Source: Amycolatopsis sacchari (GTDB taxonomy: Bacteria > Actinomycetota > Actinomycetes > Mycobacteriales > Pseudonocardiaceae). Taken from it: a stretch of 64,000 nt of DNA. Shown piece after piece: positions 1-64,000 of the stretch. The position numbers were made by a program, and so were the translations under genes. The notes under the pieces were generated by a model. The model ran no database searches. It was not told where the DNA came from and was given only the letters and a program-made list of their open reading frames with translations. Each line of letters starts with the position of its first letter. Positions within the stretch are counted from its first letter, which is position 1. The stretch spans positions 62,001 to 126,000 of the forward strand of contig NZ_FORP01000014.1 in assembly GCF_900114035.1 (NCBI RefSeq), in the 5' to 3' direction.

Positions 1-1
1 C

Positions 2-1888
2 GACGGCGGGTTCCGGGTGCGGGCGTGCACCGTGGACACGGCGTCCGGCAACGGGATCTGCCTCAACGGCCGTGGCAGGCTGACGGTGGAGGACACCGCG
101 GTGAGCCGCACGGGCAAGCCCGCGGTCGCGGTGGAGCAGGACGCGGGGATGACCGCGACGAGGCTCACGGTCTCCGACAGCGGCGGGATCGGCTTCTACC
201 TGGCGACCTCGGGCAGCGTGGTGCTGGAGGACTGCCTCGTCGAGCGCGCCGGTGCGGAGGCGGTTTTCGTCGCGGAGGCGTGTGCGCCCTCGTTGCGGGG
301 CTGCCGGGTCCAGGGCGCCGCGGGGAGCGGCCTGCGGTTCACCGGCCGCGCGGCGGGCACGGTGACGGGTTGCGAAGTGTCCGATGTGGAGGGTCCGGGT
401 ATCGCGCTGGCCGATCGCAGCGGCACGGAGTTCGCGAGCGTCGTGGTGAGCGGTTGCCGTTCGGGTGTGCGGATCGACGACTCGTCGGACCCGTTCTTCC
501 GCGGCCTGCGGGTGCGGGGGTGCGACGGGGCGTCGATCGAGGTCGCCGGCGGCTCGCGGGGCCGGCTGGAGAACGTGGAGATCGACGGCGGCGCGGGTGT
601 GGTCGTGACGGGCGGCGCGCGGCCGTCGGTGGGTGGCCTGAGCATGCGCGGCGTGAGCGACGCCGGGGTCGTGGTGACGGGTGCCGCGCTGACGTTGTCC
701 GAAGGTGACCTCGGCGGGTGCGGGGCCGAAGGCGTGCGGGCTGAGCAGGGCGCGGAGGTCACGTTGGAGCGGTGCCGGGTGCACGGCAGCGGCGGTGCGG
801 GCGCGCGGTTCGCGGAGGGCTCGACGGGCACGGTGGCGGACTCGGAGTTCGTGGGCGGCGCGGCGGACGGGTTGTTGTTGGAGACCGCGGACGCGGTGCG
901 CGTCACGGGTTGCACGGTGCGGGACAACCGGGGTTGCGGGGTGCGCAGCCTCCAGCCGACCGAGGCGATCGTGGTGGCGGGCCTGACGAGCACGGGCAAC
1001 GGCATGCCGGACGCGGTCGGCACGGCGGCGGCCGCGGCGGTGGCGGAGCCGGTCGCGCAGCCGCAGCGGCAGAAGGCGGAGGCGGCGTCGGACCCGCTGG
1101 TGGAGTTGCAGCGGCTGGTGGGTCTCGCGGAGGTGAAGCGGGAGGTCACGTCGCTGGTCAACCTGAACAAGATGGCGCAGCGGCGGCTGGACGCGGGGCT
1201 GTCGGCGCCGCCGATGGCGCGGCACCTGGTGTTCGCGGGCCCGCCGGGCACGGGCAAGACGACGGTCGCGCGGTTGTACGGGGAGATCCTGGCGCAGCTG
1301 AAGGTGCTGCGTTCGGGGCACCTGGTGGAGGTTTCGCGGGCGGACCTGGTCGCGCAGATCATCGGTGGCACGGCGATCAAGACGACGGAGGCGTTCACGT
1401 CGGCGCTGGGCGGTGTCCTGTTCATCGACGAGGCGTACACGCTGTCGTCGGGCCGCGGCGGCAGCGGCCCGGACTTCGGCCGCGAGGCGATCGACACGCT
1501 GGTCAAGCTGATGGAAGACCACCGCGACGACATCGTGGTGATCGCGGCGGGGTATTCGAAGGAGATGCGGGAGTTCCTGGAAGCCAACCCGGGTATGGAA
1601 AGCCGTTTCAGCCGCACGATCGAATTCGTGAACTACACGCCGGAAGAACTCGTCACGATCGTGCGCTTCCAGTGCGAGAAGCACGATTACCAGCTGGCTC
1701 CGGGGACGGAAGAGGCCCTGCTGCGGTATTTCGAGGAGATCCCGAAGGACGGCACCTTCGGCAACGGCCGCACGGCGCGGCGGGTGTTCGAGCAGATGGC
1801 GGACAGGCAGGCGTCAAGGCTGGCGACCGCGACCGCAGTAGAGGCAGCGGACCTGATGCTCCTCACCCCGGAGGACCTGGGGGTTTGA
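2..1888 (+). CDS. Right-handed beta-helix repeat / AAA ATPase (CbxX/EccA-like), 5' truncated
   Basis: The reading frame is open to the left edge, so the N terminus lies outside the window. About the first 330 visible residues are Gly/Val/Asp-rich imperfect repeats typical of right-handed parallel beta-helices. An Ala/Pro/Gln linker follows, then an AAA module of the CbxX/CfxQ (SpoVK, EccA C-terminal) family. The Walker A motif reads GPPGTGKT, Walker B reads [12 protein letters not shown], and an arginine-rich sensor region follows ([10 protein letters not shown]). Related AAA modules act as mechanochemical ATPases, in EccA with type VII secretion substrates. The nearby WXG-like toxin genes make a secretion or surface role plausible, but this is inference. 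The coupling of a beta-helix to an AAA domain is clear; its substrate is not. Confidence 0.85.
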
Positions 1889-1926
1889 CGGGCGGGCCGG
1901 CCGTGTGATGGCTAGGCTCCGCCACT

Positions 1927-2403
1927 GTGGACGATCGGAGAGGGCTCCCGTTGTGGGGCCTACCTGGTGCCGGGCGGATCGCCGCGCTTTCGCTGGGCGT
2001 GAGCGCGGCCGTCGTGGTCGTCCTGGTCACGCTGGGTTTGACGGCTCCGACGGGCACGCACCCGTTCTTCTACCTGGGGCTGGCCTTCCTGAGCGGAGGC
2101 GCCGCCAGTCTCCTCTTCGGCGGGGTCGGCGTAGTGGTAGCGCGAGACCGCACTCCGACCATCCCGGCGCTGGACGCCGACTTCTTCGCCGGAGTCCGCC
2201 GTCTGGTGCTCGCGATGTGGTGGTGTGCCCTGGTGACGAACGCCCTGGGCATCCTCATCACGCTCTCGATCGCGGACGGCGCCGGTGGTGATGCCCCACT
2301 CCCGGCCCCGCGGCTGGCCGCCACCTTTGTCGCGGCGGTCGTGACCATGGCCACCGCCACCACGACTTCCGTCTCCATGAGGCGGATCCTGCCTCGCGGA
2401 TAG
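1927..2403 (+). CDS. Four-helix membrane protein of unknown function
   Basis: A 158-residue protein starting at GTG 1927, 38 bp after the AAA gene. I see four hydrophobic segments, at about residues 15-40, 46-72, 86-110 and 128-150, with a short basic C terminus (MRRILPRG). No catalytic motif is visible and I do not recognise the family. It lies in the same direction as the AAA gene and may be co-transcribed. It converges with the toxin/immunity operon, leaving only 38 bp between stop codons and no obvious terminator hairpin. Confidence 0.7.
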   Translation: MDDRRGLPLWGLPGAGRIAALSLGVSAAVVVVLVTLGLTAPTGTHPFFYLGLAFLSGGAASLLFGGVGVVVARDRTPTIPALDADFFAGVRRLVLAMWWCALVTNALGILITLSIADGAGGDAPLPAPRLAATFVAAVVTMATATTTSVSMRRILPRG

Positions 2404-2441
2404 CGCCGCGACGGACTCTGCCTGCCGAGGATCGCCGCACG

Positions 2442-2816
2442 TCAACCAAAAGTCAGGCGAGGTGGCTGCGTCGTGTAGATGTGGACTTCGCCCCAGTCGC
2501 CGGTCAGTTCGTAGTGGTCGTTCCGGTACACCATGGTGTCGATGTTCCCGAGGTCGACCTCACCCGTGGCATCGGTGAACGTGAGGTCGCTGCGGCGAGG
2601 CCAGCGGACGCCGGTCACCTCGGCGAAGACGAGTTCGGCCTTGGCGTAGCAGTACTGCTCGTCGGGGGGCGGCGTTTGGTACCGGGGGTGCCCGGGAGTC
2701 AGGACGAGGTCGAGTGAGAACACCACGGTGCCCGGGGTTTCGGAGATTCCGAGGACGTAGCTGTCCTCCAGGTAAACGTCGGTCAGGTCCGGGAATTCGG
2801 GGTAGTTCTTGGTCAT
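2442..2816 (-). CDS. Candidate immunity protein for the adjacent polymorphic toxin
   Basis: A 124-residue acidic, Tyr/Thr-rich soluble protein with no signal peptide or membrane segment. Its ATG at 2816 overlaps the toxin stop codon as ATGA (2813-2816), which indicates translational coupling. A GTG four codons further upstream is possible but less likely. I do not recognise the fold. Position directly after the toxin, coupling, small size and acidic character are the usual signs of a cognate immunity protein, so that role is inferred from context only. Confidence 0.65.
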   Translation of the reverse strand: MTKNYPEFPDLTDVYLEDSYVLGISETPGTVVFSLDLVLTPGHPRYQTPPPDEQYCYAKAELVFAEVTGVRWPRRSDLTFTDATGEVDLGNIDTMVYRNDHYELTGDWGEVHIYTTQPPRLTFG

Positions 2817-4000
2817 GACAGGTCCCACTCGATCGGGGTGTGGTTGCCTGGGCTGCGCCGGTTCACCGGGTTGCCCTGCGGGTCGATTCGCTGCCCATGT
2901 TCGTTCCTCAGCTCGACGTGCGGGTTCTCGCTGCCAGGCGTGCGCGAGCTGCCCTGCTTGATCGTCATCCGCGGGATGCCGTTCTCGTCAACGTACTTGG
3001 GTGGCCCGTTGGGCGTCTGGGTGCGGGTCCAGCCCTGGGATTCCGCATAGCGCTCGAGGTCGGACGCTTTCGGCGGTGTCCCCTCCTTGAACTGCTCGGC
3101 CAAGCCCTTGGCGGGGATGGGGGAAGCAGTCGGCTCCGCGTCACCACCTCCGCGCTGAACGACTTCGACGTGGTCGTCACCGGCAGCGTTCACCGCCATG
3201 TGTGCGACGGCGCCCGCCGTGATCGTGGCCCCGGTGGCCATGCCCGCCGCGGACACGGCGTTGAGGGGAACACCGGCGACCGCACCTACGCCCGTGGCGT
3301 CCAGGACGATGCCGATTCCTTCTCCAGCGGCGCTGACGACCGTGAGCCCGGCGCCGGCCGCGGCGGCCAGCACGTCGCCGGGATGGTTGAGCATGGCGTT
3401 GCCGAACGACGCCAACCCGTTCACCAGATGGGCCCCGACGTCGGCGACGAAGTTGCCGACGTCGTCCAGCCAGCTCGACTTCTCCGGAGCGGCGGCTGCG
3501 CCGTTCCGCAACGCGTCGGCAGCTGTGTCTCCGGCTTCCGCGAGTTGGCTTCGGGCGCGGGCGAGCAGCGCGCGTGCCGCGTCGCGGTCACCCGCGCCGG
3601 GGTCCGTGAACGGCGGTGTGGGTTGGTTGTTCGCCACGGCCTGGTTGTGCTCAGCCGTCGCTCTCGCGGTCGCGGCTTGCCCCTGGTTCCAGCGCGCGAT
3701 GGCTTCCCCAGCCTGCGTCTGGGCCCATCGCAACGTCGCGGCATAGTTTTCGAGCGCGTCGGCAGCCGAGCCAAGGGCATCCGCGGCGGCGAACCACTTG
3801 CGTGGCTCGTAGCTGAACTTGTCGTGGAAGGCGCGGGAGGCGGGCCCCTCCCAGGAACCGGTATCCACGGCCAGTAGCCCTTGCGCCGCGTTGTCCGCCT
3901 CGTCCGCGCGCGCTCGCAAGACCCGGGCGTTTTCCTCGATCGCCTCGGGCTTGCCCGGGATCAGAGCGGCCGGGTCCTGGGTGTCACCGAGTTCAGCCAT
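2813..4000 (-). CDS. Type VII secretion-type polymorphic toxin, N-terminal WXG-like domain
   Basis: A 395-residue protein. Residues about 1-140 form a helical WXG100-like delivery domain (SWEGPASRAF), a Gly/Ala-rich hydrophobic stretch covers about 180-260, and a compact polar C-terminal domain covers about 300-395. The C-terminal features (KYVDENGIP, IKQGSSRTPGSENPHVE, RRSPGNHTPIEWDL) resemble the domain annotated as polymorphic toxin type 24; this comes from memory and its activity is not assigned here. An in-frame GTG at 4027 is an alternative start, but the ATG at 4000 overlaps the upstream stop by 8 bp, as expected for a coupled operon. A candidate immunity gene follows directly. Confidence 0.75.
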   Translation of the reverse strand: MAELGDTQDPAALIPGKPEAIEENARVLRARADEADNAAQGLLAVDTGSWEGPASRAFHDKFSYEPRKWFAAADALGSAADALENYAATLRWAQTQAGEAIARWNQGQAATARATAEHNQAVANNQPTPPFTDPGAGDRDAARALLARARSQLAEAGDTAADALRNGAAAAPEKSSWLDDVGNFVADVGAHLVNGLASFGNAMLNHPGDVLAAAAGAGLTVVSAAGEGIGIVLDATGVGAVAGVPLNAVSAAGMATGATITAGAVAHMAVNAAGDDHVEVVQRGGGDAEPTASPIPAKGLAEQFKEGTPPKASDLERYAESQGWTRTQTPNGPPKYVDENGIPRMTIKQGSSRTPGSENPHVELRNEHGQRIDPQGNPVNRRSPGNHTPIEWDLS

Positions 4001-4319
4001 CCTCCACTGCCCCCGTGGCAGGATCACCCGCGAGTGTTCGGGCAGTGGCCTCGTCGATGGCTTGATATGCCCGCACGGCCTTGGTCAGCGTCTCGCCGAT
4101 CGCCCCCGCGTCGTCAGTGAGGACATCGAGGCCGTCACTCCACTTGACGCAGAAGTCCATCAAAGCGTCGTGCAGAGCCTCGTGGCCGTACAACTCGGGT
4201 TCCCCGCAAAGCCCCCGAAGTTCGAAGTTGTCCTGGTCCTGCACACTTCCTGTGATGCCACGTGCGGCCTGGTCGACAGCATCGATATCGACGTGAAATC
4301 CTGGGCCGTCCAACGCCAA
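3993..4319 (-). CDS. Small WXG100/EspC-like secretion-associated protein
   Basis: A 108-residue, mostly helical acidic protein read from TTG 4319, preceded by a GGGGGAA ribosome-binding-like run at good spacing. The pattern of two amphipathic helices fits the ESX secretion-associated families, which often lie just upstream of WXG-domain toxins. The strict WXG turn is not evident, although a CVKWSDGL segment sits at the expected place. It overlaps the toxin start by 8 bp. A role as partner or chaperone for delivery of the toxin is inferred from operon position. Confidence 0.65.
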   Translation of the reverse strand: MALDGPGFHVDIDAVDQAARGITGSVQDQDNFELRGLCGEPELYGHEALHDALMDFCVKWSDGLDVLTDDAGAIGETLTKAVRAYQAIDEATARTLAGDPATGAVEDG

Positions 4320-4495
4320 AGCAATTCCCCCTTAATCACACGCGGGCACTCCGGGAACCATCTTGTTGTTCTGCTGTCGATCAGGCAAGGGTTGGCGCGC
4401 TGCCGGGTGATTGGCCGAACACGGCGTTGTTCCTGGTGTTTCTCGTGCGGCAGGTGGGATGCCGAACCCTTGTTGATCCCCGATCCCCGCGGTTG

Positions 4496-4894
4496 TCAGC
4501 AGCGCCTCAGCAGGCGACGTGCTCGGTGACGGGTTTGCTGAGAACGGGCCGACGACTCGCTGATCCGTTTGAGAGCACCGGCGAGCTTGTGGACGGAGTA
4601 TCCCGCCTCCAGCCGATCGAGCGCTCGATCCGGCCAGTAGTCCGTCGGCCATTCCAATGCGAGTCGCAGCACCTCGTCCCAAGGCGGGGCGGATCTGGTG
4701 TCAGGAGTGTTTGTGAGGCGCATGACCTCGGTGTACGACTGCTCGAGCACCGGGAGCATCGCCATGAGCTTGTCCGACACCGGGTGGATAGCCGCCGGGG
4801 TTTCGCAGAGGATCCACTGGCCGTGGTCGTCGAGTCCGAGCGCGAGCCCGTGCCGGCCAATCGCCAGTACCGGCCGCGACTCGCCCTCCCGCAC
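4496..4894 (-). CDS. Hypothetical protein
   Basis: A 132-residue protein starting at GTG 4894. The N-terminal half reads like a small beta domain (LAIGRHGLALGLDDHGQW) and the C-terminal half is helical and rich in Arg. The composition looks genuinely coding, with strong third-position GC, but I do not recognise the family. It lies 176 bp upstream of the WXG operon on the same strand and could be transcribed with it. Confidence 0.55.
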   Translation of the reverse strand: MREGESRPVLAIGRHGLALGLDDHGQWILCETPAAIHPVSDKLMAMLPVLEQSYTEVMRLTNTPDTRSAPPWDEVLRLALEWPTDYWPDRALDRLEAGYSVHKLAGALKRISESSARSQQTRHRARRLLRRC

Positions 4895-5061
4895 GGAGCC
4901 AGGCTAGCGGCAACCTTCGCCGGTCATCTCCTTGACGGCTCCGTGTCCGGCGCGGTCAACTGACCCAGTCCTGGCGACCAGACCGAACGACAGCTGAAAG
5001 ACACCAGGGAATCCGTGTTCATCCGTCCCAGAAAGCGCCGGTTCACCACACTGGAGGTCCG

Positions 5062-5577
5062 TTGCCCAGCGTCGTCGCGTCCCTGTTGCTTGCCGCGACA
5101 GGTGGAATGTTGACAATCATCAGTTCGCTGTTGACTCTGCACTTTCAGGCCAAAGGGGCGCGCGCCATGCGGCTTGAGCAGTACGCGCGCGAAGACGCGT
5201 ACCGCTTGTTCGACAAACGCATGGAAGCGTACGCAGCCTTGTACCTGCACATTGGAAGCGCACGCCAAGCTCTTACCCGGCTGGCCAGAGCCAATGAGGA
5301 AGATCGGGAAAGCAGGATGGGTGCCAAGGCCGCACGACACGATCTTTGGGCAGATTACACGCTTATTCGCCTGATTGGCTCGCAGGAGGTTCTTGACGCC
5401 ACGGCGCAAATTCTGTTCTTCGTTGACAAGAGTATAGAGACTCGTACGTTCGATGCCGATGGTTTCATTCGGAAGCTCGACGGTTTCCGCGACAGTGCCC
5501 GGAAGGAACTGATCCACACCGATGGTTCTTCATCGCAACCGTCCCGTCGTGCCAATGCCGTAGACGACGTCAAGTGA
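5062..5577 (+). CDS. Membrane-anchored hypothetical protein
   Basis: A 171-residue protein beginning at TTG 5062 with a clear GGAGG four bases upstream. A single hydrophobic segment at residues 3-28 is followed by a basic, helical cytoplasmic region with probable coiled-coil character (about 30-150). No enzymatic motif is visible. Codon use is distinctly less GC-rich than in its neighbours, which suggests horizontal acquisition. It stands alone between the WXG operon and tRNA-Arg. Confidence 0.65.
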   Translation: MPSVVASLLLAATGGMLTIISSLLTLHFQAKGARAMRLEQYAREDAYRLFDKRMEAYAALYLHIGSARQALTRLARANEEDRESRMGAKAARHDLWADYTLIRLIGSQEVLDATAQILFFVDKSIETRTFDADGFIRKLDGFRDSARKELIHTDGSSSQPSRRANAVDDVK

Positions 5578-6044
5578 TGCCCTGCTCTGACCGGTGCCCT
5601 GGTCCGGTGGGTGTCCGTCTGGGCCTTCTCGCCCGAACGGCGCCAGTCCGGCCTGTCATAGAGCGGGCATCGTGCAGATGGAGGACTCTCCGCACGTGAA
5701 GACCTGGCGCGGGCCATCCGGGATGCCTTGACCGATCCGCCGGCGAACGCGAGCCGTTCACCGGTCCCGTTGCCGTGCGGCTCGTGTTCGTCACGGCACG
5801 GCCGAAGGGGCGGTCGACGCCGTCGACTCCGCGCACACCGTGTGGAAGACGACTCGCGCGCCACCGGATCGTCACCGCGAGGTAGACCGCAGCGGTGCCC
5901 GCGACGCGGACCGGCGCGCCGACCGCGACCGAGTACACACCCGGGTGCGCCCCGGCGGCTTGTGCGATCCGGCGAGTTTTCGGAAGCAGGTTCGCAATCG
6001 CGGGCCTTCAGACGGCTCGAAACCTGCTCTCACCTGGACCTGTG
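5578..6044. other. Intergenic stretch without a supportable gene
   Basis: Several frames stay open here, but their translations are Arg/Pro/Ser-rich shadows with no recognisable domain, and none has a convincing ribosome-binding site. It may contain the remains of older genes next to the tRNA. I see no repeats or hairpin strong enough to report. Confidence 0.5.
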
Positions 6045-6117
6045 TGCCCCCGGCAGGATTCGAACCTGCGACACCCGCTTTAGGAGAGCGGTGCTCTATC
6101 CCCTGAGCTACGAGGGC
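6045..6117 (-). tRNA. tRNA-Arg (anticodon CCT)
   Basis: The reverse complement folds into a complete cloverleaf. The acceptor stem is GCCCTCG with CGGGGGC, the anticodon stem is CCGCT/AGCGG around the loop CTCCTAA, and the T arm contains GGTTCGAATCC. Loop positions 34-36 read CCT, which decodes AGG. The CCA end is not encoded. There is no flanking duplication suggesting integration at this tRNA. Confidence 0.95.
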
Positions 6118-6274
6118 TTACCGGCGTCACTCTACCGGCCTGCGGGGCCGCCCACGAGGGGGCTCCCGGTGAAACACGGTGCGGGCGAACAGCGTATCGA
6201 CTCCAGCGCTACCACTGGGTAACCTTCCGTGACGGACGCGGAAACCCCGCTCCACCGAACCACCGGAGGGCCCG

Positions 6275-6931
6275 TTGATCAAGCTGGTTTTCGCTGACGA
6301 CGAGGAGTTGGTGCGGTCCAGTCTGCGCGGGATGATGGCCGGCGCCCCGGACATCGAGGTGGTCGGGGAGGCCGTGGACGGGCGTTCCGCCGTCGAGGCC
6401 GCGCGCCGCCTCCAGCCGGACGTCGTGCTGCTCGACATCAAGATGCGCGCACCCGACGACGGGATCCGCGCCCTCCGCGCGATCCTCGCCCTCCCGACAC
6501 CCCCGACCGTGGCCATGCTCACCACCTTCGACATGGACGAGTACGTGAGCCTGGCCCTGCGCCTGGGCGCCAACGGGTTCCTCCTGAAGGACATCGAGCC
6601 CGCCGCCCTGCTGCGCGCGGTCCGCGACCTCGCCCGCGGCGGCGCCGTCCTCGACCCCGGCGTCGCGGCCCGCATGGTGCGCGCCCACCGCGAGGGCCAG
6701 CGCGCCGCCCAGCCCGCGCGCAAGCTCCTGGCCAGCCTCTCCGAACGCGAACGCGAGGTCGTCGCCCTCATCGGGCAGGGGCTGTCCAACGCCGAGATCG
6801 GCGGCAAGCTCCACCTGTCCGAGGCCACGGTCAAGGGCTACGTCTCCGCGGTCCTGTCCAAGATCGGCGCCGCCAACCGCGTGCAGGCCGCGCTGCTCGC
6901 CTACCGCGGCGGACTCTTGGACCAGCTCTAA
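6275..6931 (+). CDS. NarL/LuxR-family response regulator, no kinase alongside
   Basis: A 218-residue regulator with an N-terminal receiver (acidic pocket DDE near residue 9, phospho-acceptor Asp54 in LLDIKM, conserved Lys in LLKDIE) and a C-terminal LuxR-type helix-turn-helix at about 150-212 ([21 protein letters not shown]). It starts at TTG 6275 with GGAGGG five bases upstream. No histidine kinase of the NarX/DesK type is encoded beside it, so its partner must lie elsewhere. It ends 44 bp before mprA, and the intervening DNA holds the repeat described as an MprA box, so mprA probably has its own promoter. Confidence 0.9.
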
Positions 6932-6937
6932 CACCTT

Positions 6938-6953
6938 CTCAGGCGAGTCTCAG
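6938..6953 (+). promoter_or_regulatory. MprA-box-like direct repeat upstream of mprA
   Basis: CTCAG occurs at 6938 and again at 6949, exactly 11 bp apart (CTCAG-N6-CTCAG), 22 bp before the mprA start. The same spaced motif occurs upstream of pepD. OmpR-family regulators bind direct repeats with about one helical turn of spacing, and MprA of mycobacteria is known to control its own operon and pepD. The assignment as an operator is inferred from the repetition at both genes. Confidence 0.6.
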
Positions 6954-6975
6954 CACCGTCGGTAACACTGTCCAC

Positions 6976-7668
6976 ATGCGCATACTCGTTGTCGACGACG
7001 ATCGGGCGGTCCGGGAGTCGCTCCGGCGCTCGCTGGAGTTCAACGGCTACCAGGTCGACCTCGCCGGCGACGGTGCGCAGGCACTCGAACGGGTCATCAA
7101 CGACCGGCCCGACGCCATGATCCTCGACGTCATGATGCCCCGCCTCGACGGCCTCGAGGTGGCCCGCCGCCTGCGCAGCACCGGCGACGACCTGCCGATC
7201 CTCGTGCTCACGGCCCGCGACACGGTGTCCGACCGCGTCTCCGGCTTGGATGCCGGGGCCGACGACTACCTCCCGAAGCCCTTCGCGCTCGAAGAGCTCC
7301 TCGCGCGCCTTCGCGCCCTGCTCCGCCGCGCCTCCCGCGAGGAACAGGCGGGCGCCAACGCGGAGCAGCTCACCTTCGCCGACCTGACGCTCGACCCCGG
7401 CACCCGCGAGGTCCGCCGGGGTGAGCGCGAGATCAGCCTCACGCGCACCGAGTTCGCCCTGCTCGAACTGTTCATGTCGTACCCGAAGCACGTCCTCACC
7501 CGCAGCCGCATCCTCGAGGAGGTCTGGGGCTACGACTTCCCGACCTCGGGCAACGCGCTGGAGGTCTACGTCGGGTACCTGCGCCGCAAGACCGAGGCCG
7601 GCGGCGAGCCCCGGTTGATCCACACGGTCCGCGGAGTCGGCTACGTGCTCAGGGAAACCCCGCCGTGA
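6976..7668 (+). CDS. mprA: OmpR-family response regulator MprA
   Basis: A 230-residue regulator with a receiver (acidic DDD at 7-9, phospho-acceptor Asp51 in LDVMMP, Lys101 in YLPKPF) and a winged-helix DNA-binding domain at about 130-228 ending in VRGVGYVLR. It is followed by the sensor kinase with a 4-bp GTGA overlap. In mycobacteria MprAB responds to envelope stress and controls sigma factor and HtrA protease genes. Here the HtrA gene pepD lies 3.4 kb downstream with the same upstream motif, which supports the orthologue name. Confidence 0.88.
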
Positions 7669-9077
7669 GCCAGATCCTGACCGAACCGGTCAGCGTCGTC
7701 GACGTCGGCGAACGCAGGCCCCAGCGCCGCATCTCCCTGCGCGCCCGGGTCTCGCTGCTCGCCGCGGCGTGCGTCGCCGGGGTGATGGTGCTGGTGTCGC
7801 TCGGCGCGTACATCACGGTCTACAACAACCTCTACCAGCAGGTCGACGACAACCTGCAGGTCCGTGCCATCGCCGCCGCGCAGACCCCGCAGGTCCGGCA
7901 GGGCATCCAGGAGTTCCCCGGCGCGCTCCTGAGCAGCACGGACATCCAGATCTGCCTGCTGGATTCCGACGGCAGGCTCACCCTGCCGCCCGGCGGGCGC
8001 CAGCCCCCGGTCGGGCAGACCGAAATCGCCGTCGCGCAAGGCGCCGCGTCCTCCTCGATCCGCACGGACGACAAGACCGACATGCGCGTCGTCTCGCTGC
8101 ACTACGGGCCGGGGCAGGCGCTCGTGCTCGCCCAGTCGCTCACACCGACCGAGCAGACGCTCAACCAGCTGGCGATCGTGCTCATCCTGATCGGTGGCGG
8201 CGGCATCATCGTCGCCGCGCTCGCCGGGACAGCCGTGGCGCGCACGGGGCTGCGGCCCGTCGAACGGCTGACGTCGGCCACCGAATACGTCGCCCGGACG
8301 GGTGACCTGCGTCCGATCCCGGTGAGCGGTGACGACGAGCTGGCCCGGCTGACCACGAGCTTCAACACGATGCTCGGCGCCGTCGCCGAGTCGCAGGAAC
8401 GGCAACGCCGCCTGGTCGCCGACGCCGGGCACGAGCTGCGCACCCCGCTGACCTCCCTGCGCACCAACCTGGAGCTGCTGCTGTCGGCCAACCGGGTGGG
8501 CGCGCCGACGCTGTCCGAGCAGGTCAGGAAGGACATCGAGACCGACATCAAGGCGCAGCTGGACGAGCTGACGCAGCTCATCGGCGACCTCGTGGAGCTG
8601 GCGCGGCAGGACGAGCCGCGCACGGACTTCGAGCGCGTCGAGATGATCGAGGTCATCGAGCGGGCGCTGGACCGGGCCCGCCGCCGTGCCGGCGAGATCG
8701 AGTTCGACGTGCAGCTGCAGCCGTGGGTGCTCACCGGCGACCACAGCTCGCTGGAGCGCGCGGTGCTGAACCTGCTGGACAACGCCGTGAAGTTCTCGCC
8801 GCCGCGGTCCACCGTGCGGGTCCGGATGTACCCGCTGGGCGACGGCACCGCGGTGATCGAGGTCGCCGATTCCGGCCCCGGTATCGCCGAGGCCGACCTG
8901 CCCAAGGTGTTCGACCGCTTCTACCGCTCCTCCGAGGCGCGCACCCTGCCCGGTTCCGGCCTGGGCCTGTCCATCGTCAAGCAGGCCGCGGAACGGCACG
9001 GCGGCACGGTCTACGCCGGCCGCGCCCCCGAGGGCGGCGCACTGCTGACCATCCGGCTGCCGGGAGCACCCGCCTGA
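7665..9077 (+). CDS. mprB: Envelope-stress sensor histidine kinase MprB
   Basis: A 470-residue kinase read from GTG 7665. It has two membrane segments at about 28-52 and 166-192 enclosing an extracellular sensor loop, then HAMP, a HisKA dimerisation domain (phospho-acceptor His in [11 protein letters not shown]) and a HATPase_c domain (N box [13 protein letters not shown]1 DSGPGIAE, G2 GSGLGLSIV). Length and topology match MprB. It is translationally coupled to mprA. The signal is presumably envelope damage, as known for mycobacterial MprB. Confidence 0.9.
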
Positions 9078-9140
9078 GCGAGATCCCCGCGATGTTTATT
9101 CGTGTAGGATTTTGTGTAGTTGGCGAGCGAGGGAGCGAAG

Positions 9141-9932
9141 GTGCTGGCGCGGCAGCGGCAAGCGGTGATCCTGGAGGAGGCCCGGCGCACGGGCGCGGTC
9201 CGGGTCAGCGAGCTGGTCGCGCGGCTCGGCGTCTCCGACATGACGATCCGCCGTGACCTCGACGTGCTGGCGAGCCGGGGACTGGTCGAGAAGGTCTACG
9301 GCGGCGCGACGGCGAACCTCGGCAAGAGCACCGACGAGCCGGGCTTCGAGGCGAAGTCCGAGCAGCAGCAGGCCCAGAAGGAGGCGATCGCCGCGCTCGC
9401 GGCCGGGCTGGTCCGGCCGGGCACCGCGATCGGGATCTCCGCGGGCACCACGACGTGGACGTTCGCCCGCGCGCTGGACTCCGTGCCGGGGCTGACGATC
9501 GTCACGAACTCCATCCGGGTGGCCGACGTCCTGCGTGAGTCCGGGCAGCCGGAGCGGACGGTCGTGCTCACCGGGGGCGTGCGCACGCCGTCGGACGCGC
9601 TGGTCGGCGGTGTCGCGGTGGCGAGCCTGCGGCGGCTGCACCTGGACCAGGTGTTCCTCGGGGTGCACGGCATGGCCGAGGGGCCGGGGTTCACCACGCC
9701 GAACCTCGACGAGAGCGAGACCAACCGCGCGCTGGTCGAGGCGGGCCGCAAGCTCGTCGTGCTCGCCGATCACACCAAATGGGGCATCGTCGGCATCTCC
9801 ACGATGGCCGATCTCGAGGAAGCGGACGTCGTGGTGAGCGATGACGGGCTCCCGGCCGCCGCCCGCGAGACACTGGCCGAGCACGTGGGCGAGCTGGTGG
9901 TCGCCGACGTGAACGAGGCGGAGGAAAGTTGA
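9141..9932 (+). CDS. DeoR/GlpR-family transcriptional regulator
   Basis: A protein of about 263 residues. An N-terminal DeoR-type helix-turn-helix (VSELVARLGVSDMTIRRDLDVL) is followed by a DeoRC sugar-phosphate sensor domain (ISAGTTTWTFARAL, FLGVHGM, VLADHTKWG). I prefer GTG 9141, which has GAGGGAG at ideal spacing, over TTG 9120. It overlaps galT by 4 bp, so it probably regulates galT in response to a phosphorylated sugar. The AT-rich stretch 9085-9119 is the likely promoter. The pair sits between mprB and pepD, which are adjacent in mycobacteria. Confidence 0.87.
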   Translation: MLARQRQAVILEEARRTGAVRVSELVARLGVSDMTIRRDLDVLASRGLVEKVYGGATANLGKSTDEPGFEAKSEQQQAQKEAIAALAAGLVRPGTAIGISAGTTTWTFARALDSVPGLTIVTNSIRVADVLRESGQPERTVVLTGGVRTPSDALVGGVAVASLRRLHLDQVFLGVHGMAEGPGFTTPNLDESETNRALVEAGRKLVVLADHTKWGIVGISTMADLEEADVVVSDDGLPAAARETLAEHVGELVVADVNEAEES

Positions 9933-11011
9933 TACGCACGGTCCGGCACCTCGCCGACGGCAGGGAGATCATCTACTACGACGAAGCGCCGCACGCGCGC
10001 GACGCCGTGGACACGCGCGACCTGCCGCCGGTCGCGGCGAGCTCGGAGATCCGCCGTGACCCGTTGTCCGGCGAGTGGGTCGCGATGGCCGCGCACCGGC
10101 AGACCCGCACGTACAAGCCGCCTGCCGACCTGTGCCCGCTGTGCCCGAGCAAGCCGGGCAAGCCCAGCGAGATCCCCGAGTCCGATTATGACGTCGTGGT
10201 GTTCGAGAACCGGTTCCCCTCGTTCTCCCAGCACGTCAGCGGCGAAGCGTCCAGTGTGGACGGCGCTGGCCTCGTGCCCACGGCGCCGGGTCGCGGCCGC
10301 TGTGACGTCGTGTGCTTCACCAGTGACCACAACGGCTCCTTCGCGACGCTGAGCCCGCGGCGGGTGCGCACGGTCGTGGACGCGTGGGCCGACCGCACCG
10401 CATCCATGTCCACTCTGGACGGTGTGGAGCAGGTCTTCCCGTTCGAGAACCGGGGTGAGGAGATCGGCGTGACGCTGTCCCACCCGCACGGGCAGATCTA
10501 CGCGTACCCGTTCGTCACGCCCAAGACCCGCCGCGCGCTCGACACGGCCCGCGCCTACCAGGCCGAACACGGGCGTCCGGTGCTCGGCGACGTGCTCGCC
10601 GCCGAGCGCGAGGCCGGGACGCGGGTCGTCGCGGAGGGGGAGCACTGGACGGCGTTCGTGCCGCCCGCCGCGCGCTGGCCGGTGCACGTGCTGCTGGTGC
10701 CGCACCGCCAGGTCCCCGACATCCCCGCGTTGTCCGACGCCGAGCGCGACGACTTCGCCGAGGTCTACCTGCAGGTCCTGCGCCGCTGCGACGCGCTGTA
10801 CGACCGGCCGCTGCCCTACATCGCGGCGTGGAACCAGGCGCCGGTGCGTGTCGACCGCGAGCTGGGCTGGCTGCACCTGGAGCTGTTCTCGATCCTGCGG
10901 ACGAAGGACAAGCTGAAGTACCTGGCAGGCTCGGAGTCGGGCATGGGCGTGTGGATCAACGACGCCACCCCGGAGCAGATCGCGGAGCGGCTGCGGGCGG
11001 CGCACCCCTGA
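9929..11011 (+). CDS. galT: Galactose-1-phosphate uridylyltransferase
   Basis: A 360-residue GalT of the Leloir pathway, which exchanges UMP between UDP-glucose and galactose-1-phosphate. The zinc-binding CPLC motif lies near residue 68, and the catalytic His-Pro-His motif (HPHGQIYAYPF) begins at residue 185, His187 being the nucleotidylated residue. It starts at TTG 9929 inside the deoR stop (TTGA), with GAGGAAAG just upstream. No galK or galE is adjacent, although galU lies 11 kb away. Family assignment is secure. Confidence 0.93.
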   Translation: MIRTVRHLADGREIIYYDEAPHARDAVDTRDLPPVAASSEIRRDPLSGEWVAMAAHRQTRTYKPPADLCPLCPSKPGKPSEIPESDYDVVVFENRFPSFSQHVSGEASSVDGAGLVPTAPGRGRCDVVCFTSDHNGSFATLSPRRVRTVVDAWADRTASMSTLDGVEQVFPFENRGEEIGVTLSHPHGQIYAYPFVTPKTRRALDTARAYQAEHGRPVLGDVLAAEREAGTRVVAEGEHWTAFVPPAARWPVHVLLVPHRQVPDIPALSDAERDDFAEVYLQVLRRCDALYDRPLPYIAAWNQAPVRVDRELGWLHLELFSILRTKDKLKYLAGSESGMGVWINDATPEQIAERLRAAHP

Positions 11012-11037
11012 TCTTCCCGGCATACTCATGTCGGACC

Positions 11038-11064
11038 CTCAGCTTGGGCTCAGCCAGCTCTCAG
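11038..11064 (+). promoter_or_regulatory. Triple CTCAG direct repeat upstream of pepD (MprA-box-like)
   Basis: CTCAG is found at 11038, 11049 and 11060, three copies each exactly 11 bp apart, 22 bp upstream of the pepD ATG. The same 11-bp phased repeat, in two copies, precedes mprA. This is a strong candidate site for MprA and indicates that pepD has its own promoter separate from galT. Confidence 0.65.
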
Positions 11065-11086
11065 GACCGACCGACATGGTGAGGAC

Positions 11087-12433
11087 ATGACCGAGAACGA
11101 CCCCAGCGCACCGCACGGCGGCGGTGCCCCCCGGGACCCGCAACCGGAGCAGCGTCCGGCGCAGGAGGACGCGAGCACGCCCCCGCGGGGTACGTCTTTC
11201 GGTGGGGAGCAGCCGAGCCCCTGGTCGGCACAGGGCCAGCAGCAGGCGTACCCCTGGACGTCGCCGTCGCAGACCGCACAGCACCCGTACCAGACCGCCG
11301 CGTACCCGACGACGCAGCAGCAGGCCGCGATTCCGCAGCAGCGCAAGGGATCCGGCCGCCTCGTCGCCGGTGTGGCGGTGCTCGCGCTCGTCGTGGGCGG
11401 CGCGGCCGGTGGCGCGGGCGGCTACTTCGCCTCGCAGAACTCCGGGGGTGGCGTCGCCTACAACGCGCTGAACCAGCCGGTGCCGAACCAGCAGACCAGC
11501 GCGGCGCCGTCCGGCAGCGTGGAGGCGGTGGCGCAGAAGGTTTCGCCGAGCGTCGTCGAACTCGTCGTGTCCGGCAGCCAGGAGCAGGGCGAGGGCTCGG
11601 GCTTCGTGTTGTCGACCGACGGCTACGTCCTGACGAACAACCACGTCGTGGAGGTCGCCGCGAACGGCGGCAGCATCCAGGCGGTGTTCCAGGACGGTAC
11701 GAAGGCGACGGCGACGATCGTGGGCCGCGACCCGACGACGGACGTCGCCGTGGTCAAGGTGCAGGGCGCGAAGAACCTGACCCCGGTGTCGCTCGGCAAC
11801 TCCGACGACCTGCAGGTCGGGCAGTCCGTCGTCGCGTTCGGCTCGCCGTTCGAGCTGGCGGGCACCGTGACGTCGGGCATCGTGAGCGCGCTGCACCGGC
11901 CGGTGCGCGCCGGCGGCAGCAGCGGTGACCAGACGACGGTGATGAGCGCGATCCAGACGGACGCCGCGATCAACCCGGGCAACTCCGGCGGTCCGCTGGT
12001 CAACCTGTCCGGGCAGGTCATCGGCATCAACTCGGCGATCTACAGCCCGCAGTCCTCCGGCGGTTTCGGTCAGCAGACCGAGGCGACCAACGCGGGGATC
12101 GGGTTCGCCATCCCGATCAACCAGGCGCGGCGGACGGCGCAGGAGATCATCGACTCCGGCAAGGCGACCCAGACCTACATCGGTGCCGGCGTGAGCGACG
12201 CCCAGTCCGGTGGTGCGCTGATCCAGTCGGTGCAGGCCGGCAGCCCCGCCGAGCAGGCCGGGCTCAAGGCGGGCGACGTGGTGACGAAGGTCGACACCCA
12301 GGTGATCAACGACGCGGACGGCCTGATCGCCGCGGTGCGCACCAGGGCGCCGAACGACAAGGTGACTTTCACGCTCAGCGACGGCCGCACCGTGCAGGTG
12401 ACGCTCGGCGGCCAGCCGGTCGAGGTGAAGTAG
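11087..12433 (+). CDS. pepD: HtrA-family trypsin-like serine protease with PDZ domain, PepD
   Basis: A 448-residue HtrA protease. It has a Pro/Gln-rich cytoplasmic N terminus, one membrane helix at about 88-112, a trypsin-like domain with His186 (LTNNHVVE), Asp219 (TTDVAVV) and Ser300 (NPGNSGGPL), and a C-terminal PDZ domain at about 360-445. In mycobacteria PepD acts in envelope protein quality control under MprAB. GTGAGGAC precedes the ATG. A strong terminator follows directly, so this is the end of the transcript. Confidence 0.92.
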   Translation: MTENDPSAPHGGGAPRDPQPEQRPAQEDASTPPRGTSFGGEQPSPWSAQGQQQAYPWTSPSQTAQHPYQTAAYPTTQQQAAIPQQRKGSGRLVAGVAVLALVVGGAAGGAGGYFASQNSGGGVAYNALNQPVPNQQTSAAPSGSVEAVAQKVSPSVVELVVSGSQEQGEGSGFVLSTDGYVLTNNHVVEVAANGGSIQAVFQDGTKATATIVGRDPTTDVAVVKVQGAKNLTPVSLGNSDDLQVGQSVVAFGSPFELAGTVTSGIVSALHRPVRAGGSSGDQTTVMSAIQTDAAINPGNSGGPLVNLSGQVIGINSAIYSPQSSGGFGQQTEATNAGIGFAIPINQARRTAQEIIDSGKATQTYIGAGVSDAQSGGALIQSVQAGSPAEQAGLKAGDVVTKVDTQVINDADGLIAAVRTRAPNDKVTFTLSDGRTVQVTLGGQPVEVK

Positions 12434-12466
12434 ACGCTCGGCCGCGCAGGCGGCCGAGACCAACTC

Positions 12467-12505
12467 CGGGCTCCCGGCGGGTTTTCCGCCGGGAGCCCGT
12501 TTTTT
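12467..12505 (+). terminator. Rho-independent terminator after pepD
   Basis: A perfect 14-bp GC-rich stem (left arm 12467-12480, right arm 12486-12499) encloses a 5-nt loop and is followed by a run of six T. It separates pepD from the convergent methyltransferase gene, whose stop codon touches the T run. Confidence 0.93.
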
Positions 12506-13101
12506 CACCGCACCAGTTCCGTGAAGTGCCGTGAGCCGTGGGCGGCCGTCCACCCGATCCGCAGCGCGGCCGCGTCCGCGATGCCGCCGAGCGCGCCGAC
12601 ACCCAAGCGCGCCCAGGGAAACCAGGGCCCGTCGCCGATGCGCACCCGGTCACGGCTGGCGACCCGGCCGGGTTCGAGCTCGACCAGCACCCGCCCGCCC
12701 GGGGCGAGGAGATCCCTGACCCGCCGCAGCAACGCGACGGGATCACCGCCGATGCCGATGTTGCCGTCGGCGAGCAGGGCGTGCCGCCAGCGCCCTTCGC
12801 CCGGCAGCCGCCGGAAGACGTCCCGGCGCAACGCGGTGCCGCCACGCTCGCGGGTGAGCCGGACGGCGGTGGGGGACACGTCGATCCCGAGTGCCGGGAC
12901 GCCCCGGGCGGTCAGCTCGGCGGTGAGCCTGCCGGGGCCGCAGCCGATGTCGAGCGTCGGGCCCGCGCACCGGGTGAGCATCAGCTCGTCGCCCTCGCCC
13001 GGTTCGGCACGCCAGCGTGCGGTGGGCAGCTCGATCCGCTCACCCGTGGCGAGTTCCAACACACAGGTGCTGCTCAGCAGCGCGGCGTCGAAGGGGGTCA
13101 C
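12505..13101 (-). CDS. Class I SAM-dependent methyltransferase
   Basis: A 198-residue Rossmann methyltransferase. The SAM-binding motif I reads LDIGCGPGRLT, motif II ends in LGIDVSPTAV, and a later motif reads LLAPGGRVLVELEP. It starts at GTG 13101, overlapping the preceding gene by GTGA. The substrate cannot be read from sequence. As the last gene of an operon with two sugar-transferase-like proteins, it probably modifies a glycan, glycolipid or related metabolite. Confidence 0.85.
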   Translation of the reverse strand: MTPFDAALLSSTCVLELATGERIELPTARWRAEPGEGDELMLTRCAGPTLDIGCGPGRLTAELTARGVPALGIDVSPTAVRLTRERGGTALRRDVFRRLPGEGRWRHALLADGNIGIGGDPVALLRRVRDLLAPGGRVLVELEPGRVASRDRVRIGDGPWFPWARLGVGALGGIADAAALRIGWTAAHGSRHFTELVR

Positions 13102-13748
13102 GGTGCCACCGCCACGACCGCTTCGGCGAACCGCCCGCCTGTCAGGCGCGCGACGCGGCGGGCGTCCGTCATCGTGTCCACATCGGACAGACTGCGTAGG
13201 TCGGTCGGAGCGAGACCGGCTTCGCTGAGGGCGATGCGGGTGCGTTGTCCGGTGTCGGGGCGGGACATCGGCACCCCGGTGAGCACCTTCGCGTCGGCGG
13301 CGTCGGTCAGGCCGAGCGCCCACCACCCGCCGTCCTCGGCGGGGCCGAGCACGGTGCCGTGTTCGCCGAGCGCCGCGGCGGCCTCGGCGAGGAGGTCCGG
13401 CGTGACCTGCGGGGTGTCCATGCCGATCTGCAGCACCGGGAGGCCATCCGGGCTCGCGTCCTGGTGCGCGTTGGCGAGCCGCTCGCCGAAGGTTTCGCCG
13501 CGCTGTTCGACCACGGTCAGCGGCCACAGCGCGTGCACCAGCTCGGCGCCGCGGGCGGCGCGCCGGAAGTCGCCGGTGGCCGCGACGACGGGAACGGCGC
13601 CCGGTGTCGCGGCGACGGCGTCGAGCGTGTCGAGCAGCGCGGCGGCCGCGATGTCGGCGGCCTGCGCGGGGGTGGCCGGCGGGCAAAGGCGTGTCTTCGC
13701 GAACCCGGGCACCGGTGCCTTGGCGACGACGAGCAGGCAGAAGGTCAT
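13098..13748 (-). CDS. DUF2064 / TIGR04282-type nucleotidyl- or glycosyltransferase
   Basis: A 216-residue protein of the GT-A-like DUF2064 family, related to CofC-type nucleotidyltransferases. Features visible are VVAKAPVPGFAKTRL at the N terminus, IGMDTPQ (the DxD-like position) and LGPAEDGGWWALGL. It overlaps the GT2 gene by ATGA and the methyltransferase by GTGA, so the three are one translationally coupled operon. Family members commonly sit with GT2 and methyltransferase genes; the product is unknown. Confidence 0.82.
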   Translation of the reverse strand: MTFCLLVVAKAPVPGFAKTRLCPPATPAQAADIAAAALLDTLDAVAATPGAVPVVAATGDFRRAARGAELVHALWPLTVVEQRGETFGERLANAHQDASPDGLPVLQIGMDTPQVTPDLLAEAAAALGEHGTVLGPAEDGGWWALGLTDAADAKVLTGVPMSRPDTGQRTRIALSEAGLAPTDLRSLSDVDTMTDARRVARLTGGRFAEAVVAVAP

Positions 13749-14401
13749 CGGCGCAGCACCTTCGCCATGTCGCGAACGGCACGCGCGGTGCCGCGGAGCG
13801 AACCGGACACCTTCGACTTCGTGCCGGCGGCGCGCGGCCGGTACGCGACGTCGAACTCCTCGATCACCAGTCCGGCGCGCCCGGCTTTCACGAGGAGTTC
13901 CAGCGGGTAGCCGAAGGCGCGGTCGGTGACGTCGAGGTCCAGCAACGCCTGCCGTCGTGCGGCGCGGATCGGTGCGATGTCGTGCACGGGCACGCCTCGT
14001 CGGCGCAGGAGCCGCGCGAGGATGTTGTTGCCCAGCCGGGCGTGCCACGGCCACACCCCTCGCGCGACCGGCTGTCGACGGCCCACGGCCAGGTCGGCGC
14101 CGCGTGCGACGGCTCCGGCCAGGCGCGGCAGGTCGGCGGGGTCGAGGGAGCCGTCGGCGTCGAGGAAGCAGACGATGTCGGTGGTGGCGTGTTCGAGGCC
14201 GGTGTGCACGGCGGCGCCGTAGCCGCGGCGGGGTTCGTGCACCACCTTCGCGCCCAGCGCGGCGGCGATCTCCGGTGAGCCGTCGACGGAGCCGTTGTCG
14301 ACCACGATCGGCCGGAACCCGGGTGGCAGCGCACGCAGCAGGCCGGGCAGGGCCGCCGCCTCGTCGAGGCACGGCAGGACGGTGTCCGCGTTCATGGGCA
14401 T
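13745..14401 (-). CDS. Family 2 glycosyltransferase
   Basis: A 218-residue GT-A glycosyltransferase of the dolichyl-phosphate mannosyltransferase-like type. Visible motifs are VVDNGSVDGS for the nucleotide pocket, FLDADGSLDPADLP for the metal-binding DxD, and QALLDLDVTDRAFGYPLELL near the acceptor site. There is no C-terminal membrane segment. It heads a three-gene coupled operon and is divergent from the response regulator at 14528, sharing a 126-bp intergenic promoter region. ATG 14401 and ATG 14395 are both possible starts. Confidence 0.86.
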   Translation of the reverse strand: MPMNADTVLPCLDEAAALPGLLRALPPGFRPIVVDNGSVDGSPEIAAALGAKVVHEPRRGYGAAVHTGLEHATTDIVCFLDADGSLDPADLPRLAGAVARGADLAVGRRQPVARGVWPWHARLGNNILARLLRRRGVPVHDIAPIRAARRQALLDLDVTDRAFGYPLELLVKAGRAGLVIEEFDVAYRPRAAGTKSKVSGSLRGTARAVRDMAKVLRR

Positions 14402-14527
14402 CGACGTTAAGTCCGGGGTGGACAGAGCGGAACCGTTGCGGCGCTTACCGAAATCTGACGTGCTCGGGTTCTTACCGCCGTCTTACGGCGGCTGTCGGTG
14501 GTGCGGGGTAGCGTGCAGGATGTGGTG

Positions 14528-15226
14528 GTGACCGAGTCTGGCCGCGTGCTCGTCGTGGACGACGACGAGACGGTGCGCGACGTCGTGCGGCGGTACCTGG
14601 AGGCGAGCGGCTGCACGGTCGAGGTCGCCGGGGACGGGGCGGCGGCGCTGCGTGCGTTCGCCGAGCGGCCGGCGGATCTGGTGGTGCTGGACGTGATGAT
14701 GCCCGGCCTCAGCGGTCTGGAGGTGTGCCGCCGGTTGCGGCGGTCGAGCCAGGTGCCGGTGGTGCTGCTGACCGCGCTCGGTGAGGAGGAGGACCGGATC
14801 GCGGGGCTGCGGCTCGGTGCGGACGACTACGTGACGAAGCCGTTCAGCCCGCGCGAGCTGACGTTGCGGGTCGGTTCGGTGTTGCGGCGGGCGCGGATGC
14901 CGAGCGTGGAGCCGGTCGCCGCGGAGGTGTCGGACGGCGATCTGCGCCTCCAGCCAGGCGCCCGCCTGGCGACGCTCCGGGGGGTCGAGGTGCCCCTCAC
15001 GTCGCGGGAGTTCGACCTGCTGGCGTTCTTCCTCGCGCACCCGGGTGTCGCGTACTCGCGGGCCGACCTGCTGGAAAAGGTGTGGGGCTGGGACTTCGGC
15101 GACCAGTCCACGGTGACGGTCCACGTCCGCCGCCTACGGGAAAAGATCGAGCGCGACCCAGCGAAGCCAACCCGCATCGCGACCGTCTGGGGCGTCGGGT
15201 ATCGGTACGACCCGGTGGGGACGTGA
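14528..15226 (+). CDS. OmpR-family response regulator
   Basis: A regulator of about 232 residues with a receiver (DDD at 11-13, Asp55 in VLDVMMPG, Lys in YVTKPFSP) and a winged helix at about 130-228 (STVTVHVRRLREK). I choose GTG 14528, with AGGA seven bases upstream; the frame is open to 14498. The cognate kinase gene at 16027 is on the same strand but 800 bp away, across a tandem repeat array. The neighbouring sugar-modification genes are the obvious candidate targets, by inference. Confidence 0.88.
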   Translation: MTESGRVLVVDDDETVRDVVRRYLEASGCTVEVAGDGAAALRAFAERPADLVVLDVMMPGLSGLEVCRRLRRSSQVPVVLLTALGEEEDRIAGLRLGADDYVTKPFSPRELTLRVGSVLRRARMPSVEPVAAEVSDGDLRLQPGARLATLRGVEVPLTSREFDLLAFFLAHPGVAYSRADLLEKVWGWDFGDQSTVTVHVRRLREKIERDPAKPTRIATVWGVGYRYDPVGT

Positions 15227-15321
15227 GGGGTTCGCGGGGGTCTGGGGTGTTCGGCCGTCGTTTGCGGAGGCTGGGTGCCGGAGGTTGGCTGCCGGGTCCG
15301 GCACCCAACCTCCGGGCCCCG

Positions 15322-15772
15322 GTTCATCCCCGCCGCCGATCGTCCTCGGCGGCGTGCTGTCGGGGTTCATCCCTGGCGCCGACGGCGCTCGGCGGTGCGC
15401 CCCTGGTTCATCTCCGGCACCGATCGCCCTCGATGGCGTGCCCCTGGTTCATCTCCGGCACCGATCGCCCGCGGCGGTGCGCCTTGGGTTCATCTCCGGC
15501 CCGACCGCCCTCGATGGCGTGCCTTGGGTTCATCTTCGGCACCGATGGCCCTCGATGGCGTGCCCTGGATTCATCCCGGTGCCGATGGCTCTCGGCGGTG
15601 CGCCCCGGTTTACCTTCGCCGCCGACTGCCCTCGGTGGTGCGCCCCGGGTTCCTCTCCGGCACCGAAGGCCCTCGGTGGCGCACCCCTGCTCCATCCCGG
15701 TGCCGATGGCTCTCGGCGGTGCGCCCCGGTTCACCTTCGCCACCGACTGCCCTCGGCGGCGTGCTGCGGAGG
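15322..15772 (+). repeat. 41-bp minisatellite array between response regulator and kinase genes
   Basis: About eleven degenerate copies of a 40-41-bp unit. The recurring core TTCATCTCCGGCACCGATCG begins at or near 15323, 15366, 15407, 15448, 15489, 15529, 15570, 15610, 15650, 15691 and 15730. The period is not a multiple of three, so all three forward frames stay open and give repetitive peptides; none has a credible ribosome-binding site, and I regard the array as non-coding. It fills most of the 800 bp between two genes of one two-component system. Confidence 0.85.
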
Positions 15773-16026
15773 GGCTGCCTGCCGCGTTTGTCGCCGGGTC
15801 GTACCCCTCGGCTTGCCCCCGTGCCGGGCCGCGGCCAAGGCTTGTTCCGCGCCAGCGAACCTCCGCCGTCCGCAGCCCGCGATGCCGGTCAGCTTCCGCG
15901 CCCGGTTCCGCGACCACGTCCCTCAACCGTCCGCCGTTCCCGGTGCCTGCCGCCAGCTGCCCGCCCCGGCAGCCCGGCCCCCGGTCCCCGATCGGCGCAA
16001 GATGAGCCTCGCGGGAGGAGAGCGCG

Positions 16027-17073
16027 ATGATCGAATCCGGTGAGTCGTTCGGCCAGATGCTCGCGCACGTCTGGCACATCCTGCCGCTGGCCGTGGCCTT
16101 CACGCTGCCGGTCGCGCTCGTGGGGGGCCTCGTCCTCTACTGGCTCCGGCGCGGGTCCCTCACCACGACCCTCACCGTCCTTGTCCTGATCCCCGTCCTC
16201 GCCACACTCACGGGTGTACTCGCCATCAGCGGGTTCATGTTCACCCCGGCGCTGATGACCATGCTGCTCGTCTGCCTGCTCGTCGCGCTCGTCACCGTGC
16301 CCGCGGCGGTCCTGCTCGGCCGGGTCATCGCGCGGCGCAGTGTGTGGGAGCGCGAAGCTCGCGAGCGTGAACGCGCCGGAGAGGCGGCCCGGCGCGATCT
16401 GGTGGCGTGGATCAGCCACGACCTGCGCAGTCCGCTCGCCGGCATCCGCGCGATGGCCGAGGCGCTCGCGGACGGCATCGTGTCGGAGAAGGACGAGGTC
16501 GCCGACTACGCGAGCCGCATCAACGGCGAGACCGCGCGGCTGTCGGCCATGGTCAACGACCTGTTCGAACTCTCCCGCATCACGGCGGGTGCGCTGCGCC
16601 TGACGATGTCGGCGGTGCCGCTGCAGGACGTGGTGAGCGACGCGCTCGCGGCCCAGACCGTGGTGGCGAACCAGAAGAAGGTGCGGGTCCTCGCGGACGC
16701 GGACGTCTGGCCCGTCGTCACGGGCAGCGATCCCGAACTGGCGCGCATAGTCCGCAACCTGGTGTCCAACGCGATCCGGCACACCCCGCCGGACGGCACG
16801 GTGGCGATCCGCGTCGGCGTCGAGGGTGAGGAGGCACTGCTTTCCGTCGACGACGGGTGCGGCGGCATCCCCGAGGACGAGTTGGACCGCGTCTTCGACG
16901 TCGCGTTCCGGGGGACGCAGGCCCGGACCCCTGACCGCTCGGGTAACGCCGGCGGCGGGCTCGGCCTCGCGATCGCCAAGGGGCTCGTCGAGGCGCACCG
17001 CGGGCGCATCCACGTGCACAACCACGGCGACGGCTGCCGGTTCGAAGTCCGGCTGCCCCTCGCCGCTAACTGA
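16027..17073 (+). CDS. Two-component sensor histidine kinase
   Basis: A 348-residue kinase with two membrane helices close together (about 15-38 and 52-95) and almost no extracellular loop. HisKA follows (phospho-acceptor His in [13 protein letters not shown], near residue 138), then HATPase_c ([35 protein letters not shown]). A strong GGGAGGAG precedes ATG 16027. It partners the regulator at 14528. Its 3' end overlaps the convergent epimerase gene by 8 bp. Confidence 0.9.
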
Positions 17074-18130
17074 CCGGCGCGCGGAGCGGGTCGGTGGCGA
17101 AGGCCTTGATCCCCGCCTCGAACGGGACAACCGCGCGGAAGTCGAGCAGTTTCGCGGCCCGGCCCGGGTCGGCGACGATGTGCCGGACGTCGGCGGGCCG
17201 TGCGCCGCCCACGACGCGTGGTGCAGGTCCCCGGCACGCTCGGGACAGCTCGCGGGCCAGGTCACCGACGGTGTGCGGGACGCCGGAGCACACGTTGACC
17301 GGGGTGAGTTCGCCCGGTGTGCCTGGAGCTTCGAGCGCGAGAAGGTTGGCGCGGGCGACGTCGTGGACGTGCACGAAGTCACGTCGCTGGTTGCCGTCTT
17401 CGAGGACCGTGGGGGCTTCACCGCGCGCCAGCGCTGAGCGGAACAGCGACGCGACTCCGGCGTACGGGGTGTTTTGCGGCATTCGGGGGCCGTACACGTT
17501 GTGGTACCTCAATGCCCAGACGGTCGCGCCGGCCTGCCGCGCCCAGGCGGCCGCGAGGTGTTCCTGGGCGAGTTTCGTGGCCGCGTAGGTGCTCTGCGGG
17601 CGGAGTGGTGCGTCTTCGGGCACCAGGCGCGGTTGGAGGTCCCGGCCGCACTCCGGGCAGCGCGGTTCGAACCGCCCGGCGTCCACATCGGACTGACATC
17701 GGGGTGCGGGTGCGACGATGCCGTGTTCGGCGCACGCGTACCGGCCCTCGCCGTAGACGACCATCGAGGAGGCGAGCACCAGTTTCGCCACTCCGGCGGC
17801 GTGCATCTCGGCCAGGAGGACCGCGGTGGCGTAGTCGTTGTGGTAGGCGTACGCCGGCGCGTCCGAGGGGTCGAGCCCGTGCCCGACGACGGCCGCTTGA
17901 TGGCAGACGGCGTCCACTTCGGACAGAAGTCCGCGCAGGAGGGCCTGGTCGGAGACACTGCCTTGCACGAACCGGTGCTGGAGGTAGTCCGGTGGGGTCG
18001 CGGTGCCGTGGGCCTGTGGGAGGAGGTCGTCGAGGACCGTCACGGTGTGGCCTTCGGCGGCCAGCAGGTCGGCGACGTGCGATCCGATGAAGCCGGCACC
18101 GCCGGTGACGAGTACGTGCACCCTCGTCAC
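17066..18130 (-). CDS. NAD-dependent sugar epimerase/dehydratase with a cysteine-rich insert
   Basis: A 354-residue extended SDR enzyme with the NAD-binding motif [11 protein letters not shown] at residues 8-18, a catalytic SMVVYGEG region and the YAATK Tyr-Lys pair. This is the UDP-glucose 4-epimerase/dTDP-glucose dehydratase group. Between the Ser and Tyr motifs there is an insert with Cys residues arranged as C..H, C and CPEC, suggesting a small zinc site. It reads toward the kinase gene and away from moaB, and with the GT2 operon suggests a glycan locus. The exact sugar substrate is unknown. Confidence 0.85.
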
Positions 18131-18210
18131 GCTATGGGGTGGTGGTGGGTACGCGCAGTAGGTCGGACGTGGCCGTCAGAGTTCGGTAACAACGGGCTAA
18201 CGTGTGCCCC

Positions 18211-18711
18211 ATGGAACGCAGTGCACAGCGGCTTGGCCGCGCCCTCGTGGTGATCGTGGACGACCGCGCGGCGCATGGCGAGCATGACGACACCTCCGGC
18301 CCACTGGTCACGGAGTTGCTGGAGGAAGCCGGGTTCATCGTGGACGGCGTGGTCGTCGTGCACGCCGACACGGTCGCGATCCGCAATGCGCTCAACACCG
18401 CGGTGATCGGCGGGGTGGACCTCGTGATCACGGTCGGTGGCACCGGCGTGTCGCCGCGGGACGTCACCCCGGACGCGACCGCGGGCGTGCTCGACCGGCC
18501 GATCCCGGGGATCGGCGAGGCACTGCGCTCGTCGGGGCTCGCCGCGGGTGCGGTGGACGCCGGTATCTCGCGTGGGCTGGTCGGCGTCTCGGGCAGCACG
18601 CTGGTGGTCAACCTCGCCGGCTCGCGCGCCGCGGTGCGCGACGGCATGGCGACGCTGTCCGCGCTGGTGCCGTACGTCATCGACGAGCTGTCCGGCCTCG
18701 ACGAGTCCTGA
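18211..18711 (+). CDS. moaB: MoaB/MogA-family molybdopterin adenylyltransferase-like protein
   Basis: A protein of about 166 residues of the MoCF_biosynth family with the binding motif ITVGGTGVSPRDVTPDAT. MogA-type proteins adenylylate molybdopterin before metal insertion by MoeA. I choose ATG 18211; GTG 18202 is also in frame. In mycobacteria moaB2 lies between pepD and mscL, the same relative position as here. The bordering small gene begins 2 bp after its stop. Confidence 0.88.
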   Translation: MERSAQRLGRALVVIVDDRAAHGEHDDTSGPLVTELLEEAGFIVDGVVVVHADTVAIRNALNTAVIGGVDLVITVGGTGVSPRDVTPDATAGVLDRPIPGIGEALRSSGLAAGAVDAGISRGLVGVSGSTLVVNLAGSRAAVRDGMATLSALVPYVIDELSGLDES

Positions 18712-18713
18712 CC

Positions 18714-18890
18714 GTGCCCGCCGACGACCGCGACGAGGACGCCCGGCGCCGCCGGAAGCGGCGTTCCCTGGACGCCGTCTTCGGCGAGGTGCTCCCGGAA
18801 ACCACCACGGACGAACGCGACCCCGACCCCCGCGGCGACGACCGCGAGACGTGGTACCGGGAGAACCGGCCACCACACCACGACCGCTAG
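18714..18890 (+). CDS. Small acidic/basic protein following moaB
   Basis: A 58-residue ORF from GTG 18714, 2 bp after the moaB stop. The sequence is highly charged: DDRDEDARRRRKRRSLDAVFGEVLPE at the N terminus in two parts, then an Asp/Arg-rich stretch, ending in WYRENRPPHHDR. The patterned hydrophobic core (LDAVFGEVLP) and the WYRENRPPH tail look like a real conserved small protein of actinobacteria, not random ORF. Function is unknown. Confidence 0.6.
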   Translation: MPADDRDEDARRRRKRRSLDAVFGEVLPETTTDERDPDPRGDDRETWYRENRPPHHDR

Positions 18891-19129
18891 GCAGGGGCGA
18901 CGGCTGCGGCCACGTGCGCGGGTACGCGGCCAGGGTGCTGCGGGTATGGCTCGGGTGCTGCCGGGCACGCCACCGCCGTCGGCTCGGGTTGGCGGCGGCT
19001 GGCAGCGGGCCGTGGACCACGGCCGTCAGCCGGGGATGCCGATCGCGGCCGGGCTACCGATCGCGGCCGTCCGCGTGGGGCAGCGACGGCCGCCAGACCA
19101 GGGCGGCTGCTAACGGGCGATGGCTCAGG

Positions 19130-19480
19130 CGGGCGGCCTCGGTTGCACCCTGGGTTGGGTGGCCCAGCACGCAGGGCTTGCCGCTTGGCCCGGCCAGCCC
19201 GGGTTAGTTGGCTGGCCGGGCGGCGCCCTGGCTTGCCGTCTGCCGGACCAGTGCCCTGGGTTCGCCGCCTGGCCGGGCCAGCCGTGGGTTGACTGGCCGA
19301 GCTGGCGCCCTTGGCTTGCCGCCTGGTCGGGCCAGCGCTCCGGCTTGCCGCCCGGCTGGGGTAGCGCCGGGTGTGCACCGTGGGCTGATCGGCCGGGCCA
19401 GCGCCGTGAAGATGCGCCCTGGTTGGCCCGGCTGGCCGGGCCAGCGCTCTGGGCATCCACCCTGGTGGCTGGCCGCTGGC
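19130..19480 (+). repeat. Degenerate 28-bp-phased GC-rich repeat
   Basis: The core CTTGCCGCCTGGCCGGGCCAG recurs with variation at about 19177, 19232, 19261, 19315 and 19343. Spacings are 55, 29, 54 and 28 bp, consistent with a decayed unit of about 28 bp. Long ORFs in all frames across it are Gly/Ala/Pro/Trp-rich and have no gene-like features. The flanking 18891-19130 also lacks a supportable gene. Confidence 0.6.
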
Positions 19481-19610
19481 GCCCCGGGGTTGCACCCTTG
19501 GTTGCCTGGCCTGCGCCGATGCGCGCTGTGCCTTGAGGCTTCGGCAGCGCCCTGTGCCCCCCGGCTGTGCGCCGACGTTGGAACCGGTGGGCACCCGCGG
19601 ACGGGCCGGT

Positions 19611-19905
19611 ACTGACCGGCAGCCGGGCGAACGCGCCGGAACCAACCTTGCAGCCCGGCGAGAGCGCCGGAGTTGACCGGCAGCCCGGCGAGAGCGCGGA
19701 GCTGACCGGCAGCCGGGGCCGATGCGCCGGAGTTGACCGGCAGCCGGGGCGGACGCGCCGGGAACTGACCTTGCAGCCCGGCGAAAGCGCCGGAGCTGAC
19801 CGGCAGCCGGGGCGGACGCGCCGGGAACTGACCGGCAGCCCGGCGAAAGCACCGGAGTTGACCGGCAGCCCGGCAGCCGCGCCGGAACTGACCGGCAGCA
19901 GCCTG
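19611..19905 (+). repeat. 30-32-bp minisatellite between moaB and mscL
   Basis: Nine to ten direct copies of a 30-32-bp unit with consensus GACCGGCAGCCCGGCGAAAG followed by CGCCGGAGCT. It lies in the 1.1-kb intergenic space between the convergent small gene (ending 18890) and mscL (ending 19991). Unit lengths vary, and both strands lack a gene-like ORF, so it is treated as non-coding. Confidence 0.85.
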
Positions 19906-19990
19906 CCAACCCGCCCTGCTGACCGACCATGACCACGCCGTACCGCCGCCCTGGCGGCAGCCGTTCCTGTGCGGGCACTGCCCGCGCTGA

Positions 19991-20422
19991 TCAGGCCTTC
20001 GTCGTCTCCTTGTCGTTCTCGTTCTGGGGGCCGCGCTGCTCGCGCAGCAGGTCGCGGATCTCGATGAGCAGTTCGACGTCCGTGGGCTCCGCCGGGCCGG
20101 GTTCCTGGCCCCGCTTGCGGCGCTCCTGGATCTTCTTCACCGGCAGCACGATCACGAAGTACACGACCGCGGCGATCAGCGCGAAGTTGATCACGGCGTT
20201 GATGACGCCGCCGAAGTCGAGGAACGTGGAGTCGTTGTCGCCCAGGATGTTGAAGCCGAGGCCCTTCGCCGCGTCCGTGCCGCCGATCGTGTTGATCAGC
20301 GGCTTGATCAGGCCGTTCGTGAACGCCGTGACGATCGCGGTGAACGCGGTGCCCATCACCACCGCCACCGCGAGGTCGACGACGTTCCCCCGCATCAGGA
20401 AATCCTTGAAGCCCTTGAACAT
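19991..20422 (-). CDS. mscL: Large-conductance mechanosensitive channel MscL
   Basis: A 143-residue MscL that opens under membrane tension to release solutes. It shows the amphipathic N-terminal helix (FKGFKDFLMRGNVVDLAVAV), TM1, a periplasmic loop with FLDFGGVINA leading into TM2 (about 75-100), and a charged C-terminal helical bundle. ATG 20422 has GAGGAG at good spacing; GTG 20428 is less likely. In mycobacteria mscL is also convergent with moaB2. Confidence 0.94.
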   Translation of the reverse strand: MFKGFKDFLMRGNVVDLAVAVVMGTAFTAIVTAFTNGLIKPLINTIGGTDAAKGLGFNILGDNDSTFLDFGGVINAVINFALIAAVVYFVIVLPVKKIQERRKRGQEPGPAEPTDVELLIEIRDLLREQRGPQNENDKETTKA

Positions 20423-20448
20423 GTGCACTCCTCCCTCGACGGACGCTG

Positions 20449-20931
20449 TTAGCGGAGGGTAACGGCAACCGGATTCCGAAGTGACGAAGCCGCCACTTGT
20501 GTCGCTGTGTCGGGCGGAACGGCGATCAGGACGAGCGGGCCCTTGTCCTCACCCGCTAGGAACCGGCTCGACCCGGCGGGCGGTGAGCGGACGTCGACCA
20601 CCGTCGCCAGTGGCGCGAGCACCCGGCTCACACCCTCGTCAGCCGTCACGACGTCCACCCGGGTGCCAGGCGAGAGCAAACCGGCCACAGCGGCGTCGGC
20701 CAGGCGGACGGGAACTGTGGACAACCCGGGGACAAGATTGGGGACAGCGCCGGGACTCGCGCGGGCTGATGCGGCTTCGGGTGAGGGCGGCGAGGCGCCG
20801 GGGGAACGCACCGCGAACACCGCGGCGAGCACGAGGAGACCGACCGCGACCAGGCGGCGCAATCGCGAAAAACGCCTGCTGCGCAAGGAAGAACGCAGCC
20901 TGATCCAGATCTCCCACAGGCGGATACGCAT
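20449..20931 (-). CDS. SAF-domain (CpaB/RcpC-like) membrane protein
   Basis: A protein of about 160 residues with a basic cytoplasmic N terminus, one membrane helix at about 26-44, a Pro/Ser/Ala-rich linker and a C-terminal SAF-like beta-clip domain (VPVRLADAAVAGLLSPGTRVDVV). Such proteins resemble RcpC/CpaB, which help assemble Flp pili, but no pilus genes are nearby. I choose ATG 20931; GTG 20940 is in frame. It lies upstream of mscL on the same strand with a 26-bp gap. Confidence 0.72.
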   Translation of the reverse strand: MRIRLWEIWIRLRSSLRSRRFSRLRRLVAVGLLVLAAVFAVRSPGASPPSPEAASARASPGAVPNLVPGLSTVPVRLADAAVAGLLSPGTRVDVVTADEGVSRVLAPLATVVDVRSPPAGSSRFLAGEDKGPLVLIAVPPDTATQVAASSLRNPVAVTLR

Positions 20932-21069
20932 CGCGGGCACACTCCCTTTCGCCAGTGCGACGGCGGTGGTTCCGCTGTCGTCACTTCGACGTTAGGGGTG
21001 TGCCCGCGCGAGGGAAAGGAGCTGATCAAGCACCTGTGGATAACCGGGTGCCTGTGGACAACTCGGCCG

Positions 21070-21411
21070 TCAGGAAGCGGCGGCGGCTGCCGTGGAGGAG
21101 CTGCTCGACGAGGACGACGAGGACGCCGACGACGAAGACGACGAGTCCGACTTGCTGCTCGACCCGTTGGACGACGAACCGTTGCTCGACGCCGAGGACG
21201 AGGACTTGCTCGAACCCGACGACGACTTGGAGTCGGAACGCGAGTCGGTGCGGTAGAACCCGCTGCCCTTGAAGATCACGCCGACGGCGCCGTAGAGCTT
21301 GCGCAGCGGGCCGGTGCACTTCGGGCACTCGGTCAGGCTGGCGTCGGAGAACGACTGCACGGCCTCGAACTGGTGGCCGCACTCCTTGCAGGCGTACTGG
21401 TAGGTGGGCAC
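21070..21411 (-). CDS. FmdB-type zinc ribbon protein with serine-rich tail
   Basis: A 113-residue protein. The first 55 residues are the FmdB/CxxC_CXXC_SSSS zinc ribbon (PTYQYACKECGHQFE, then CPKC, then KLYGAVGVIFKGSGFYRTD). The rest is a low-complexity tail of Ser, Asp, Lys, Gly and Ala. GTG 21411 has GGAG five bases upstream. The tail is longer than usual and its Ser codons make the DNA repetitive (21075-21230). It corresponds by position to mycobacterial Rv0991c. Confidence 0.85.
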   Translation of the reverse strand: MPTYQYACKECGHQFEAVQSFSDASLTECPKCTGPLRKLYGAVGVIFKGSGFYRTDSRSDSKSSSGSSKSSSSASSNGSSSNGSSSKSDSSSSSSASSSSSSSSSSTAAAAAS

Positions 21412-21635
21412 TGGTGCTCCTTCGCGCATTGGCACTCGATCCGCGAGAGTGCTAACGCTAGACGATACTGGGCCATTCCCCCGCAGGTCAAACGGGGTTT
21501 CCGGGGTCACGCCCAGGCCGCGTCCCGATCCTCGCGGTGATCGAACCCGCCGGTAGCCGTGGCCTGCTCGTTCGTCCCACTCTGGAGCAACGACCGGGCG
21601 GAGCTCCAGAATGTCGGCCCCCGGTGAGACCTTGG

Positions 21636-22232
21636 TCACCGGCCGGTCAGTGGAACGAACCCCCGCCCAGGGGTGAGCACCGCGGTCATCCGCACGTCGT
21701 GGGGTTCGGCGGGCAGCCGCTCGACGAACTCGTCGTCCCGCACGACGGCGACCAGCGTCGCGTCGGCGGCCGCGTGGCCCAGCGAGCGGTCGTAGTACCC
21801 CGCGCCGCGGCCGAGGCGCACGCCCGCCCGGTCGACGGCCAGTGCGGGGATCAACACGAGCCCCGCTTCCCGGACCGCGCCCGGCCCGAGGCAGGGGCCC
21901 GCCGGCTCGAGCACGCCCCGCAAGCGGCCAGGTGAAAGCGTTTGCGGCCCGGTGTACTCCGCCCAGTCCAGCGCGCCAGGCGCCGGCGGGATCACCGGGA
22001 GCAGCACCCGGGCGCCGGCTTGCCGCGCGACGTCGAGCCATGCGATCGAACCGGGTTCGGTGCCGAACGGCACGTAACAGCACACGGTCGGGGGCAGGTC
22101 CAGCGCGCCGACCGCTTCAGCCAGTGCCCTGGCCTCGGCGACCCGCGCGGCGACGGGGAGGGCTGTCCGTGCCGCGGTCAACCGGGCCCGCCAGCCGCCC
22201 TTGTCCAGCTCGTCGTGCCGCCCGTCTCGCAT
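21636..22232 (-). CDS. 5-formyltetrahydrofolate cyclo-ligase
   Basis: A 198-residue MTHFS-family enzyme that converts 5-formyl-THF to 5,10-methenyl-THF using ATP. The N-terminal basic helix carries the phosphate-contacting residues, PFGTEP is the substrate loop, and LGRGAGYYDRSL is the family signature. It starts at ATG 22232, divergent from galU with only 24 bp between start codons, so both promoters must overlap the genes or lie within this short gap. Position matches mycobacterial Rv0992c. Confidence 0.9.
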   Translation of the reverse strand: MRDGRHDELDKGGWRARLTAARTALPVAARVAEARALAEAVGALDLPPTVCCYVPFGTEPGSIAWLDVARQAGARVLLPVIPPAPGALDWAEYTGPQTLSPGRLRGVLEPAGPCLGPGAVREAGLVLIPALAVDRAGVRLGRGAGYYDRSLGHAAADATLVAVVRDDEFVERLPAEPHDVRMTAVLTPGRGFVPLTGR

Positions 22233-22256
22233 AGTCGCAGGTTAGGCTCTAGCTCC

Positions 22257-23159
22257 ATGACGGGCGCCTTCGACAACCATTCCTTCCGCACCGCGATCGT
22301 CCCCGCCGCGGGGCTGGGGACACGCTTCCTGCCTGCGACGAAAGCAGTTCCGAAAGAGCTGCTGCCGGTCGTGGACACCCCGGGCATCGAGATCGTCGCG
22401 GCGGAGGCGGCACAGGCGGGCGCGAAGCGGCTTGTGATCGTGACCTCACCGGGCAAGGAGTCGGTGGTCAACTACTTCCGCTCGGCGCCGGAGCTCGAAG
22501 AGAACCTGGAGCGCAAGGGCAAGACCGAGCTGCTGGAGAAGGTCCGCCGCGGCCCGGGGCTGCTGGACGTCGAGGTCGCCATCCAGAAGGAGGCGCTGGG
22601 GCTGGGGCACGCGGTCGCGCAGGCCGAGCCGAACCTGACCGACGAGGACACCGCCGTCGCGGTCCTCCTGCCGGACGACCTCGTGCTGCCGGCCGGGGTG
22701 CTCGAGCGGATGGCCGAGGTCCGCGTGAAGCACGGCGGCAGCGTGCTGTGCGCCTTCGACATCCCGAAGGAGCAGATCTCACCCTATGGCGTGTTCGACG
22801 TCACCGATACGGACGAAGAAGATGTCAAACGAGTGCACGGGATGGTCGAGAAGCCGAAGCCCGAAGAGGCTCCCTCGACGTTCGCCGCCGCGGGCCGTTA
22901 CCTGCTCGACCGGGCGATCTTCGACGCGCTGCGCCGCATCAAGCCGGGCGCGGGTGGTGAACTCCAGCTCACCGACGCGGTGGCACTGCTGATCGAAGAG
23001 GGACATCCGGTGCATATCGTGGTGCACCGGGGTGGCAGGCACGACCTGGGCAACCCCGGCGGGTTCCTGCGGGCGGCGGTCGATTTCGCACTCGACCACC
23101 CCGACTACGGCCCGTCGCTGCGCACCTGGCTCGCCGAGCGAATCGAGAACAAAGGCTGA
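22257..23159 (+). CDS. galU: UTP-glucose-1-phosphate uridylyltransferase
   Basis: A 300-residue nucleotidyltransferase that makes UDP-glucose. The nucleotide-binding motif is AAGLGTRFLPATKAVPKE near residues 17-34, followed by VVDTPGIE, LPDDLVL and VEKPKPEEAP. It begins at ATG 22257 and its stop shares one base with the moeA start (TGATG). UDP-glucose serves trehalose, glycan and Leloir metabolism, linking it loosely to galT upstream. Confidence 0.94.
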   Translation: MTGAFDNHSFRTAIVPAAGLGTRFLPATKAVPKELLPVVDTPGIEIVAAEAAQAGAKRLVIVTSPGKESVVNYFRSAPELEENLERKGKTELLEKVRRGPGLLDVEVAIQKEALGLGHAVAQAEPNLTDEDTAVAVLLPDDLVLPAGVLERMAEVRVKHGGSVLCAFDIPKEQISPYGVFDVTDTDEEDVKRVHGMVEKPKPEEAPSTFAAAGRYLLDRAIFDALRRIKPGAGGELQLTDAVALLIEEGHPVHIVVHRGGRHDLGNPGGFLRAAVDFALDHPDYGPSLRTWLAERIENKG

Positions 23160-24427
23160 TGACCCCGTCCACCCCGGAGCCTGCAGAGGCCGCTGAGCAG
23201 GAGTTCCGTCCCGTCGACGAACAGCTGGCGCTGGTACTGGATTCGGCCGTGCGGCCGCGGCCGGTCCGGGTCGCCATCTCCGAGGCGCAGGGCCTGCTCT
23301 GCGCCGAGGAGGTCGTCGCGGAGCACGCCCTGCCCGGCTTCGACCAGGCCGCGGTGGACGGGTACGCCGTGCGCAGCGTGGACGTGCGCGCGGCGGGCGA
23401 CGAGCCCGTGCAGCTGCCGGTGGTGGGCGAGATCCCGGCGGGTTCGCGGCAGCCGCGGCGCCTGAACCCCGGCCAGGCGGTGCGGGTCGTGACCGGCGCG
23501 CCGCTGCCGACGCTGGCCGACGCCGTGGTGCCGACGGCGTTCACCGACGGACATCCCGCGAACGTGACCGTGCACCGGTCCGTGCCCTCGGCCGGCTACG
23601 TGCGGCGGACCGGCGAGGACGTGCAGATCGGGGACGTCGCCGTGCGCCAGGGTGACACGATCGGCTCGGCCCAGGTCGGGCTGCTCGCCGCGGTCGGCCG
23701 GTCCAAGGTGCTGGTCTACCCGCGTCCCCGGGTGTCGATCGTGTCCGTCGGCGACGAGCTGGTCGACATCGACCGGACGCCCTCGGTCGGGCAGGTCTAC
23801 GACGTCAACTCCTACGCGCTGGCCGCTGCCGCGCGGGACGCCGGTGCGGAGGTGAGCCGCGTCGGCATCGTGCCGAGCGAGCCGAAGCGGCTGCGTGAGG
23901 TCGTGGAGGGCCGACTGCTGATGTCCGAGGTCGTCGTGGTCGCCGGCGGGGCCGGGGGCACGACGGGCGACGAGGTGCACGCGGCCCTGTCCGACCTCGG
24001 GCACATCGACATGACGCGCGTCGCGATGCACCCCGGCTCGGCGCAGGGGTTCGGCCGTCTAGGGCCGGACTCCGTGCCCACGTTCCTGTTGCCTGCCAAC
24101 CCGATGAGCGCGCTGGTGGTGTTCGAGGTGCTCATCCGGCCGTTGATCAGGGCGGCCCGCGGCACGCGCAACCCGCACCGGCGGATCGTCAGCGCCCGGC
24201 TGCTGTCGCCGATCACGTCGACCAAGGGGCGCAAGGGTTTCCTGCGTGGCCAGCTGCTGCGCGACGAGAGCACGGGCGAGTACCTCGTGCAGCCGCTCGG
24301 GACGTCGGGTGCGCACCTGCTGGCGTCGCTGGCCGAGGCGAACTGCCTGGTGAACGTGGACGAGGACCTCACGGAGGTGCCCGCGGGCGAGCAGGTACGG
24401 GTGACCTTCCTCGCACAACGGGTGTGA
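23159..24427 (+). CDS. MoeA-family protein, probably the gephyrin-like divisome protein Glp
   Basis: A 422-residue MoeA/gephyrin-type protein. The N-terminal MoeA domain carries GFDQAAVDGYAVRS, the central MPT-binding domain carries VSIVSVGDELVD and GGAGGTTGDEVH, and the C-terminal domain begins near 340. MoeA inserts molybdate into molybdopterin. In corynebacteria the homologue at this locus (Glp) instead binds FtsZ and a membrane receptor GlpR. Here the receptor-like gene lies two genes downstream, so a divisome role is likely. The two roles cannot be separated from sequence alone. Confidence 0.85.
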   Translation: MTPSTPEPAEAAEQEFRPVDEQLALVLDSAVRPRPVRVAISEAQGLLCAEEVVAEHALPGFDQAAVDGYAVRSVDVRAAGDEPVQLPVVGEIPAGSRQPRRLNPGQAVRVVTGAPLPTLADAVVPTAFTDGHPANVTVHRSVPSAGYVRRTGEDVQIGDVAVRQGDTIGSAQVGLLAAVGRSKVLVYPRPRVSIVSVGDELVDIDRTPSVGQVYDVNSYALAAAARDAGAEVSRVGIVPSEPKRLREVVEGRLLMSEVVVVAGGAGGTTGDEVHAALSDLGHIDMTRVAMHPGSAQGFGRLGPDSVPTFLLPANPMSALVVFEVLIRPLIRAARGTRNPHRRIVSARLLSPITSTKGRKGFLRGQLLRDESTGEYLVQPLGTSGAHLLASLAEANCLVNVDEDLTEVPAGEQVRVTFLAQRV

Positions 24428-24442
24428 CGGTTAAATACGCCG

Positions 24443-25102
24443 GTGCAGGCTGCGACCTACGACATCGAAGCGCGACACCCCGGCTGGCCCGCCCGGCTCG
24501 GTCCGCTGCGCGTCCGCGCCGGTGTCGTCGCTCTGCGGCCCATCCGGCTGCGGGACGCGGGGGACTGGTCGCGGATCCGGTTGCGGGACCAGGAGCACCT
24601 GGAGCGGTGGGAGCCGACGGCGCCGGGTCCGTGGGCGGACCGCAACGGTTTCTGGTCGTGGCCGCCGCAGTGGATGGCGCTGCGGGGGCTTGCTCGCCGT
24701 GGTCAGTGCCTGCCGTTCGTCATCACAGTGGACGACCAGTTCGCCGGTCAGATCACTGTCGGTAACGTGATCCGCGCCTCACTCCGTTCGGCGTGGGTCG
24801 GTTACTGGGTGTCCTCGACGGTCGTCGCCGGCGGGGTCGCGACGGCGGCTGTCGCACTGCTGGTGGACCACGCGCTGACCTCCGGCGGGTTGCACCGGAT
24901 CGAGGCCACCGTCCGCCCCGAGAACGAGCCGAGCGTCCGCGTCCTCACCAAGGCCGGATTCCGCCAGGAGGGCCTCTTCCAGCGCTATCTCGATGTCGCG
25001 GGCGCGTGGCGGGACCACCTGTGCTTCGCGATCACGGCCGAGGAGACGGGCGCCGGTCTCGTCAGCAGGCTCGTGCGGGAAGGCCGCGCTGAGCGCGTGT
25101 GA
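24443..25102 (+). CDS. RimJ/RimL-type GNAT N-acetyltransferase
   Basis: A 219-residue GNAT protein with the RimL-like strand-helix pattern: VALRPIRLRDAGDW near 30-45, GYWVSSTVVAGGVATAAVALLVDHA for the acetyl-CoA loop region, and VRPENEPSVRVLTKAGFRQEG near 160. RimJ/RimL acetylate N termini of ribosomal proteins, but related enzymes have other targets. GTG 24443 follows moeA/glp by 15 bp. Position matches mycobacterial rimJ (Rv0995). Confidence 0.87.
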   Translation: MQAATYDIEARHPGWPARLGPLRVRAGVVALRPIRLRDAGDWSRIRLRDQEHLERWEPTAPGPWADRNGFWSWPPQWMALRGLARRGQCLPFVITVDDQFAGQITVGNVIRASLRSAWVGYWVSSTVVAGGVATAAVALLVDHALTSGGLHRIEATVRPENEPSVRVLTKAGFRQEGLFQRYLDVAGAWRDHLCFAITAEETGAGLVSRLVREGRAERV

Positions 25103-25245
25103 GATCTGCGTTACCACATCGGGTCAGTTTCACCTGATCCGGTGGTCCCATTTCTGTTTTCGAGCGGCGTGGCTCCCGGCGATCTGTTACTCCTGTGACT
25201 AGCGTGACGGTATGTAGCAGAAGTCGGGGGAGGTGACAGAGGGAG

Positions 25246-26067
25246 ATGCCCAGCTCGCTGATCATCGTCGCACTGGCGGCCGCGTGGCTCGTCGTGCTCG
25301 TGCCCATGGTCGCGCGGAAGCGCCAGGCCGTCGTGCGGACCACGGACTCCGCGCTCGCCGCCCGCGTCGTGCGGAGCGGAGTAGGCACCGACGAGGGGGA
25401 GGAGCCCGTCATGTCCGAGCCCGTTCAGCAGGTCATCGACCCCGAACCCGAGGAGTTCGCCGAGCCGGAGCGCCCGTGCAGCCACGAGGAGTCCTCGCGA
25501 CGCAGCTTCGACGCCGATGACGACTTCGACGACGAGGCCGACTACCGGTCGGAGCGCGGCGTCGAGGCCGAGGGGGAACGCCGGTACCGGCCTGGGCGCG
25601 GGGGCTTCGACCCGGAGGCGGCGGAGATCGCGGCGCGGGCCAAGTACGCGTTCCGGCAGCGGGTCGTGCTCGCCCTCATCCTGCTGGCGGTGGTGTCCGC
25701 CGGTGTGGCCGGTTTCCTGTCGAGCCTGCTGTGGTGGGGGCACGGCGCGATCGACCTGGTGCTGGTGGGGTACCTCGTGTACTTGCGGCGGCAGGTGCGC
25801 ATCGAGAACGAGATCCGGCAGCGGCGGCTCGCGCGCCTGCACCACGCACGCACCCGTCGCCCGGCGCAGCCGCGCCGCGTGATGCGCGACGAGTACGAGG
25901 TGCCCGAGGAGCCGCGTCGCGAGCTGGTCGGCATCGAGCGCCGCCCGTCGCCCGCTTCGCGGCTGCGCGGGCAAGCGGTGGTCGTCGACGTCGAGGACGA
26001 GGATCCCGCGTTCCACGAGCTGGACGACCCCGGCGCCCTCCCGTTCCGCCGGGCGGTCGGCGAGTAG
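25246..26067 (+). CDS. SepX/GlpR-like divisome membrane protein
   Basis: A 273-residue protein with an N-terminal membrane helix (about 3-20), a long acidic disordered cytoplasmic segment (about 45-125), two adjacent hydrophobic helices at about 140-185 and a basic C-terminal tail. This architecture and the position after moeA-rimJ match mycobacterial Rv0996, Streptomyces SepX and corynebacterial GlpR, which connect the gephyrin-like Glp to the division or elongation machinery. The 143-bp upstream gap probably contains its own promoter, and GGGAGAT precedes the ATG. Confidence 0.8.
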   Translation: MPSSLIIVALAAAWLVVLVPMVARKRQAVVRTTDSALAARVVRSGVGTDEGEEPVMSEPVQQVIDPEPEEFAEPERPCSHEESSRRSFDADDDFDDEADYRSERGVEAEGERRYRPGRGGFDPEAAEIAARAKYAFRQRVVLALILLAVVSAGVAGFLSSLLWWGHGAIDLVLVGYLVYLRRQVRIENEIRQRRLARLHHARTRRPAQPRRVMRDEYEVPEEPRRELVGIERRPSPASRLRGQAVVVDVEDEDPAFHELDDPGALPFRRAVGE

Positions 26068-26123
26068 GACCCCCCTCGCCGACCCCCTGCGGCGGGGTTG
26101 CTATGCTCTGCGAGCAAGTTCAA

Positions 26124-26196
26124 GGGGCTGTAGCGCAGTTGGTAGCGCGTCTCGTTCGCATCGAGAAGGTCAGGGGTTCGATTCCCCTCAGCTCCA
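26124..26196 (+). tRNA. tRNA-Ala (anticodon CGC)
   Basis: A complete cloverleaf. The acceptor GGGGCTG pairs with CAGCTCC, the anticodon loop TTCGCAT sits on a TCTCG/CGAGA stem, and the T arm is GGGGTTCGATTCCCC. Loop positions 34-36 are CGC, which decodes GCG. The last 24 bp plus two bases are repeated 1.27 kb downstream, the hallmark of use as an integration target. Confidence 0.95.
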
Positions 26197-26198
26197 CA
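26173..26198 (+). repeat. Candidate attachment repeat, copy 1 (tRNA-Ala 3' end)
   Basis: This 26-bp segment, GGGGTTCGATTCCCCTCAGC followed by TCCACA, recurs at 27447 with one mismatch (G to C at the eighth base). A tRNA 3' end duplicated at the far side of a short foreign-looking segment is what a tyrosine-recombinase element leaves at its ends. Confidence 0.75.
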
Positions 26199-26205
26199 GC
26201 AGGTC

Positions 26206-26239
26206 AAAGGCCCTCCCCGGGTGATCGGGGAGGGCCTTT
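26206..26239 (+). terminator. Terminator after tRNA-Ala
   Basis: A perfect 13-bp stem (26206-26218 with 26227-26239, AAAGGCCCTCCCC) with an 8-nt loop; the right arm ends in CCTTT. It directly follows the tRNA and probably ends its transcript. Confidence 0.85.
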
Positions 26240-26248
26240 GCGTGTCCG

Positions 26249-26377
26249 TACGGCAGCGCCATCCTGTTTCCCCACTCGGCGAACGGCGACACGCCAACCG
26301 GTTCGCAGTACGTCGAGCAGGTGCGGACCTGGTTCGACAGCATGTGGTCGAGCATCGGCAAGGACTTCCGGCGATAA
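26249..26377 (+). pseudogene. C-terminal fragment of an unidentified gene
   Basis: An open reading stretch without a start codon gives a coherent protein tail (YGSAILFPHSANG, then QYVEQVRTWFDSMWSSIG) ending in TAA at 26375. The composition looks like a real C terminus, perhaps of a regulatory protein, but the upstream part is missing because the tRNA terminator precedes it. It is the first of three truncated genes inside the duplicated tRNA ends. Confidence 0.5.
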
Positions 26378-26690
26378 CCCGTTCGCGGTGCTGAAGTACG
26401 CCGCCTCCCTCAGCGAAGATGACGTCCGCTACGTCGAGGCCGCGTTCACCGCACACGAGGTCGAGGCCATGACCACCGCTGAAACGACCGAGGGTGCGCA
26501 CGAACTCATCCAGGCGTGGCACGCTTCCGGCCGGCCGCTCGCGATCGTGAGCAACAACAGCGCCGCCGCGATCAGCACATACCTCGACTTTCACGGCATC
26601 CGCCCGCTCGTCGACGTGGTGTCCACACGCGAGAGTGCAGATGTCGGACTCCTCAAGCCGCGTCCCTACCTAACCCGTGCCCTCGCCTGA
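26376..26690 (+). pseudogene. HAD-family hydrolase fragment, N terminus missing
   Basis: The frame reads NPFAVLKYAASLSEDDV, then GAHELIQAWHASGRPLAIVSNNSAAA (in two parts), then LDFHGIRPLVDVV and LLKPRPYL. This is the middle and C-terminal part of a HAD-type phosphatase, with the motif II Ser/Asn region and motif III Lys present. The N-terminal DxD nucleophile motif is absent, and there is no start codon with ribosome-binding site. It is a decayed or truncated gene. Confidence 0.65.
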
Positions 26691-26922
26691 CCTGCCGCTG
26701 CTCACTGATTGGCTCCGCGGCCGCCTCAGCAACGACAAGCTGACCGAGCTACCAGCAGGCGAGCAGGTAGCCCCAAAGGCCGAACGCGTCCGCGCTCTCG
26801 CACTCCTCGACGACCTCGCAGCCGACCTGCGCCCCGGCGTCTGCCACGGCGACGCCTCGCCCTGGAACGCGCGGGCGCGGCGTGGTGCCGGTGTCTGGCG
26901 GCGCAGTCGACGGCAGCGCTAA
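26677..26922 (+). pseudogene. Aminoglycoside phosphotransferase-like fragment
   Basis: The reading stretch contains LLTDWLRGRLSND, then ALALLDDLAADLRPGVCHGDASPWN. The last part is the Brenner motif (HGDxxxxN) of APH-type small-molecule kinases, normally followed by the DxD metal motif. Here the frame becomes Arg-rich and stops shortly afterwards, so the catalytic second half is lost. It overlaps the HAD fragment in another frame. Confidence 0.6.
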
Positions 26923-26942
26923 GCAGCGAGAACAATCATCGA

Positions 26943-27353
26943 TCAAGCGCGTTTCCCGAGCCCTGGTAACCCGCCGGACACTGCTCGGAGGCTGATTCGG
27001 GGCTCATGCTTGGACTCGGAACGGCGGGTGCGCTTCGTGCGAGGTCTCGTAGCGATCCTCTCTCGTAGCCAGCGTTTGCCTGCCGACTGGGTTCGCAACG
27101 CAGCGAGCGCTGCCTCCAGTCGTTTCAGGTAAGCCGTTCTCTCGGTATCGGCGAGATCAGCGTCGTTGATGTCGGTTGCCAGCTGGTCTACTTGCCTCCG
27201 GGCCGATGCGCGAGCCGCATCCCGCTTAGCCTGCATAGCCTCGCCGGAGGGAGCACGTACCGTCCAAGCCTGGAGGTAAAGCTCGACGTGCTTCTCGACG
27301 CGCCGAACCTCTCGCTCGTGACGAGTTATGGGGTTGGAGCGTCTTGCATTCAT
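26943..27353 (-). CDS. Hypothetical basic helical protein in the tRNA-Ala scar
   Basis: A 136-residue Arg/Ala-rich protein predicted largely helical (EVRRVEKHVELYLQAW, then RRQVDQLATDINDADLADTERTAYL in two parts). It starts at ATG 27353, lies between the duplicated tRNA ends, and has mixed, less GC-biased codon use. I do not recognise it. It could be cargo of the former element or part of a degraded gene. Confidence 0.4.
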   Translation of the reverse strand: MNARRSNPITRHEREVRRVEKHVELYLQAWTVRAPSGEAMQAKRDAARASARRQVDQLATDINDADLADTERTAYLKRLEAALAALRTQSAGKRWLRERIATRPRTKRTRRSESKHEPRISLRAVSGGLPGLGKRA

Positions 27354-27446
27354 ATCTGAGATGTCCGCTCGCGGCGGTAGGTCGTTACGGGCAGCCGCGA
27401 AGGTGCAGGCAAGCCGCGACCAGCAGCGCCACGGCTGGACTGCCGC

Positions 27447-27472
27447 GGGGTTCCATTCCCCTCAGCTCCACA
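27447..27472 (+). repeat. Candidate attachment repeat, copy 2
   Basis: GGGGTTCCATTCCCCTCAGC followed by TCCACA repeats the tRNA-Ala 3' end (26173-26198) with one mismatch. No other part of a tRNA is present here, so this is not a tRNA gene. It would mark the distal end of the inserted segment. Confidence 0.75.
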
Positions 27473-27616
27473 AACCACGTTCGACACACGGCTCCGAGTT
27501 GAGTCGTCTTCTTCACGGACCACCCACTCCACCTGCCCCGTCGGGGCGTGGCGACGCCTGGACCCCAAACCCCGGTCACCGCGGCCGGGTGCAGCGGTCC
27601 TTCCAGGTGTGACCGG

Positions 27617-28516
27617 TCAGGGCTGGCGGGTCGGCGGTTTGTGCGTGGAATGCCCTTTCTGCTCTTGTCCGGTCGTGGCGGTCCAGCTGGCTAGCAGCTT
27701 CAGGGCGTCCTCGGCGGCGGTTTCGGGGGGTGCGCTGTAGACGACCACGCTCAGGCCGCTGTCGTCGGGCAGGGTCATGGTTTCCTGGTCGAGTTCCAGG
27801 TCGCCGACGAGCGGGTGGTTGAGGCGTTTGGTGCTTTCGCGGAAGACGTGCACGTCGTGCGATCCCCACAGCACGCGGAAGGTGTCGCTGCGGGTGGATA
27901 GTTCCCCGATCAGGTTCGATAGTTCCCGGTCGTAGGGGCTCCTTCCCGCCTCGACGCGTAGCGCGCCCACGGCGAAGCGGGCCATGCGCTCCCAGTCGGT
28001 GTAGAACCGCCTGGCTGCTGGATTGAGAAACGCGAACCGGGCGACGTTCGCGCCGCAGGTCGGGTCGGCGTACATCTCCGAGTACAGAGCCCGGCCCAGT
28101 GGGTTGGCGGCCAGCGTGTCGAGGCGGTTGTTCATCACGTAGGCCGGCATCCCCGGCATACCGTCGACGATCCGCGCCACGCTCGGCCTCACCGTCGGAC
28201 GGGCCTCCCGCTGCCGTGCCCGTGCCCGCGGCGCCGGTCCCGCGGCGCGGGCGAGGTCGTACAGGTACATGCGCTCGGTGTCATCCAGCCGCAAGGCGCG
28301 GGCAAGGGCGTCCAGCACACTGTCGGAGACCCCCTGGAGGTTTCCGCGCTCCAGGCGCGTGTAGTACTCGACGCTCACCCCGGCGAGCGCGGCGACCTCT
28401 CCCCGGCGCAGTCCGGGCACCCGCCGCTGACCATACGTCGGCAGACCCACCTGCTCCGGGGTGATCTTGTCGCGCCGGGAGCGGAGGAAAGCGCTGACTG
28501 CGTCCCGGTTGTCCAT
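27617..28516 (-). CDS. XRE-family regulator with MmyB-like ligand-binding domain
   Basis: A 299-residue regulator. The N-terminal helix-turn-helix (about 30-80, VPGLRRGEVAALAGVSVEYYTRLERG) is followed by an MmyB-like PAS-type domain (about 110-285: MPAYVMNNRLDTLAANPLGRAL, ADPTCGANVARFAFLNP). Family members bind small hydrophobic ligands and regulate the divergent gene. Here it faces a SnoaL-like gene across 157 bp, its likely target. ATG 28516 is the start. Confidence 0.88.
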   Translation of the reverse strand: MDNRDAVSAFLRSRRDKITPEQVGLPTYGQRRVPGLRRGEVAALAGVSVEYYTRLERGNLQGVSDSVLDALARALRLDDTERMYLYDLARAAGPAPRARARQREARPTVRPSVARIVDGMPGMPAYVMNNRLDTLAANPLGRALYSEMYADPTCGANVARFAFLNPAARRFYTDWERMARFAVGALRVEAGRSPYDRELSNLIGELSTRSDTFRVLWGSHDVHVFRESTKRLNHPLVGDLELDQETMTLPDDSGLSVVVYSAPPETAAEDALKLLASWTATTGQEQKGHSTHKPPTRQP

Positions 28517-28673
28517 GACGACAGAGTAAATAGGCCACGCGCGCGGTGGGGGACTCTGCCAGTACCCCTCACAGCAGGAACTCCCCCGTCACGACCACCT
28601 GCCGTTGCATGGTGCGTGCCCCAGTCCTCTGGGGCCTTTCCCCGTACCGGAACGAAACTGAAGGGCATGCAAG

Positions 28674-29108
28674 ATGAGCAACCAGACGAAGACGCTGACG
28701 GAGAGCCCCGCGCAGGTCGTGCGCGAGCTGTACGACGCGCTGAGCAAGGGCGACGTGCCGGGTGTCCTGGCCAAGCTCGCCCCCGAGGTGATCGTCGACG
28801 AGCCGGCCCAGCTCCCCTACGGCGGCGTGCACCGGGGCAGCGAGGTGTTCGTGCAGTCGATCCTCGGCGCGATGATGGGGTACGCCAACGTCGTGATCAC
28901 CAGTGCCGAGGTGTTCGAAGGCCCGACAGGCGTCGTCGGAACGCTCACCGGAACGCTCACGGCCCATTCCACCGGTGAGCAGTTCCCGCTGACCATGGTC
29001 GAGATCCACCAGGTCGAGGACGGCCTGGTGCGCAAGATCGACGTCTACACCAAGAACCCCCACGAACTCGCGGCGTTCTACACGCGCGCCGAGGCTGGCA
29101 CCCGCTGA
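28674..29108 (+). CDS. SnoaL-like (NTF2-fold) protein
   Basis: A 144-residue single-domain NTF2-fold protein. It begins with a helix (AQVVRELYDALSKGDVPGVL), then a strand and pocket-forming segment (VIVDEPAQLPYGGVHRG), and ends in the conserved beta sheet (FPLTMVEIHQVEDGLVRKIDVY). SnoaL-like proteins are often small isomerases, hydrolases or carriers; catalysis cannot be assigned here. It is divergent from the MmyB-type regulator, a very common arrangement. Confidence 0.82.
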   Translation: MSNQTKTLTESPAQVVRELYDALSKGDVPGVLAKLAPEVIVDEPAQLPYGGVHRGSEVFVQSILGAMMGYANVVITSAEVFEGPTGVVGTLTGTLTAHSTGEQFPLTMVEIHQVEDGLVRKIDVYTKNPHELAAFYTRAEAGTR

Positions 29109-29570
29109 CGGCACCTCGTCAAGATCTCGGCCGAGTTGCCGCACCGCAGCGCGAGCAACTCGGCCGGCCCATCCCCAGCCGCGCGGAACGGCGCCCGATC
29201 CGCGCGGCTGGTCGTGGAGGCCCCCTCGTGCGTCATCTCACTCACCACCGCGCCTGCAGGTCTCCGATCAACAGCAGCGGCCAACGCGCAGACCGCAGCA
29301 CGTCCCGGGACGCACCGGTAAGAGCCGCATACCGTGTGCCGAGCAGCAGCCCGAGGATCGAAAGATCAAGGTGAGGCCGACGACCACGCCCTTGATCACG
29401 GTGACTGCGCGAACCACAGCGTCCGAACCTGATCGAGTCGGCATAGCACCACGCGTGGTCATTCGGCGCCATCTGCTTCGACGCGCGGGCCCCTGTAAGG
29501 GGTTCGGGTGGGGATGCCGCGTTTGCGGAGCGACTCGGGAGGGCTTTTTGCTTCAGGGCTGCTCGACCGA
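29109..29570. other. Intergenic stretch with only broken coding traces
   Basis: On the minus strand a hydrophobic coding-like peptide runs from about 29462 to 29340 (VIKGVVVGLTLIF) and seems to continue in another frame toward 29242 (LGLLLGTRYAALTG). This may be a frameshifted remnant of a small membrane protein. Evidence is too weak to call a gene. No other structure is evident. Confidence 0.35.
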
Positions 29571-30983
29571 CTACGCGGGATCGCGGTAGCGGTGCAGCAT
29601 GTGGTTGAACCTCCGCAACTTGTCGACAGCGTCCCCCGGGATCGGGTCCGGGTGGAAGTGCATGACGTTGTTGCGGATGAGGCGGATCTCCTCCAGGCGT
29701 GCGATGAAGGTGGGCCGGTCCAGTGGCCATCCCAACTGTTCCCAGACTTCCCTGTTCTCCAGGATGTGCTGGTAGTCGCCGAACGAGAGCTGGTCGGCAT
29801 TCTTGATCGTCCTGCTGCAGAAGCGCTGCAGGGTCTCCACGTCGAAGGCGCGGCCCAGAATCCAGCGGAGCGTCCGATCCAGCTCGCCCAACTGGAAGAA
29901 CGGCGTGGCCATCTCACCGTAGCGCTGGGCTACGTCGGCCGTCGTCACGATGCCCTTGATGCTCTTGCTTTCGTCCAGTACGAACACGAATTCGCGCCGT
30001 TGCAGGGTGGGCAGGACCTCGAAGAGATCGCGATCGTAGGCGACCACCTCCACGTGGGGCTCGATCGCGTCACCGACGCCCGCGCTGGGCTTCTGGTGCA
30101 TCGCCTGCGCGATCGATCGCCAAGTGACGGCACCGCGCAAGTTACGAGGGCCACTGAGGACGGCGAGCTGCGAGTAGTCGTTGAGAAGCATCTTGGTGAT
30201 CGCTTCTTCAAGCGTGCTGTTGGGCGCCACGGAGGCGACGCCGGTGAGAGGAGAGAGGTTTCCCACCGTGAGCCGTACATCCAGGTCGGTGCCTCCCTCG
30301 TCGTCCTCGGCGACCGGGAGATCATCGAGGTCAGATCGCGCGGAAAGGGCAGCACTCTCCACTTCGTCGGGTGGTGTCGTCAGCGAAACCACGGTGTCGA
30401 GGGTCACCGCTCGGAAGCTCGGGGAGGTCATCAACCCGTGATTGGCCAGATCCGCTTCGATCTGACTGACTTGGTCGCCGCGCTCTGTCGCGCCCCAGAG
30501 GGCCAGGAGCTCGCGCACGGAGATCCGCTCTGGGGCATGCTCCTCGGCGCGGTTGCGCGCCTGCCGCAATCGTTCGTGGACCCGCCGCCGGATCGTGTCC
30601 TCGCTCGGCGGGTGCGCGGTGGCCGCGGCCCTGGAAATAGTCTGGTCGAGCAACTCCTGGCGCACCGCGTCCAACAGCCGATCCTGGTCGACCACCAGCC
30701 ATGCACGCCACCCGTCGACCGCTCGCATGCCGGCCGCGACCATGGCAGCCCGCGAAGGTGACCGGAACTCCTCGCCGTCGGGCTCGAGCCGGATCCGGCC
30801 CCGGTCGGTCACGGTGGCGTCGTACGTCACCCCGATGCGGTTGCGCTTGAACCTGAGCTTCGTGCCACTGGTGATGAGCCCCGCATCGAGCAGATCGGAA
30901 ACCGTCACGCGGCGGCCGCCGAGGAGGTACATCGACCGGCCGCCCGCCTCATTGCCGCGGTCCTCCGTCGTTTCGCCCGTCAC
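29571..30983 (-). CDS. RAMA - CBS - CBS - HEPN-like protein
   Basis: A 470-residue soluble protein with four parts. Residues 20-105 resemble a RAMA domain (LLDAGLITSGTKLRFKR, GVTYDATVTDRGRIRL), a family found with DNA-modification systems. Residues 152-205 form a winged-helix-like segment. Residues 245-355 are a CBS pair, expected to bind adenosine nucleotides. Residues 360-465 are helical and carry R437-N-N-V-M-H442, matching the R-x4-6-H motif of HEPN ribonucleases. It is the last gene of a three-gene operon, 6 bp after the SAP-like gene. The domain calls come from pattern reading; a nucleotide-gated RNase effector is inference. Confidence 0.75.
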   Translation of the reverse strand: MTGETTEDRGNEAGGRSMYLLGGRRVTVSDLLDAGLITSGTKLRFKRNRIGVTYDATVTDRGRIRLEPDGEEFRSPSRAAMVAAGMRAVDGWRAWLVVDQDRLLDAVRQELLDQTISRAAATAHPPSEDTIRRRVHERLRQARNRAEEHAPERISVRELLALWGATERGDQVSQIEADLANHGLMTSPSFRAVTLDTVVSLTTPPDEVESAALSARSDLDDLPVAEDDEGGTDLDVRLTVGNLSPLTGVASVAPNSTLEEAITKMLLNDYSQLAVLSGPRNLRGAVTWRSIAQAMHQKPSAGVGDAIEPHVEVVAYDRDLFEVLPTLQRREFVFVLDESKSIKGIVTTADVAQRYGEMATPFFQLGELDRTLRWILGRAFDVETLQRFCSRTIKNADQLSFGDYQHILENREVWEQLGWPLDRPTFIARLEEIRLIRNNVMHFHPDPIPGDAVDKLRRFNHMLHRYRDPA

Positions 30984-30989
30984 CGGCGC

Positions 30990-31694
30990 TCACCACCTCC
31001 GGAGTCCGGCGAACTTGCGCCGGGCCGCGATCGCTTGTTTCAGCACCCTTTTTTCCAGTTCTGCCTGGCTGAGCCGCTCCACCCGCGTGAGCTGCAAATG
31101 ACCCGCGACGGCGAGCAGACTCTCCCGGTCGAGATCCTGCGCGCGGAGGTACGCGGTGCCCTCTTCCTCGGTATCGAGTTGGCGCAGGTGTGAGGCAATG
31201 GCCGCTGCCTCCTCGTCGGTCTTCGCGGGTTCGGCGGACGTTCGCGAGACCCGGGTGCTCGCCATTTCGTTCCCGCGGACGTCCGCTCGGCCGGGGCCGC
31301 AACGGGCCAGCAGGTCGACGAGTTCGGCACGTTTCAAGGCGCTGTAGCCGGTCAGACCGAGAATCCTGGCCACCTCTCGCAGCTCTTTCACGCGTAACGC
31401 GCTCGCGTTCAAGTAGATCCGTCGTTGCTGCTCCGAAGCCAGCGACGACATTTCGTGGGCCACTTGGAGTGGACTGCCCGAAGGAGATGCGGCGAGAACG
31501 GGCGGCGCCGGAGCGGGGCCCGCGTGCACGTCTTCGCGAGGTGGCGAGCTGACCGGTACTGCTGATGCCTCCACGCGGACAACGCCCAGCTTCGCTGTAC
31601 CTCTGGTCAGCGCTTCCAGTGTCGAGTCGTCCTGCTGTTCCAAGAATTCGTAGAGCCGGGCCTGGAGGACGACGAACTTCCTCAAGTCGTTCAC
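30990..31694 (-). CDS. Protein with two SAP/Rho-N-like helical repeats
   Basis: A 234-residue protein: a short N-terminal helix, a Pro/Ser/Ala-rich linker (about 45-75), a helix-extended-helix at about 97-131 (VKELREVARILGLTGYSALKR) of the SAP/Rho N-terminal type, a second linker and a related module at about 184-222 (ESLLAVAGHLQLTRVERLSQ). Such modules usually bind nucleic acid. It starts at GTG 31694, overlapping the ParA-like gene by GTGA. A role as DNA-binding adaptor between the ATPase and the RAMA-CBS-HEPN protein is inferred. Confidence 0.65.
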   Translation of the reverse strand: MNDLRKFVVLQARLYEFLEQQDDSTLEALTRGTAKLGVVRVEASAVPVSSPPREDVHAGPAPAPPVLAASPSGSPLQVAHEMSSLASEQQRRIYLNASALRVKELREVARILGLTGYSALKRAELVDLLARCGPGRADVRGNEMASTRVSRTSAEPAKTDEEAAAIASHLRQLDTEEEGTAYLRAQDLDRESLLAVAGHLQLTRVERLSQAELEKRVLKQAIAARRKFAGLRRW

Positions 31695-32635
31695 CGGTGA
31701 CCACCCGGCAGCAGGTCGAGCGCGCCCAGGACCTCGTCGGCCAACTGGTCGAATTCTTTGACGACCTCGTCTCTGCCAGTGGCTCGCAACATCGCGGGCA
31801 CACCACTTTCCCCGGCATCACCGAAGTGTCGGGGGCTGTTTCGGATCTTGCTCTCCAGCACCGGTACCTGCGAATTCAGACGTACTTCCTCGATGTAGGT
31901 GTGCTGAGCAAGAGTCACTTGTTGTGAATAGATCTGCACCATCGTGAAGACCACGCCGAGGAACGCGGGATCGATCGGTCGGTGGCTGTCGGCCGTGCGC
32001 TTGTGATTGACGAAGTCGTTGAACTGCTGTACCAGCACCGCACAATTACCCACCAGGTAGTCCAAGCCGAGTGTGGACAGGTAGTCGGCCTTGGCCGGCA
32101 CGAGGATTTGCTCACTGGCTACGATCGCGGTCTTCGTGACGAGGCCGAAATTCGGTGCGCAGTCGATGAGCACCAGGTCGTATTCACTGAAACGGTCGTC
32201 CTCGAGTGCGTGCCGCAGACAGCTGTGCAGGTCCAGAAACTTCCGCTTCGACCCGTCGAGGGTGGTGGCTCCGCCCAACCGGGCGGCGAGTTCGAGGTCT
32301 ATGTCGATCAGGCCGAGGTGAGAGGAAATCAGGTCGAGGTGGCCGCCTGGATGGTCGATGGCTTCGTTGACCGGCTTCGGGGTAACGATGAGATCTGCCA
32401 GCGAGATCTCTCGTCCCGGCAGCTCGGCGTCGTACCACCGCTTGATGGTGCGTTCGTCCTTGAGATTCGCATGCCAGTCATCGATCGAGAAGAACGAGAA
32501 GGTCAGGTTGGTCTGCGGATCGAGGTCGATGAGCAGCACCCGCAAGCCCCGGCTCGCGGCGACCGCGCCGAGATTCGCCGTGAGGGTGGTCTTCCCGACT
32601 CCGCCTTTGTAATTCATGACCGCCACGACCCGCAT
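31691..32635 (-). CDS. ParA/MinD-family ATPase
   Basis: A 314-residue deviant-Walker ATPase: YKGGVGKTTLTANLG at residues 9-23, LLIDLDPQTNLTFSFF for the A' motif and LVLIDCAPNFG for Walker B. It resembles plasmid/chromosome ParA but no ParB or parS-like repeats are evident nearby. ATG 32635 has GGGGAGAG at good spacing, preferred over upstream in-frame starts. It heads a tightly coupled operon with the SAP-like and RAMA-CBS-HEPN genes. The AT-richer DNA at 32690-32880 should hold the promoter. Confidence 0.85.
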   Translation of the reverse strand: MRVVAVMNYKGGVGKTTLTANLGAVAASRGLRVLLIDLDPQTNLTFSFFSIDDWHANLKDERTIKRWYDAELPGREISLADLIVTPKPVNEAIDHPGGHLDLISSHLGLIDIDLELAARLGGATTLDGSKRKFLDLHSCLRHALEDDRFSEYDLVLIDCAPNFGLVTKTAIVASEQILVPAKADYLSTLGLDYLVGNCAVLVQQFNDFVNHKRTADSHRPIDPAFLGVVFTMVQIYSQQVTLAQHTYIEEVRLNSQVPVLESKIRNSPRHFGDAGESGVPAMLRATGRDEVVKEFDQLADEVLGALDLLPGGHR

Positions 32636-32922
32636 ATGCTCTCCCCGGTGCCCTCGTGCCCGACGGTGACGACGAACCATGATCGAATTCGTCTAGCTGA
32701 TCCGTTTCAAGACCTTGGCAGAGATCGTGCGTTGAAAGCAATAGGCGGGTATTTGGTTCGACGCAACGTGCGGCAGGTGGTCATCCGTCTGCAGTACTCG
32801 TGCGTCCAATCCGGTGGTAATGACGATTCGGTGATTACCGGCGATGATGAGTTGAATTGGCGGTTACTCACCACCCTCCTGTCCGGTTGGGAGGAGGTGG
32901 ACGGATTTCGGGCACCGAGAAC

Positions 32923-33597
32923 TCACGCGCCCACCGCGGCCGGAACCCGTTCTGCCGCGACCTTCCGCCGCGTGCGGCGGTGGCGGGTGTGCTGGAGCCA
33001 CCACTCGGCCGCGAGCAGGTTCACCACCCAGCTCAGCCACGCGCCGACACCGACCGCCTGCGCGACTGCCGCCTCGTCGGCCGGGTGGACGATTGCCATG
33101 ACCAGCATGCCCCACGGGCGGTTCAGGATGATCGAGAAGCACAGGGCGAAGCTGCGCACCATCCACTCGCGGTGTTCGGCGAAACGACGGCGCCTGGCCG
33201 TCCGCCAGCCTGCGATCGTCGTCGCCACCCAAAGGACTCCGAGCATCGTGTTCGCCGCCTGCTGGTTCGGACCCCAGTAAGTGACCGCGCTGAACGTCAG
33301 CACCGCGAGCCCGCCGGGGACGCACGCGAAGACGTACACCCGGCCGCTCCAGCGGTGCACCATCGGGGACCTGCCCCGCAGCCACGGCCACAGCTGCAGG
33401 CAACCGCTGAGCAACGCGAGCGAACCGAGGAAGATGTGTGTGACCAGCAGCGGGTAGTAGTACGGCACCCCGTCCGGCGGAACGGTGCGGGCGCGGGCCG
33501 GGTCGAGGCCGAGGTACGGCGGCAGCGAGTAGCCGAGGAACAGCACGACCACCACCATGAGCCCGACGAGCGGAAGGCGACGAAGCTTGGAAGTCAT
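32923..33597 (-). CDS. DUF2306 multi-pass membrane protein
   Basis: A 224-residue protein with about six membrane helices. Conserved His/Arg positions are typical of the DUF2306 family: THIFLGSLALLSGCLQLWPWLR, HRWSGRVYVF, and REWMVRSFALCFS followed by LNRPW. The histidines suggest a haem- or redox-linked role, but the function is not established. It starts at ATG 33597 and stands alone between the ParA operon and the PH-domain pair. Confidence 0.8.
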   Translation of the reverse strand: MTSKLRRLPLVGLMVVVVLFLGYSLPPYLGLDPARARTVPPDGVPYYYPLLVTHIFLGSLALLSGCLQLWPWLRGRSPMVHRWSGRVYVFACVPGGLAVLTFSAVTYWGPNQQAANTMLGVLWVATTIAGWRTARRRRFAEHREWMVRSFALCFSIILNRPWGMLVMAIVHPADEAAVAQAVGVGAWLSWVVNLLAAEWWLQHTRHRRTRRKVAAERVPAAVGA

Positions 33598-33671
33598 GCT
33601 CGGCACTCTTCGCGATCCCGGCACCGGGCGCGTTGGTGCCGGCCTCCCTTCTGGGGTGGGGAAAACCGCCG

Positions 33672-35132
33672 CTACCGCTTGACCAGGAACGGGTCCAGCA
33701 ACCCCGGCACCGCGTCGTGGGCCAGGGTGACCGCTTCGTCGGCGGGCAGGTCCTCGCAGGTGTAGTGCTGGCGGCCCGCCGCGGTCGTCGCCGTGAGGGA
33801 CAGCAGGCCGGAGCGGCGCTGGAAGAACGAACGGTGCATCACCCAGCCGATCACGCCGTCCGAGGACAGCACGTACCGGCGGCGCAGCAGGCTTCCGTGG
33901 CGGAACACCAGCGTGCTCCCCAGCAGCACGTGCCCGAGGTTGCGGTACCGGTCCTCCGCGAGCAGCGCGCCGATCGGGAACAACACGAGCGCTGCCTGCC
34001 ACGGCCAGTTCGGCCACCGGGCGAAAGCGTGCAGTGCCAACAGGATTCCCGTGACCACGGCCGCGAAGGCGAACGCGCGCGTGTAGCGGCGGCGGTGTGC
34101 CCTCGGGCCGTGGCGCAGCAGCTCATGTGCCGCGGGCCCTGGATCGCCGGTCACTTCGCCCGCGACGCGCCGGGCTTCCGCGAGCGGCGCCGGTGGCAGC
34201 AGGATCGAACCGCCGTGCTCGGAACCGCGGCCGACGCGGAGGCCCGTCGTGATCGCGAGGCACCGGGCACCGCCGGCGGCCCGCAGCAGCAGCGGTTCGC
34301 TGATCTCCGCGCCCCGCACGCGCCGCAGCTCGATCGTCGTCGAGCGGGTGGTCAGCAAGCCGCGCGTCACGTGCAGCGTGCCTTCCGTGCGCACGAGGCG
34401 GAAATGCCAGAACGCCAGCACGTACGCGAGCGCCGACAACACGGCCACGAGCACCACCGCGAACACCGTGATCTCCAGGACCGCCACGGCGACCGGCACC
34501 GCCGTCACCTGCCCGATGACCGAGCGCAGCAACCCGAAGTCGTCCGGGTCGAGCCGGGTCTCGTTGAACAGGTTCACCAGCGAACCGACCACCACACCGA
34601 TCGTCGCGATGCCCGACAACGTGAACGGCCCGAACCGCACCCACCGCGGCGAAAGCTCCGCCAGCACGACGCCCGTCGGCTCGACGTGCTTTTCCGTGCG
34701 GTGCAACAGTTCCTCACGCAGCCGGGCCGCCGCCGGCGTGGCGAGCGCGTCGAGGGTGACCCCTTCGTCGTGCCGGTCCGAACGGCCCGTGCCGATGACG
34801 ACGCGGCTCAGCCCGAGCACGCGCTGCAGCGGGTGCGCGGTGAGGTCGACCGTGCGGATCCTGTCCCGTGGCACGGAAAGCTCGCGCCGGTTCAGCAGGC
34901 CGCGGCGCACTCGGACGTGCGTCGGCGTGATCTGGTACGTCGTGGTGAACCAGCGCAGCAGCCCGCCCGCGATGGCGACCCCGACGCCGACGAGGCTCCA
35001 GATGTGCCCCTGCCCCTCGCTGCCGATGAACAGCACACCGATCAGCACGGGCAGGAACCGGACGATCTCCTGGACCGGGTGCACCGCGAGCATCCTCGCG
35101 CTCAACCGGTGCCACGGCAGCGGTTCGGTCAC
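33672..35132 (-). CDS. Bacterial PH domain (YdbT-like) membrane protein
   Basis: A 486-residue protein with three bPH2 domains separated by pairs of membrane helices (about 20-58, 165-245, 355-395). Repeated core motifs are YQITPTHVRVRRGLLNRRE, LHVTRGLLTTRSTTIELRRV and LSSDGVIGWVMHRSFFQRRSG. It starts at GTG 35132 inside the stop of the smaller PH gene (GTGA). The YdbS/YdbT pair is widespread; in Bacillus it is linked to envelope stress and antimicrobial compound tolerance. Confidence 0.85.
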   Translation of the reverse strand: MTEPLPWHRLSARMLAVHPVQEIVRFLPVLIGVLFIGSEGQGHIWSLVGVGVAIAGGLLRWFTTTYQITPTHVRVRRGLLNRRELSVPRDRIRTVDLTAHPLQRVLGLSRVVIGTGRSDRHDEGVTLDALATPAAARLREELLHRTEKHVEPTGVVLAELSPRWVRFGPFTLSGIATIGVVVGSLVNLFNETRLDPDDFGLLRSVIGQVTAVPVAVAVLEITVFAVVLVAVLSALAYVLAFWHFRLVRTEGTLHVTRGLLTTRSTTIELRRVRGAEISEPLLLRAAGGARCLAITTGLRVGRGSEHGGSILLPPAPLAEARRVAGEVTGDPGPAAHELLRHGPRAHRRRYTRAFAFAAVVTGILLALHAFARWPNWPWQAALVLFPIGALLAEDRYRNLGHVLLGSTLVFRHGSLLRRRYVLSSDGVIGWVMHRSFFQRRSGLLSLTATTAAGRQHYTCEDLPADEAVTLAHDAVPGLLDPFLVKR

Positions 35133-35620
35133 GTCGCGTCCCCGACGGTCGCCTGCGTCCGCGTCGCCAGCTCGGCGGCGAGCCGCTGGGCGGTGTCGTG
35201 GTCGAGGCCGTGGATGTGCACCGGGCCGCGCGCGGACGCCGTGGTGACGGTGAGGTTCGCCAGCCCGAACAACCGCTCCAGCGGACCGCGTTCGGTGTCG
35301 ACGGTCTGGATCCGCGAGACCGGAGCGATGCGCCGCTCCTGGTTGAACCAGCCGGACTGCGTGTACACCACCTGGTCCGTCGTCTCCCAGCGGTGCACCC
35401 GGTAGCGCCACTGCGGCATGACCACGAGGTGCGCGACGGCGAGCACGGCCGTCACGACCAGCACGACCACCGGTGCGGTCCCGCCGCCGAAGACGAGCCA
35501 CAGCAGTTCGCTGACGAGCGGGAGGACCCAGCCCAGTGCCGCGCGGGTGGTCCAGAACAGCACCGCGCGGCGGCAGACCAGGTTCGCCGGCGGCCGGAGG
35601 TCCAGCACTGGTTCGGTCAC
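35129..35620 (-). CDS. Bacterial PH domain (YdbS-like) membrane protein
   Basis: A 163-residue partner of the larger PH protein. A short basic N terminus is followed by two membrane helices (about 20-65) and one bPH2 domain (YRVHRWETTDQVVYTQSGW, ERRIAPVSRIQTVDTERGPLE). GTG 35620 is the first good start. The two genes are translationally coupled and form a conserved unit. It lies 17 bp from the end of the arsR gene on the same strand. Confidence 0.84.
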   Translation of the reverse strand: MTEPVLDLRPPANLVCRRAVLFWTTRAALGWVLPLVSELLWLVFGGGTAPVVVLVVTAVLAVAHLVVMPQWRYRVHRWETTDQVVYTQSGWFNQERRIAPVSRIQTVDTERGPLERLFGLANLTVTTASARGPVHIHGLDHDTAQRLAAELATRTQATVGDAT

Positions 35621-35637
35621 GCCGCCCACTTTGCCAG

Positions 35638-35997
35638 CTACGCGGTGTGGGAGCGGTCCTGCACGCCGAGCCGGAGGTGCTCGATGTGGTAGACGGCCTC
35701 GTCGAGCAGCTGGGCGACGTGGTTGTCGTAGAGGCTGTAGACGATGCTGCGGCCGGTCCGCTGACCGGCGACGAGCCCGAGGTTGCGCAGCAGGCGCAGC
35801 TGGTGCGACACGGCGGACTGCTCCATGCCGACGGCTTCGGCCAGCTCGCCGACCGAGCACGGGCCTTGCCGCAGGCGGGTCAGCATGAGCAGGCGGCTCG
35901 GCGTGGCCAGAGCCTGCAGGGTGGCCGCGACGGTCGCGGCGCTCGCCGCGTCCAGCGTCGCCGCCGGTGCGTGCCTGCCTTCGACTCCGTGCCCCAC
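35638..35997 (-). CDS. ArsR/SmtB-family metal-sensing repressor, alpha-5 site type
   Basis: A 119-residue winged-helix repressor (VGELAEAVGMEQSAVSHQLRLLRNLGLV). Near the C terminus the helix DNHVAQLLDEAVYHIEH has D-x-H-x10-H-x2-H, exactly the alpha-5 metal ligand set of CzrA/NmtR-type Zn, Co or Ni sensors. The alpha-3N cysteine site of ArsR/CadC (CVC) is absent. It is divergent from a PIB-4 metal ATPase across 61 bp containing an inverted repeat, so it should derepress metal export. GTG 35997 is the start. Confidence 0.88.
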   Translation of the reverse strand: MGHGVEGRHAPAATLDAASAATVAATLQALATPSRLLMLTRLRQGPCSVGELAEAVGMEQSAVSHQLRLLRNLGLVAGQRTGRSIVYSLYDNHVAQLLDEAVYHIEHLRLGVQDRSHTA

Positions 35998-36015
35998 TCG
36001 GCAATCCTAGCAAGA

Positions 36016-36043
36016 GAACACATGTAGATGTCTTCATATGTTC
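36016..36043 (+). promoter_or_regulatory. Inverted repeat operator candidate between arsR and metal ATPase
   Basis: GAACACATG at 36016-36024 is mirrored by CATATGTTC at 36035-36043, a 9-bp inverted repeat with one mismatch and a 10-bp spacer, resembling ArsR/SmtB operators (TATGAACA-type half sites). It sits 18 bp before the arsR start and 15 bp before ATG 36059 of the ATPase. It overlaps the alternative upstream ATG 36038, which argues against that start. Confidence 0.65.
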
Positions 36044-36058
36044 CTGTACCGTGGAGGC

Positions 36059-37981
36059 ATGCTTTCCGAGGTGCGTTGGGCCGTGGTGGCCACGGGATGT
36101 TTCTTGGCGGCGCTCGCCGTGGACTTCGCGGGCGGTCCGGCGTGGCCGCTCTACGTCGCCTGTTACGCCGCGGGCGGCTGGGCGCCACTGCTCGACGGGC
36201 TGCGGGCGCTGCGCGAGAAGACGCTCGACGTGGACCTGCTGATGATCGTCGCGGCGCTCGGCGCGGCCGCGATCGGTCAGGTCTTCGACGGCGGGCTGCT
36301 GATCGTCATCTTCGCGATTTCCGGTGCGCTGGAGGCGGTCGCGACGCGGCGTACGGCCAATTCCGTGCGGAACCTGATGGTGGGCGAGGAGCTCGCCGCG
36401 GGTGCGGAGCTGGCGGTCGGCGACGTCGTGCTGGTGCGGCCGGGCGAGCGGATCGCCGCGGACGGCGAGGTGGTCGACGGCGTGAGCGAGGTCGACCAGG
36501 CGTCGATCACCGGGGAACCGCTGCCGGTGCCCAAGGGCGTGGGCGACGAGGTGTTCGCCGGCACGCTGAACGGCACCGGCGCGCTGAGGGTGCGCGTGAC
36601 GCGGACGGCGGAGGACACGGTCGTCGCGCGGATCGTCGCGATGGTCGAGGAGGCGTCGGCGACCAAGGCGAAGACGCAGCTGTTCATCGAGAAGATCGAG
36701 CAGCGGTACTCGGTGTGCGTCGTGGCGGCGACGCTCGCGTTGTTCTTCGTGCCGCTGGCGTTCGGCGCCGCGTTGCAGCCGACGTTGTTGCGGGCCATGA
36801 CTTTCATGATCGTCGCCTCGCCGTGCGCGGTGGTGCTGGCGACCATGCCGCCGCTGCTGTCGGCGATCGCGAACGCCGGCCGGCACGGGGTGCTCGTCAA
36901 GTCGGCCGTGGTCATGGAACGGCTCGCGACCGTCGACCGGGTCGCGTTCGACAAGACCGGCACGCTCACCGAGGGCGCGCCGCGGGTCGTCGAGGCGGAC
37001 GACGAGGTGCTGCGCCTGGCCGCGGCCGCCGAGTACGGCAGCGAGCACCCGTTGGGTCGCGCGATAGTTTCTGCCGCGCAAGAACGCGGCCTGGAAGTAT
37101 CTTCCGCGCGAGAGTTTTCTGCGGTGCCGGGTGTCGGGGTGCGGGCCGTCGTGGACGGGCGGCGGGTCTTCGTCGGGCGTGGGTCTGGCCGGGGCGACGG
37201 TGAGGTTGGGCGCAGCGGGCTTGGGGCTGGCGGGGGCGACGGCGTGGCCGGGCCGGTCGGGGATGGGCTGGACGACGGCGAGGTCGGGCATGGGCCGCGC
37301 GGGGGTGACGGCGAGGTTGGGTCGATCGGGCGTGGGCCGGACGGAGGCGAGGGCGAGGTCGGCCGTGGGGCGACAGCGAGCGCCGTCGAGACCAGCCGGA
37401 GCGGGCCTGGGCCGGTCGTGTTCGTCGATGGCGTGGAGGTCGGGCGGATCGTGCTCAGTGATCGGTTGCGGGACGACGCACCGGCCGCCGTGGCGGCGCT
37501 CGCCGAGTTCGAACCCGTCCTGCTGACCGGCGACAGCGACGAAGCGGCGCGCAAGATCGCCGCGGACGTGGGGATCGCGGACGTGCGCGCGGAACTCTTC
37601 CCCCAGGACAAGGTCACCGCCGTGCGCGAGCTGGGCGACCGGGTCCTCCTCGTCGGGGACGGGATCAACGACGCGCCCGCGCTCGCCGCCGCGCACGTCG
37701 GGATCGCGGTGGGACGGGTGGACCTCGCGTTGCAGACCGCCGACGCGGTCGTGGTGCGCGACGATCTCGCCGCCATTCCCTCGGTGATCAGGCTGGCCCG
37801 GCGGGCGCGGCGGCTCGTGCTCGCGAACCTGGCCATCGCGGCCACCTGCATCGTCGGGCTCGTGCTGTGGGACCTGCTCGGCGACCTGCCGCTACCACTG
37901 GGCGTCGCCGGGCACGAGGGCTCCACCGCGCTGGTCGCGCTCAACGGGTTGCGCTTGCTGCGGAAGTCGGCGTGGGGCTGA
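36059..37981 (+). CDS. PIB-4-type metal-transporting P-type ATPase
   Basis: A 640-residue heavy-metal P-type ATPase without N-terminal metal-binding domain. Visible are the actuator SITGEP, the SPC metal site in TM4 region (IVASPCAVVLA), phosphorylation motif DKTGTLT, HP motif (SEHPLG), hinge GDGINDAPAL and a C-terminal HEGSTALVALN. SPC together with HEGxT defines the PIB-4 group, exporters of Co, Zn or Fe. The ArsR neighbour supports Co/Zn/Ni. The N domain is interrupted by an about 75-residue Gly/Asp/Val-rich in-frame repeat. ATG 36038 is an alternative start. Confidence 0.9.
   Translation: MLSEVRWAVVATGCFLAALAVDFAGGPAWPLYVACYAAGGWAPLLDGLRALREKTLDVDLLMIVAALGAAAIGQVFDGGLLIVIFAISGALEAVATRRTANSVRNLMVGEELAAGAELAVGDVVLVRPGERIAADGEVVDGVSEVDQASITGEPLPVPKGVGDEVFAGTLNGTGALRVRVTRTAEDTVVARIVAMVEEASATKAKTQLFIEKIEQRYSVCVVAATLALFFVPLAFGAALQPTLLRAMTFMIVASPCAVVLATMPPLLSAIANAGRHGVLVKSAVVMERLATVDRVAFDKTGTLTEGAPRVVEADDEVLRLAAAAEYGSEHPLGRAIVSAAQERGLEVSSAREFSAVPGVGVRAVVDGRRVFVGRGSGRGDGEVGRSGLGAGGGDGVAGPVGDGLDDGEVGHGPRGGDGEVGSIGRGPDGGEGEVGRGATASAVETSRSGPGPVVFVDGVEVGRIVLSDRLRDDAPAAVAALAEFEPVLLTGDSDEAARKIAADVGIADVRAELFPQDKVTAVRELGDRVLLVGDGINDAPALAAAHVGIAVGRVDLALQTADAVVVRDDLAAIPSVIRLARRARRLVLANLAIAATCIVGLVLWDLLGDLPLPLGVAGHEGSTALVALNGLRLLRKSAWG
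37183..37405 (+). repeat. In-frame Gly/Asp-rich tandem repeat within the P-type ATPase
   Basis: About five or six copies of a 30-42-bp unit with core GGGCGACGGCGAGGTTGGGC interrupt the nucleotide-binding domain between VDGRRVFVGR and VVFVDGVEVG. Unit lengths are multiples of three, so the frame is kept. The encoded peptide repeats RGxDGGDGEVG-like blocks. Base composition is strongly G-biased on the coding strand, as in the two intergenic minisatellites of this window. Confidence 0.8.
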
Positions 37982-38023
37982 CGGTCGTGGCGGGAACGCC
38001 GGCGTTCTGATCAACTGGACTGC

Positions 38024-39442
38024 ATGACGGGACACATGACCCCGGAGGAGTTCCGGCGGTACGGCAGGCAGGTGGTCGACCGGATCGCCGACTACCTGAC
38101 CGGCGTCGAGCAGTACCCGGTGCGGGCACAGGTGCGGCCGGGCGACGTGCGCACGCGGCTGCCCGCGTCCCCGCCCGAACGGGGCGAGCCCTACGAGCAC
38201 CTCCTCGCCGACCTCGACACCGTGCTCATGCCGGGGATCACGCACTGGCAGCACCCGAGCTTCTTCGCCTACTTCCCGTCCAACGCCAGCGGTCCGAGCA
38301 TCCTCGGCGACCTGCTGTCGGCCGGGCTCGGCGTCCAGGGCATGGTCTGGGCCACCAGTCCCGCCGCCACCGAACTCGAAACCCTCGTCGTCGACTGGCT
38401 CGCCGAACTCCTCGGGCTGCCGGAGCGCTTCCGCACCGACTCGGCGGGTGGCGGGGTCATCCAGGACTCCGCGTCGAGCGGGGCGCTCGCCGCGGTCGTC
38501 GCGGCGTTGCACCGGGCCAGCGGTGGCAAAGCGGGAACCGAGGGGCTCACCCGCCGCTACACGATGTACGTGTCCTCGCAGACGCATTCGTCGCTGGAGA
38601 AGGCCGGGCGCATCGCGGGATTGGGCGCGGACAACGTCCGCAGCGTCGCCGTGCACCCGGAGACGCTGGAGATGGACCCGGCGCACCTGCGGACGCTCAT
38701 CGAGCAGGACGTCGCCGCCGGTGCCACGCCCGCGCTCGTCTGCGCGACCATCGGCACCACCTCCACCACCGCCGTCGACCCGGTCCGCGCGATCGGCGAG
38801 CTCTGCCGCGAACACGGGATCTGGCTGCACGTCGACGCCGCGTACGCCGGGGTTTCGGCGGTCTGCCCCGAAATGCGGTGGATCAACGACGGCGTCGCGG
38901 AATACGCGGATTCCTACGCCACCAACCCGCACAAGTGGCTGCTGACCAACTTCGACTGCGGGGTGCTGTGGGTCGCCGACCGCCGCCCGCTGGTCGACGC
39001 CCTGTCCATCCTGCCGGAGTTCCTCCGCAACAGCGCCACCGAATCCGGCGAGGTGATCGACTACCGGGACTGGCAGGTGCCGCTCGGCCGCCGGTTCCGC
39101 GCGCTCAAGCTGTGGTCCGTCATCCGCTGGTACGGTGCCGAGGGCCTGCGCGAGCACATCCGGACGGGAATCGCGCTGGCCCAACGGTTCGCGGCGCTCG
39201 TCGACGCCGACCCCGATTTCGAGCTGCGCCCGCACCACCCGTTCGGCCTCGTCTGCTTCCGTCCACTGAGGACAGACGCACTTGCGCTGATGGAGCACGT
39301 CAACGCCTCGGGACAGCTGTACCTGAGCCACACGAAGATCGGCGACGACGTGTGGCTGCGGATGGCGATCGGCGCGCCGACGACCACGGCCGAGCACGTC
39401 GACGCCGCGTGGGAGGCGCTGCGCGCAGCTCAGTCCAGGTAG
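38024..39442 (+). CDS. PLP-dependent aromatic-L-amino-acid decarboxylase family enzyme
   Basis: A 472-residue group II decarboxylase (fold type I). Substrate-end motifs THWQHPSFFAYFPSN and the PLP-binding DAAYAG and NPHKWLLTNFDC (Lys of the Schiff base) are intact. This group decarboxylates Tyr, Trp, DOPA or 5-HTP; the exact substrate is not readable. ATG 38024 and ATG 38036 are both possible starts. Its 3' end overlaps the convergent tetR gene by 13 bp. Confidence 0.9.
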   Translation: MTGHMTPEEFRRYGRQVVDRIADYLTGVEQYPVRAQVRPGDVRTRLPASPPERGEPYEHLLADLDTVLMPGITHWQHPSFFAYFPSNASGPSILGDLLSAGLGVQGMVWATSPAATELETLVVDWLAELLGLPERFRTDSAGGGVIQDSASSGALAAVVAALHRASGGKAGTEGLTRRYTMYVSSQTHSSLEKAGRIAGLGADNVRSVAVHPETLEMDPAHLRTLIEQDVAAGATPALVCATIGTTSTTAVDPVRAIGELCREHGIWLHVDAAYAGVSAVCPEMRWINDGVAEYADSYATNPHKWLLTNFDCGVLWVADRRPLVDALSILPEFLRNSATESGEVIDYRDWQVPLGRRFRALKLWSVIRWYGAEGLREHIRTGIALAQRFAALVDADPDFELRPHHPFGLVCFRPLRTDALALMEHVNASGQLYLSHTKIGDDVWLRMAIGAPTTTAEHVDAAWEALRAAQSR

Positions 39443-39960
39443 GCGTTCAGCGTCAGCTCCAGCGTGCCGGGCAGGTCGCGCTCGGCGAGCCCGCCCCACA
39501 GCCACAGCTCCGCCAGGCCGTGCAGCGCGGCCCACAGCGACGCCGCGAGCATCCGCGGCTCGGCGTCGGTCCGCCAGCCCTCGGCCTGCGCCGCCTCCAC
39601 GAGCTTGGTGAACCGGATGAACACGGTCTGGTCGAGCTCGGCGGTGTCGATCAGGTCGTGCCGGAACATCAGCTCGAACATCGCCGGGTTGCGCTTCGCG
39701 AACGTCAGGTACGCCCGGCAGGCGGCGCGCAACCGGTCCAGCGCCGACGCCTCCGGCAGGTTCACCTCGCCCAGCTCGGCGAACCCCTCGCTCGCCACGG
39801 CCGACAGCAGTTCGGCGCGGCCCGTGAAATGCCGCAGCGGCGCACCGTGGGAAACCCCGGCTTCCCGCGCGATGCGCCGCAACGTCACCGCCTCCACGCC
39901 TTCCTCGGCGAGGAGCGTGATCGCGCTGGAGATCAGGCGCCGCCGGGGAGCGCTGTCCAC
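39430..39960 (-). CDS. TetR-family transcriptional regulator
   Basis: A 176-residue regulator with an N-terminal helix-turn-helix (SSAITLLAEEGVEAVTLRRIAREAGVSHGAPLRHF in the usual spacing) and a C-terminal helical ligand domain of the TetR_C type. GTG 39960 lies 28 bp inside the 3' end of the SGNH hydrolase gene, so both are one operon. It probably binds the 15-bp palindrome upstream of that gene and controls its own expression. Confidence 0.86.
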   Translation of the reverse strand: MDSAPRRRLISSAITLLAEEGVEAVTLRRIAREAGVSHGAPLRHFTGRAELLSAVASEGFAELGEVNLPEASALDRLRAACRAYLTFAKRNPAMFELMFRHDLIDTAELDQTVFIRFTKLVEAAQAEGWRTDAEPRMLAASLWAALHGLAELWLWGGLAERDLPGTLELTLNAYLD

Positions 39961-40739
39961 GGGTTCAGTTCGTCGGGCAGCACGGGCAGCAGCTCGGGCC
40001 GCTTGGGGGTGAACCCGTCGCCGGGCGAGCGGCCGATGAACCAGTTGCGCGTGCGGCTCACCGCGACCGGCAGCACCTCCTGCCACAACCACCGCGCGTG
40101 CGCGCGCAGCCCCGGCTGCAGCGGCTCGCCCGGCAGCGGCGCGAGCCACTCCGGATCACAAGGAACACCCAGCTGGGTGAGCAGGTGGGCGGCGAGGCGG
40201 CGGTGCCCGGGTTCGGACAGGTGCAGCCGGTCGGGCCCGAAGTACCGCAGGTCGTGCACGTCCTCGTCGGACAGGTCGACCAGCAGCGCGCCGTACCGGA
40301 GCGCCGCCGCGCGGACCGCGTCGTTGAGCGCCTCGATGCGGCCGCGCACCCGCAGCACCCCCGGCATGCGGCTGGAGACGTCCGGCAGGGTGAACACCGC
40401 GACGGTGGGCACGGCCCTGGTCAGGATGCGCACGGCCGCGTCCACGCGTTTCGCGACGACGGCGGGACGGAAACTCCTGGTCATCACGTCGTTGGCGCCA
40501 CCGAACAGGGCCACGAGATCGGGCTGCAGGTCCAGCGCGGTGGGGATCTGCTCGACGATGATCTGGTCGAGCCGCCTGCCGCGGACGCCGAGGTTGGCGT
40601 ACCGGAACTGGGGGCTGGCCGTGGCGAGTGTCGCCGCGACCAGGTCCGCCCAGCCCCGGTACTGCTGGCTGCCGGGGTACAGGTCGTGCAGCCCCTCCGT
40701 GCAGCTGTCGCCGAGGGCGACGAATCGTTCGTACTGCAT
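39933..40739 (-). CDS. SGNH/GDSL-family hydrolase
   Basis: A 268-residue esterase/lipase-type hydrolase without signal peptide. Block I is FVALGDSCTEG (nucleophile Ser12), block III is LFGGANDVM (Asn), and block V is GPDRLHLSEPGH (Asp/His). It is likely cytoplasmic and removes acyl groups from an unknown substrate. ATG 40739 has GGAG at seven bases. It is co-transcribed with tetR; a palindrome lies 54 bp upstream. Confidence 0.9.
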   Translation of the reverse strand: MQYERFVALGDSCTEGLHDLYPGSQQYRGWADLVAATLATASPQFRYANLGVRGRRLDQIIVEQIPTALDLQPDLVALFGGANDVMTRSFRPAVVAKRVDAAVRILTRAVPTVAVFTLPDVSSRMPGVLRVRGRIEALNDAVRAAALRYGALLVDLSDEDVHDLRYFGPDRLHLSEPGHRRLAAHLLTQLGVPCDPEWLAPLPGEPLQPGLRAHARWLWQEVLPVAVSRTRNWFIGRSPGDGFTPKRPELLPVLPDELNPWTALPGGA

Positions 40740-40792
40740 TCAGGTCTCCGTCATGAGTTGTTCACCCAAGAAGACCTTGTGTACCAAAAGAT

Positions 40793-40807
40793 GTAGACAG
40801 TGTCTAC
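40793..40807. promoter_or_regulatory. 15-bp palindrome, probable TetR operator
   Basis: GTAGACA-G-TGTCTAC is a perfect 7-bp inverted repeat with one central base, 54 bp upstream of the SGNH hydrolase start and just after the GH20 stop codon. Its size and place fit an autoregulatory site for the TetR protein encoded as the second gene of that operon. Confidence 0.6.
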
Positions 40808-40811
40808 CGGA

Positions 40812-42374
40812 CTATTTCCAGTCCACCTGCGGCGAGCGGTAGAAGTCGATGCCCTGCTGCTCCCAGCGCGGTGCCTGGTCGGCCAGGCGCTCGCGGTAGG
40901 TGTTCCAGTCGTGCGTCGACCGCGGTGACCAGCCGATCTCCGCGATGCCCGGCAGGCGTGGGAACGCCATGAACTCGATCGCGTCGCTGTTGGTCAGGGT
41001 TTCCGACCACAACGGCGCCTCGACGCCGGCGACCTGCTGCTCGCTCACGCCCTGCACGGCCGTCGCCGGGTCCCAGTTGTAGGCGTCCTGGACCTCGACG
41101 TAGCCGGCCCAGTGCAGGCCGAGCGGGCTGTCGGGGTTGTACTGCATGTCCAGGTACGCCTTGTTCGCCGGCGACATCAGGATCTTGTTGCCACGCGCGG
41201 CCGCGGCGGCCGTCGCGTCGTCCTGGCCGTCGGTGTCCCAGAACTGCGGGACGGTCGTGAGCGGCGGGTTCACCTTGGCGATCTCGTTCCAGCCCTGGGC
41301 GAACTTGCCGTACTTCGCGACGATCGGCAGCACGTTGCCCATGAACTTCTGGTAGTCCGCCTCGGTGGTCGCGTGCGCCTCGTCGCCGCCGATGTGCAGG
41401 TACTTGCCCGGCGTGATGGCGGCCAGTTCGCGGATCACGTCGTCGAGGAACTTGTACGTGATGTCCTTGTCGACGCAGAACGAGCTGAACCCGACGTCGA
41501 TGCCGGTGTACAGGGGCGGTGCCACGCCGTCGCAGTTCAGCTCCGCGTACGACGCCAGCGCGGCGTTGGTGTGGCCGGGCATGTCGATCTCGGGGATGAC
41601 CGTGATGTGCCGCGAAGCCGCGTACGCGACGATGTCCTTGTACTGGGCCTGCGTGTAGTAACCGCCGGGCCCGCCGCCGACCTCGGTGCTGCCGCCGTAC
41701 GTCGCCAGGCGCGGCCAGCTCTTGATCTCGATGCGCCAGCCCTGGTCGTCGGCCAGGTGCAGGTGCAGGGTGTTGATCTTGTACTGGGAGATCTGGTCGA
41801 TGTACAGCTTCACCTGGTCGGGGGTGAAGAAGTGGCGCGCGACGTCGAGCATCGCGCCGCGGTAGCCGAACCGCGGGTAGTCGGTGATGCTGCCGCCGGG
41901 CACGACCCACCGGCTGTGCTGCACGGTTTTCGCCTCGATCGTCGCGGGCAGCAGCTGGCGCAGGGTCTGCACGCCGGCGAACAGGCCGTCGGTGGTGTTG
42001 GCGCGGATGGTCACGCCGCGCTTGGTGACGTCGAGCTGGTAGCCCTGCGCGCCGACCTTCGCGGTCTTCGCGACGTCGAGTTCGATCTTCGGGGTCACCG
42101 CGAAGGGCACGACGGGCAACCGGTAACCGGTCGACGGCCGCAGCAGGCCGCCGAGGTAGTCGGCGACCTGCCGGGCGTCGCGGTCGGCGACGATGACCGT
42201 CGCCGGGGTGAGCCGGAAGTCGGCTCGGGGATCGGGTTTGGCCTGCACGGGGACGGGAATGACGTCGGCCAGCTGTTTGGTGCTCTGGTCCGCCGCCGTC
42301 GCGGGCTGGGCGAAGGCGGTGAGCGTCAGCAGGGCCGCGCCGAACAAACTTGCCAGGGACACGCGTCTACGCAT
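40812..42374 (-). CDS. Secreted beta-N-acetylhexosaminidase, GH20
   Basis: A 520-residue secreted GH20 enzyme that releases GlcNAc from chitin oligosaccharides or glycans. The signal peptide covers about 1-27 (AFAQPATAA), the GH20b N domain about 30-150, and the TIM barrel about 160-500 with YRGAMLDVARHFF, HLHLADDQGWRIEI and the catalytic Asp-Glu in IGGDEAHA. ATG 42374 is preceded by GGAG. A DasR-like site lies 32 bp upstream, consistent with GlcNAc-responsive control. Confidence 0.93.
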   Translation of the reverse strand: MRRRVSLASLFGAALLTLTAFAQPATAADQSTKQLADVIPVPVQAKPDPRADFRLTPATVIVADRDARQVADYLGGLLRPSTGYRLPVVPFAVTPKIELDVAKTAKVGAQGYQLDVTKRGVTIRANTTDGLFAGVQTLRQLLPATIEAKTVQHSRWVVPGGSITDYPRFGYRGAMLDVARHFFTPDQVKLYIDQISQYKINTLHLHLADDQGWRIEIKSWPRLATYGGSTEVGGGPGGYYTQAQYKDIVAYAASRHITVIPEIDMPGHTNAALASYAELNCDGVAPPLYTGIDVGFSSFCVDKDITYKFLDDVIRELAAITPGKYLHIGGDEAHATTEADYQKFMGNVLPIVAKYGKFAQGWNEIAKVNPPLTTVPQFWDTDGQDDATAAAAARGNKILMSPANKAYLDMQYNPDSPLGLHWAGYVEVQDAYNWDPATAVQGVSEQQVAGVEAPLWSETLTNSDAIEFMAFPRLPGIAEIGWSPRSTHDWNTYRERLADQAPRWEQQGIDFYRSPQVDWK

Positions 42375-42405
42375 CGGGCACTCCGGCTGTCGGGGAGTAG
42401 ATCCC

Positions 42406-42421
42406 AAAGGTATAGACCACT
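42406..42421 (-). promoter_or_regulatory. DasR-responsive element-like site upstream of the GH20 gene
   Basis: On the coding strand the sequence reads AGTGGTCTATACCTTT, matching 12 of 16 bases of the dre consensus A(C/G)TGGTCTAGACCA(C/G)T. DasR is the GntR-type repressor of GlcNAc and chitin utilisation in actinobacteria. Its position just before a hexosaminidase gene is what is expected of a regulon member. Confidence 0.7.
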
Positions 42422-42469
42422 TGTCCGTGGATGGCAATGGTGGCGGTGGGCCCGGTTCCCCCGGACGGC

Positions 42470-42939
42470 TCAGTTCCTTCGTACGGTGAGCAGCAGCGGG
42501 GTCGTGCTCCCTCGCCGGGCGGCGAGATCGGCGAGGAGCCCGGCGAACGCGTCCGGGGACCACTTCGCGTGGTCGAGCGAGATCAGGTGATCGGCGATCG
42601 GGGATCGCCCGCCGTCCAGTGTCACGCCGGCGGGCGTTCGTGCGGCCCGATCGCCGTCGTCGAACCAGGCAGCCGTGACCAGCGACGGCGAGCGCCGGAT
42701 TTCCGGCCGCGATGCGGGGTCGAGGCAGTGGACGGGCAGGAGTACCCGCAGCGCGTCCAGTTCCAGTGCACCGACGCGGGCGACCGTGTCGGCGGCGCAG
42801 TTCAGGAACGGCTGCACCGGCAGGGCCGCCCGTCCGGGACGGGCCCGGCCGTGACCTGGAACCACGCGGCGAGCGGCGCCTCGGCGAGGGGTGCTCCCGG
42901 TGCGAGGCCGGGAAGCGCTTTCCCGTCACCGACCGTCAC
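42470..42939 (-). pseudogene. Unknown gene with a single-base frameshift
   Basis: From GTG 42939 the frame reads VTVGDGKALPGL and then WFQVTAGPVPDGRP before stopping near 42800. From about 42845 the neighbouring frame continues as AALPVQPFLNCAADTVARV to the stop at 42470. Joining the two at about 42835 gives a coherent protein of about 156 residues. It begins 10 bp after the CoA-synthetase stop, on the same strand. I do not recognise it. A sequencing error or a real inactivating frameshift are both possible; the downstream part alone could also be a shorter gene. Confidence 0.5.
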
Positions 42940-42948
42940 GGCCTCCGT

Positions 42949-44814
42949 TCAGCGGAGGACGGCGCGCAGGGCGTCGAGCACCGACGGGTCCTCGATGGTC
43001 GAGGGCACGGGCTCGTCGCGGCCCTCGGCGATGCCCCGCATCGTCTTGCGCAGGATCTTGCCCGACCGCGTCTTCGGCAGCGCGTCCACAATGGACACCT
43101 GACGGAAGGCGGCGACCGGCCCGATGTCGCGGCGGACGGCGGCGACGAGCTCCTCCCGCAGGACGTCCTCGTCGACCTCCACCCCCGCCTTGAGCACCAC
43201 GAACCCGCGCGGCAGCTGACCCTTCAGCTCGTCACGCACGCCGATCACCGCGCACTCCGCCACCGCCGGGTGCGCCGCCAGCACCGCCTCCATCGAGCCC
43301 GTCGACAGCCTGTGCCCGGCCACGTTGATCACGTCGTCGGTGCGGCCCATGACGAACAGGTAGCCGTCCTCGTCGCGGTAGCCGGAGTCGCCGGTGAGGT
43401 AGAAGCCCTCGTACCGCGACAGGTACGCGTCGATGTAGCGCTGGTCGTCACCCCACAACGTCGGCAGCGTGCCGGGCGGCAGCGGGAGCTTGATCGCGAT
43501 GGCGCCCTCGCGGCCGGCGGGCAGGTCCTCGCCGGACTGGTCGAGGATCCGCACGTCGTAACCCGGCATCGGCACGGTCGCCGAGCCCGGTTTGACCGGC
43601 ATCGGCTCGAGCCCGCGCGGGTTGGCCGCGATCGCCCAGCCCGTCTCGGTCTGCCACCAGTGGTCGATCACCGGCACACCGAGCTTCTCGTGCGCCCAGT
43701 GCAGCGTCTCGGGATCGAGGCGTTCACCCGCCATGAACAGCGTCTTGAAGTCCGCGAGGTCGTACGCCTGCAGCTCGCGCGCGTCGGGGTCCACGCGCTT
43801 GATCGCCCGCAACGCCGTCGGGGCCGTGAAGAGCGCTTTCACGCGGTGCTCGGAGATGACGCGCCAGAACGCGCCCGCGTCCGGAGTGCCGACGGGTTTG
43901 CCCTCGTAGAGCACTGTTGTGGCCCCAACGAGCAGAGGTCCGTACACGATGTACGAGTGCCCGACGACCCAGCCGACGTCGGAGGCGGTCCACCAGATGT
44001 CGCCGGGCTGGATGTCGTACACCGCGCCCATCGACCAGGCGAGCGCGACGGCGTGACCGCCCGCGTCACGTACGACGCCCTTCGGCTTCCCCGTGGTCCC
44101 GGACGTGTACAGGATGTACAGCGGGTCCGTCGCGGCGACGGGCACCGGGTCCACGGGCGGGGCGTCCAGCTCGGTCCAGTCCACGTCACGCGGCCCGAGC
44201 TCGGCGCGGAGCGCGTCGCGCTGGAGGACGACGACCTTGTCCGGCTGGTGGTTCGTGGTCTCGAGCGCCGCGTCGATGATCGGCTTGTACTCGACCACGC
44301 GGCTCGGCTCGATCCCGCACGACGCGGCCACGATGACCTTCGGCTTGGCGTCCTCGATGCGCGCGGCCAGCTCTTTCGGGGCGAAGCCGCCGAAGACGAC
44401 CGAGTGCACCGCGCCGAGCCTCGCGCACGCGAGCATCGCGATGACGGCCTCGGGGACCATCGGCATGTACACGATGACGCGGTCACCCTTCGCGACGCCG
44501 AGCGAACGGAGCGCACCGGCGAAGCGGGCAACCTCGTCCCGCAGCTGCGAGTACGTGTACGTCCGCTTCGAGGACGTGACCGGGGAGTCCCAGATCAGCG
44601 CCGCCTGCTCGCCGCGCCCGCGTTCGACGTGCCTGTCCAGTGCGTTGTACGCCGTGTTCAGCTCGCCGCCCGGGAACCAGCGGAACAACGGGGCGCGCGA
44701 GGAATCGAGCGCGCGCTCCGGCTCGCGGATCCAGTCGATCGCCTTGGCCGCGCCCAGCCAGTACCCTTCGGGGTCGGTCAGGCTGCGCTGGTACTCCTCG
44801 GCGTAGGTGCCCAC
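42949..44814 (-). CDS. Propionyl/acetyl-CoA synthetase (PrpE-like)
   Basis: A 621-residue AMP-forming acyl-CoA synthetase. The AMP-binding P-loop reads YTSGTTGKPKGV, the adenylation core includes HWWQTETGW and YLTGDSGYRDEDGY, and the C-terminal catalytic, acetylation-regulated Lys lies in LPKTRSGKILRK. Length and the N-terminal ACAS domain fit propionyl-CoA synthetase more than classical Acs. GTG 44814 has GGAGG eight bases upstream. Confidence 0.9.
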   Translation of the reverse strand: MGTYAEEYQRSLTDPEGYWLGAAKAIDWIREPERALDSSRAPLFRWFPGGELNTAYNALDRHVERGRGEQAALIWDSPVTSSKRTYTYSQLRDEVARFAGALRSLGVAKGDRVIVYMPMVPEAVIAMLACARLGAVHSVVFGGFAPKELAARIEDAKPKVIVAASCGIEPSRVVEYKPIIDAALETTNHQPDKVVVLQRDALRAELGPRDVDWTELDAPPVDPVPVAATDPLYILYTSGTTGKPKGVVRDAGGHAVALAWSMGAVYDIQPGDIWWTASDVGWVVGHSYIVYGPLLVGATTVLYEGKPVGTPDAGAFWRVISEHRVKALFTAPTALRAIKRVDPDARELQAYDLADFKTLFMAGERLDPETLHWAHEKLGVPVIDHWWQTETGWAIAANPRGLEPMPVKPGSATVPMPGYDVRILDQSGEDLPAGREGAIAIKLPLPPGTLPTLWGDDQRYIDAYLSRYEGFYLTGDSGYRDEDGYLFVMGRTDDVINVAGHRLSTGSMEAVLAAHPAVAECAVIGVRDELKGQLPRGFVVLKAGVEVDEDVLREELVAAVRRDIGPVAAFRQVSIVDALPKTRSGKILRKTMRGIAEGRDEPVPSTIEDPSVLDALRAVLR

Positions 44815-44956
44815 GGGACAGACCTCCTCGTCGTCGAAGCCGCTGGTGCACAGCTCATCACCCGGAACCGGGATGCGGCAACCCGCCGGGCGGGCCGCGC
44901 GTCCAACGGGCTAATAGGGTGGGGCAGACGGAAACACCCGAGCAGGAGGGACCGGC

Positions 44957-46702
44957 GTGAACGCTTTCGCCAGCTGGTTGCTGTCCCTCGCGCACTCCCT
45001 GTTCAACCCGGGCTTCTGCCCCGGTGACTGGGTGTGGGCGACCAGCGCGGCCGGCGCGATCCTCGCGTTGTTCCCGATCGCGGCCGCGGTGATCGTCGCG
45101 CTGATGCGCAAGTTCACCGGGAACACCTACGACGCGGTGACCATCGGTGTGATCGCCGTCACCGGGCTGGTGCTGGTGTTCCTGCTGCCGTGGCTGCTGG
45201 CGAACGGGGCGTCCGCGACCTACCGGGCCGCGTTCGCGGGGCAGGGCTCGGGGCTGTCGGCCGCCGAGCTGTCCACCTTCGGGCGGGACTACTGCTCGTT
45301 CATCGGCAAGCAGAGCGAGTACCTCGGCGGCGGGCAGAACGTGTTCGAGACGCTGTTCTACCCGTCGGGCAACAAGCTCGCCTACGGCTACTACCTCGGC
45401 GCGCTGATCGGCCTGCCCGCGGCGTCGCTGTTCTTCGTGATCCTGCAGGCGCGCACGGCGATGCGGCGCGGGCAGAAGTGGCCGGGCCGGCTGCTGTGGG
45501 TGCCGTTCGTGCTGTTCGCGGTGTTCAGCTCGACGGTCGAGGCCAACACGGCGGTGCACCTGTGGCTGGGTTTCCTGCCCGTGACTGTGCTGGGCCTGAT
45601 CCCGGTCGCGCTCGTGGGGCCGCCGCCGTGGTCGGTGATCAACCGGCCGAAGCAGGAGCGCCGCCCCGAGCCACCGCCCCCGCCGCAGCCCAGGCCGGAA
45701 TCGAAGCCGGAGCCGCGGCCGACGCCGCCTCCGCAGCAGCAGCCGTACAAGCCGACGGCGATCGCCCCGGCGCCGCAGCTCGCGGCCACGCCGGGCCCGG
45801 TGCCGGTGCCGCCGGGCTCGACGTCGAACGGCAGTGACCGGTACCGCCGGATCAAGCGGCTGGGGCACGGCGGGTTCGGCACGGTGTGGCAGGCGGTGGA
45901 CAACCAGCTGGGCCGCACGGTCGCGTTGAAGATCGCGCACGCGCCGGACCGGGACACCGAGGAGCGCATGCGGCGGGAGGCCCGTGCGCTGGCGATGGTG
46001 AACCACCCGAACTGCGTGCGCGTGTACGACCTGGTCGAGGAGCCGGACGGGCTCGCGCTCGTGATGGAGTACCTGGAGGGGCAGGCGCTGGCGACCGCGG
46101 TCGACGGCATGGGCCCGCTCGACGACATCGCGGCGGGCAGGCTGTGGGCGACGATGGCCGGTGCGCTGCAGGCGGCGCACGAGAAGGGTGTGCTGCACCG
46201 GGACATCAAGCCGTCCAACGTGATCCTGGACCCGAGCGGCATCCCGCACCTGATCGACTTCGGCATCGCCCGCAGCCGTGGCGATTCGACGATGACGGCG
46301 ACGGGCATGATGATCGGCACGCCGGACTTCGTGGCCCCGGAACAGGCGGCGGGCGCGGCGGCCTCCCCGGCGTCCGACGCGTGGCAACTCGCGGCGACGG
46401 TCAGTTACGCGTTGTCGGGTTACCCGCCGCGCGGCACACGTGAAAGCCCGATGGCGGCGCTCATGGCAGCGGCCAGGGCGGAACCCGTGTCGCGGCTCCC
46501 GCAGCGCTCGGCGCACGCCCGCCTGCTGATCGCCTCACTCGACAACGAACCCCGCCGCCGCCCCACGCTCAACGTGGTCCGGCGCGAGGTGGAGGGCTGG
46601 CTGGCGAGAGCGGGAAAGAGCCCGGACGGCCCGGTGACCCGCATCGTGCCGAGGGCGCAGCAACAGCCCTCGGGGACAAGGGTCATGCCGCCGCGGGGCT
46701 GA
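44957..46702 (+). CDS. Membrane Ser/Thr protein kinase with N-terminal membrane domain
   Basis: A 581-residue protein. The first 215 residues carry five or so membrane helices, followed by a Pro/Gln/Lys-rich linker (about 230-295) and a C-terminal Hanks-type kinase domain (about 297-555). Gly loop LGHGGFGTVW, VALKIA lysine, HRDIKPSN catalytic loop and IDFGIA metal site are all intact, so it should be active. The reverse of the common PknB layout (kinase first, membrane after) is notable. GGAGG precedes GTG 44957. Substrates are unknown. Confidence 0.88.
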   Translation: MNAFASWLLSLAHSLFNPGFCPGDWVWATSAAGAILALFPIAAAVIVALMRKFTGNTYDAVTIGVIAVTGLVLVFLLPWLLANGASATYRAAFAGQGSGLSAAELSTFGRDYCSFIGKQSEYLGGGQNVFETLFYPSGNKLAYGYYLGALIGLPAASLFFVILQARTAMRRGQKWPGRLLWVPFVLFAVFSSTVEANTAVHLWLGFLPVTVLGLIPVALVGPPPWSVINRPKQERRPEPPPPPQPRPESKPEPRPTPPPQQQPYKPTAIAPAPQLAATPGPVPVPPGSTSNGSDRYRRIKRLGHGGFGTVWQAVDNQLGRTVALKIAHAPDRDTEERMRREARALAMVNHPNCVRVYDLVEEPDGLALVMEYLEGQALATAVDGMGPLDDIAAGRLWATMAGALQAAHEKGVLHRDIKPSNVILDPSGIPHLIDFGIARSRGDSTMTATGMMIGTPDFVAPEQAAGAAASPASDAWQLAATVSYALSGYPPRGTRESPMAALMAAARAEPVSRLPQRSAHARLLIASLDNEPRRRPTLNVVRREVEGWLARAGKSPDGPVTRIVPRAQQQPSGTRVMPPRG

Positions 46703-46706
46703 AGGG

Positions 46707-46910
46707 CTATCGACGCGCGATCAGGTACAGCGCCGCGAGTGCGACAGCCACGGCTGCGGCGATGATCGTTACCACGATCGAGTTCGTGGCCAAGTAGACC
46801 GTGCCCACGCTGACGAGGACACCGTTCACCAGCTTGCGGACGGCTCCGAGGTTGCCGTCAGGCCGAGGCGGGCCTCCTGCCGGTGTGCGAGAGTTCAGAT
46901 CCTTACCCAT
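46707..46910 (-). CDS. Small membrane protein
   Basis: A 67-residue protein from ATG 46910 with a polar Pro/Gly-rich N terminus (about 1-20) and two hydrophobic helices (about 25-45 and 47-65), ending LYLIARR. A GAAGGG precedes the start. It converges with the kinase gene, 4 bp from its stop codon. Function unknown. Confidence 0.6.
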   Translation of the reverse strand: MGKDLNSRTPAGGPPRPDGNLGAVRKLVNGVLVSVGTVYLATNSIVVTIIAAAVAVALAALYLIARR

Positions 46911-47259
46911 CGGTACGCCCTTCTGGTGACAACGGCGGAATGAGCAGGAAGTGGCTTGAGGCGCGTGTTGGCCGCCACCCTTGAGTAGGACCGCCTTCAC
47001 AGTCCATTGCGCAACACAGCCTGATCGGCTGAGCGATTCGATCCGACGCTTGACGAGGGACATTGCCACCCCGGAGTGGTCACCTCATCATAAGGCGACC
47101 CTGGGCCAGTGGGCGTATGCCGAAACCATTTTTTCACTTATTTGGTTTGATTTTCGGTTACCCACTTTTGCCGGAGATTGCGGAGATGTTGCCGCGGCTT
47201 GCCCCGCTTGGCTTACCATGACCAAACCGGCATCCCTCCAAGTCGGAGTCGGAGGAATA
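46911..47259. other. Lower-GC intergenic region upstream of the 415-aa gene
   Basis: GC content falls visibly between about 47080 and 47220, with a T-rich stretch near 47126-47160. The in-frame extension of the downstream ORF through this region looks non-coding. It probably holds divergent promoters for the small membrane protein and the 47260 gene. Confidence 0.5.
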
Positions 47260-48507
47260 GTGTCTGAAGGATCGAGTCCGGAGCAAGGTCGGCTGGGGTG
47301 GTCGGTGGTGGCCGTCGAGCAGGCTCTGCGTTGGCTGGCGACACACAAAGGTTCGGTACCCCTGGCCCTTCTCCGGGAGGCGCTCGAAGAGCCGGGAGGT
47401 GACGCGGACGCCAGGTTGCAGGCTCTGGTCGCACCGACCGCCTCCCTGCCTGGCGGGGCAGTCGAAGTCCGAGCTCAGGCGGCATGGGGACTTATAGTCG
47501 ATTCGATAAGCAGGATTGGCTCGATGGAGTCGAGGCGTCGCAGGGTCTTGTTGGCTGCGTTCCGGCTGTCGCTCGGAGACGGAACGCCGGTCGATTGGAA
47601 ACCGAGCCTCGACGCTCGTTTTGAACAGCTCAGGCGGATGGAAGAAGCTTCGGGTCGCTCTGGTTCGAGAACCGTCTCGCCGATGCACAAGGAGTGGCGA
47701 CGATCCCTGGTTGAAAAGTTGTCTCCCGTGCTTCATGAGCGACTTTCCCAGCTGGCTGGGGACGGCAGGCTTTGGTCGCATTATGTGGCTCTTGCCAGAG
47801 AAGTGGAATCGCAGAGTGAATATGGGCTCTCAACCGGGCTGACCGTGGGGTCGCCGTCTGGTTACAGGGCGCCCTCGGAAGGGGCTCAGCCGGTCTTCGT
47901 CGATCTCTTCGTGACGACGGTTTTCATGGAGAAGAGATCAGTTTACCGTCGGATCACAGAACGGCTCGTTACTGCTCGGGAGGACGGTGTCGACTCCTAC
48001 CTGGCAACTTCCCTTGCGGGCAAGAGTGATGACATCAGCGGTGTCCCCGTGCGGGATCTGTGGGGTTGCCGGGCCGAGCCGCTACGATCGCCGCCTGGCG
48101 AGCCTTCACTCACTCTCCTGCGCTTTCCCAGGGCGCTGAAGCGCGGCGAGAGCCACTGGTTCTCCTCTGAGGCGATCGATTCGAACACGAAAGAAGAGCG
48201 GTTGTGGGTGAACGTCGAGGTCGACCACCACGGCATAGCGCCAGGTCGACTGCACCAAAGCCAGGTGCCTGTAGCCGGTCTGACAATCCGGATCAAGTTC
48301 CAGGAGGGATATCTCCCTGAATCATGTTGGTGGTACGCGGAGCAAACTGAACGAGAGCGCCGCATCAGGCCACCGGACGGGGACCCTCGGCTGATTCCGG
48401 TTACCGACGATTCAGTGCAACACACGTTCGGGCAGCGCTGTCATCCGCGGGAAAGCTATGGCATTGCGCTACGCTGGCCGGGTTCTGTGGACGGTCACGT
48501 CCACTGA
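47260..48507 (+). CDS. Unknown two-domain protein, lower GC than neighbours
   Basis: A 415-residue soluble protein. I choose GTG 47260 because GGAGG lies four bases upstream; the frame is open upstream and ATG 47218 is the alternative. The N-terminal 200 residues are helical (GRLGWSVVAVEQALRWLATHKG), and the C-terminal 180 look like a beta domain ending HPRESYGIALRWPGS. Codon use is less GC-rich than the flanks, which suggests transfer. I do not recognise the family. A 10-codon ORF with its own ribosome-binding site follows 22 bp later. Confidence 0.65.
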   Translation: MSEGSSPEQGRLGWSVVAVEQALRWLATHKGSVPLALLREALEEPGGDADARLQALVAPTASLPGGAVEVRAQAAWGLIVDSISRIGSMESRRRRVLLAAFRLSLGDGTPVDWKPSLDARFEQLRRMEEASGRSGSRTVSPMHKEWRRSLVEKLSPVLHERLSQLAGDGRLWSHYVALAREVESQSEYGLSTGLTVGSPSGYRAPSEGAQPVFVDLFVTTVFMEKRSVYRRITERLVTAREDGVDSYLATSLAGKSDDISGVPVRDLWGCRAEPLRSPPGEPSLTLLRFPRALKRGESHWFSSEAIDSNTKEERLWVNVEVDHHGIAPGRLHQSQVPVAGLTIRIKFQEGYLPESCWWYAEQTERERRIRPPDGDPRLIPVTDDSVQHTFGQRCHPRESYGIALRWPGSVDGHVH

Positions 48508-48529
48508 AGGAGCAGGAAGGGGTCAGCCC

Positions 48530-48562
48530 GTGGCTTACGACGGCGGCAGTAGCGGCAACTGA
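48530..48562 (+). CDS. Possible 10-residue peptide ORF
   Basis: GTG 48530 opens a 10-codon frame, VAYDGGSSGN, ending in TGA 48560. An AGGAGCAGGAAGGGG run precedes it at suitable distance, and a strong terminator follows 11 bp after the stop. That placement between a gene and its terminator is unusual for a chance ORF, but ten codons alone cannot prove translation. Confidence 0.3.
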   Translation: MAYDGGSSGN

Positions 48563-48573
48563 AGGACGAGCGA

Positions 48574-48614
48574 CGCAGAAAGGCCGCGCTCCGCTGAAGT
48601 GGGGCCTTTCTGCG
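48574..48614. terminator. Bidirectional terminator between the 415-aa gene and pmt
   Basis: CGCAGAAAGGCC at 48574-48585 pairs perfectly with GGCCTTTCTGCG at 48603-48614 (12 bp), with T-rich sequence after it on the plus strand. It lies between two convergent genes and may serve both. Confidence 0.8.
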
Positions 48615-48624
48615 TTCCTTCTGC

Positions 48625-50178
48625 TTACCGCCAGCTGGGGAGCCACAGTTCTGCTTGCCAGTGGCCTCCCGAGATCGAATCCCCGTTCAGGATCGGCCAC
48701 AGCCAGGCGAAGTTGGCCACCACGAGACCCACGTACAGGGCCACCACGAGCAGGCCCGTCCCCCTGCGCTCGAAACCTCGCTTCGCGCTGCCCAGGATCT
48801 GGCCCAGCGCGAGTGTCAGGCCCAGTGCGAGGAACGGGGCCATCGGGGTGGCGTAGAAGTAGTACATCTGCCGGTCGATGTTCGTGAACCACGGGAGGTA
48901 GCCCGCGAAGTAGCCCACGAGCACGGCCGCGTAACGCCAGTCGAACCGGAACAGCCAGCGCCACAGGCCCCAGCCCAGCATCGGGAAGGCCAGCCACCAC
49001 GTCGCGGGCGTGCCGATGAGCATCGTGGCCTGGACGCAGTCCGTGCTGCCGCACGTCGTGGTGCCCGACTCGTAGTAGTACAACATCGGCCGCAGGCCCA
49101 TCGGCCAGGTCCACGGCTTCGACTCCCACGGGTGCGGATCGTTCTTCGGCGTCACCAGGGTTTCGTGGAAGTGCAGCACGTTCATCGAATAGTCACCGAG
49201 CGACCGCAGCGCCGGGGGGACCCAGCCCCAGAAACCCGGGGCGATGCCCTTGATCTCCGTGTAGTGCCGGTCGGTCGCCGACTCGCTCGCGAACCACGCC
49301 CACCAGCTCGCCACGTACATCAACGCCGGCAGTGCCACGATCGCCCACAGCGCGGGCAGCACGTCCCGCCGGAGCGTGCCCAGCCACGGCCTCGGCACGC
49401 CCGCCGCGCGCCGCGCCGCCACGTCGAAGCCGACGACGAGCAGCCCGAAGAACGCCATGTAGTACAGCCCGGACCATTTGACCGCGAACGTCAGCCCGAC
49501 GCACACCCCCGCCGCGAACCGCCACCACCGGAACCCCAGCCGCGGCCCCCACGGCGACTCGTCCGCCCAGCCCTCGCGCACCGCGACCGCCAGCCGCTGC
49601 CGCACCTGGTCCCGGTCCACCAGCAGGCAGGCGAACGCCGCGAACGAGAACAACGCGATGAAGATGTCCAGCATCCCCATCCGCGACTGGATGAACAGCA
49701 CCCCGTCACAGACCACCAGGATGCCCGCTACGGCCCCGAGCAGCGTCGACCGCGTCAGCCGCCGGGCCGCGCGCACCACCAGCACCACGATGACCGTCCC
49801 GGCGAGCGCGGACGCGAACCGCCAGCCCCAGCCGTTGTAGCCGAGCATCCACTCGCCCAGCGCGATCAGCTGCTTCGCGAGCGGCGGGTGCACCACGAGC
49901 TCGTACCCGGCGTTGTCCTCGAACCAGCCGTTGCGCAGCATCTGCCACGCCTGCGGCACGTAGTGCTTTTCGTCGAAGATCGGGGTGCCCTTGTCGGTCG
50001 GGAACCCCAGGTTCTGGAACCGCGTGATCGCCGCGAGCGCGCCCAGCACCAGCGTGACGACCCAGCCCCGCAGCCGGTCGGCGGGCATCGGCCTGCCGAG
50101 CAGCGTCGCCTCGCGGTCGGTCGGCGGGCGCAGGGCCTCCACCGGGTCCGGGGACGGGCGGGTCAACAGTGCTGTCAC
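48625..50178 (-). CDS. pmt: Protein O-mannosyltransferase (Pmt), GT39
   Basis: A 517-residue multi-pass GT-C enzyme that transfers mannose from polyprenyl phosphate to Ser/Thr of secreted proteins. An acidic motif follows the first helix (PIFDEKHYVPQAW), and the family blocks YELVVHPPLAKQLIALG, RMGMLDIF and the C-terminal PMT_4TMC region are clear. It is divergent from rsmI with 109 bp between starts. In mycobacteria Pmt (Rv1002c) is likewise next to rsmI (Rv1003). Confidence 0.93.
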   Translation of the reverse strand: MTALLTRPSPDPVEALRPPTDREATLLGRPMPADRLRGWVVTLVLGALAAITRFQNLGFPTDKGTPIFDEKHYVPQAWQMLRNGWFEDNAGYELVVHPPLAKQLIALGEWMLGYNGWGWRFASALAGTVIVVLVVRAARRLTRSTLLGAVAGILVVCDGVLFIQSRMGMLDIFIALFSFAAFACLLVDRDQVRQRLAVAVREGWADESPWGPRLGFRWWRFAAGVCVGLTFAVKWSGLYYMAFFGLLVVGFDVAARRAAGVPRPWLGTLRRDVLPALWAIVALPALMYVASWWAWFASESATDRHYTEIKGIAPGFWGWVPPALRSLGDYSMNVLHFHETLVTPKNDPHPWESKPWTWPMGLRPMLYYYESGTTTCGSTDCVQATMLIGTPATWWLAFPMLGWGLWRWLFRFDWRYAAVLVGYFAGYLPWFTNIDRQMYYFYATPMAPFLALGLTLALGQILGSAKRGFERRGTGLLVVALYVGLVVANFAWLWPILNGDSISGGHWQAELWLPSWR

Positions 50179-50287
50179 GGGCCTGATACTAGGCGTCACG
50201 CGGAGCGTGTCCATTGAGGGCGGTGGTGGGGAAGTGGCTGGCCCTAGGGGTGACCAGGTGAGTTCGTCGTCGCCGTAGGGTGGAACC

Positions 50288-51127
50288 ATGCCGCTCGTTC
50301 TCGCCGCCACACCGTTGGGTGACTCGCGGGACGCGTCGCCGCGCCTGGTCACGGCGCTTGCCGAGGCCGACGTCATCGCGGCCGAGGACACGCGGCGCCT
50401 GCGTGCCCTCGCCGCCGCGCTTGACGTGACCCCGCGTGGACGCGTCGTCAGCTTCTACGAGGACGTCGAAACAGCGCGCCTGCCCAAGCTGCTCGAAGCC
50501 CTCCACGCGGACGAGACCGTGCTGCTCGTGACCGACGCCGGGATGCCCAGCGTCTCCGACCCGGGGTACCGGCTCGTCGCGGCGTGCGTCGCCGAGGACC
50601 TGCCCGTGACGTGCCTGCCGGGCCCGTCCGCGGTCACCACCGCGCTCGCCGTGTCCGGGCTGCCCAGCGACCGGTTCTGCTTCGAAGGCTTCGCACCGCG
50701 CAAACCCGGCGAGAAGGCGCGGTGGTTCGCCGCGCTCGCCGGTGAGCAGCGCACGGTGGTGTTCTTCGAGTCCCCGCACCGCCTCGCCGCGACGCTCGCC
50801 GAAGCCGCCGACGCGCTGGGCGAGCGCCGTGCCGCCGTGTGCCGCGAGCTGACGAAGACCTACGAGGAGGTGCGCCGCGGCACCCTCCCCGAGCTCGCGG
50901 AGTGGGCCGCGGACGGCGTGCGCGGCGAGATCACCGTCGTGCTGGAGGGCGCGCGTCCTGCCGAGGTGAGCGTGGCGGACCTGGTCGAGCAGGTGAGCGC
51001 CCGCGTCGCGGAAGGGGAACGGCTCAAGGCCGTGGCGGCCGAGGTCGCCGAGGCGGCCGGGGTGTCGAAGAAGGAGCTGTACGACGCGGTCCTCACCGCC
51101 CGGCGGAACGGTGTTACCGGCGGGTAA
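50288..51127 (+). CDS. rsmI: 16S rRNA 2'-O-ribose methyltransferase RsmI (C1402)
   Basis: A 279-residue tetrapyrrole-methylase-fold enzyme that methylates C1402 of 16S rRNA. Signature stretches are VLAATPLGDSRD, AAEDTRRL, LVTDAGMPSVSDPGYRL, PGPSAVTTAL and CRELTKTYEEVRRG. Family assignment is firm. ATG 50288 is the start, and the gene ends 10 bp before the quinone oxidoreductase. Confidence 0.94.
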   Translation: MPLVLAATPLGDSRDASPRLVTALAEADVIAAEDTRRLRALAAALDVTPRGRVVSFYEDVETARLPKLLEALHADETVLLVTDAGMPSVSDPGYRLVAACVAEDLPVTCLPGPSAVTTALAVSGLPSDRFCFEGFAPRKPGEKARWFAALAGEQRTVVFFESPHRLAATLAEAADALGERRAAVCRELTKTYEEVRRGTLPELAEWAADGVRGEITVVLEGARPAEVSVADLVEQVSARVAEGERLKAVAAEVAEAAGVSKKELYDAVLTARRNGVTGG

Positions 51128-51137
51128 GGTTCGGGGC

Positions 51138-52097
51138 ATGCGTGCTGTCCAGGTGACGGAGTTCGGTGGTCCCGAAGTCCTCAAGAACGTCGAACTGCCC
51201 GAGCCCGTGCCCGCCGAGGGGCAGGTCCTGATCGAGGTGGACCACGCCGGCGTGAACTACGCCGACACCCACCAGGCCGAGAACACCTACCTCGCGCCCA
51301 GCCGCCTGCCGCTCGTGCCGGGTGGCGAGGTGGTCGGCCGCACCCCGGACGGACGGCGGGTCGTCGCCCTGCTGAACGGCGGCGGCGGTTATGCCGAGCG
51401 GGCGGTCGCGGACGCGGGCATGTTCGTGCCGGTGCCGGACGGGATCGACGACCTCACCGCGTTGTCGTTCATCGTGCAGGGTGCGACCGCGTGGCTGCTG
51501 CTGCGCAAGAGCGCGCACCTCGAGGCCGGGGAGAGCGTCGTCGTGCACGCCGCGGCCGGTGGCGTGGGCAGCATCGCCGTGCAGCTGGCCAAGGCGTGGG
51601 GCGCGGGCCGCGTGATCGCGACCGCGAGCAGCGAGGAGAAGCGGTCGCTGGCGCTCGAACTGGGTGCGGACGTCACGGTCGACTCCCGTGCCGAGGACAT
51701 GACCGCTGCGCTGCGCGAAGCCAACGGCGGCAAGCGGGTGGACGTCGTCCTCGACATGACCGGCGGGCGGGTCACGGACCAGAGCGTCGCGGCGCTGGCG
51801 CCGTTCGGGCGGCTGGCGTTCTACGGGATGGCGAGCCGCGAGCAGCCGAAGCCGGTGCAGCCGGGCAGCCTGCTCAGGCACTCGACGGCGATCGCCGGCA
51901 TGTGGCTGCCGCACGCGTTGTCCTTGCCGGGCAACGTCTTCGGCACGGCCATGGCGGAGCTGTTCGACCTCGCGCTCGCGGGCCGCGTTCGCGCGATCGC
52001 CGGTGGCGAGTACGGGCTTTCCCAGGCGCGCGAGGCGCACGAGGCGTTGCGTTCGCGGGCGACGGTCGGGAAGCTGGTGCTGGACCCGCGCCGGTGA
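51138..52097 (+). CDS. Zinc-less quinone oxidoreductase (QOR/MDR family)
   Basis: A 319-residue medium-chain dehydrogenase/reductase. The N-terminal GroES-like domain has VDHAGVNYADTH and the Rossmann motif reads HAAAGGVGSIAVQLAKAWGA. Structural and catalytic zinc ligands of true alcohol dehydrogenases are missing, so NADPH:quinone reductase-like activity is likely. ATG 51138 follows rsmI by 10 bp. The small CxxC protein follows 19 bp downstream. Confidence 0.88.
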   Translation: MRAVQVTEFGGPEVLKNVELPEPVPAEGQVLIEVDHAGVNYADTHQAENTYLAPSRLPLVPGGEVVGRTPDGRRVVALLNGGGGYAERAVADAGMFVPVPDGIDDLTALSFIVQGATAWLLLRKSAHLEAGESVVVHAAAGGVGSIAVQLAKAWGAGRVIATASSEEKRSLALELGADVTVDSRAEDMTAALREANGGKRVDVVLDMTGGRVTDQSVAALAPFGRLAFYGMASREQPKPVQPGSLLRHSTAIAGMWLPHALSLPGNVFGTAMAELFDLALAGRVRAIAGGEYGLSQAREAHEALRSRATVGKLVLDPRR

Positions 52098-52116
52098 CGC
52101 GAGCAGGGAGGTGCGG

Positions 52117-52449
52117 ATGACCGAGGACGATCCGCATGTCCACGTGGAGCGCAAGGTGGTCGAGGCCGGCGCCGCCTTCCGCGGCGCGGTGGGATCGCTG
52201 CTGGGCGTGGTGCCCGACGCCCCGGCCGTGGTGACCACGGGTTGCGGGCTCCAGGTGCCGTACGCGAACACCTCGACCCGGCCCGAGAGCGTCACCTGCC
52301 TGCCGTGCCGCGAGCACGCCCGGCGGGAGCACCTGCGCTTCGCCGAGCAGGTCGAGAACCTCAGCCGGATGCCGGGCGCGGCGATCACGCGGGAGCAGGC
52401 GGCCGAGGCTGTCGCGAAGCACCGCGGCCTCGCCGACCGCTTCGCTTAA
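52117..52449 (+). CDS. Small conserved CxxC-containing protein
   Basis: A 110-residue protein from ATG 52117, with GGAGG six bases upstream. A CLPC motif and a further Cys (TTGCGL) suggest a small zinc or redox site; the C-terminal half is helical (REQAAEAVAKHRGLADRF). Function unknown. It overlaps the convergent lysR gene by 4 bp. Confidence 0.7.
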   Translation: MTEDDPHVHVERKVVEAGAAFRGAVGSLLGVVPDAPAVVTTGCGLQVPYANTSTRPESVTCLPCREHARREHLRFAEQVENLSRMPGAAITREQAAEAVAKHRGLADRFA

Positions 52450-53297
52450 ACCGCCGCGCCTTCGGCGAGGGCGGCGGCTGCGCGGACGAGGGCGGCGACC
52501 TCCTGCGAGCGGCTGCTGGCCGGCCACGCGATCACCGTGGTGATGTGCGGTGCGTCGACGACGGGCACCGCGACGTGTTCCGGCCACTGCCAGGCGCGGC
52601 TGGAGGCCGGGATGACCAGCAGCGTCTTGCCGAGCGCCACGAGCTGGGCGAGCTGCGACTGCGTGTGCACCTCCGGGCCGGGGCCCTCCGGGTACGTCCC
52701 GTCGAGCCGGGGCCAGCGGGCGATCGGCAGGTCCGGCACGTGGCTCACCTCCGCCATCGTGAGCTGCTCGCGCGACGCCAGCGGGTGCGCCGCGGGGAGG
52801 ATCGCGACCTGGCCCTCCGTGTGGAGGTCCTCGGTGTCGAACCCGGCGAGGTCGTCGACCGGGCGGTGCATGATCGCCACGTCGGCGTGCCCGTCACGCA
52901 GCAGCCCCGCCTGCTCGCCGACCTCGCACAGCAGGACCTCGACCGGGACCGGCGCCGCGTCGAGGAGCCGTTGCAGGAGCTCGTGCGAGGCCCCGGCCTT
53001 CGTCACGAGCACCAGCGGCCGTTTCCCGTCCGCGGCCCGGCGTGTCCGGCGCACCACGGCTTCGACGGCCGCGAGCGCCGCCCTGGCTTCGCGCAACATC
53101 ACCTCGCCCGCCGCGGTGAGCGAGGCACCGCGGCGGTCCCGGTCGAAGAGCCGGACACCGAGCCGCTGCTCCAGCTGGCGGATCGCCCGCGAGAGCGGCG
53201 GTTGCGCGATCCCGAGCCGGACGGCGGCGCGGCCGAAGTGCAGTTCCTCGGCGACAGCCACGAAGTACCGCAGCTCGCGGGTTTCGAGATCGTCCAC
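52446..53297 (-). CDS. LysR-family transcriptional regulator
   Basis: A 283-residue regulator with the LysR winged helix (ELRYFVAVAEELHFGRAAVRLGIAQPPLSRAIRQLEQ in two parts) and a type 2 periplasmic-binding-like effector domain (about 90-280). GTG 53297 is the start. It overlaps the small CxxC gene convergently, and no divergent target gene is adjacent, the next gene being on the same strand 34 bp upstream. Confidence 0.88.
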   Translation of the reverse strand: MDDLETRELRYFVAVAEELHFGRAAVRLGIAQPPLSRAIRQLEQRLGVRLFDRDRRGASLTAAGEVMLREARAALAAVEAVVRRTRRAADGKRPLVLVTKAGASHELLQRLLDAAPVPVEVLLCEVGEQAGLLRDGHADVAIMHRPVDDLAGFDTEDLHTEGQVAILPAAHPLASREQLTMAEVSHVPDLPIARWPRLDGTYPEGPGPEVHTQSQLAQLVALGKTLLVIPASSRAWQWPEHVAVPVVDAPHITTVIAWPASSRSQEVAALVRAAAALAEGAAV

Positions 53298-53331
53298 CCC
53301 GCCGAGGATACCGCCTGATACCTGCCGAGTA

Positions 53332-54021
53332 TCAGTGTCGCGTGATGGTGAAGTCCGTGCCGTCGGAGGCGATGACGCCCGGCGTCCAGGTGTACGTGCC
53401 GCGGTCGTCGGCGTCCAAAGCGGACGGTGACGTCGACGCCAGGTTGGTGCCGTTGAACTTCACGCCGGTGAAGGTCACCCCGCCGTTGATCGTCGGGTAC
53501 GAGTCCGTCGGCGACTCGATGATGGCCTCCGCCGAAGAATGCCTCGACGTCAACGACTTCGTGACCGTCTTCGTCCAGCCCTTCGTGGTGTCGCTGATCG
53601 ACAGCTGGTAGGTGTTCGTGCCGGTGCGGGTGACCGTCGCGCTGATGTGGTCGCCCGCGCTCACCGTGTTGCTGTAGTACACGGGCGCGGCCGGGTACAT
53701 CTCGTACCACGCCTGGTACACGGGCCTGCCGCTGGAGCAGTCCGTCGCGACCCCGGTCTGCTCCACAGTGGACGAACCGTCGCCGTCGATGCCGACCCAC
53801 GGGGCGAACAGGTCGTTGCGGGAGTTGCACGTCACCGACGGCTCTGTCCAGCTCGCCGTCGCCGTGGTGAAGCTGCCGAAACTCACGTAACCGCCCCAGT
53901 TCCCGCCCGCGAAGCTGTGGGCGCCGAACACGGGGGCCGCCGCCGCCGGACCCGCGAAGGCGGTGACGGCGACGGCGGCGGTGGCGAGCAGGGTTGCGCT
54001 GCGGGCGGGCCTGGGGAGCAT
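53332..54021 (-). CDS. Secreted G1-family (eqolisin-type) glutamic peptidase-like protein
   Basis: A 229-residue secreted protein with a signal peptide at about 1-28 (TAFAGPAAAA). The mature part matches the peptidase G1 beta-sandwich: FAGGNWGGYV, WVGIDGDGSSTVEQTGV (catalytic Gln) and AEAIIESPTDSYP (catalytic Glu). Both catalytic residues are present. Eqolisins are known mostly from fungi, with bacterial members. ATG 54021 has AAAGGAA six bases upstream. Confidence 0.82.
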   Translation of the reverse strand: MLPRPARSATLLATAAVAVTAFAGPAAAAPVFGAHSFAGGNWGGYVSFGSFTTATASWTEPSVTCNSRNDLFAPWVGIDGDGSSTVEQTGVATDCSSGRPVYQAWYEMYPAAPVYYSNTVSAGDHISATVTRTGTNTYQLSISDTTKGWTKTVTKSLTSRHSSAEAIIESPTDSYPTINGGVTFTGVKFNGTNLASTSPSALDADDRGTYTWTPGVIASDGTDFTITRH

Positions 54022-54146
54022 GGCGGATTCCTTTGCCTGGCGGGGACGAAAGCCGGTCACCGAGCATTATCGAATCGGGAAATCCGCCGCCGACAGCTAC
54101 TTTAGGCGCAAAATCGCAGCTCAAGCCGGGGTCAAGGAACGGTAAA

Positions 54147-55199
54147 TCACCCCAGCTGCGCCTTGGCCGCGTCGGCGAACGCCGTCGTGTAGGTCTTCGA
54201 CAGGTCGATGCGGTCCTTGTGGTTCTTGACGTTCTTCGAGAAGCTTTCCAGCACCTGCAAGGCGTTCTGCGCCCCGGCGGGGTCCATCCGCCCGTCGGCG
54301 TTGAACATCCCGATGCTGTCCCTGATCGACTTCACGTACAACGCCGGGTCCCCGCCCGCGAACGACGCCGGCATCTTCGCGGCGATCTCCTCCGGCGAGT
54401 GCGTGTCGATCCACCGCAGGGTGGACACGAACGCGTTCGCCAGCTTCTGCACGACGGCCGGGTAGCGCTGCACGATCTCGCAGTTCATGTACAGCGACGT
54501 CGCCGGGTACAGCCCGCCGAGCGCCGCCCGCGTGCCCTCCTCGGTGCGCAGGTCGTAGATTACCTTGCCCTGCCCGGTGTTCACGAGCTGGGCGATGGTC
54601 GGGTCGGTCGTCATGCCCGCGTCGATCCCGCCGTTGTTCAGCGCGGCGATGAACGTCTGCCCGGCACCGACCTTCACCGGCGTGTAGTCCTGCGCGGTCA
54701 CGCTGGCCTTGCCCGCCAGCGCCTTCGTGAGGAAGTCCGTGGACGAGCCGAGCGACGTGATGCCGAGCTTGCGGCCGCGGAAGTCGCCCGCGTCCCGGAT
54801 CTGGTCCGCCTTGGCCGTGCTGACCACCTCGGCCTCGCCGGGGATGTTGGCCATCTGCACGACGCTCGTGATGCACTGCTCCTTGGCCTGCAGGTCGATC
54901 GTGTGGTCGTAGAACCCGACCACCCCCTGCACGTCGCCCGCGAGCAGCGCGGTCTCGGCGTTCGCGCCGGACGGCTGGTTCAGCAGCTCCACGTCCACGC
55001 CCTGCGCGGCGAACCCGCCGAGCTGCTGGGTGAGCATCGCGGGCAGGTAGATGACCTTCTCGATGCCGCCGACCATGATCCGGATCTTCGGCGTGCCGTC
55101 CGCGCCGGTGCTCAGCGTGCGGGAGTCCCGGCACGCGGTCGCCCCGGCGAGGACCAGCACCAGTGCGAGCACGATCCCGGTGATGCGCTTGAACCCCAT
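54147..55199 (-). CDS. ABC transporter substrate-binding lipoprotein, SsuA/TauA/NMT1-like
   Basis: A 350-residue lipoprotein with a lipobox (LAGATAC, Cys23) and an NMT1/SsuA-type periplasmic-binding fold (GGIEKVIYLPAMLTQQLGG, GVVGFYDHTIDL, LGITSLGSSTDFL). It binds an unknown substrate, possibly a sulfonate, nitrogen compound or pyrimidine precursor. It is the last gene of an ATPase-permease-binding protein operon, 1 bp after the permease stop. Confidence 0.9.
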   Translation of the reverse strand: MGFKRITGIVLALVLVLAGATACRDSRTLSTGADGTPKIRIMVGGIEKVIYLPAMLTQQLGGFAAQGVDVELLNQPSGANAETALLAGDVQGVVGFYDHTIDLQAKEQCITSVVQMANIPGEAEVVSTAKADQIRDAGDFRGRKLGITSLGSSTDFLTKALAGKASVTAQDYTPVKVGAGQTFIAALNNGGIDAGMTTDPTIAQLVNTGQGKVIYDLRTEEGTRAALGGLYPATSLYMNCEIVQRYPAVVQKLANAFVSTLRWIDTHSPEEIAAKMPASFAGGDPALYVKSIRDSIGMFNADGRMDPAGAQNALQVLESFSKNVKNHKDRIDLSKTYTTAFADAAKAQLG

Positions 55200-55200
55200 G

Positions 55201-56085
55201 TCAGATCCCGCTCGCCGCCGTGCCGCCGGGCGCCGGGCGCCAGCGCAGCAACCGGTTCTCCAGCCGGGAGATCACGAACTCGGCCAGCAGCGCCACCACG
55301 GTGATGATGATCATCCCCGCGTAGATGCCCGCCGAGTCGAACGTGCCCTGTGCGTTGGAGATCAGGAAGCCGAGCCCGGCCTGCGCGCCGGTGTACTCGC
55401 CGACGACAGCGCCGATCAACGCGAAGCCGAGCGCGGTGTGCAGCGACGACAGGATCCAGGAGGTCGCGCTGGGCAACACGATCGACGTGAGCACCTGCGT
55501 CCTGCTGGCGCCGAGGATCCGCGCGTTGTCGATGACGTTGCGGTCCACCTCGCGGGCGCCGGTGAAGGCGTTGAAGAACACCGCGAAGAACACGAGCACG
55601 AACGCCGTCGCGACCTTCGACGACAGCCCGATGCCGAACCAGATGAAGAACAACGCCGCGAGCACGATGCGGGGCAGCGCGTTGGCCGCCTTGACGAACG
55701 GCGCCAGCACGTCGGCGAGGTAGCGGCTGCGGCCCAGCAGGACGCCGATCAGCACGCCGGCCAGCACACCCAGCACGAGGCCGAGCAGCGCTTCCTCGAC
55801 GGTGACCCAGATCTGGTACCAGATCGGGCCGAAGTCGGTGCCCTCGGTGAACCACTCGCCGAGCCGCTGCGCGATCTTCGACGGCTTCGAGTAGAAGAAC
55901 GGGTCGATCCAGTAGGTGGCGGTCAGCTCCCAGGCGCCGAGCCACACCACGACGATCGCCAGGCGCAGCAGCCACGTGTTCCGCTTGCGCCGCAGGTGCG
56001 CCCTGCGTTCGCGGGCGACGATGTCCTCTTCGGACTCCAGCACCGGGGCCGGTGCGGTGAGCACGTCAGGCGACACGGGAAGCAC
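55201..56085 (-). CDS. ABC transporter permease, SsuC-like
   Basis: A 294-residue permease with six helices and the BPD_transp_1 EAA motif (EVDRNVIDNARILGASRTQV). The N-terminal 40 residues are cytoplasmic and acidic to basic. GTG 56085 overlaps the ATPase gene by 20 bp; GTG 56076 is an alternative. It forms the channel of the importer with the neighbouring ATPase and binding protein. Confidence 0.91.
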   Translation of the reverse strand: MLPVSPDVLTAPAPVLESEEDIVARERRAHLRRKRNTWLLRLAIVVVWLGAWELTATYWIDPFFYSKPSKIAQRLGEWFTEGTDFGPIWYQIWVTVEEALLGLVLGVLAGVLIGVLLGRSRYLADVLAPFVKAANALPRIVLAALFFIWFGIGLSSKVATAFVLVFFAVFFNAFTGAREVDRNVIDNARILGASRTQVLTSIVLPSATSWILSSLHTALGFALIGAVVGEYTGAQAGLGFLISNAQGTFDSAGIYAGMIIITVVALLAEFVISRLENRLLRWRPAPGGTAASGI

Positions 56086-56872
56086 CCCTTTCGCGGGCCT
56101 TGTCCACCTCGGTGCGCAGCGATTCCCACACCTCGCGGTAGATCTTCAGGAAGTCCTCGGTGAGCCGCAGCTCCTCCACCTCGCGCGGGCGCGGCAGCGG
56201 CACGTCGAACACGGCCTTGACCGTGGCGGGACTGGCGGTCATCACGACGACCTTGTCGGCCAGCGCGATGGCCTCTTCGAGGTCGTGCGTCACGAAGATG
56301 ACCGCGGCGTCGGTGCCCTGCCACAGGCGCAGCAGCTCGTCCTGCATCAGCGCGCGGGTCTGCACGTCCAGCGCGGAGAACGGCTCGTCCATCAGCAGGA
56401 TCCGGGGCTGGGTCACGAGCGTCTGGGCGAGCGCGACGCGCTTGCGCATACCGCCGGAAAGCTGGTGCGGGTAGTACTTCTCGAACCCGGCGAGGCCGAC
56501 CCGCTCGATCCAGTCGGCGGCCTGCCTGCGGGCTTCGGCCTTGCTCGCGCCGCGGTAGCGGGGACCGGAGACGACGTTGTCCAGCACCGAACGCCACGGC
56601 ATCACCGCGTCGTTCTGGAACATGTAGCCGACACCGTCCGGAATGGACCGGACCGGCTCGCCGTGCACGCGCACCTCACCGGCGGAGGCGGGCTGCAGGC
56701 CGGAGACCAGCGACAACGTCGTGGACTTGCCGCAGCCCGTCGGGCCGACGACGGCGACGAACTCGCCGGCGGAGACGGTGAGGGACAGGTCGCGGACCGC
56801 GGTGTGCACCGAACCGTTCCCGCTCGGGAACCTCTTGGTGGCACTGATCAGTTCGATCAGGGGAGGGGCCAT
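56066..56872 (-). CDS. ABC transporter ATPase, SsuB/TauB-like
   Basis: A 268-residue ATPase with Walker A GPTGCGKST, Q-loop FQNDAVMPW, signature LSGGMRKRV, Walker B ILLMDEPFSALD and switch His in FVTHDLEEA. First gene of the importer operon, starting at ATG 56872. It is divergent from a CitA/DcuS-type kinase gene across 156 bp, so the two-component pair probably controls this transporter. That link is inference from position. Confidence 0.92.
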   Translation of the reverse strand: MAPPLIELISATKRFPSGNGSVHTAVRDLSLTVSAGEFVAVVGPTGCGKSTTLSLVSGLQPASAGEVRVHGEPVRSIPDGVGYMFQNDAVMPWRSVLDNVVSGPRYRGASKAEARRQAADWIERVGLAGFEKYYPHQLSGGMRKRVALAQTLVTQPRILLMDEPFSALDVQTRALMQDELLRLWQGTDAAVIFVTHDLEEAIALADKVVVMTASPATVKAVFDVPLPRPREVEELRLTEDFLKIYREVWESLRTEVDKARERGASRVA

Positions 56873-57028
56873 CGGGTGACTCCTTCGTCACAGGCGCTCG
56901 TTTCCCGCTGACCGTAGGAGTGCGTGAAGGCGACGTGAAGCTTGTTGACGTTCTGCGTGCGCACTGTGCGTTGTCCACGTTTTGCTCATTTAGCGCGAGC
57001 GCTTGACCAGCGCGTATCGTCTCGGAGC

Positions 57029-58624
57029 ATGCTGGACTTCCGCCGGATGCGGTTCTCGCGCCAGATCCTGATCCTGCAGATCGGCGTCGTCGTGCTGCTG
57101 CTGGTGATCGGGTTCCTGCTGGTGGGCTGGCTGCTGTGGAGCACGCTGCGCGACCAGTACGGCGAGCGGGCGCTGGGCATCGCGCGCTCGGTCGCGGTGG
57201 ACCCCGTGGTGGTCGCGGACGTCGCCGCGAAGGAGCCCGCCGGTGACCTCCAGGAACGCGTGCGGGCGGTGACGCAGCGGACCGGCGCGTTGTTCGTCGT
57301 GATCACCGACGACCGGGGCATCCGGCTCGCCCACCCCGATCCGGCGCAGATCGGCAAGGAGGTGAGCACCCCGGCCGACGAGGCGCTGGCCGGGCGTGAC
57401 GTGGTCAGCGCGGTGCAGGAGGGCACGCTGGGCCTGTCGGTGCGGAGCAAGACGCCGGTGCGCGACGGGGAACGGGTGGTCGGCGAGGTCAGCGTCGGTT
57501 ACCAGATCGGTGCGCCGGTCGGGGAACTGGTGCGGTTGCTGTTGATCAGCCTGGCGTTCGCCGCGGGCGCGCTCGCGCTCGGCGTGGGCGCGTCGGCGTT
57601 GTTGACCCGTCGGCTGAACCGGCTCACGCACGGGCTGGAACCCCGTGAGCTGACGGAGTTGTTGTACGAGCGGGAGGCGGTGTTGCACGGCATCGGCGAA
57701 GGCATGCTCGCCGTGGACGCGCGGGGCCGCGTCTCCGCCCGGAACGACGAGGCCGAGCGGCTGCTGGGCAAGCCGTTGCCGGTAGGGGCACCGGTGTCCG
57801 AATTGGACTTGTCGCCGCGGCTGGGCAAGGCGGTGGCGGAACGGCAGCCGGTCGACAACCTGCTCGCGGTGGCGGGAAACCGGGTGCTGGTGGTGAACTC
57901 CCGCGCGGTGCGGCGGGACGACCGCGACCTCGGAACGGTGCTGACCCTGCGCGACCGGACCGATCTCGATGCGCTGACGAGAGAACTCGACGCCGTCCGG
58001 TCCCTTTCGGACGGTCTGCGGGCGCAGCGGCACGAGTTCAGCAACCGCCTGCACACGCTTTCCGGGTTGCTCCAGCTGGGGCACAACGGCGAGGCGATCG
58101 AGTACCTGCAAACGCTTACCGAGACCTCCATCGCGAGCCCGGAGGCGCTGGGCGACAGCGTGACCGACCCGTACCTCCAGGCGATACTGGCCAGCAAGAT
58201 CGAGCAGGCGCAGGAAAAGGGCGTCACCGTCCGGCTTTCCGACGACTCGTGGGTCCGCACGGCGGTGACCGACCCGATCGCCGTGAACACCGTCGTCGGC
58301 AACCTGATCGACAACGCGGTGCACGCGGCTCGCATGGGCCCGCGCCGTCCGGCCACGGTCGAGGTCGCGTTGCTGGCGGAAGGGAGGACGTTGCACGTGT
58401 CCGTAGTGGACAGTGGTGCGGGGGTCGCGCCGGAGGTGCGGGAGCGGTTGTTCGACGAAGGTGTGACGACGAAGATCGCGCCGGGACACGGTTTGGGGCT
58501 CGCGCTGGCCCGCCAGGCGGCCCGCGCGCGGGGCGGGGACGTGTGGCTCGCGGATGCCGGCGGGGCCGACGCGGGCGCGATGTTCGTGGCCGCGCTGCCG
58601 GACCTGCTGGAGGGCGAGGCATGA
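57029..58624 (+). CDS. CitA/DcuS-type sensor histidine kinase
   Basis: A 531-residue kinase with two membrane helices (about 12-38 and 170-195) flanking an extracellular PAS-like sensor domain (about 40-168, FVVITDDRGIRLAHPDP), then a cytoplasmic PAS (about 215-300) and the catalytic core (H box RHEFSNRLHTLSGLLQLG, N box NLIDNAVHAA, GHGLGLALARQ). Such kinases sense small carboxylates outside the cell. ATG 57029 is my choice; ATG 57047 is possible. It overlaps its regulator by ATGA. Confidence 0.9.
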   Translation: MLDFRRMRFSRQILILQIGVVVLLLVIGFLLVGWLLWSTLRDQYGERALGIARSVAVDPVVVADVAAKEPAGDLQERVRAVTQRTGALFVVITDDRGIRLAHPDPAQIGKEVSTPADEALAGRDVVSAVQEGTLGLSVRSKTPVRDGERVVGEVSVGYQIGAPVGELVRLLLISLAFAAGALALGVGASALLTRRLNRLTHGLEPRELTELLYEREAVLHGIGEGMLAVDARGRVSARNDEAERLLGKPLPVGAPVSELDLSPRLGKAVAERQPVDNLLAVAGNRVLVVNSRAVRRDDRDLGTVLTLRDRTDLDALTRELDAVRSLSDGLRAQRHEFSNRLHTLSGLLQLGHNGEAIEYLQTLTETSIASPEALGDSVTDPYLQAILASKIEQAQEKGVTVRLSDDSWVRTAVTDPIAVNTVVGNLIDNAVHAARMGPRRPATVEVALLAEGRTLHVSVVDSGAGVAPEVRERLFDEGVTTKIAPGHGLGLALARQAARARGGDVWLADAGGADAGAMFVAALPDLLEGEA

Positions 58625-59277
58625 TCCGCACGCTCATCGTGGACGACGACTTCCGGGTCGCCGCCGTGCACGCGGGGTTCGTCGAGGAGGTGCCGGGTTT
58701 CGCGGTCGCGGGCACGGCGCACACGGCGGCGGAGGCGCGGGCGCGGGTGCGGGAGCTGTCGCCGGACCTGGTGCTGCTGGACGTCTACCTGCCTGACGAG
58801 TCCGGGCTGGCGTTGCTGCCGGAGCTGCGGACGGACACGATCGTCCTGTCCGCGGCGGCGGACACGCGCTCGGTCCGCGCGGCGATCCGGGCCGGGGCGC
58901 TGAACTACCTGATCAAGCCGTTCACCACGCGGCAGTTCGCGGAGCGGCTGAGCGCGTACGCGCGCTACCGGCAGCTGGTGGCCGACGAGCGGAACCTCGG
59001 GCAGGAGGAGGTCGACCGCGCCTTCCGGCTCCTGCACGAACAGGACCGGGCGGGCACGGCGAAAACCCAGTCCAGCGCGACCGCCCGGCTGGTGTCCGAG
59101 CAGCTCCGGCGCGCCGCCCGCCCGCTGTCGGCCGCCGAGGTCGCGTCGGAGCTGGGCGTCGCCCGCGCCACGGCGCAGCGCTACCTGACGGCGCTGGCCG
59201 AGGCGGGGACGGTGGAGATGCGCCTGCGGTACGGCGCGACGGGCCGCCCGGAGCACGAGTACAGCTGGCGGGCGTGA
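58621..59277 (+). CDS. CitB/DcuR-type response regulator
   Basis: A 218-residue regulator with receiver (DDD at 8-10, Asp54 in LLDVYLP, Lys in YLIKPFT) and a C-terminal helix-turn-helix of the CitB/DcuR type (SAAEVASELGVARATAQRYL). ATG 58621 overlaps the kinase stop. Partner of the upstream kinase; the divergent importer is the nearest candidate target. Confidence 0.9.
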   Translation: MIRTLIVDDDFRVAAVHAGFVEEVPGFAVAGTAHTAAEARARVRELSPDLVLLDVYLPDESGLALLPELRTDTIVLSAAADTRSVRAAIRAGALNYLIKPFTTRQFAERLSAYARYRQLVADERNLGQEEVDRAFRLLHEQDRAGTAKTQSSATARLVSEQLRRAARPLSAAEVASELGVARATAQRYLTALAEAGTVEMRLRYGATGRPEHEYSWRA

Positions 59278-59541
59278 ATTATGTTTGAAATGGTCTGCGT
59301 GGCGGTGCGGGTCGGGGCCCCGCACGTCTTCCACCACCCCAATGGGCGCCCTCCGCGCGGCTGAGCTGATTCAAGGCGGCCCCTCGCTCCGGGATCGCCT
59401 CCTCATGACCGCCCACCCGCCAGCCCGCCACCACCCTCAACGGACGCGCTCCGCGCGACTGCCCCATTTCACAACCCGCAGCGGTGCAAGCTGCCTGCGT
59501 GGTGAGGCGGCTCCGCCGCTTCGAAACTCGACCTAGCCCGG

Positions 59542-60375
59542 TCAGGAGTGGATCGAGTACCGCTCCAGCGCCCAGGCGTTGTACTGCTCCTCGCTCGTCG
59601 ACCACCGCATGTGGGCCGCTGCTTCGCTGTCCTCGCCGACGAGGTAGCGGAGCCGCGTACCGGAGTCCGTTGCCGCGGCGACGATCGCGTCGGCGACCTC
59701 GGCCTCGGTGGCCAGCCGGTGCGGGTACTCCGCCTGGTAACCGGCGATGACCTTGTCCACCGCGGCCCGGTACGCGTCCGGGACGGGCAGCGCCAGTGAG
59801 GCTTCAGCGGTGGCCTGGACGAAGTTCGTGTCCCGCACCAGCCCCGGTTCGACCAGCTTGACCACCACGTCGCGGGCCGCCAGTTCGTAGCGCAGTCCTT
59901 CGGTGAGGGCTTCGACGGCGGACTTCGTCGCGGCGTAGACCGACATGAACGGCTCGGGCACGAGACCGGCGGTGGAGGAGACGTTCACGATCCGCCCGCC
60001 GCCCTGGTCGGCGAACCGGGGCAGGGCGGCCTGGATCACCCGCATCGCGCCGAAGACGTTGGTCTCGAACAGCTCACGCACGGTTTCCATCGGCGTGGTC
60101 TCGAACACCGACAACAGCCCGGCGCCCGCGTTGTTGACGACGCAGTCCAGCGTGCCGAACCGCTCCACGGTGGCCGCGACCGCGCTCTCGATGGAATCGG
60201 GGTCGTGCAGGTCCAGCCTGCACGTGAAGAGGTTTTCGGTGTCCTGCTCCGCGTCGGGGCGCCGGGCGGTGGCCGCGACGCGCCAGCCCTGGGCCAGGAA
60301 CGCCGTGACCGCGGCCTTGCCGAAACCGGAGGAACTGCCGGTCACCAGGACCGTTTTCGGTGCTCGCTCAGTCAT
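59542..60375 (-). CDS. Short-chain dehydrogenase/reductase
   Basis: A 277-residue classical SDR with the NAD(P)-binding TGSSSGFGKA at 13-22, NNAGAG at about 87 and the catalytic Ser-Tyr-Lys (VSSTAG, YAATKSA). Substrate unknown. It is divergent from an AraC-family regulator across 71 bp, which likely controls it. The 264 bp before the next upstream gene hold no supportable gene. Confidence 0.9.
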   Translation of the reverse strand: MTERAPKTVLVTGSSSGFGKAAVTAFLAQGWRVAATARRPDAEQDTENLFTCRLDLHDPDSIESAVAATVERFGTLDCVVNNAGAGLLSVFETTPMETVRELFETNVFGAMRVIQAALPRFADQGGGRIVNVSSTAGLVPEPFMSVYAATKSAVEALTEGLRYELAARDVVVKLVEPGLVRDTNFVQATAEASLALPVPDAYRAAVDKVIAGYQAEYPHRLATEAEVADAIVAAATDSGTRLRYLVGEDSEAAAHMRWSTSEEQYNAWALERYSIHS

Positions 60376-60446
60376 GCCTCCAGCTTCCGGCCCAGGGTTC
60401 GGACTGTCTATGATTGAGAGACCGAAAAAGATGAGAGAGCGTCCGG

Positions 60447-61358
60447 ATGACTGATCCCCTGGCCGACCTGATCGGCCTCACGCGCCCGCACGCCGTGCTG
60501 TGGAAGCGGATCGAAGGCGCGGGGCGGTGGGCCATCGGCTTCCCCGCGCACAGCGAGATCGTCTTCGGCACCGTGGTACGCGGCCGCTGCCTGCTCCTCG
60601 AAGGCGGGTCCGCGCTCGAACTCGCCCAGGGTGACTTCCTCCTGCTGGCCGGCTCGGGTCCCTTCGTGTTCGCCAGCGAGCCGGACGCCGCGCCCGTGGA
60701 CGGGGAGCGGCTGCTGGCCGAGGCGCCCGGCAGGCAGGTCGTGCTCGGCTCCGGTGACGGGGAGCCGGTCACGCTGGTGGGCGGCGACTTCCTCGTGGAT
60801 CCGGCGAACGCGGGCATGCTGACCAAGCTGATGCCGGGCCGGGTGCACCTCCGCGACGGGGACCCCGGCACGCGGCGCATCGCCCAGCTGCTCGGCCTGA
60901 TCGGAGACGAGTCCACTTCGGACCGTCCTGGGGGCGCGTACATCCTGCCGCGGCTGGCCGAGGTCCTGCTCGTCGAAGCCGTGCGCAGTTCCGGCTCCTC
61001 GGGCACCCCGCCGGAAGGGCTGCTGCGCGGGCTGGCCGACCCGCCGATCGCGGCCGCGCTGCGTGCCCTGCACGCCGACGTCCGCCGCCCGTGGACGGTG
61101 GCGCAACTGGCGGCCACGGCCCGGTTGTCGCGGTCGGTGTTCGCGGAACGCTTCGCCGAACGCGTCGGCGTCACCCCGATCGAGTACCTCCTCGCCTGGC
61201 GGATGGCGCTGGCCAGGGAAGCCTTGGTCCGCGGGGACCGGACCATCGACGGCATCGCGCACGAACTCGGGTACGGCTCGGCGAGCGCGTTCAGCAACGC
61301 CTTCCGCCGCGTGACCGGCGTGTCGCCGGGCCGGTACGCGAAGACGCGCGGCGCCTAG
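60447..61358 (+). CDS. AraC-family regulator with cupin sensor domain
   Basis: A 303-residue regulator. An N-terminal cupin (about 5-180, AraC_binding-type) is followed by two helix-turn-helix units (about 205-300: WTVAQLAATARLSRSVFAERF and IAHELGYGSASAFSNAFRRVTG). ATG 60447 is the start. The divergent SDR gene is its probable target, a very common pairing. Confidence 0.9.
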   Translation: MTDPLADLIGLTRPHAVLWKRIEGAGRWAIGFPAHSEIVFGTVVRGRCLLLEGGSALELAQGDFLLLAGSGPFVFASEPDAAPVDGERLLAEAPGRQVVLGSGDGEPVTLVGGDFLVDPANAGMLTKLMPGRVHLRDGDPGTRRIAQLLGLIGDESTSDRPGGAYILPRLAEVLLVEAVRSSGSSGTPPEGLLRGLADPPIAAALRALHADVRRPWTVAQLAATARLSRSVFAERFAERVGVTPIEYLLAWRMALAREALVRGDRTIDGIAHELGYGSASAFSNAFRRVTGVSPGRYAKTRGA

Positions 61359-61368
61359 GCGTGGCGGC

Positions 61369-62739
61369 CTACGGCAGGATGTTCTGGTTGAGGTGGAACA
61401 GGTTGTCCGGGTCGTACCGTTTCTTCACCTCGGCCAGCCGGTCGTAGTTGCCGCGGTAGTTCGCGCGCACGCGGTCCTGGTCGTCGCCCGCCATGAAGTT
61501 GACGTAGCCACCCTCCTCCGAGTGGGGGGCTATCGCGGCGTAGTAGTCCCGCACCCAGCGGATGCCTTCGTCGTTGCGCGCCGGGTCCGGCCACATCCCC
61601 GCGATGACCGCGGCGAAGTTCGCGTCGCGGTAGGCGAAGGCCGTCTCGTCCGGGGAGACCCGGTGGCAGGCGCCGTTGATCGGGTAGATGTGCATGGTGG
61701 AGTTGAGCGCGGGGAGCCGGGGACCGTGGGCCACGTGCGCGGCGATCGCGTCGTCGGCCAGCTCCGTGACGAAGTTGGCCTTCCAGTAGTGCTGCAGGCC
61801 CGGCGGGACGAGCCCGTCGAAGGCGCTGTTGAGCGCCGGGTACGGCATCGGGCCGACGTGCTCGGCCACGGTCGGCGCGACTTCGCGCAGCGGCTTGAGC
61901 GCCTGCTCGCCCTCTTCCACCGGACCGGACCAGCAGGCCACGAACAACGCGAACGGCTCGCCCTGGCGCTCCTCGGGGATGAACGGCAGCGGCGGCGCGA
62001 TCTGGAACGCAGGGAAACCGCCGAACTGCTCGGGCGCGTCGACGATGAACTCGCGGTAGAACCGCAGCAGGTCCGCCGCGTGCTCGAGCTCGAACAGCAT
62101 GGGCCCGCCGTAGACGTCGCGCACCGGGTGCAGCCGGAACGCCAGCGACACCACGACCCCGAAGTTGCCGCCGCCACCGCGCAGCGCCCAGAACAGGTCC
62201 TCGTTCTCGTGCTCGCTCGCCGTGCGGAACCGGCCGTCGGCGGTGACCACGTCCGCGGACACGAGGTTGTCGCAGGAAAGCCCGGCGCCGCGGTCGAGGT
62301 AGCCGATGCCGCCGCCGAGCGTGAGACCGGAAACACCGGTGGTGGAGATGATTCCGCCGGTGGTGGCGAGGCCGAAGGCGTGCGTGGCGGCGTTGAAGTC
62401 GCCCCACGTGGCACCGCCTTCCGCCCACGCGACGCGGTTTTCCGGGTCGACGCGGACGCCGCGCATGGCGGACAGGTCGATCACGACGCCGTCGTCGCAG
62501 GTGCCGAAGCCGGGCACGCTGTGCCCGCCGCCGCGCACGGCGAGGTCCGCGCCGGTGTCCCGCGCGAAGTCCACGGCCACCATGACGTCCCCCGCGTTCA
62601 CCGGCCGGACGACCACACGCGGGTAGCGGTCGATCATCGCGTTGTAGACCTTCCGCGCCTCGTCGTAGTTCTCGTCGTCGCGCGTGATGACCTCACCGCG
62701 CATCCGCTCACGCAGGGCCTCGACCGTCGAAGGAGTCAT
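61369..62739 (-). CDS. FAD-binding oxidoreductase, berberine-bridge-enzyme type
   Basis: A 456-residue flavoprotein with an N-terminal FAD_binding_4 domain and a C-terminal BBE segment (FHLNQNILP). The covalent His site is GGGHSVPG. The second covalent Cys position of bicovalent enzymes is replaced (GIISTTGVSG), so FAD should be attached by His only. Substrate may be a sugar, alcohol or secondary metabolite. ATG 62739 is the start, and it converges with the AraC gene. Confidence 0.9.
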   Translation of the reverse strand: MTPSTVEALRERMRGEVITRDDENYDEARKVYNAMIDRYPRVVVRPVNAGDVMVAVDFARDTGADLAVRGGGHSVPGFGTCDDGVVIDLSAMRGVRVDPENRVAWAEGGATWGDFNAATHAFGLATTGGIISTTGVSGLTLGGGIGYLDRGAGLSCDNLVSADVVTADGRFRTASEHENEDLFWALRGGGGNFGVVVSLAFRLHPVRDVYGGPMLFELEHAADLLRFYREFIVDAPEQFGGFPAFQIAPPLPFIPEERQGEPFALFVACWSGPVEEGEQALKPLREVAPTVAEHVGPMPYPALNSAFDGLVPPGLQHYWKANFVTELADDAIAAHVAHGPRLPALNSTMHIYPINGACHRVSPDETAFAYRDANFAAVIAGMWPDPARNDEGIRWVRDYYAAIAPHSEEGGYVNFMAGDDQDRVRANYRGNYDRLAEVKKRYDPDNLFHLNQNILP

Positions 62740-62941
62740 AGGAGCCAGCACACACCCCGCCCGTGCGTGCCTCAAGGAGGCGGAAGTCCCCACGGAACTC
62801 CGCTGCGGACGGTGGGTAATGCGATCGCCAGGCGGGGGTTCTTCGCGTGATTCTTCGCCCCTACCGCGAACGGGGGAGGAAGGACAGCGCGCACGAAATT
62901 CCTCGCTGTGGCAGACCGGCGGGGCACCTAGCCTGGAGCGC

Positions 62942-63922
62942 ATGGAGGTCGAGGGGACGGAGCTGGTCGCGAAGGTGACCGGGCCTGGGCACACCGACGA
63001 GCGCTTCGCCGTGCACGGGACCGATCTCGGGATCCTGTGGGACGGCGGCGACGGGCGCGTGTTCGTGTTGTTCGGTGACACCTTCGGCGAGGGCTGGGGC
63101 GGGGACGGGGGAGGCCCGAACAGCGCGGACTGGCGGTGCAACGCCCTCGGCTTCTCCCGCACCAGGGACCTTTCCCGCGGTCTCGTCCTCGACGGCTTCG
63201 TCCCCCGGGCCGACGGCACCGCGGCACAGGTCATCCCGCGCGACCCGCGTCGTGACGAGGTGACCGTGATCCCGAATTCGGGCATCGCGATCGACGGGGT
63301 GCAGTACGTGCAGTACATGTCCGTCCGCGAGTGGGGGCCGCCCGGGCACTGGCACACCAACTACGGCGGCATCGCCGTCTCGCCGGACGGCGGGGTCACC
63401 TGGCACAAGCCGGAGGGCGCCCGCTGGATCAACCGCGCCAGCCGCCGCGACGACCCGTTCCAGATGTGCGCCTTCGCCCGCGAGGGCGACCACGTGTACC
63501 TGTTCGGCACCACCAACGGCCGCCACGGCGACGCCTACCTCGCTCGCGCGCGGGTGCCCGAGGTGCTGGACGCCTCCGCGTACGAGTACTACACGGGCGC
63601 CGGCTGGAGCCGTGACGAGTTCGCCGCCGTCCCGGTGCTGAGCGGACCGGTGGGGGAACTGTCCATCGCGTACCATGTCCACTTCGGACGGTGGCTCGCC
63701 CTGCACCTGGACGACCCGCGCGGGGCGATCCTCCTCCGCACCGCCGACCGGCTCACCGGTCCGTGGTCTCCTGGCGAGGTCGCCGTGCCCGGCGCACAGT
63801 ACCCGGGCCTCTACGGCGGCTACCTGCACCCGTGGGCCCTCGACGGTCCCGACATCTACTACCTCATGTCGCAGTGGGGGCCGTACAACGTGTTCCTGAT
63901 GCGGTCACGGCTGGCGGGCTGA
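62942..63922 (+). CDS. DUF4185-like beta-propeller protein
   Basis: A 326-residue protein with repeated blade-like motifs, each carrying FGDTFG-, DGGVTWH- or YLFGTTNGR-type strands, matching DUF4185 predicted propeller proteins related to glycoside hydrolase folds. No signal peptide is evident. Acid/base candidates (several DD and ED positions) cannot be assigned. ATG 62942 is the start; the 200 bp upstream hold the divergent promoter with the flavoprotein gene. Confidence 0.75.
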   Translation: MEVEGTELVAKVTGPGHTDERFAVHGTDLGILWDGGDGRVFVLFGDTFGEGWGGDGGGPNSADWRCNALGFSRTRDLSRGLVLDGFVPRADGTAAQVIPRDPRRDEVTVIPNSGIAIDGVQYVQYMSVREWGPPGHWHTNYGGIAVSPDGGVTWHKPEGARWINRASRRDDPFQMCAFAREGDHVYLFGTTNGRHGDAYLARARVPEVLDASAYEYYTGAGWSRDEFAAVPVLSGPVGELSIAYHVHFGRWLALHLDDPRGAILLRTADRLTGPWSPGEVAVPGAQYPGLYGGYLHPWALDGPDIYYLMSQWGPYNVFLMRSRLAG

Positions 63923-63927
63923 GCGCC

Positions 63928-64000
63928 TCACAACAGGATGTCCGCCAGCGTGAACGGGTAGACGAGCGCGTCCAGCCCGATCGGGCCGGACAGGCCGGGG
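63928..64000 (-). CDS. C-terminal end of a gene running off the window
   Basis: On the minus strand a frame open from the right edge reads PGLSGPIGLDALVYPFTLADILL before a TGA at 63928. Only 23 codons are visible, so the product cannot be identified; the coding bias is plausible for a real gene. Confidence 0.4.
   Translation of the reverse strand, partial: PGLSGPIGLDALVYPFTLADILL

Follow-up and report, generated by a model that had tools for sequence, protein, structure and literature searches.

DS-11 has been reported as a one-protein anti-phage system of E. coli, and its founding protein combines CBS and HEPN (PMC13092281). Mutations showed that its anti-phage action requires an adenine-contacting tyrosine of the CBS part (Y157) as well as HEPN residues (PMC13092281). 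Dyads of a HEPN protein (MAE_18760) and a ParA/Soj protein were predicted in 2013 as toxin-antitoxin, as stated in the passage on these dyads in PMC3710099. No description of an operon of ParA, adaptor and effector was found in the literature. Such an operon is present in the window analyzed here, a stretch of 64,000 nucleotides from Amycolatopsis sacchari (Table 1). The sequence check placed the three genes where they had first been read, all on the minus strand. ParA and the adaptor gene overlap by 4 bp and a gap of 6 bp separates the adaptor from the effector, which confirms the tight coupling described in the sequence-only reading. That reading had also proposed an undescribed system. This may still hold for the three-gene operon, while the core of the effector turned out to be known.

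Table 1. Features of the operon and of the nearby tRNA-Ala in the window.
Feature	Positions	Strand	Details
ParA/Soj-type ATPase, 314 aa	31691..32635	-	deviant Walker A KGGVGKTT; neither the start Met nor the motif varies among 23 aligned rows
Adaptor, 234 aa	30990..31694	-	N-terminal stretch, Rho_N/SAP-like repeat, conserved C-terminal repeat, basic tail
First Rho_N/SAP-like repeat of adaptor, residues 101-126	31317..31394	-	sub-threshold in the window protein; coordinates set by hand
Second, C-terminal repeat of adaptor, residues 157-232	30999..31226	-	common to distant adaptors
Effector, 470 aa	29571..30983	-	RAMA-CBS-CBS-HEPN
RAMA domain, residues 15-114	30642..30941	-	PF18755, E 2.9e-22
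CBS pair, about residues 245-355	29919..30251	-	Pfam and family-profile matches
Y270	30174..30176	-	matched in the alignment by Tyr157 of an E. coli protein of the DS-11 family
HEPN motif R437-N438-x3-H442	29658..29675	-	alignment
tRNA-Ala (CGC), likely integration site	26124..26197	+	tRNA call
tRNA 3' end, first copy of 26-nt direct repeat	26173..26198	+	repeat match
Second copy (scar) of tRNA-Ala(CGC) 3' end, 26 nt	27447..27472	+	96% identical

By its profile score the effector is DS-11-type, so its core is already known. The CBS-HEPN part (residues 157-463) reached 279.6 bits against the NCBIfam model NF053863 (DS11_antiphage), and the idea of an undescribed effector was rejected as this score lies over the cut-off of 260. 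An E. coli DS-11 family member, to which the effector is 30.6% identical, scored 404.9 bits, and the RAMA relative in L087 fell just below the cut-off with 253.2 bits. The RAMA-like N-terminus and the CBS pair noticed earlier were both recovered by Pfam, RAMA with 79.1 bits (cut-off 35.2) and CBS in two stretches (E 4.1e-11). R437, N438, and H442 were invariant in 28 aligned rows, and the HEPN Arg, Asn, and His were present in all 15 compared proteins. The position of Y270 was aromatic in 14 of 15 rows, with Val in L094; the E. coli protein aligned here at Tyr157 is a family member, possibly other than the experimentally tested DS-11. None of the Pfam HEPN models matched the effector at E up to 1, and in a profile comparison of the two effector types the HEPN parts did not align. 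Given the NF053863 score and the conserved Y270, R437, and H442, the guessed CBS-gated HEPN effector was largely right, and the idea is further supported by the mutations of others, in which both parts of DS-11 were required (PMC13092281). We infer RNase activity for the window effector, which probably cuts RNA. In a phylum search with NF053863, 255 of 296 genomes matched and 1 was over the cut-off, and 13 of 14 controls matched with 0 over the cut-off. Judged by their match ranges, the phylum matches were mostly other CBS proteins.

The ATPase announced by the KGGVGKTT motif was assigned to AAA_31 in the Pfam scan (E 3.4e-35, 122 bits), and ParA/Soj chains were among its best solved-structure relatives. 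The adaptor has a basic tail with ARRKFAGLRRW at its end and had been read as carrying two nucleic-acid-binding-like repeats, for both of which a counterpart was found. The first is Rho_N/SAP-like, although the window protein stayed below the Rho_N cut-off (21.3 bits, E 2.7e-4; cut-off 24.9). At the lax limit of E 1, Rho_N was matched by 21 of 22 aligned adaptor orthologues, the window included (best 4.5e-9), and SAP by 6 of 22 (best 1.1e-6). The second repeat lies in a C-terminal domain that aligns with distant adaptors (hhalign, 98.5%), one of which matched Rho_N at this repeat just under the cut-off (23.4 bits, E 6e-5). Since the first repeat is absent from the shorter adaptors of three Micromonosporaceae copies (L012, L013, L022), it is not essential to the unit. 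No ParB family of Pfam was matched by the window adaptor or the 22 aligned orthologues.

The co-occurrence of the three genes held wherever close copies were examined. The order ParA-adaptor-effector, with RAMA fused to the effector, was kept in all 24 copies, two of which have interrupted frames in their records, and the 4-bp overlap of ParA and adaptor in all 22 intact ones. Among actinobacterial orthologues from genome contigs, ParA was linked to the effector in 19 out of 19, with adaptors confirmed by HMM. Within 249 family genomes the effector occurred in 11, exactly the same 11 that carry the close ParA, linked in each of them, while 1 of the 16 genus genomes among those listed had the operon. 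RAMA-CBS-HEPN genes without an adjacent ParA also exist (L082, L083, L087), and ParA as an obligatory partner of every RAMA-CBS-HEPN was therefore rejected. In one genus, full-length RAMA-CBS-HEPN occurred in 5 of 81 genomes and operon-type ParA in 2 of these 5. The operon-type ParA of G452 is located elsewhere in the genome than RAMA-CBS-HEPN, and that of G726 on another contig.

The tRNA integration scar reported near the operon repeats 26 nt of the tRNA-Ala(CGC) 3' end, and the operon lies 2.1 kb outside this repeat pair. The effector end faces a tRNA-Ala 3' end in four copies (window, L003, L005, L020). Flanks differ among the copies, which occur in many contexts, and together with the four tRNA-Ala ends this speaks for the accessory, mobile setting assumed at the outset. 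For the Nocardia copy L004, identity to the window amounts to 68% in a conserved yardstick gene, 82% in ParA, and 79% in the effector. In the Fodinicola copy L020, the yardstick gene gave partial matches only, with a maximum of 51%, while ParA was 85% identical. Transfer is not supported for the Nocardia copy L018 because identity there is 68% for the yardstick gene and for ParA. Going by these identities, the unit is horizontally transferred among soil actinobacteria, with some copies across families. A phage or plasmid home was rejected: phage records and viral contigs yielded no operon copies, and the 10 plasmid records matching the effector were all partial, none covering 80% of it.

The list of 144 neighbours took in up to four genes on either flank of 18 loci and six genes of the window, near-duplicate loci (L008, L014, L016, L017, L092) being left out. 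After 31 genes had been dropped by hand, 113 were scanned, 10 of them singly. Type IV REase matched strongly in L022 (1.6e-271) and L004 (7.4e-113), and PDC-S37/Hhe-like in L013 (5.5e-212). A further strong match, UzuA (6e-92, one member), was not assigned to a given gene, and weaker matches were REase_II in L012 (5.3e-15) and SspH in L007 (2.5e-10). The control consisted of 113 genes drawn at random from 126 candidates in 18 regions with hand-chosen coordinates, several of them on operon-copy contigs. It matched 53 models compared to 29 for the operon neighbours, with a best match of 8e-47 to a UvrD-helicase model. Strong, traced neighbours of restriction or defence type thus occurred at at least 3 of the 18 sampled loci, while most neighbourhoods were ordinary. 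The supposed siting near defence genes did not hold for most loci, and a defence-island setting was rejected as main support.

Distant ParA genes form separate clades, and some of their ParA-adaptor pairs occur beside other RNases. A RiboL-PSP-type HEPN lies downstream of the pair in L121, in L185 such a gene converges with the pair, and a PIN_8 RNase follows it in L228, L231, and L234. Of 56 ParA loci, 18 carried the pair without a recognised effector, and 9 further ParA genes, one cut by a contig end, had no adaptor. A scan for HEPN motifs near distant ParA genes returned chance-like matches apart from L185. P0004-type proteins occurred in 9 of 296 class genomes, and no ParA match was found in the sequence stretches examined around eight P0004-type loci. 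Some pairs have no recognised effector and others adjoin a different HEPN or a PIN_8 RNase, so the ParA-adaptor pair seems to be a module that can be reused. Together, the three-gene unit and the relatives of its first two genes beside other RNA-cutting proteins suggest an undescribed modular defence system.

The operon is best explained, with reasonable though not high confidence, as a horizontally transferred RNase-based anti-phage unit of the abortive-infection type. Its effector would be a DS-11-type CBS-HEPN with RAMA, and ParA and adaptor a separable, probably DNA-associated control module reused with other RNases. What was observed in its support is that the genes are linked and mobile, that the domains and conserved key residues are present, and that the pair occurs beside other RNases. 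For DNA binding and every step of ParA and adaptor we infer the following course. ParA-ATP and the adaptor would keep the effector on host DNA or place it there, and RAMA may contact DNA, perhaps modified DNA. Upon infection, altered DNA or an altered ATPase state would act with an adenine nucleotide on the CBS pair to switch on RNA cleavage by HEPN. Since DS-11 works as one protein, defence in itself does not require ParA and adaptor. Against this explanation stand the identity of only 30.6% to the E. coli member, the L087 relative below the cut-off, the RAMA-CBS-HEPN genes with no adjacent ParA, and the pairs in which no effector was recognised. The mostly ordinary neighbourhoods, the absence of copies from phage records and viral contigs, the two interrupted copies, and the equal identities in L018 also count against it.

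The next reading, plausible to a lesser degree, is a toxin-antitoxin in which ParA and adaptor form the antitoxin that holds the HEPN RNase off, and phage defence follows from loss of antitoxin action. Tightly coupled genes with the regulator-like ones leading and the RNase last would fit, as would a pair adjoining three RNase types and the HEPN/ParA dyads in the passage of PMC3710099. However, DS-11 acts as one protein (PMC13092281), RAMA-CBS-HEPN genes occur without adjacent ParA, and in view of the unmatched Pfam HEPN models a HEPN kinship with MAE_18760 is not established. Somewhat more doubtful is the mechanism of the sequence-only reading, by which ParA patrols DNA, the adaptor tethers ParA, RAMA reads modified DNA, and CBS gates HEPN. 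All of these domains are present and the Walker motif of ParA is invariant, but three copies lack the first adaptor repeat. The bolder view, that ParA and SAP/Rho_N-like adaptor serve as a common control chassis into which different RNases can be fitted (RAMA-CBS-HEPN, RiboL-PSP-type HEPN, PIN_8), appears unlikely; such a nucleoid-integrity guard made of partition parts would sit on the nucleoid and let go of its RNase once a phage, in taking over the cell, changes the host DNA or the ATPase cycle.

It is quite improbable that ParA and adaptor serve a mobile element for partition or positioning, with the effector as addiction or cargo gene. The resemblance of ParA to Soj/ParA segregation ATPases, the four copies facing tRNA-Ala ends, and the pairs without recognised effector would agree with it. 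Yet the adaptor lacks a ParB-family match, the RNase gene is linked in all 24 copies, plasmid records matched the effector only in part (10 records, all below 80% coverage), and the 25 Pfam families listed, out of 145, for the 113 neighbours included no integrase, relaxase or replication family. A housekeeping RNA-control operon without a conflict role would suit the mostly ordinary neighbours but is very improbable given the patchy occurrence (11 of 249 family genomes, 1 of 16 listed genus genomes), the horizontal transfer, and an effector family with reported anti-phage action (PMC13092281).

A lineage that ties a DS-11-type effector to ParA, adaptor, and RAMA offers a handle on RNase silencing and on the trigger, for DS-11 some activating adenine derivative. 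Should three unrelated RNases prove to be under the control of the ParA-adaptor pair, bacterial immunity would count partition-type ATPases among its regulators, and the 2013 prediction on ParA and HEPN would become directly testable.

Among known systems, ParABS partition has the ATPase domain and Walker motif of the operon ParA, whereas a ParB-family partner was not found here. The chromosomal and plasmid ParA/Soj segregation ATPases share KGGVGKTT and AAA_31 with the operon ParA, the partner of which is instead a Rho_N/SAP-like adaptor coupled to an RNase-type gene. As in the MAE_18760 dyads, a ParA-type ATPase gene adjoins a HEPN RNase gene, while the passage on those dyads in PMC3710099 names no adaptor, RAMA or CBS for them. 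Two-gene loci of GmrSD_N (PF03235) and a DS-11-type protein (L095, L097) likewise place such an effector beside another protein, there of restriction type, but no ParA, adaptor or RAMA was found at them. The closest likeness in the effector is to DS-11 itself, with the CBS pair and HEPN, the CBS Tyr, and the HEPN Arg, Asn, and His in common and a score above the family cut-off. Unlike the one-protein DS-11, the window effector carries RAMA in front and is encoded by the third gene after ParA and adaptor.

The ParA-type ATPase, adaptor and effector genes form a three-gene unit that is real, conserved and mobile. In the window, a 4-bp overlap joins the ATPase and adaptor genes and a 6-bp gap separates the adaptor gene from the effector gene, as tightly coupled as the sequence-only reading had described them. 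Scanning a single genome for each species, an approach that reaches just the close relatives, yielded 20 loci, and all 19 actinobacterial loci (aligned over the RAMA part too) showed the order ParA, adaptor, effector; in L012 and L013 the adaptor, which BLAST missed or matched weakly, was identified by reading and confirmed by HMM. Full-length effector orthologues (at least 62% identity) occurred in 11 of 249 genomes of the window's family, with ParA adjoining in all 11; the proposed co-occurrence of the three genes is supported. These 11 are also the genomes in which a ParA profile search of the 249 recovered close ParA (E 3.8e-171 or better); distant ParA, at 1.2e-106 to 1.4e-76, turned up in four others. 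With independent labels this agreement between effector and close ParA would arise by chance at 2e-19, a value that is only descriptive, given the relatedness of the genomes and the linkage of the genes. Within the window's genus, 1 of 16 listed genomes carries the operon. The window, the 19 actinobacterial loci and four new family loci (L089-L092) amount to 24 copies. The 4-bp overlap of ParA and adaptor is present in 22 of 22 intact copies, in which the effector start varies from a 7-bp overlap to a 16-bp gap; L018 (Nocardia) and L020 (Fodinicola) were omitted from this count because their frames are interrupted in their records.

Coordinates of the operon genes and compared features
Feature	Locus	Position	Strand	Description
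ParA	window	31691-32635	-	Pfam AAA_31, E 3.4e-35
Adaptor	window	30990-31694	-	Pfam Rho_N sub-threshold, 21.3 bits (cut-off 24.9)
Effector	window	29571-30983	-	Pfam RAMA E 2.9e-22, CBS E 4.1e-11
Yardstick gene	window	23159-24427		MoeA-like by reading
Short frames	window	26388-26690, 26943-27353		Between tRNA-Ala end and scar
ParA-adaptor-HEPN	L121	5011-7561		405-aa third protein
ParA-adaptor-PIN_8	L228	4731-7535		Family f99, same class
ParA-adaptor-PIN_8	L231	4570-7314		Family f99, same class
ParA-adaptor-PIN_8	L234	6391-9201		Family f99, same class
DS-11 core, GmrSD_N	L095	5338-8123		Two-gene locus
DS-11 core, GmrSD_N	L097	7065-9907		Two-gene locus
RAMA-CBS-HEPN	L149	5356-8444		Extra N-terminal ~200-250 aa
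RAMA-CBS-HEPN	L147	5495-8382		Extra N-terminal ~200-250 aa
RAMA-CBS-HEPN	L087	6641-8656		Extra N-terminal ~200-250 aa
DS-11-type gene	L133	5932-9366		Rhizobium plasmid
DS-11-type gene	L021	7929-10450		Epilithonimonas

The Pfam matches of the effector confirm the RAMA and CBS domains read from the sequence; the role attributed to RAMA is that of a reader of modified DNA. Residues 157-463 match the NCBIfam model DS11_antiphage with 279.6 bits (cut-off 260), while PADLOC found only a PDC-S14 match across the RAMA part (2.3e-14) and weak ATPase matches. The HEPN call stands on this DS-11 match and on the RNxxxH-type residues R437, N438 and H442, which are invariant across 28 aligned proteins and present in all 15 compared proteins, including the E. 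coli, Rhizobium and Epilithonimonas members, but the Pfam HEPN models gave no match to the window effector. DS-11 is reported from E. coli as a system of one protein that carries CBS and HEPN domains, and its defence is lost with the CBS-domain substitution Y157A and with HEPN mutations (PMC13092281). L132, a family member of E. coli whose record is chromosome-sized although listed with plasmids, scored 404.9 bits to the DS-11 model and is 30.6% identical to the window effector. Its Tyr157 in 'DYSQLPV' aligns with window Y270 in 'DYSQLAV', L132 being a DS-11 family member that may differ from the tested protein; 14 of the 15 compared proteins have an aromatic residue here. The effector belongs to a family for which anti-phage action is reported (PMC13092281), and the claim of an undescribed system falls as to the effector core.

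RAMA-CBS-HEPN does not need this ParA. It occurs without a nearby ParA in L082, L083 and L087 (42-44% identity), and full-length in 5 of 81 genomes of the genus of genome G452, two of which also have ParA at another place. DS-11 cores adjoin GmrSD_N (PF03235) proteins in L095 and L097, and in L085, L094 and L096 they lie behind an N-terminal part without a Pfam match at E 0.01. No ParA match was found in the 17-kb locus L021 (34% identity), the one locus of the 20 from outside the actinobacteria. The DS-11-type gene of L021 lies 17 bp upstream of a gene that reads as type I restriction methylase-like, and that of L133 is followed by a gene annotated as PIN-like domain-containing protein. L147 and L149 have a common 320-aa second gene without a Pfam match. 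By reading of protein starts, the ParA-less L082, L083 and L084 have a common neighbourhood including a UvrA-like gene; in L084 the RAMA-CBS-HEPN gene is split over two frames.

The adaptor is the least conserved component, with a mean column identity of 46%; the effector reaches 73% and ParA 80%. Rho_N was matched by 21 of 22 adaptor members at a lax limit of E 1 (best 4.5e-9) and SAP by six (best 1.1e-6), Rho_N being sub-threshold in the window protein; PDB profile matches were weak (Rho 0.022, Ku SAP region 0.065). The conserved core comprises an N-terminal stretch and a C-terminal repeat whose basic tail is ARRKFAGLRKW-like, and the first repeat is absent from the Micromonosporaceae copies L012, L013 and L022.

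Related ParA was found in 32 of 81 genomes of one genus. Among 11 such loci read, the adaptor adjoins ParA in 10 and the eleventh is interrupted by a contig end; these loci held no RAMA-CBS-HEPN homologue by BLAST and no convincing HEPN motif. Over the C-terminal repeat, these more distant adaptors can be aligned with the adaptor family of the window (hhalign 98.5%, E 1.6e-15). In L121 the third protein contains 'RRNKIAHEYD' and a C-terminal RiboL-PSP-type HEPN match (2.8e-5, 24.5 bits, under the cut-off of 28.4); by eye, its start resembles some DS-11 homologues. A protein 45% identical to it is convergent with the ParA-adaptor pair in L185. In L228, L231 and L234 the third gene encodes a PIN_8 nuclease (E 1e-62 to 1e-70), ParA is 35-42% identical to that of the window, and the adaptor was detected by HMM. 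In a single ParA tree of 56 proteins, one clade (100/99) holds the 24 RAMA-CBS-HEPN rows and another (100/98) the three PIN_8 rows, while a third clade of two HEPN rows (97/90) is unsure because it was flagged as long branches meeting. Eighteen adaptor-only and nine adaptor-less rows are interspersed, the adaptor being present in 47 of 56. These sequence relationships argue for a separable ParA-adaptor pair that has combined with RNases repeatedly, and this half of the operon has the look of a reusable module; with the uncertain root of the tree, effectors may also have been lost.

When the six nearest called genes per side were compared, 8 of the 24 copies had no flanking gene family in common with another copy, and L007, L009, L011, L012 and L019 had one each. 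Longer common flanks link six Amycolatopsis-type loci, two Actinoalloteichus loci, and the window with L005; L090 has two genes in common with the flanks of the six. The effector 3' end faces a tRNA-Ala 3' end at 3.4 kb in the window, 14 bp in L003, 50 bp in L005 and 6.1 kb in L020, and the sequence covered around the other 20 copies showed no tRNA. The suspected tRNA integration scar is present: 26 nt of the tRNA end recur 1.27 kb past tRNA-Ala, with the operon outside this repeat pair. The short frames between the tRNA-Ala end and the scar, one HAD-like by reading, resemble leftovers of an earlier insertion. Identities to the window of the host's best match to one conserved yardstick gene and of ParA were 94 and 86% in L003, 76 and 76% in L010, 68 and 68% in L018, 68 and 82% in L004 (Nocardia), 40 and 63% in L013, and 41 and 64% in L022, where low yardstick identities may reflect paralogues; L020 gave only partial yardstick matches, up to 51%, and 85% for ParA. 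The greater likeness of the operon points to its horizontal transfer relative to L004, Fodinicola and, with the paralogue caution, Micromonosporaceae. L010 and L018, where the operon is not more alike than the yardstick, give no such pointer. The suggested location near defence genes applies to a minority: a strong, traced restriction or defence-type neighbour occurred in 3 of 18 sampled loci (L004, L013, L022), but most sampled neighbours were ordinary (25 of 145 Pfam families viewed). Weaker matches of this type occurred in L007 and L012, and one strong UzuA match was not traced to a gene.

Taken together, we consider RNase-based defence a rather probable function of the operon. The role of ParA, be it restraint, positioning, patrol or guard, is the interesting question. 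Among the matches listed in open-licence PMC full text (titles and abstract starts), no ParA-adaptor-RNase operon was described. A 2013 survey predicted ParA/Soj-HEPN (MAE_18760) dyads as toxin-antitoxin pairs and noted HEPN-CBS fusions (PMC3710099), and another paper mentions a RAMA fusion in a different system (PMC12839542). While DS-11 of E. coli is a single protein, the window effector carries RAMA in front and is encoded by the third gene, after ParA and the adaptor.
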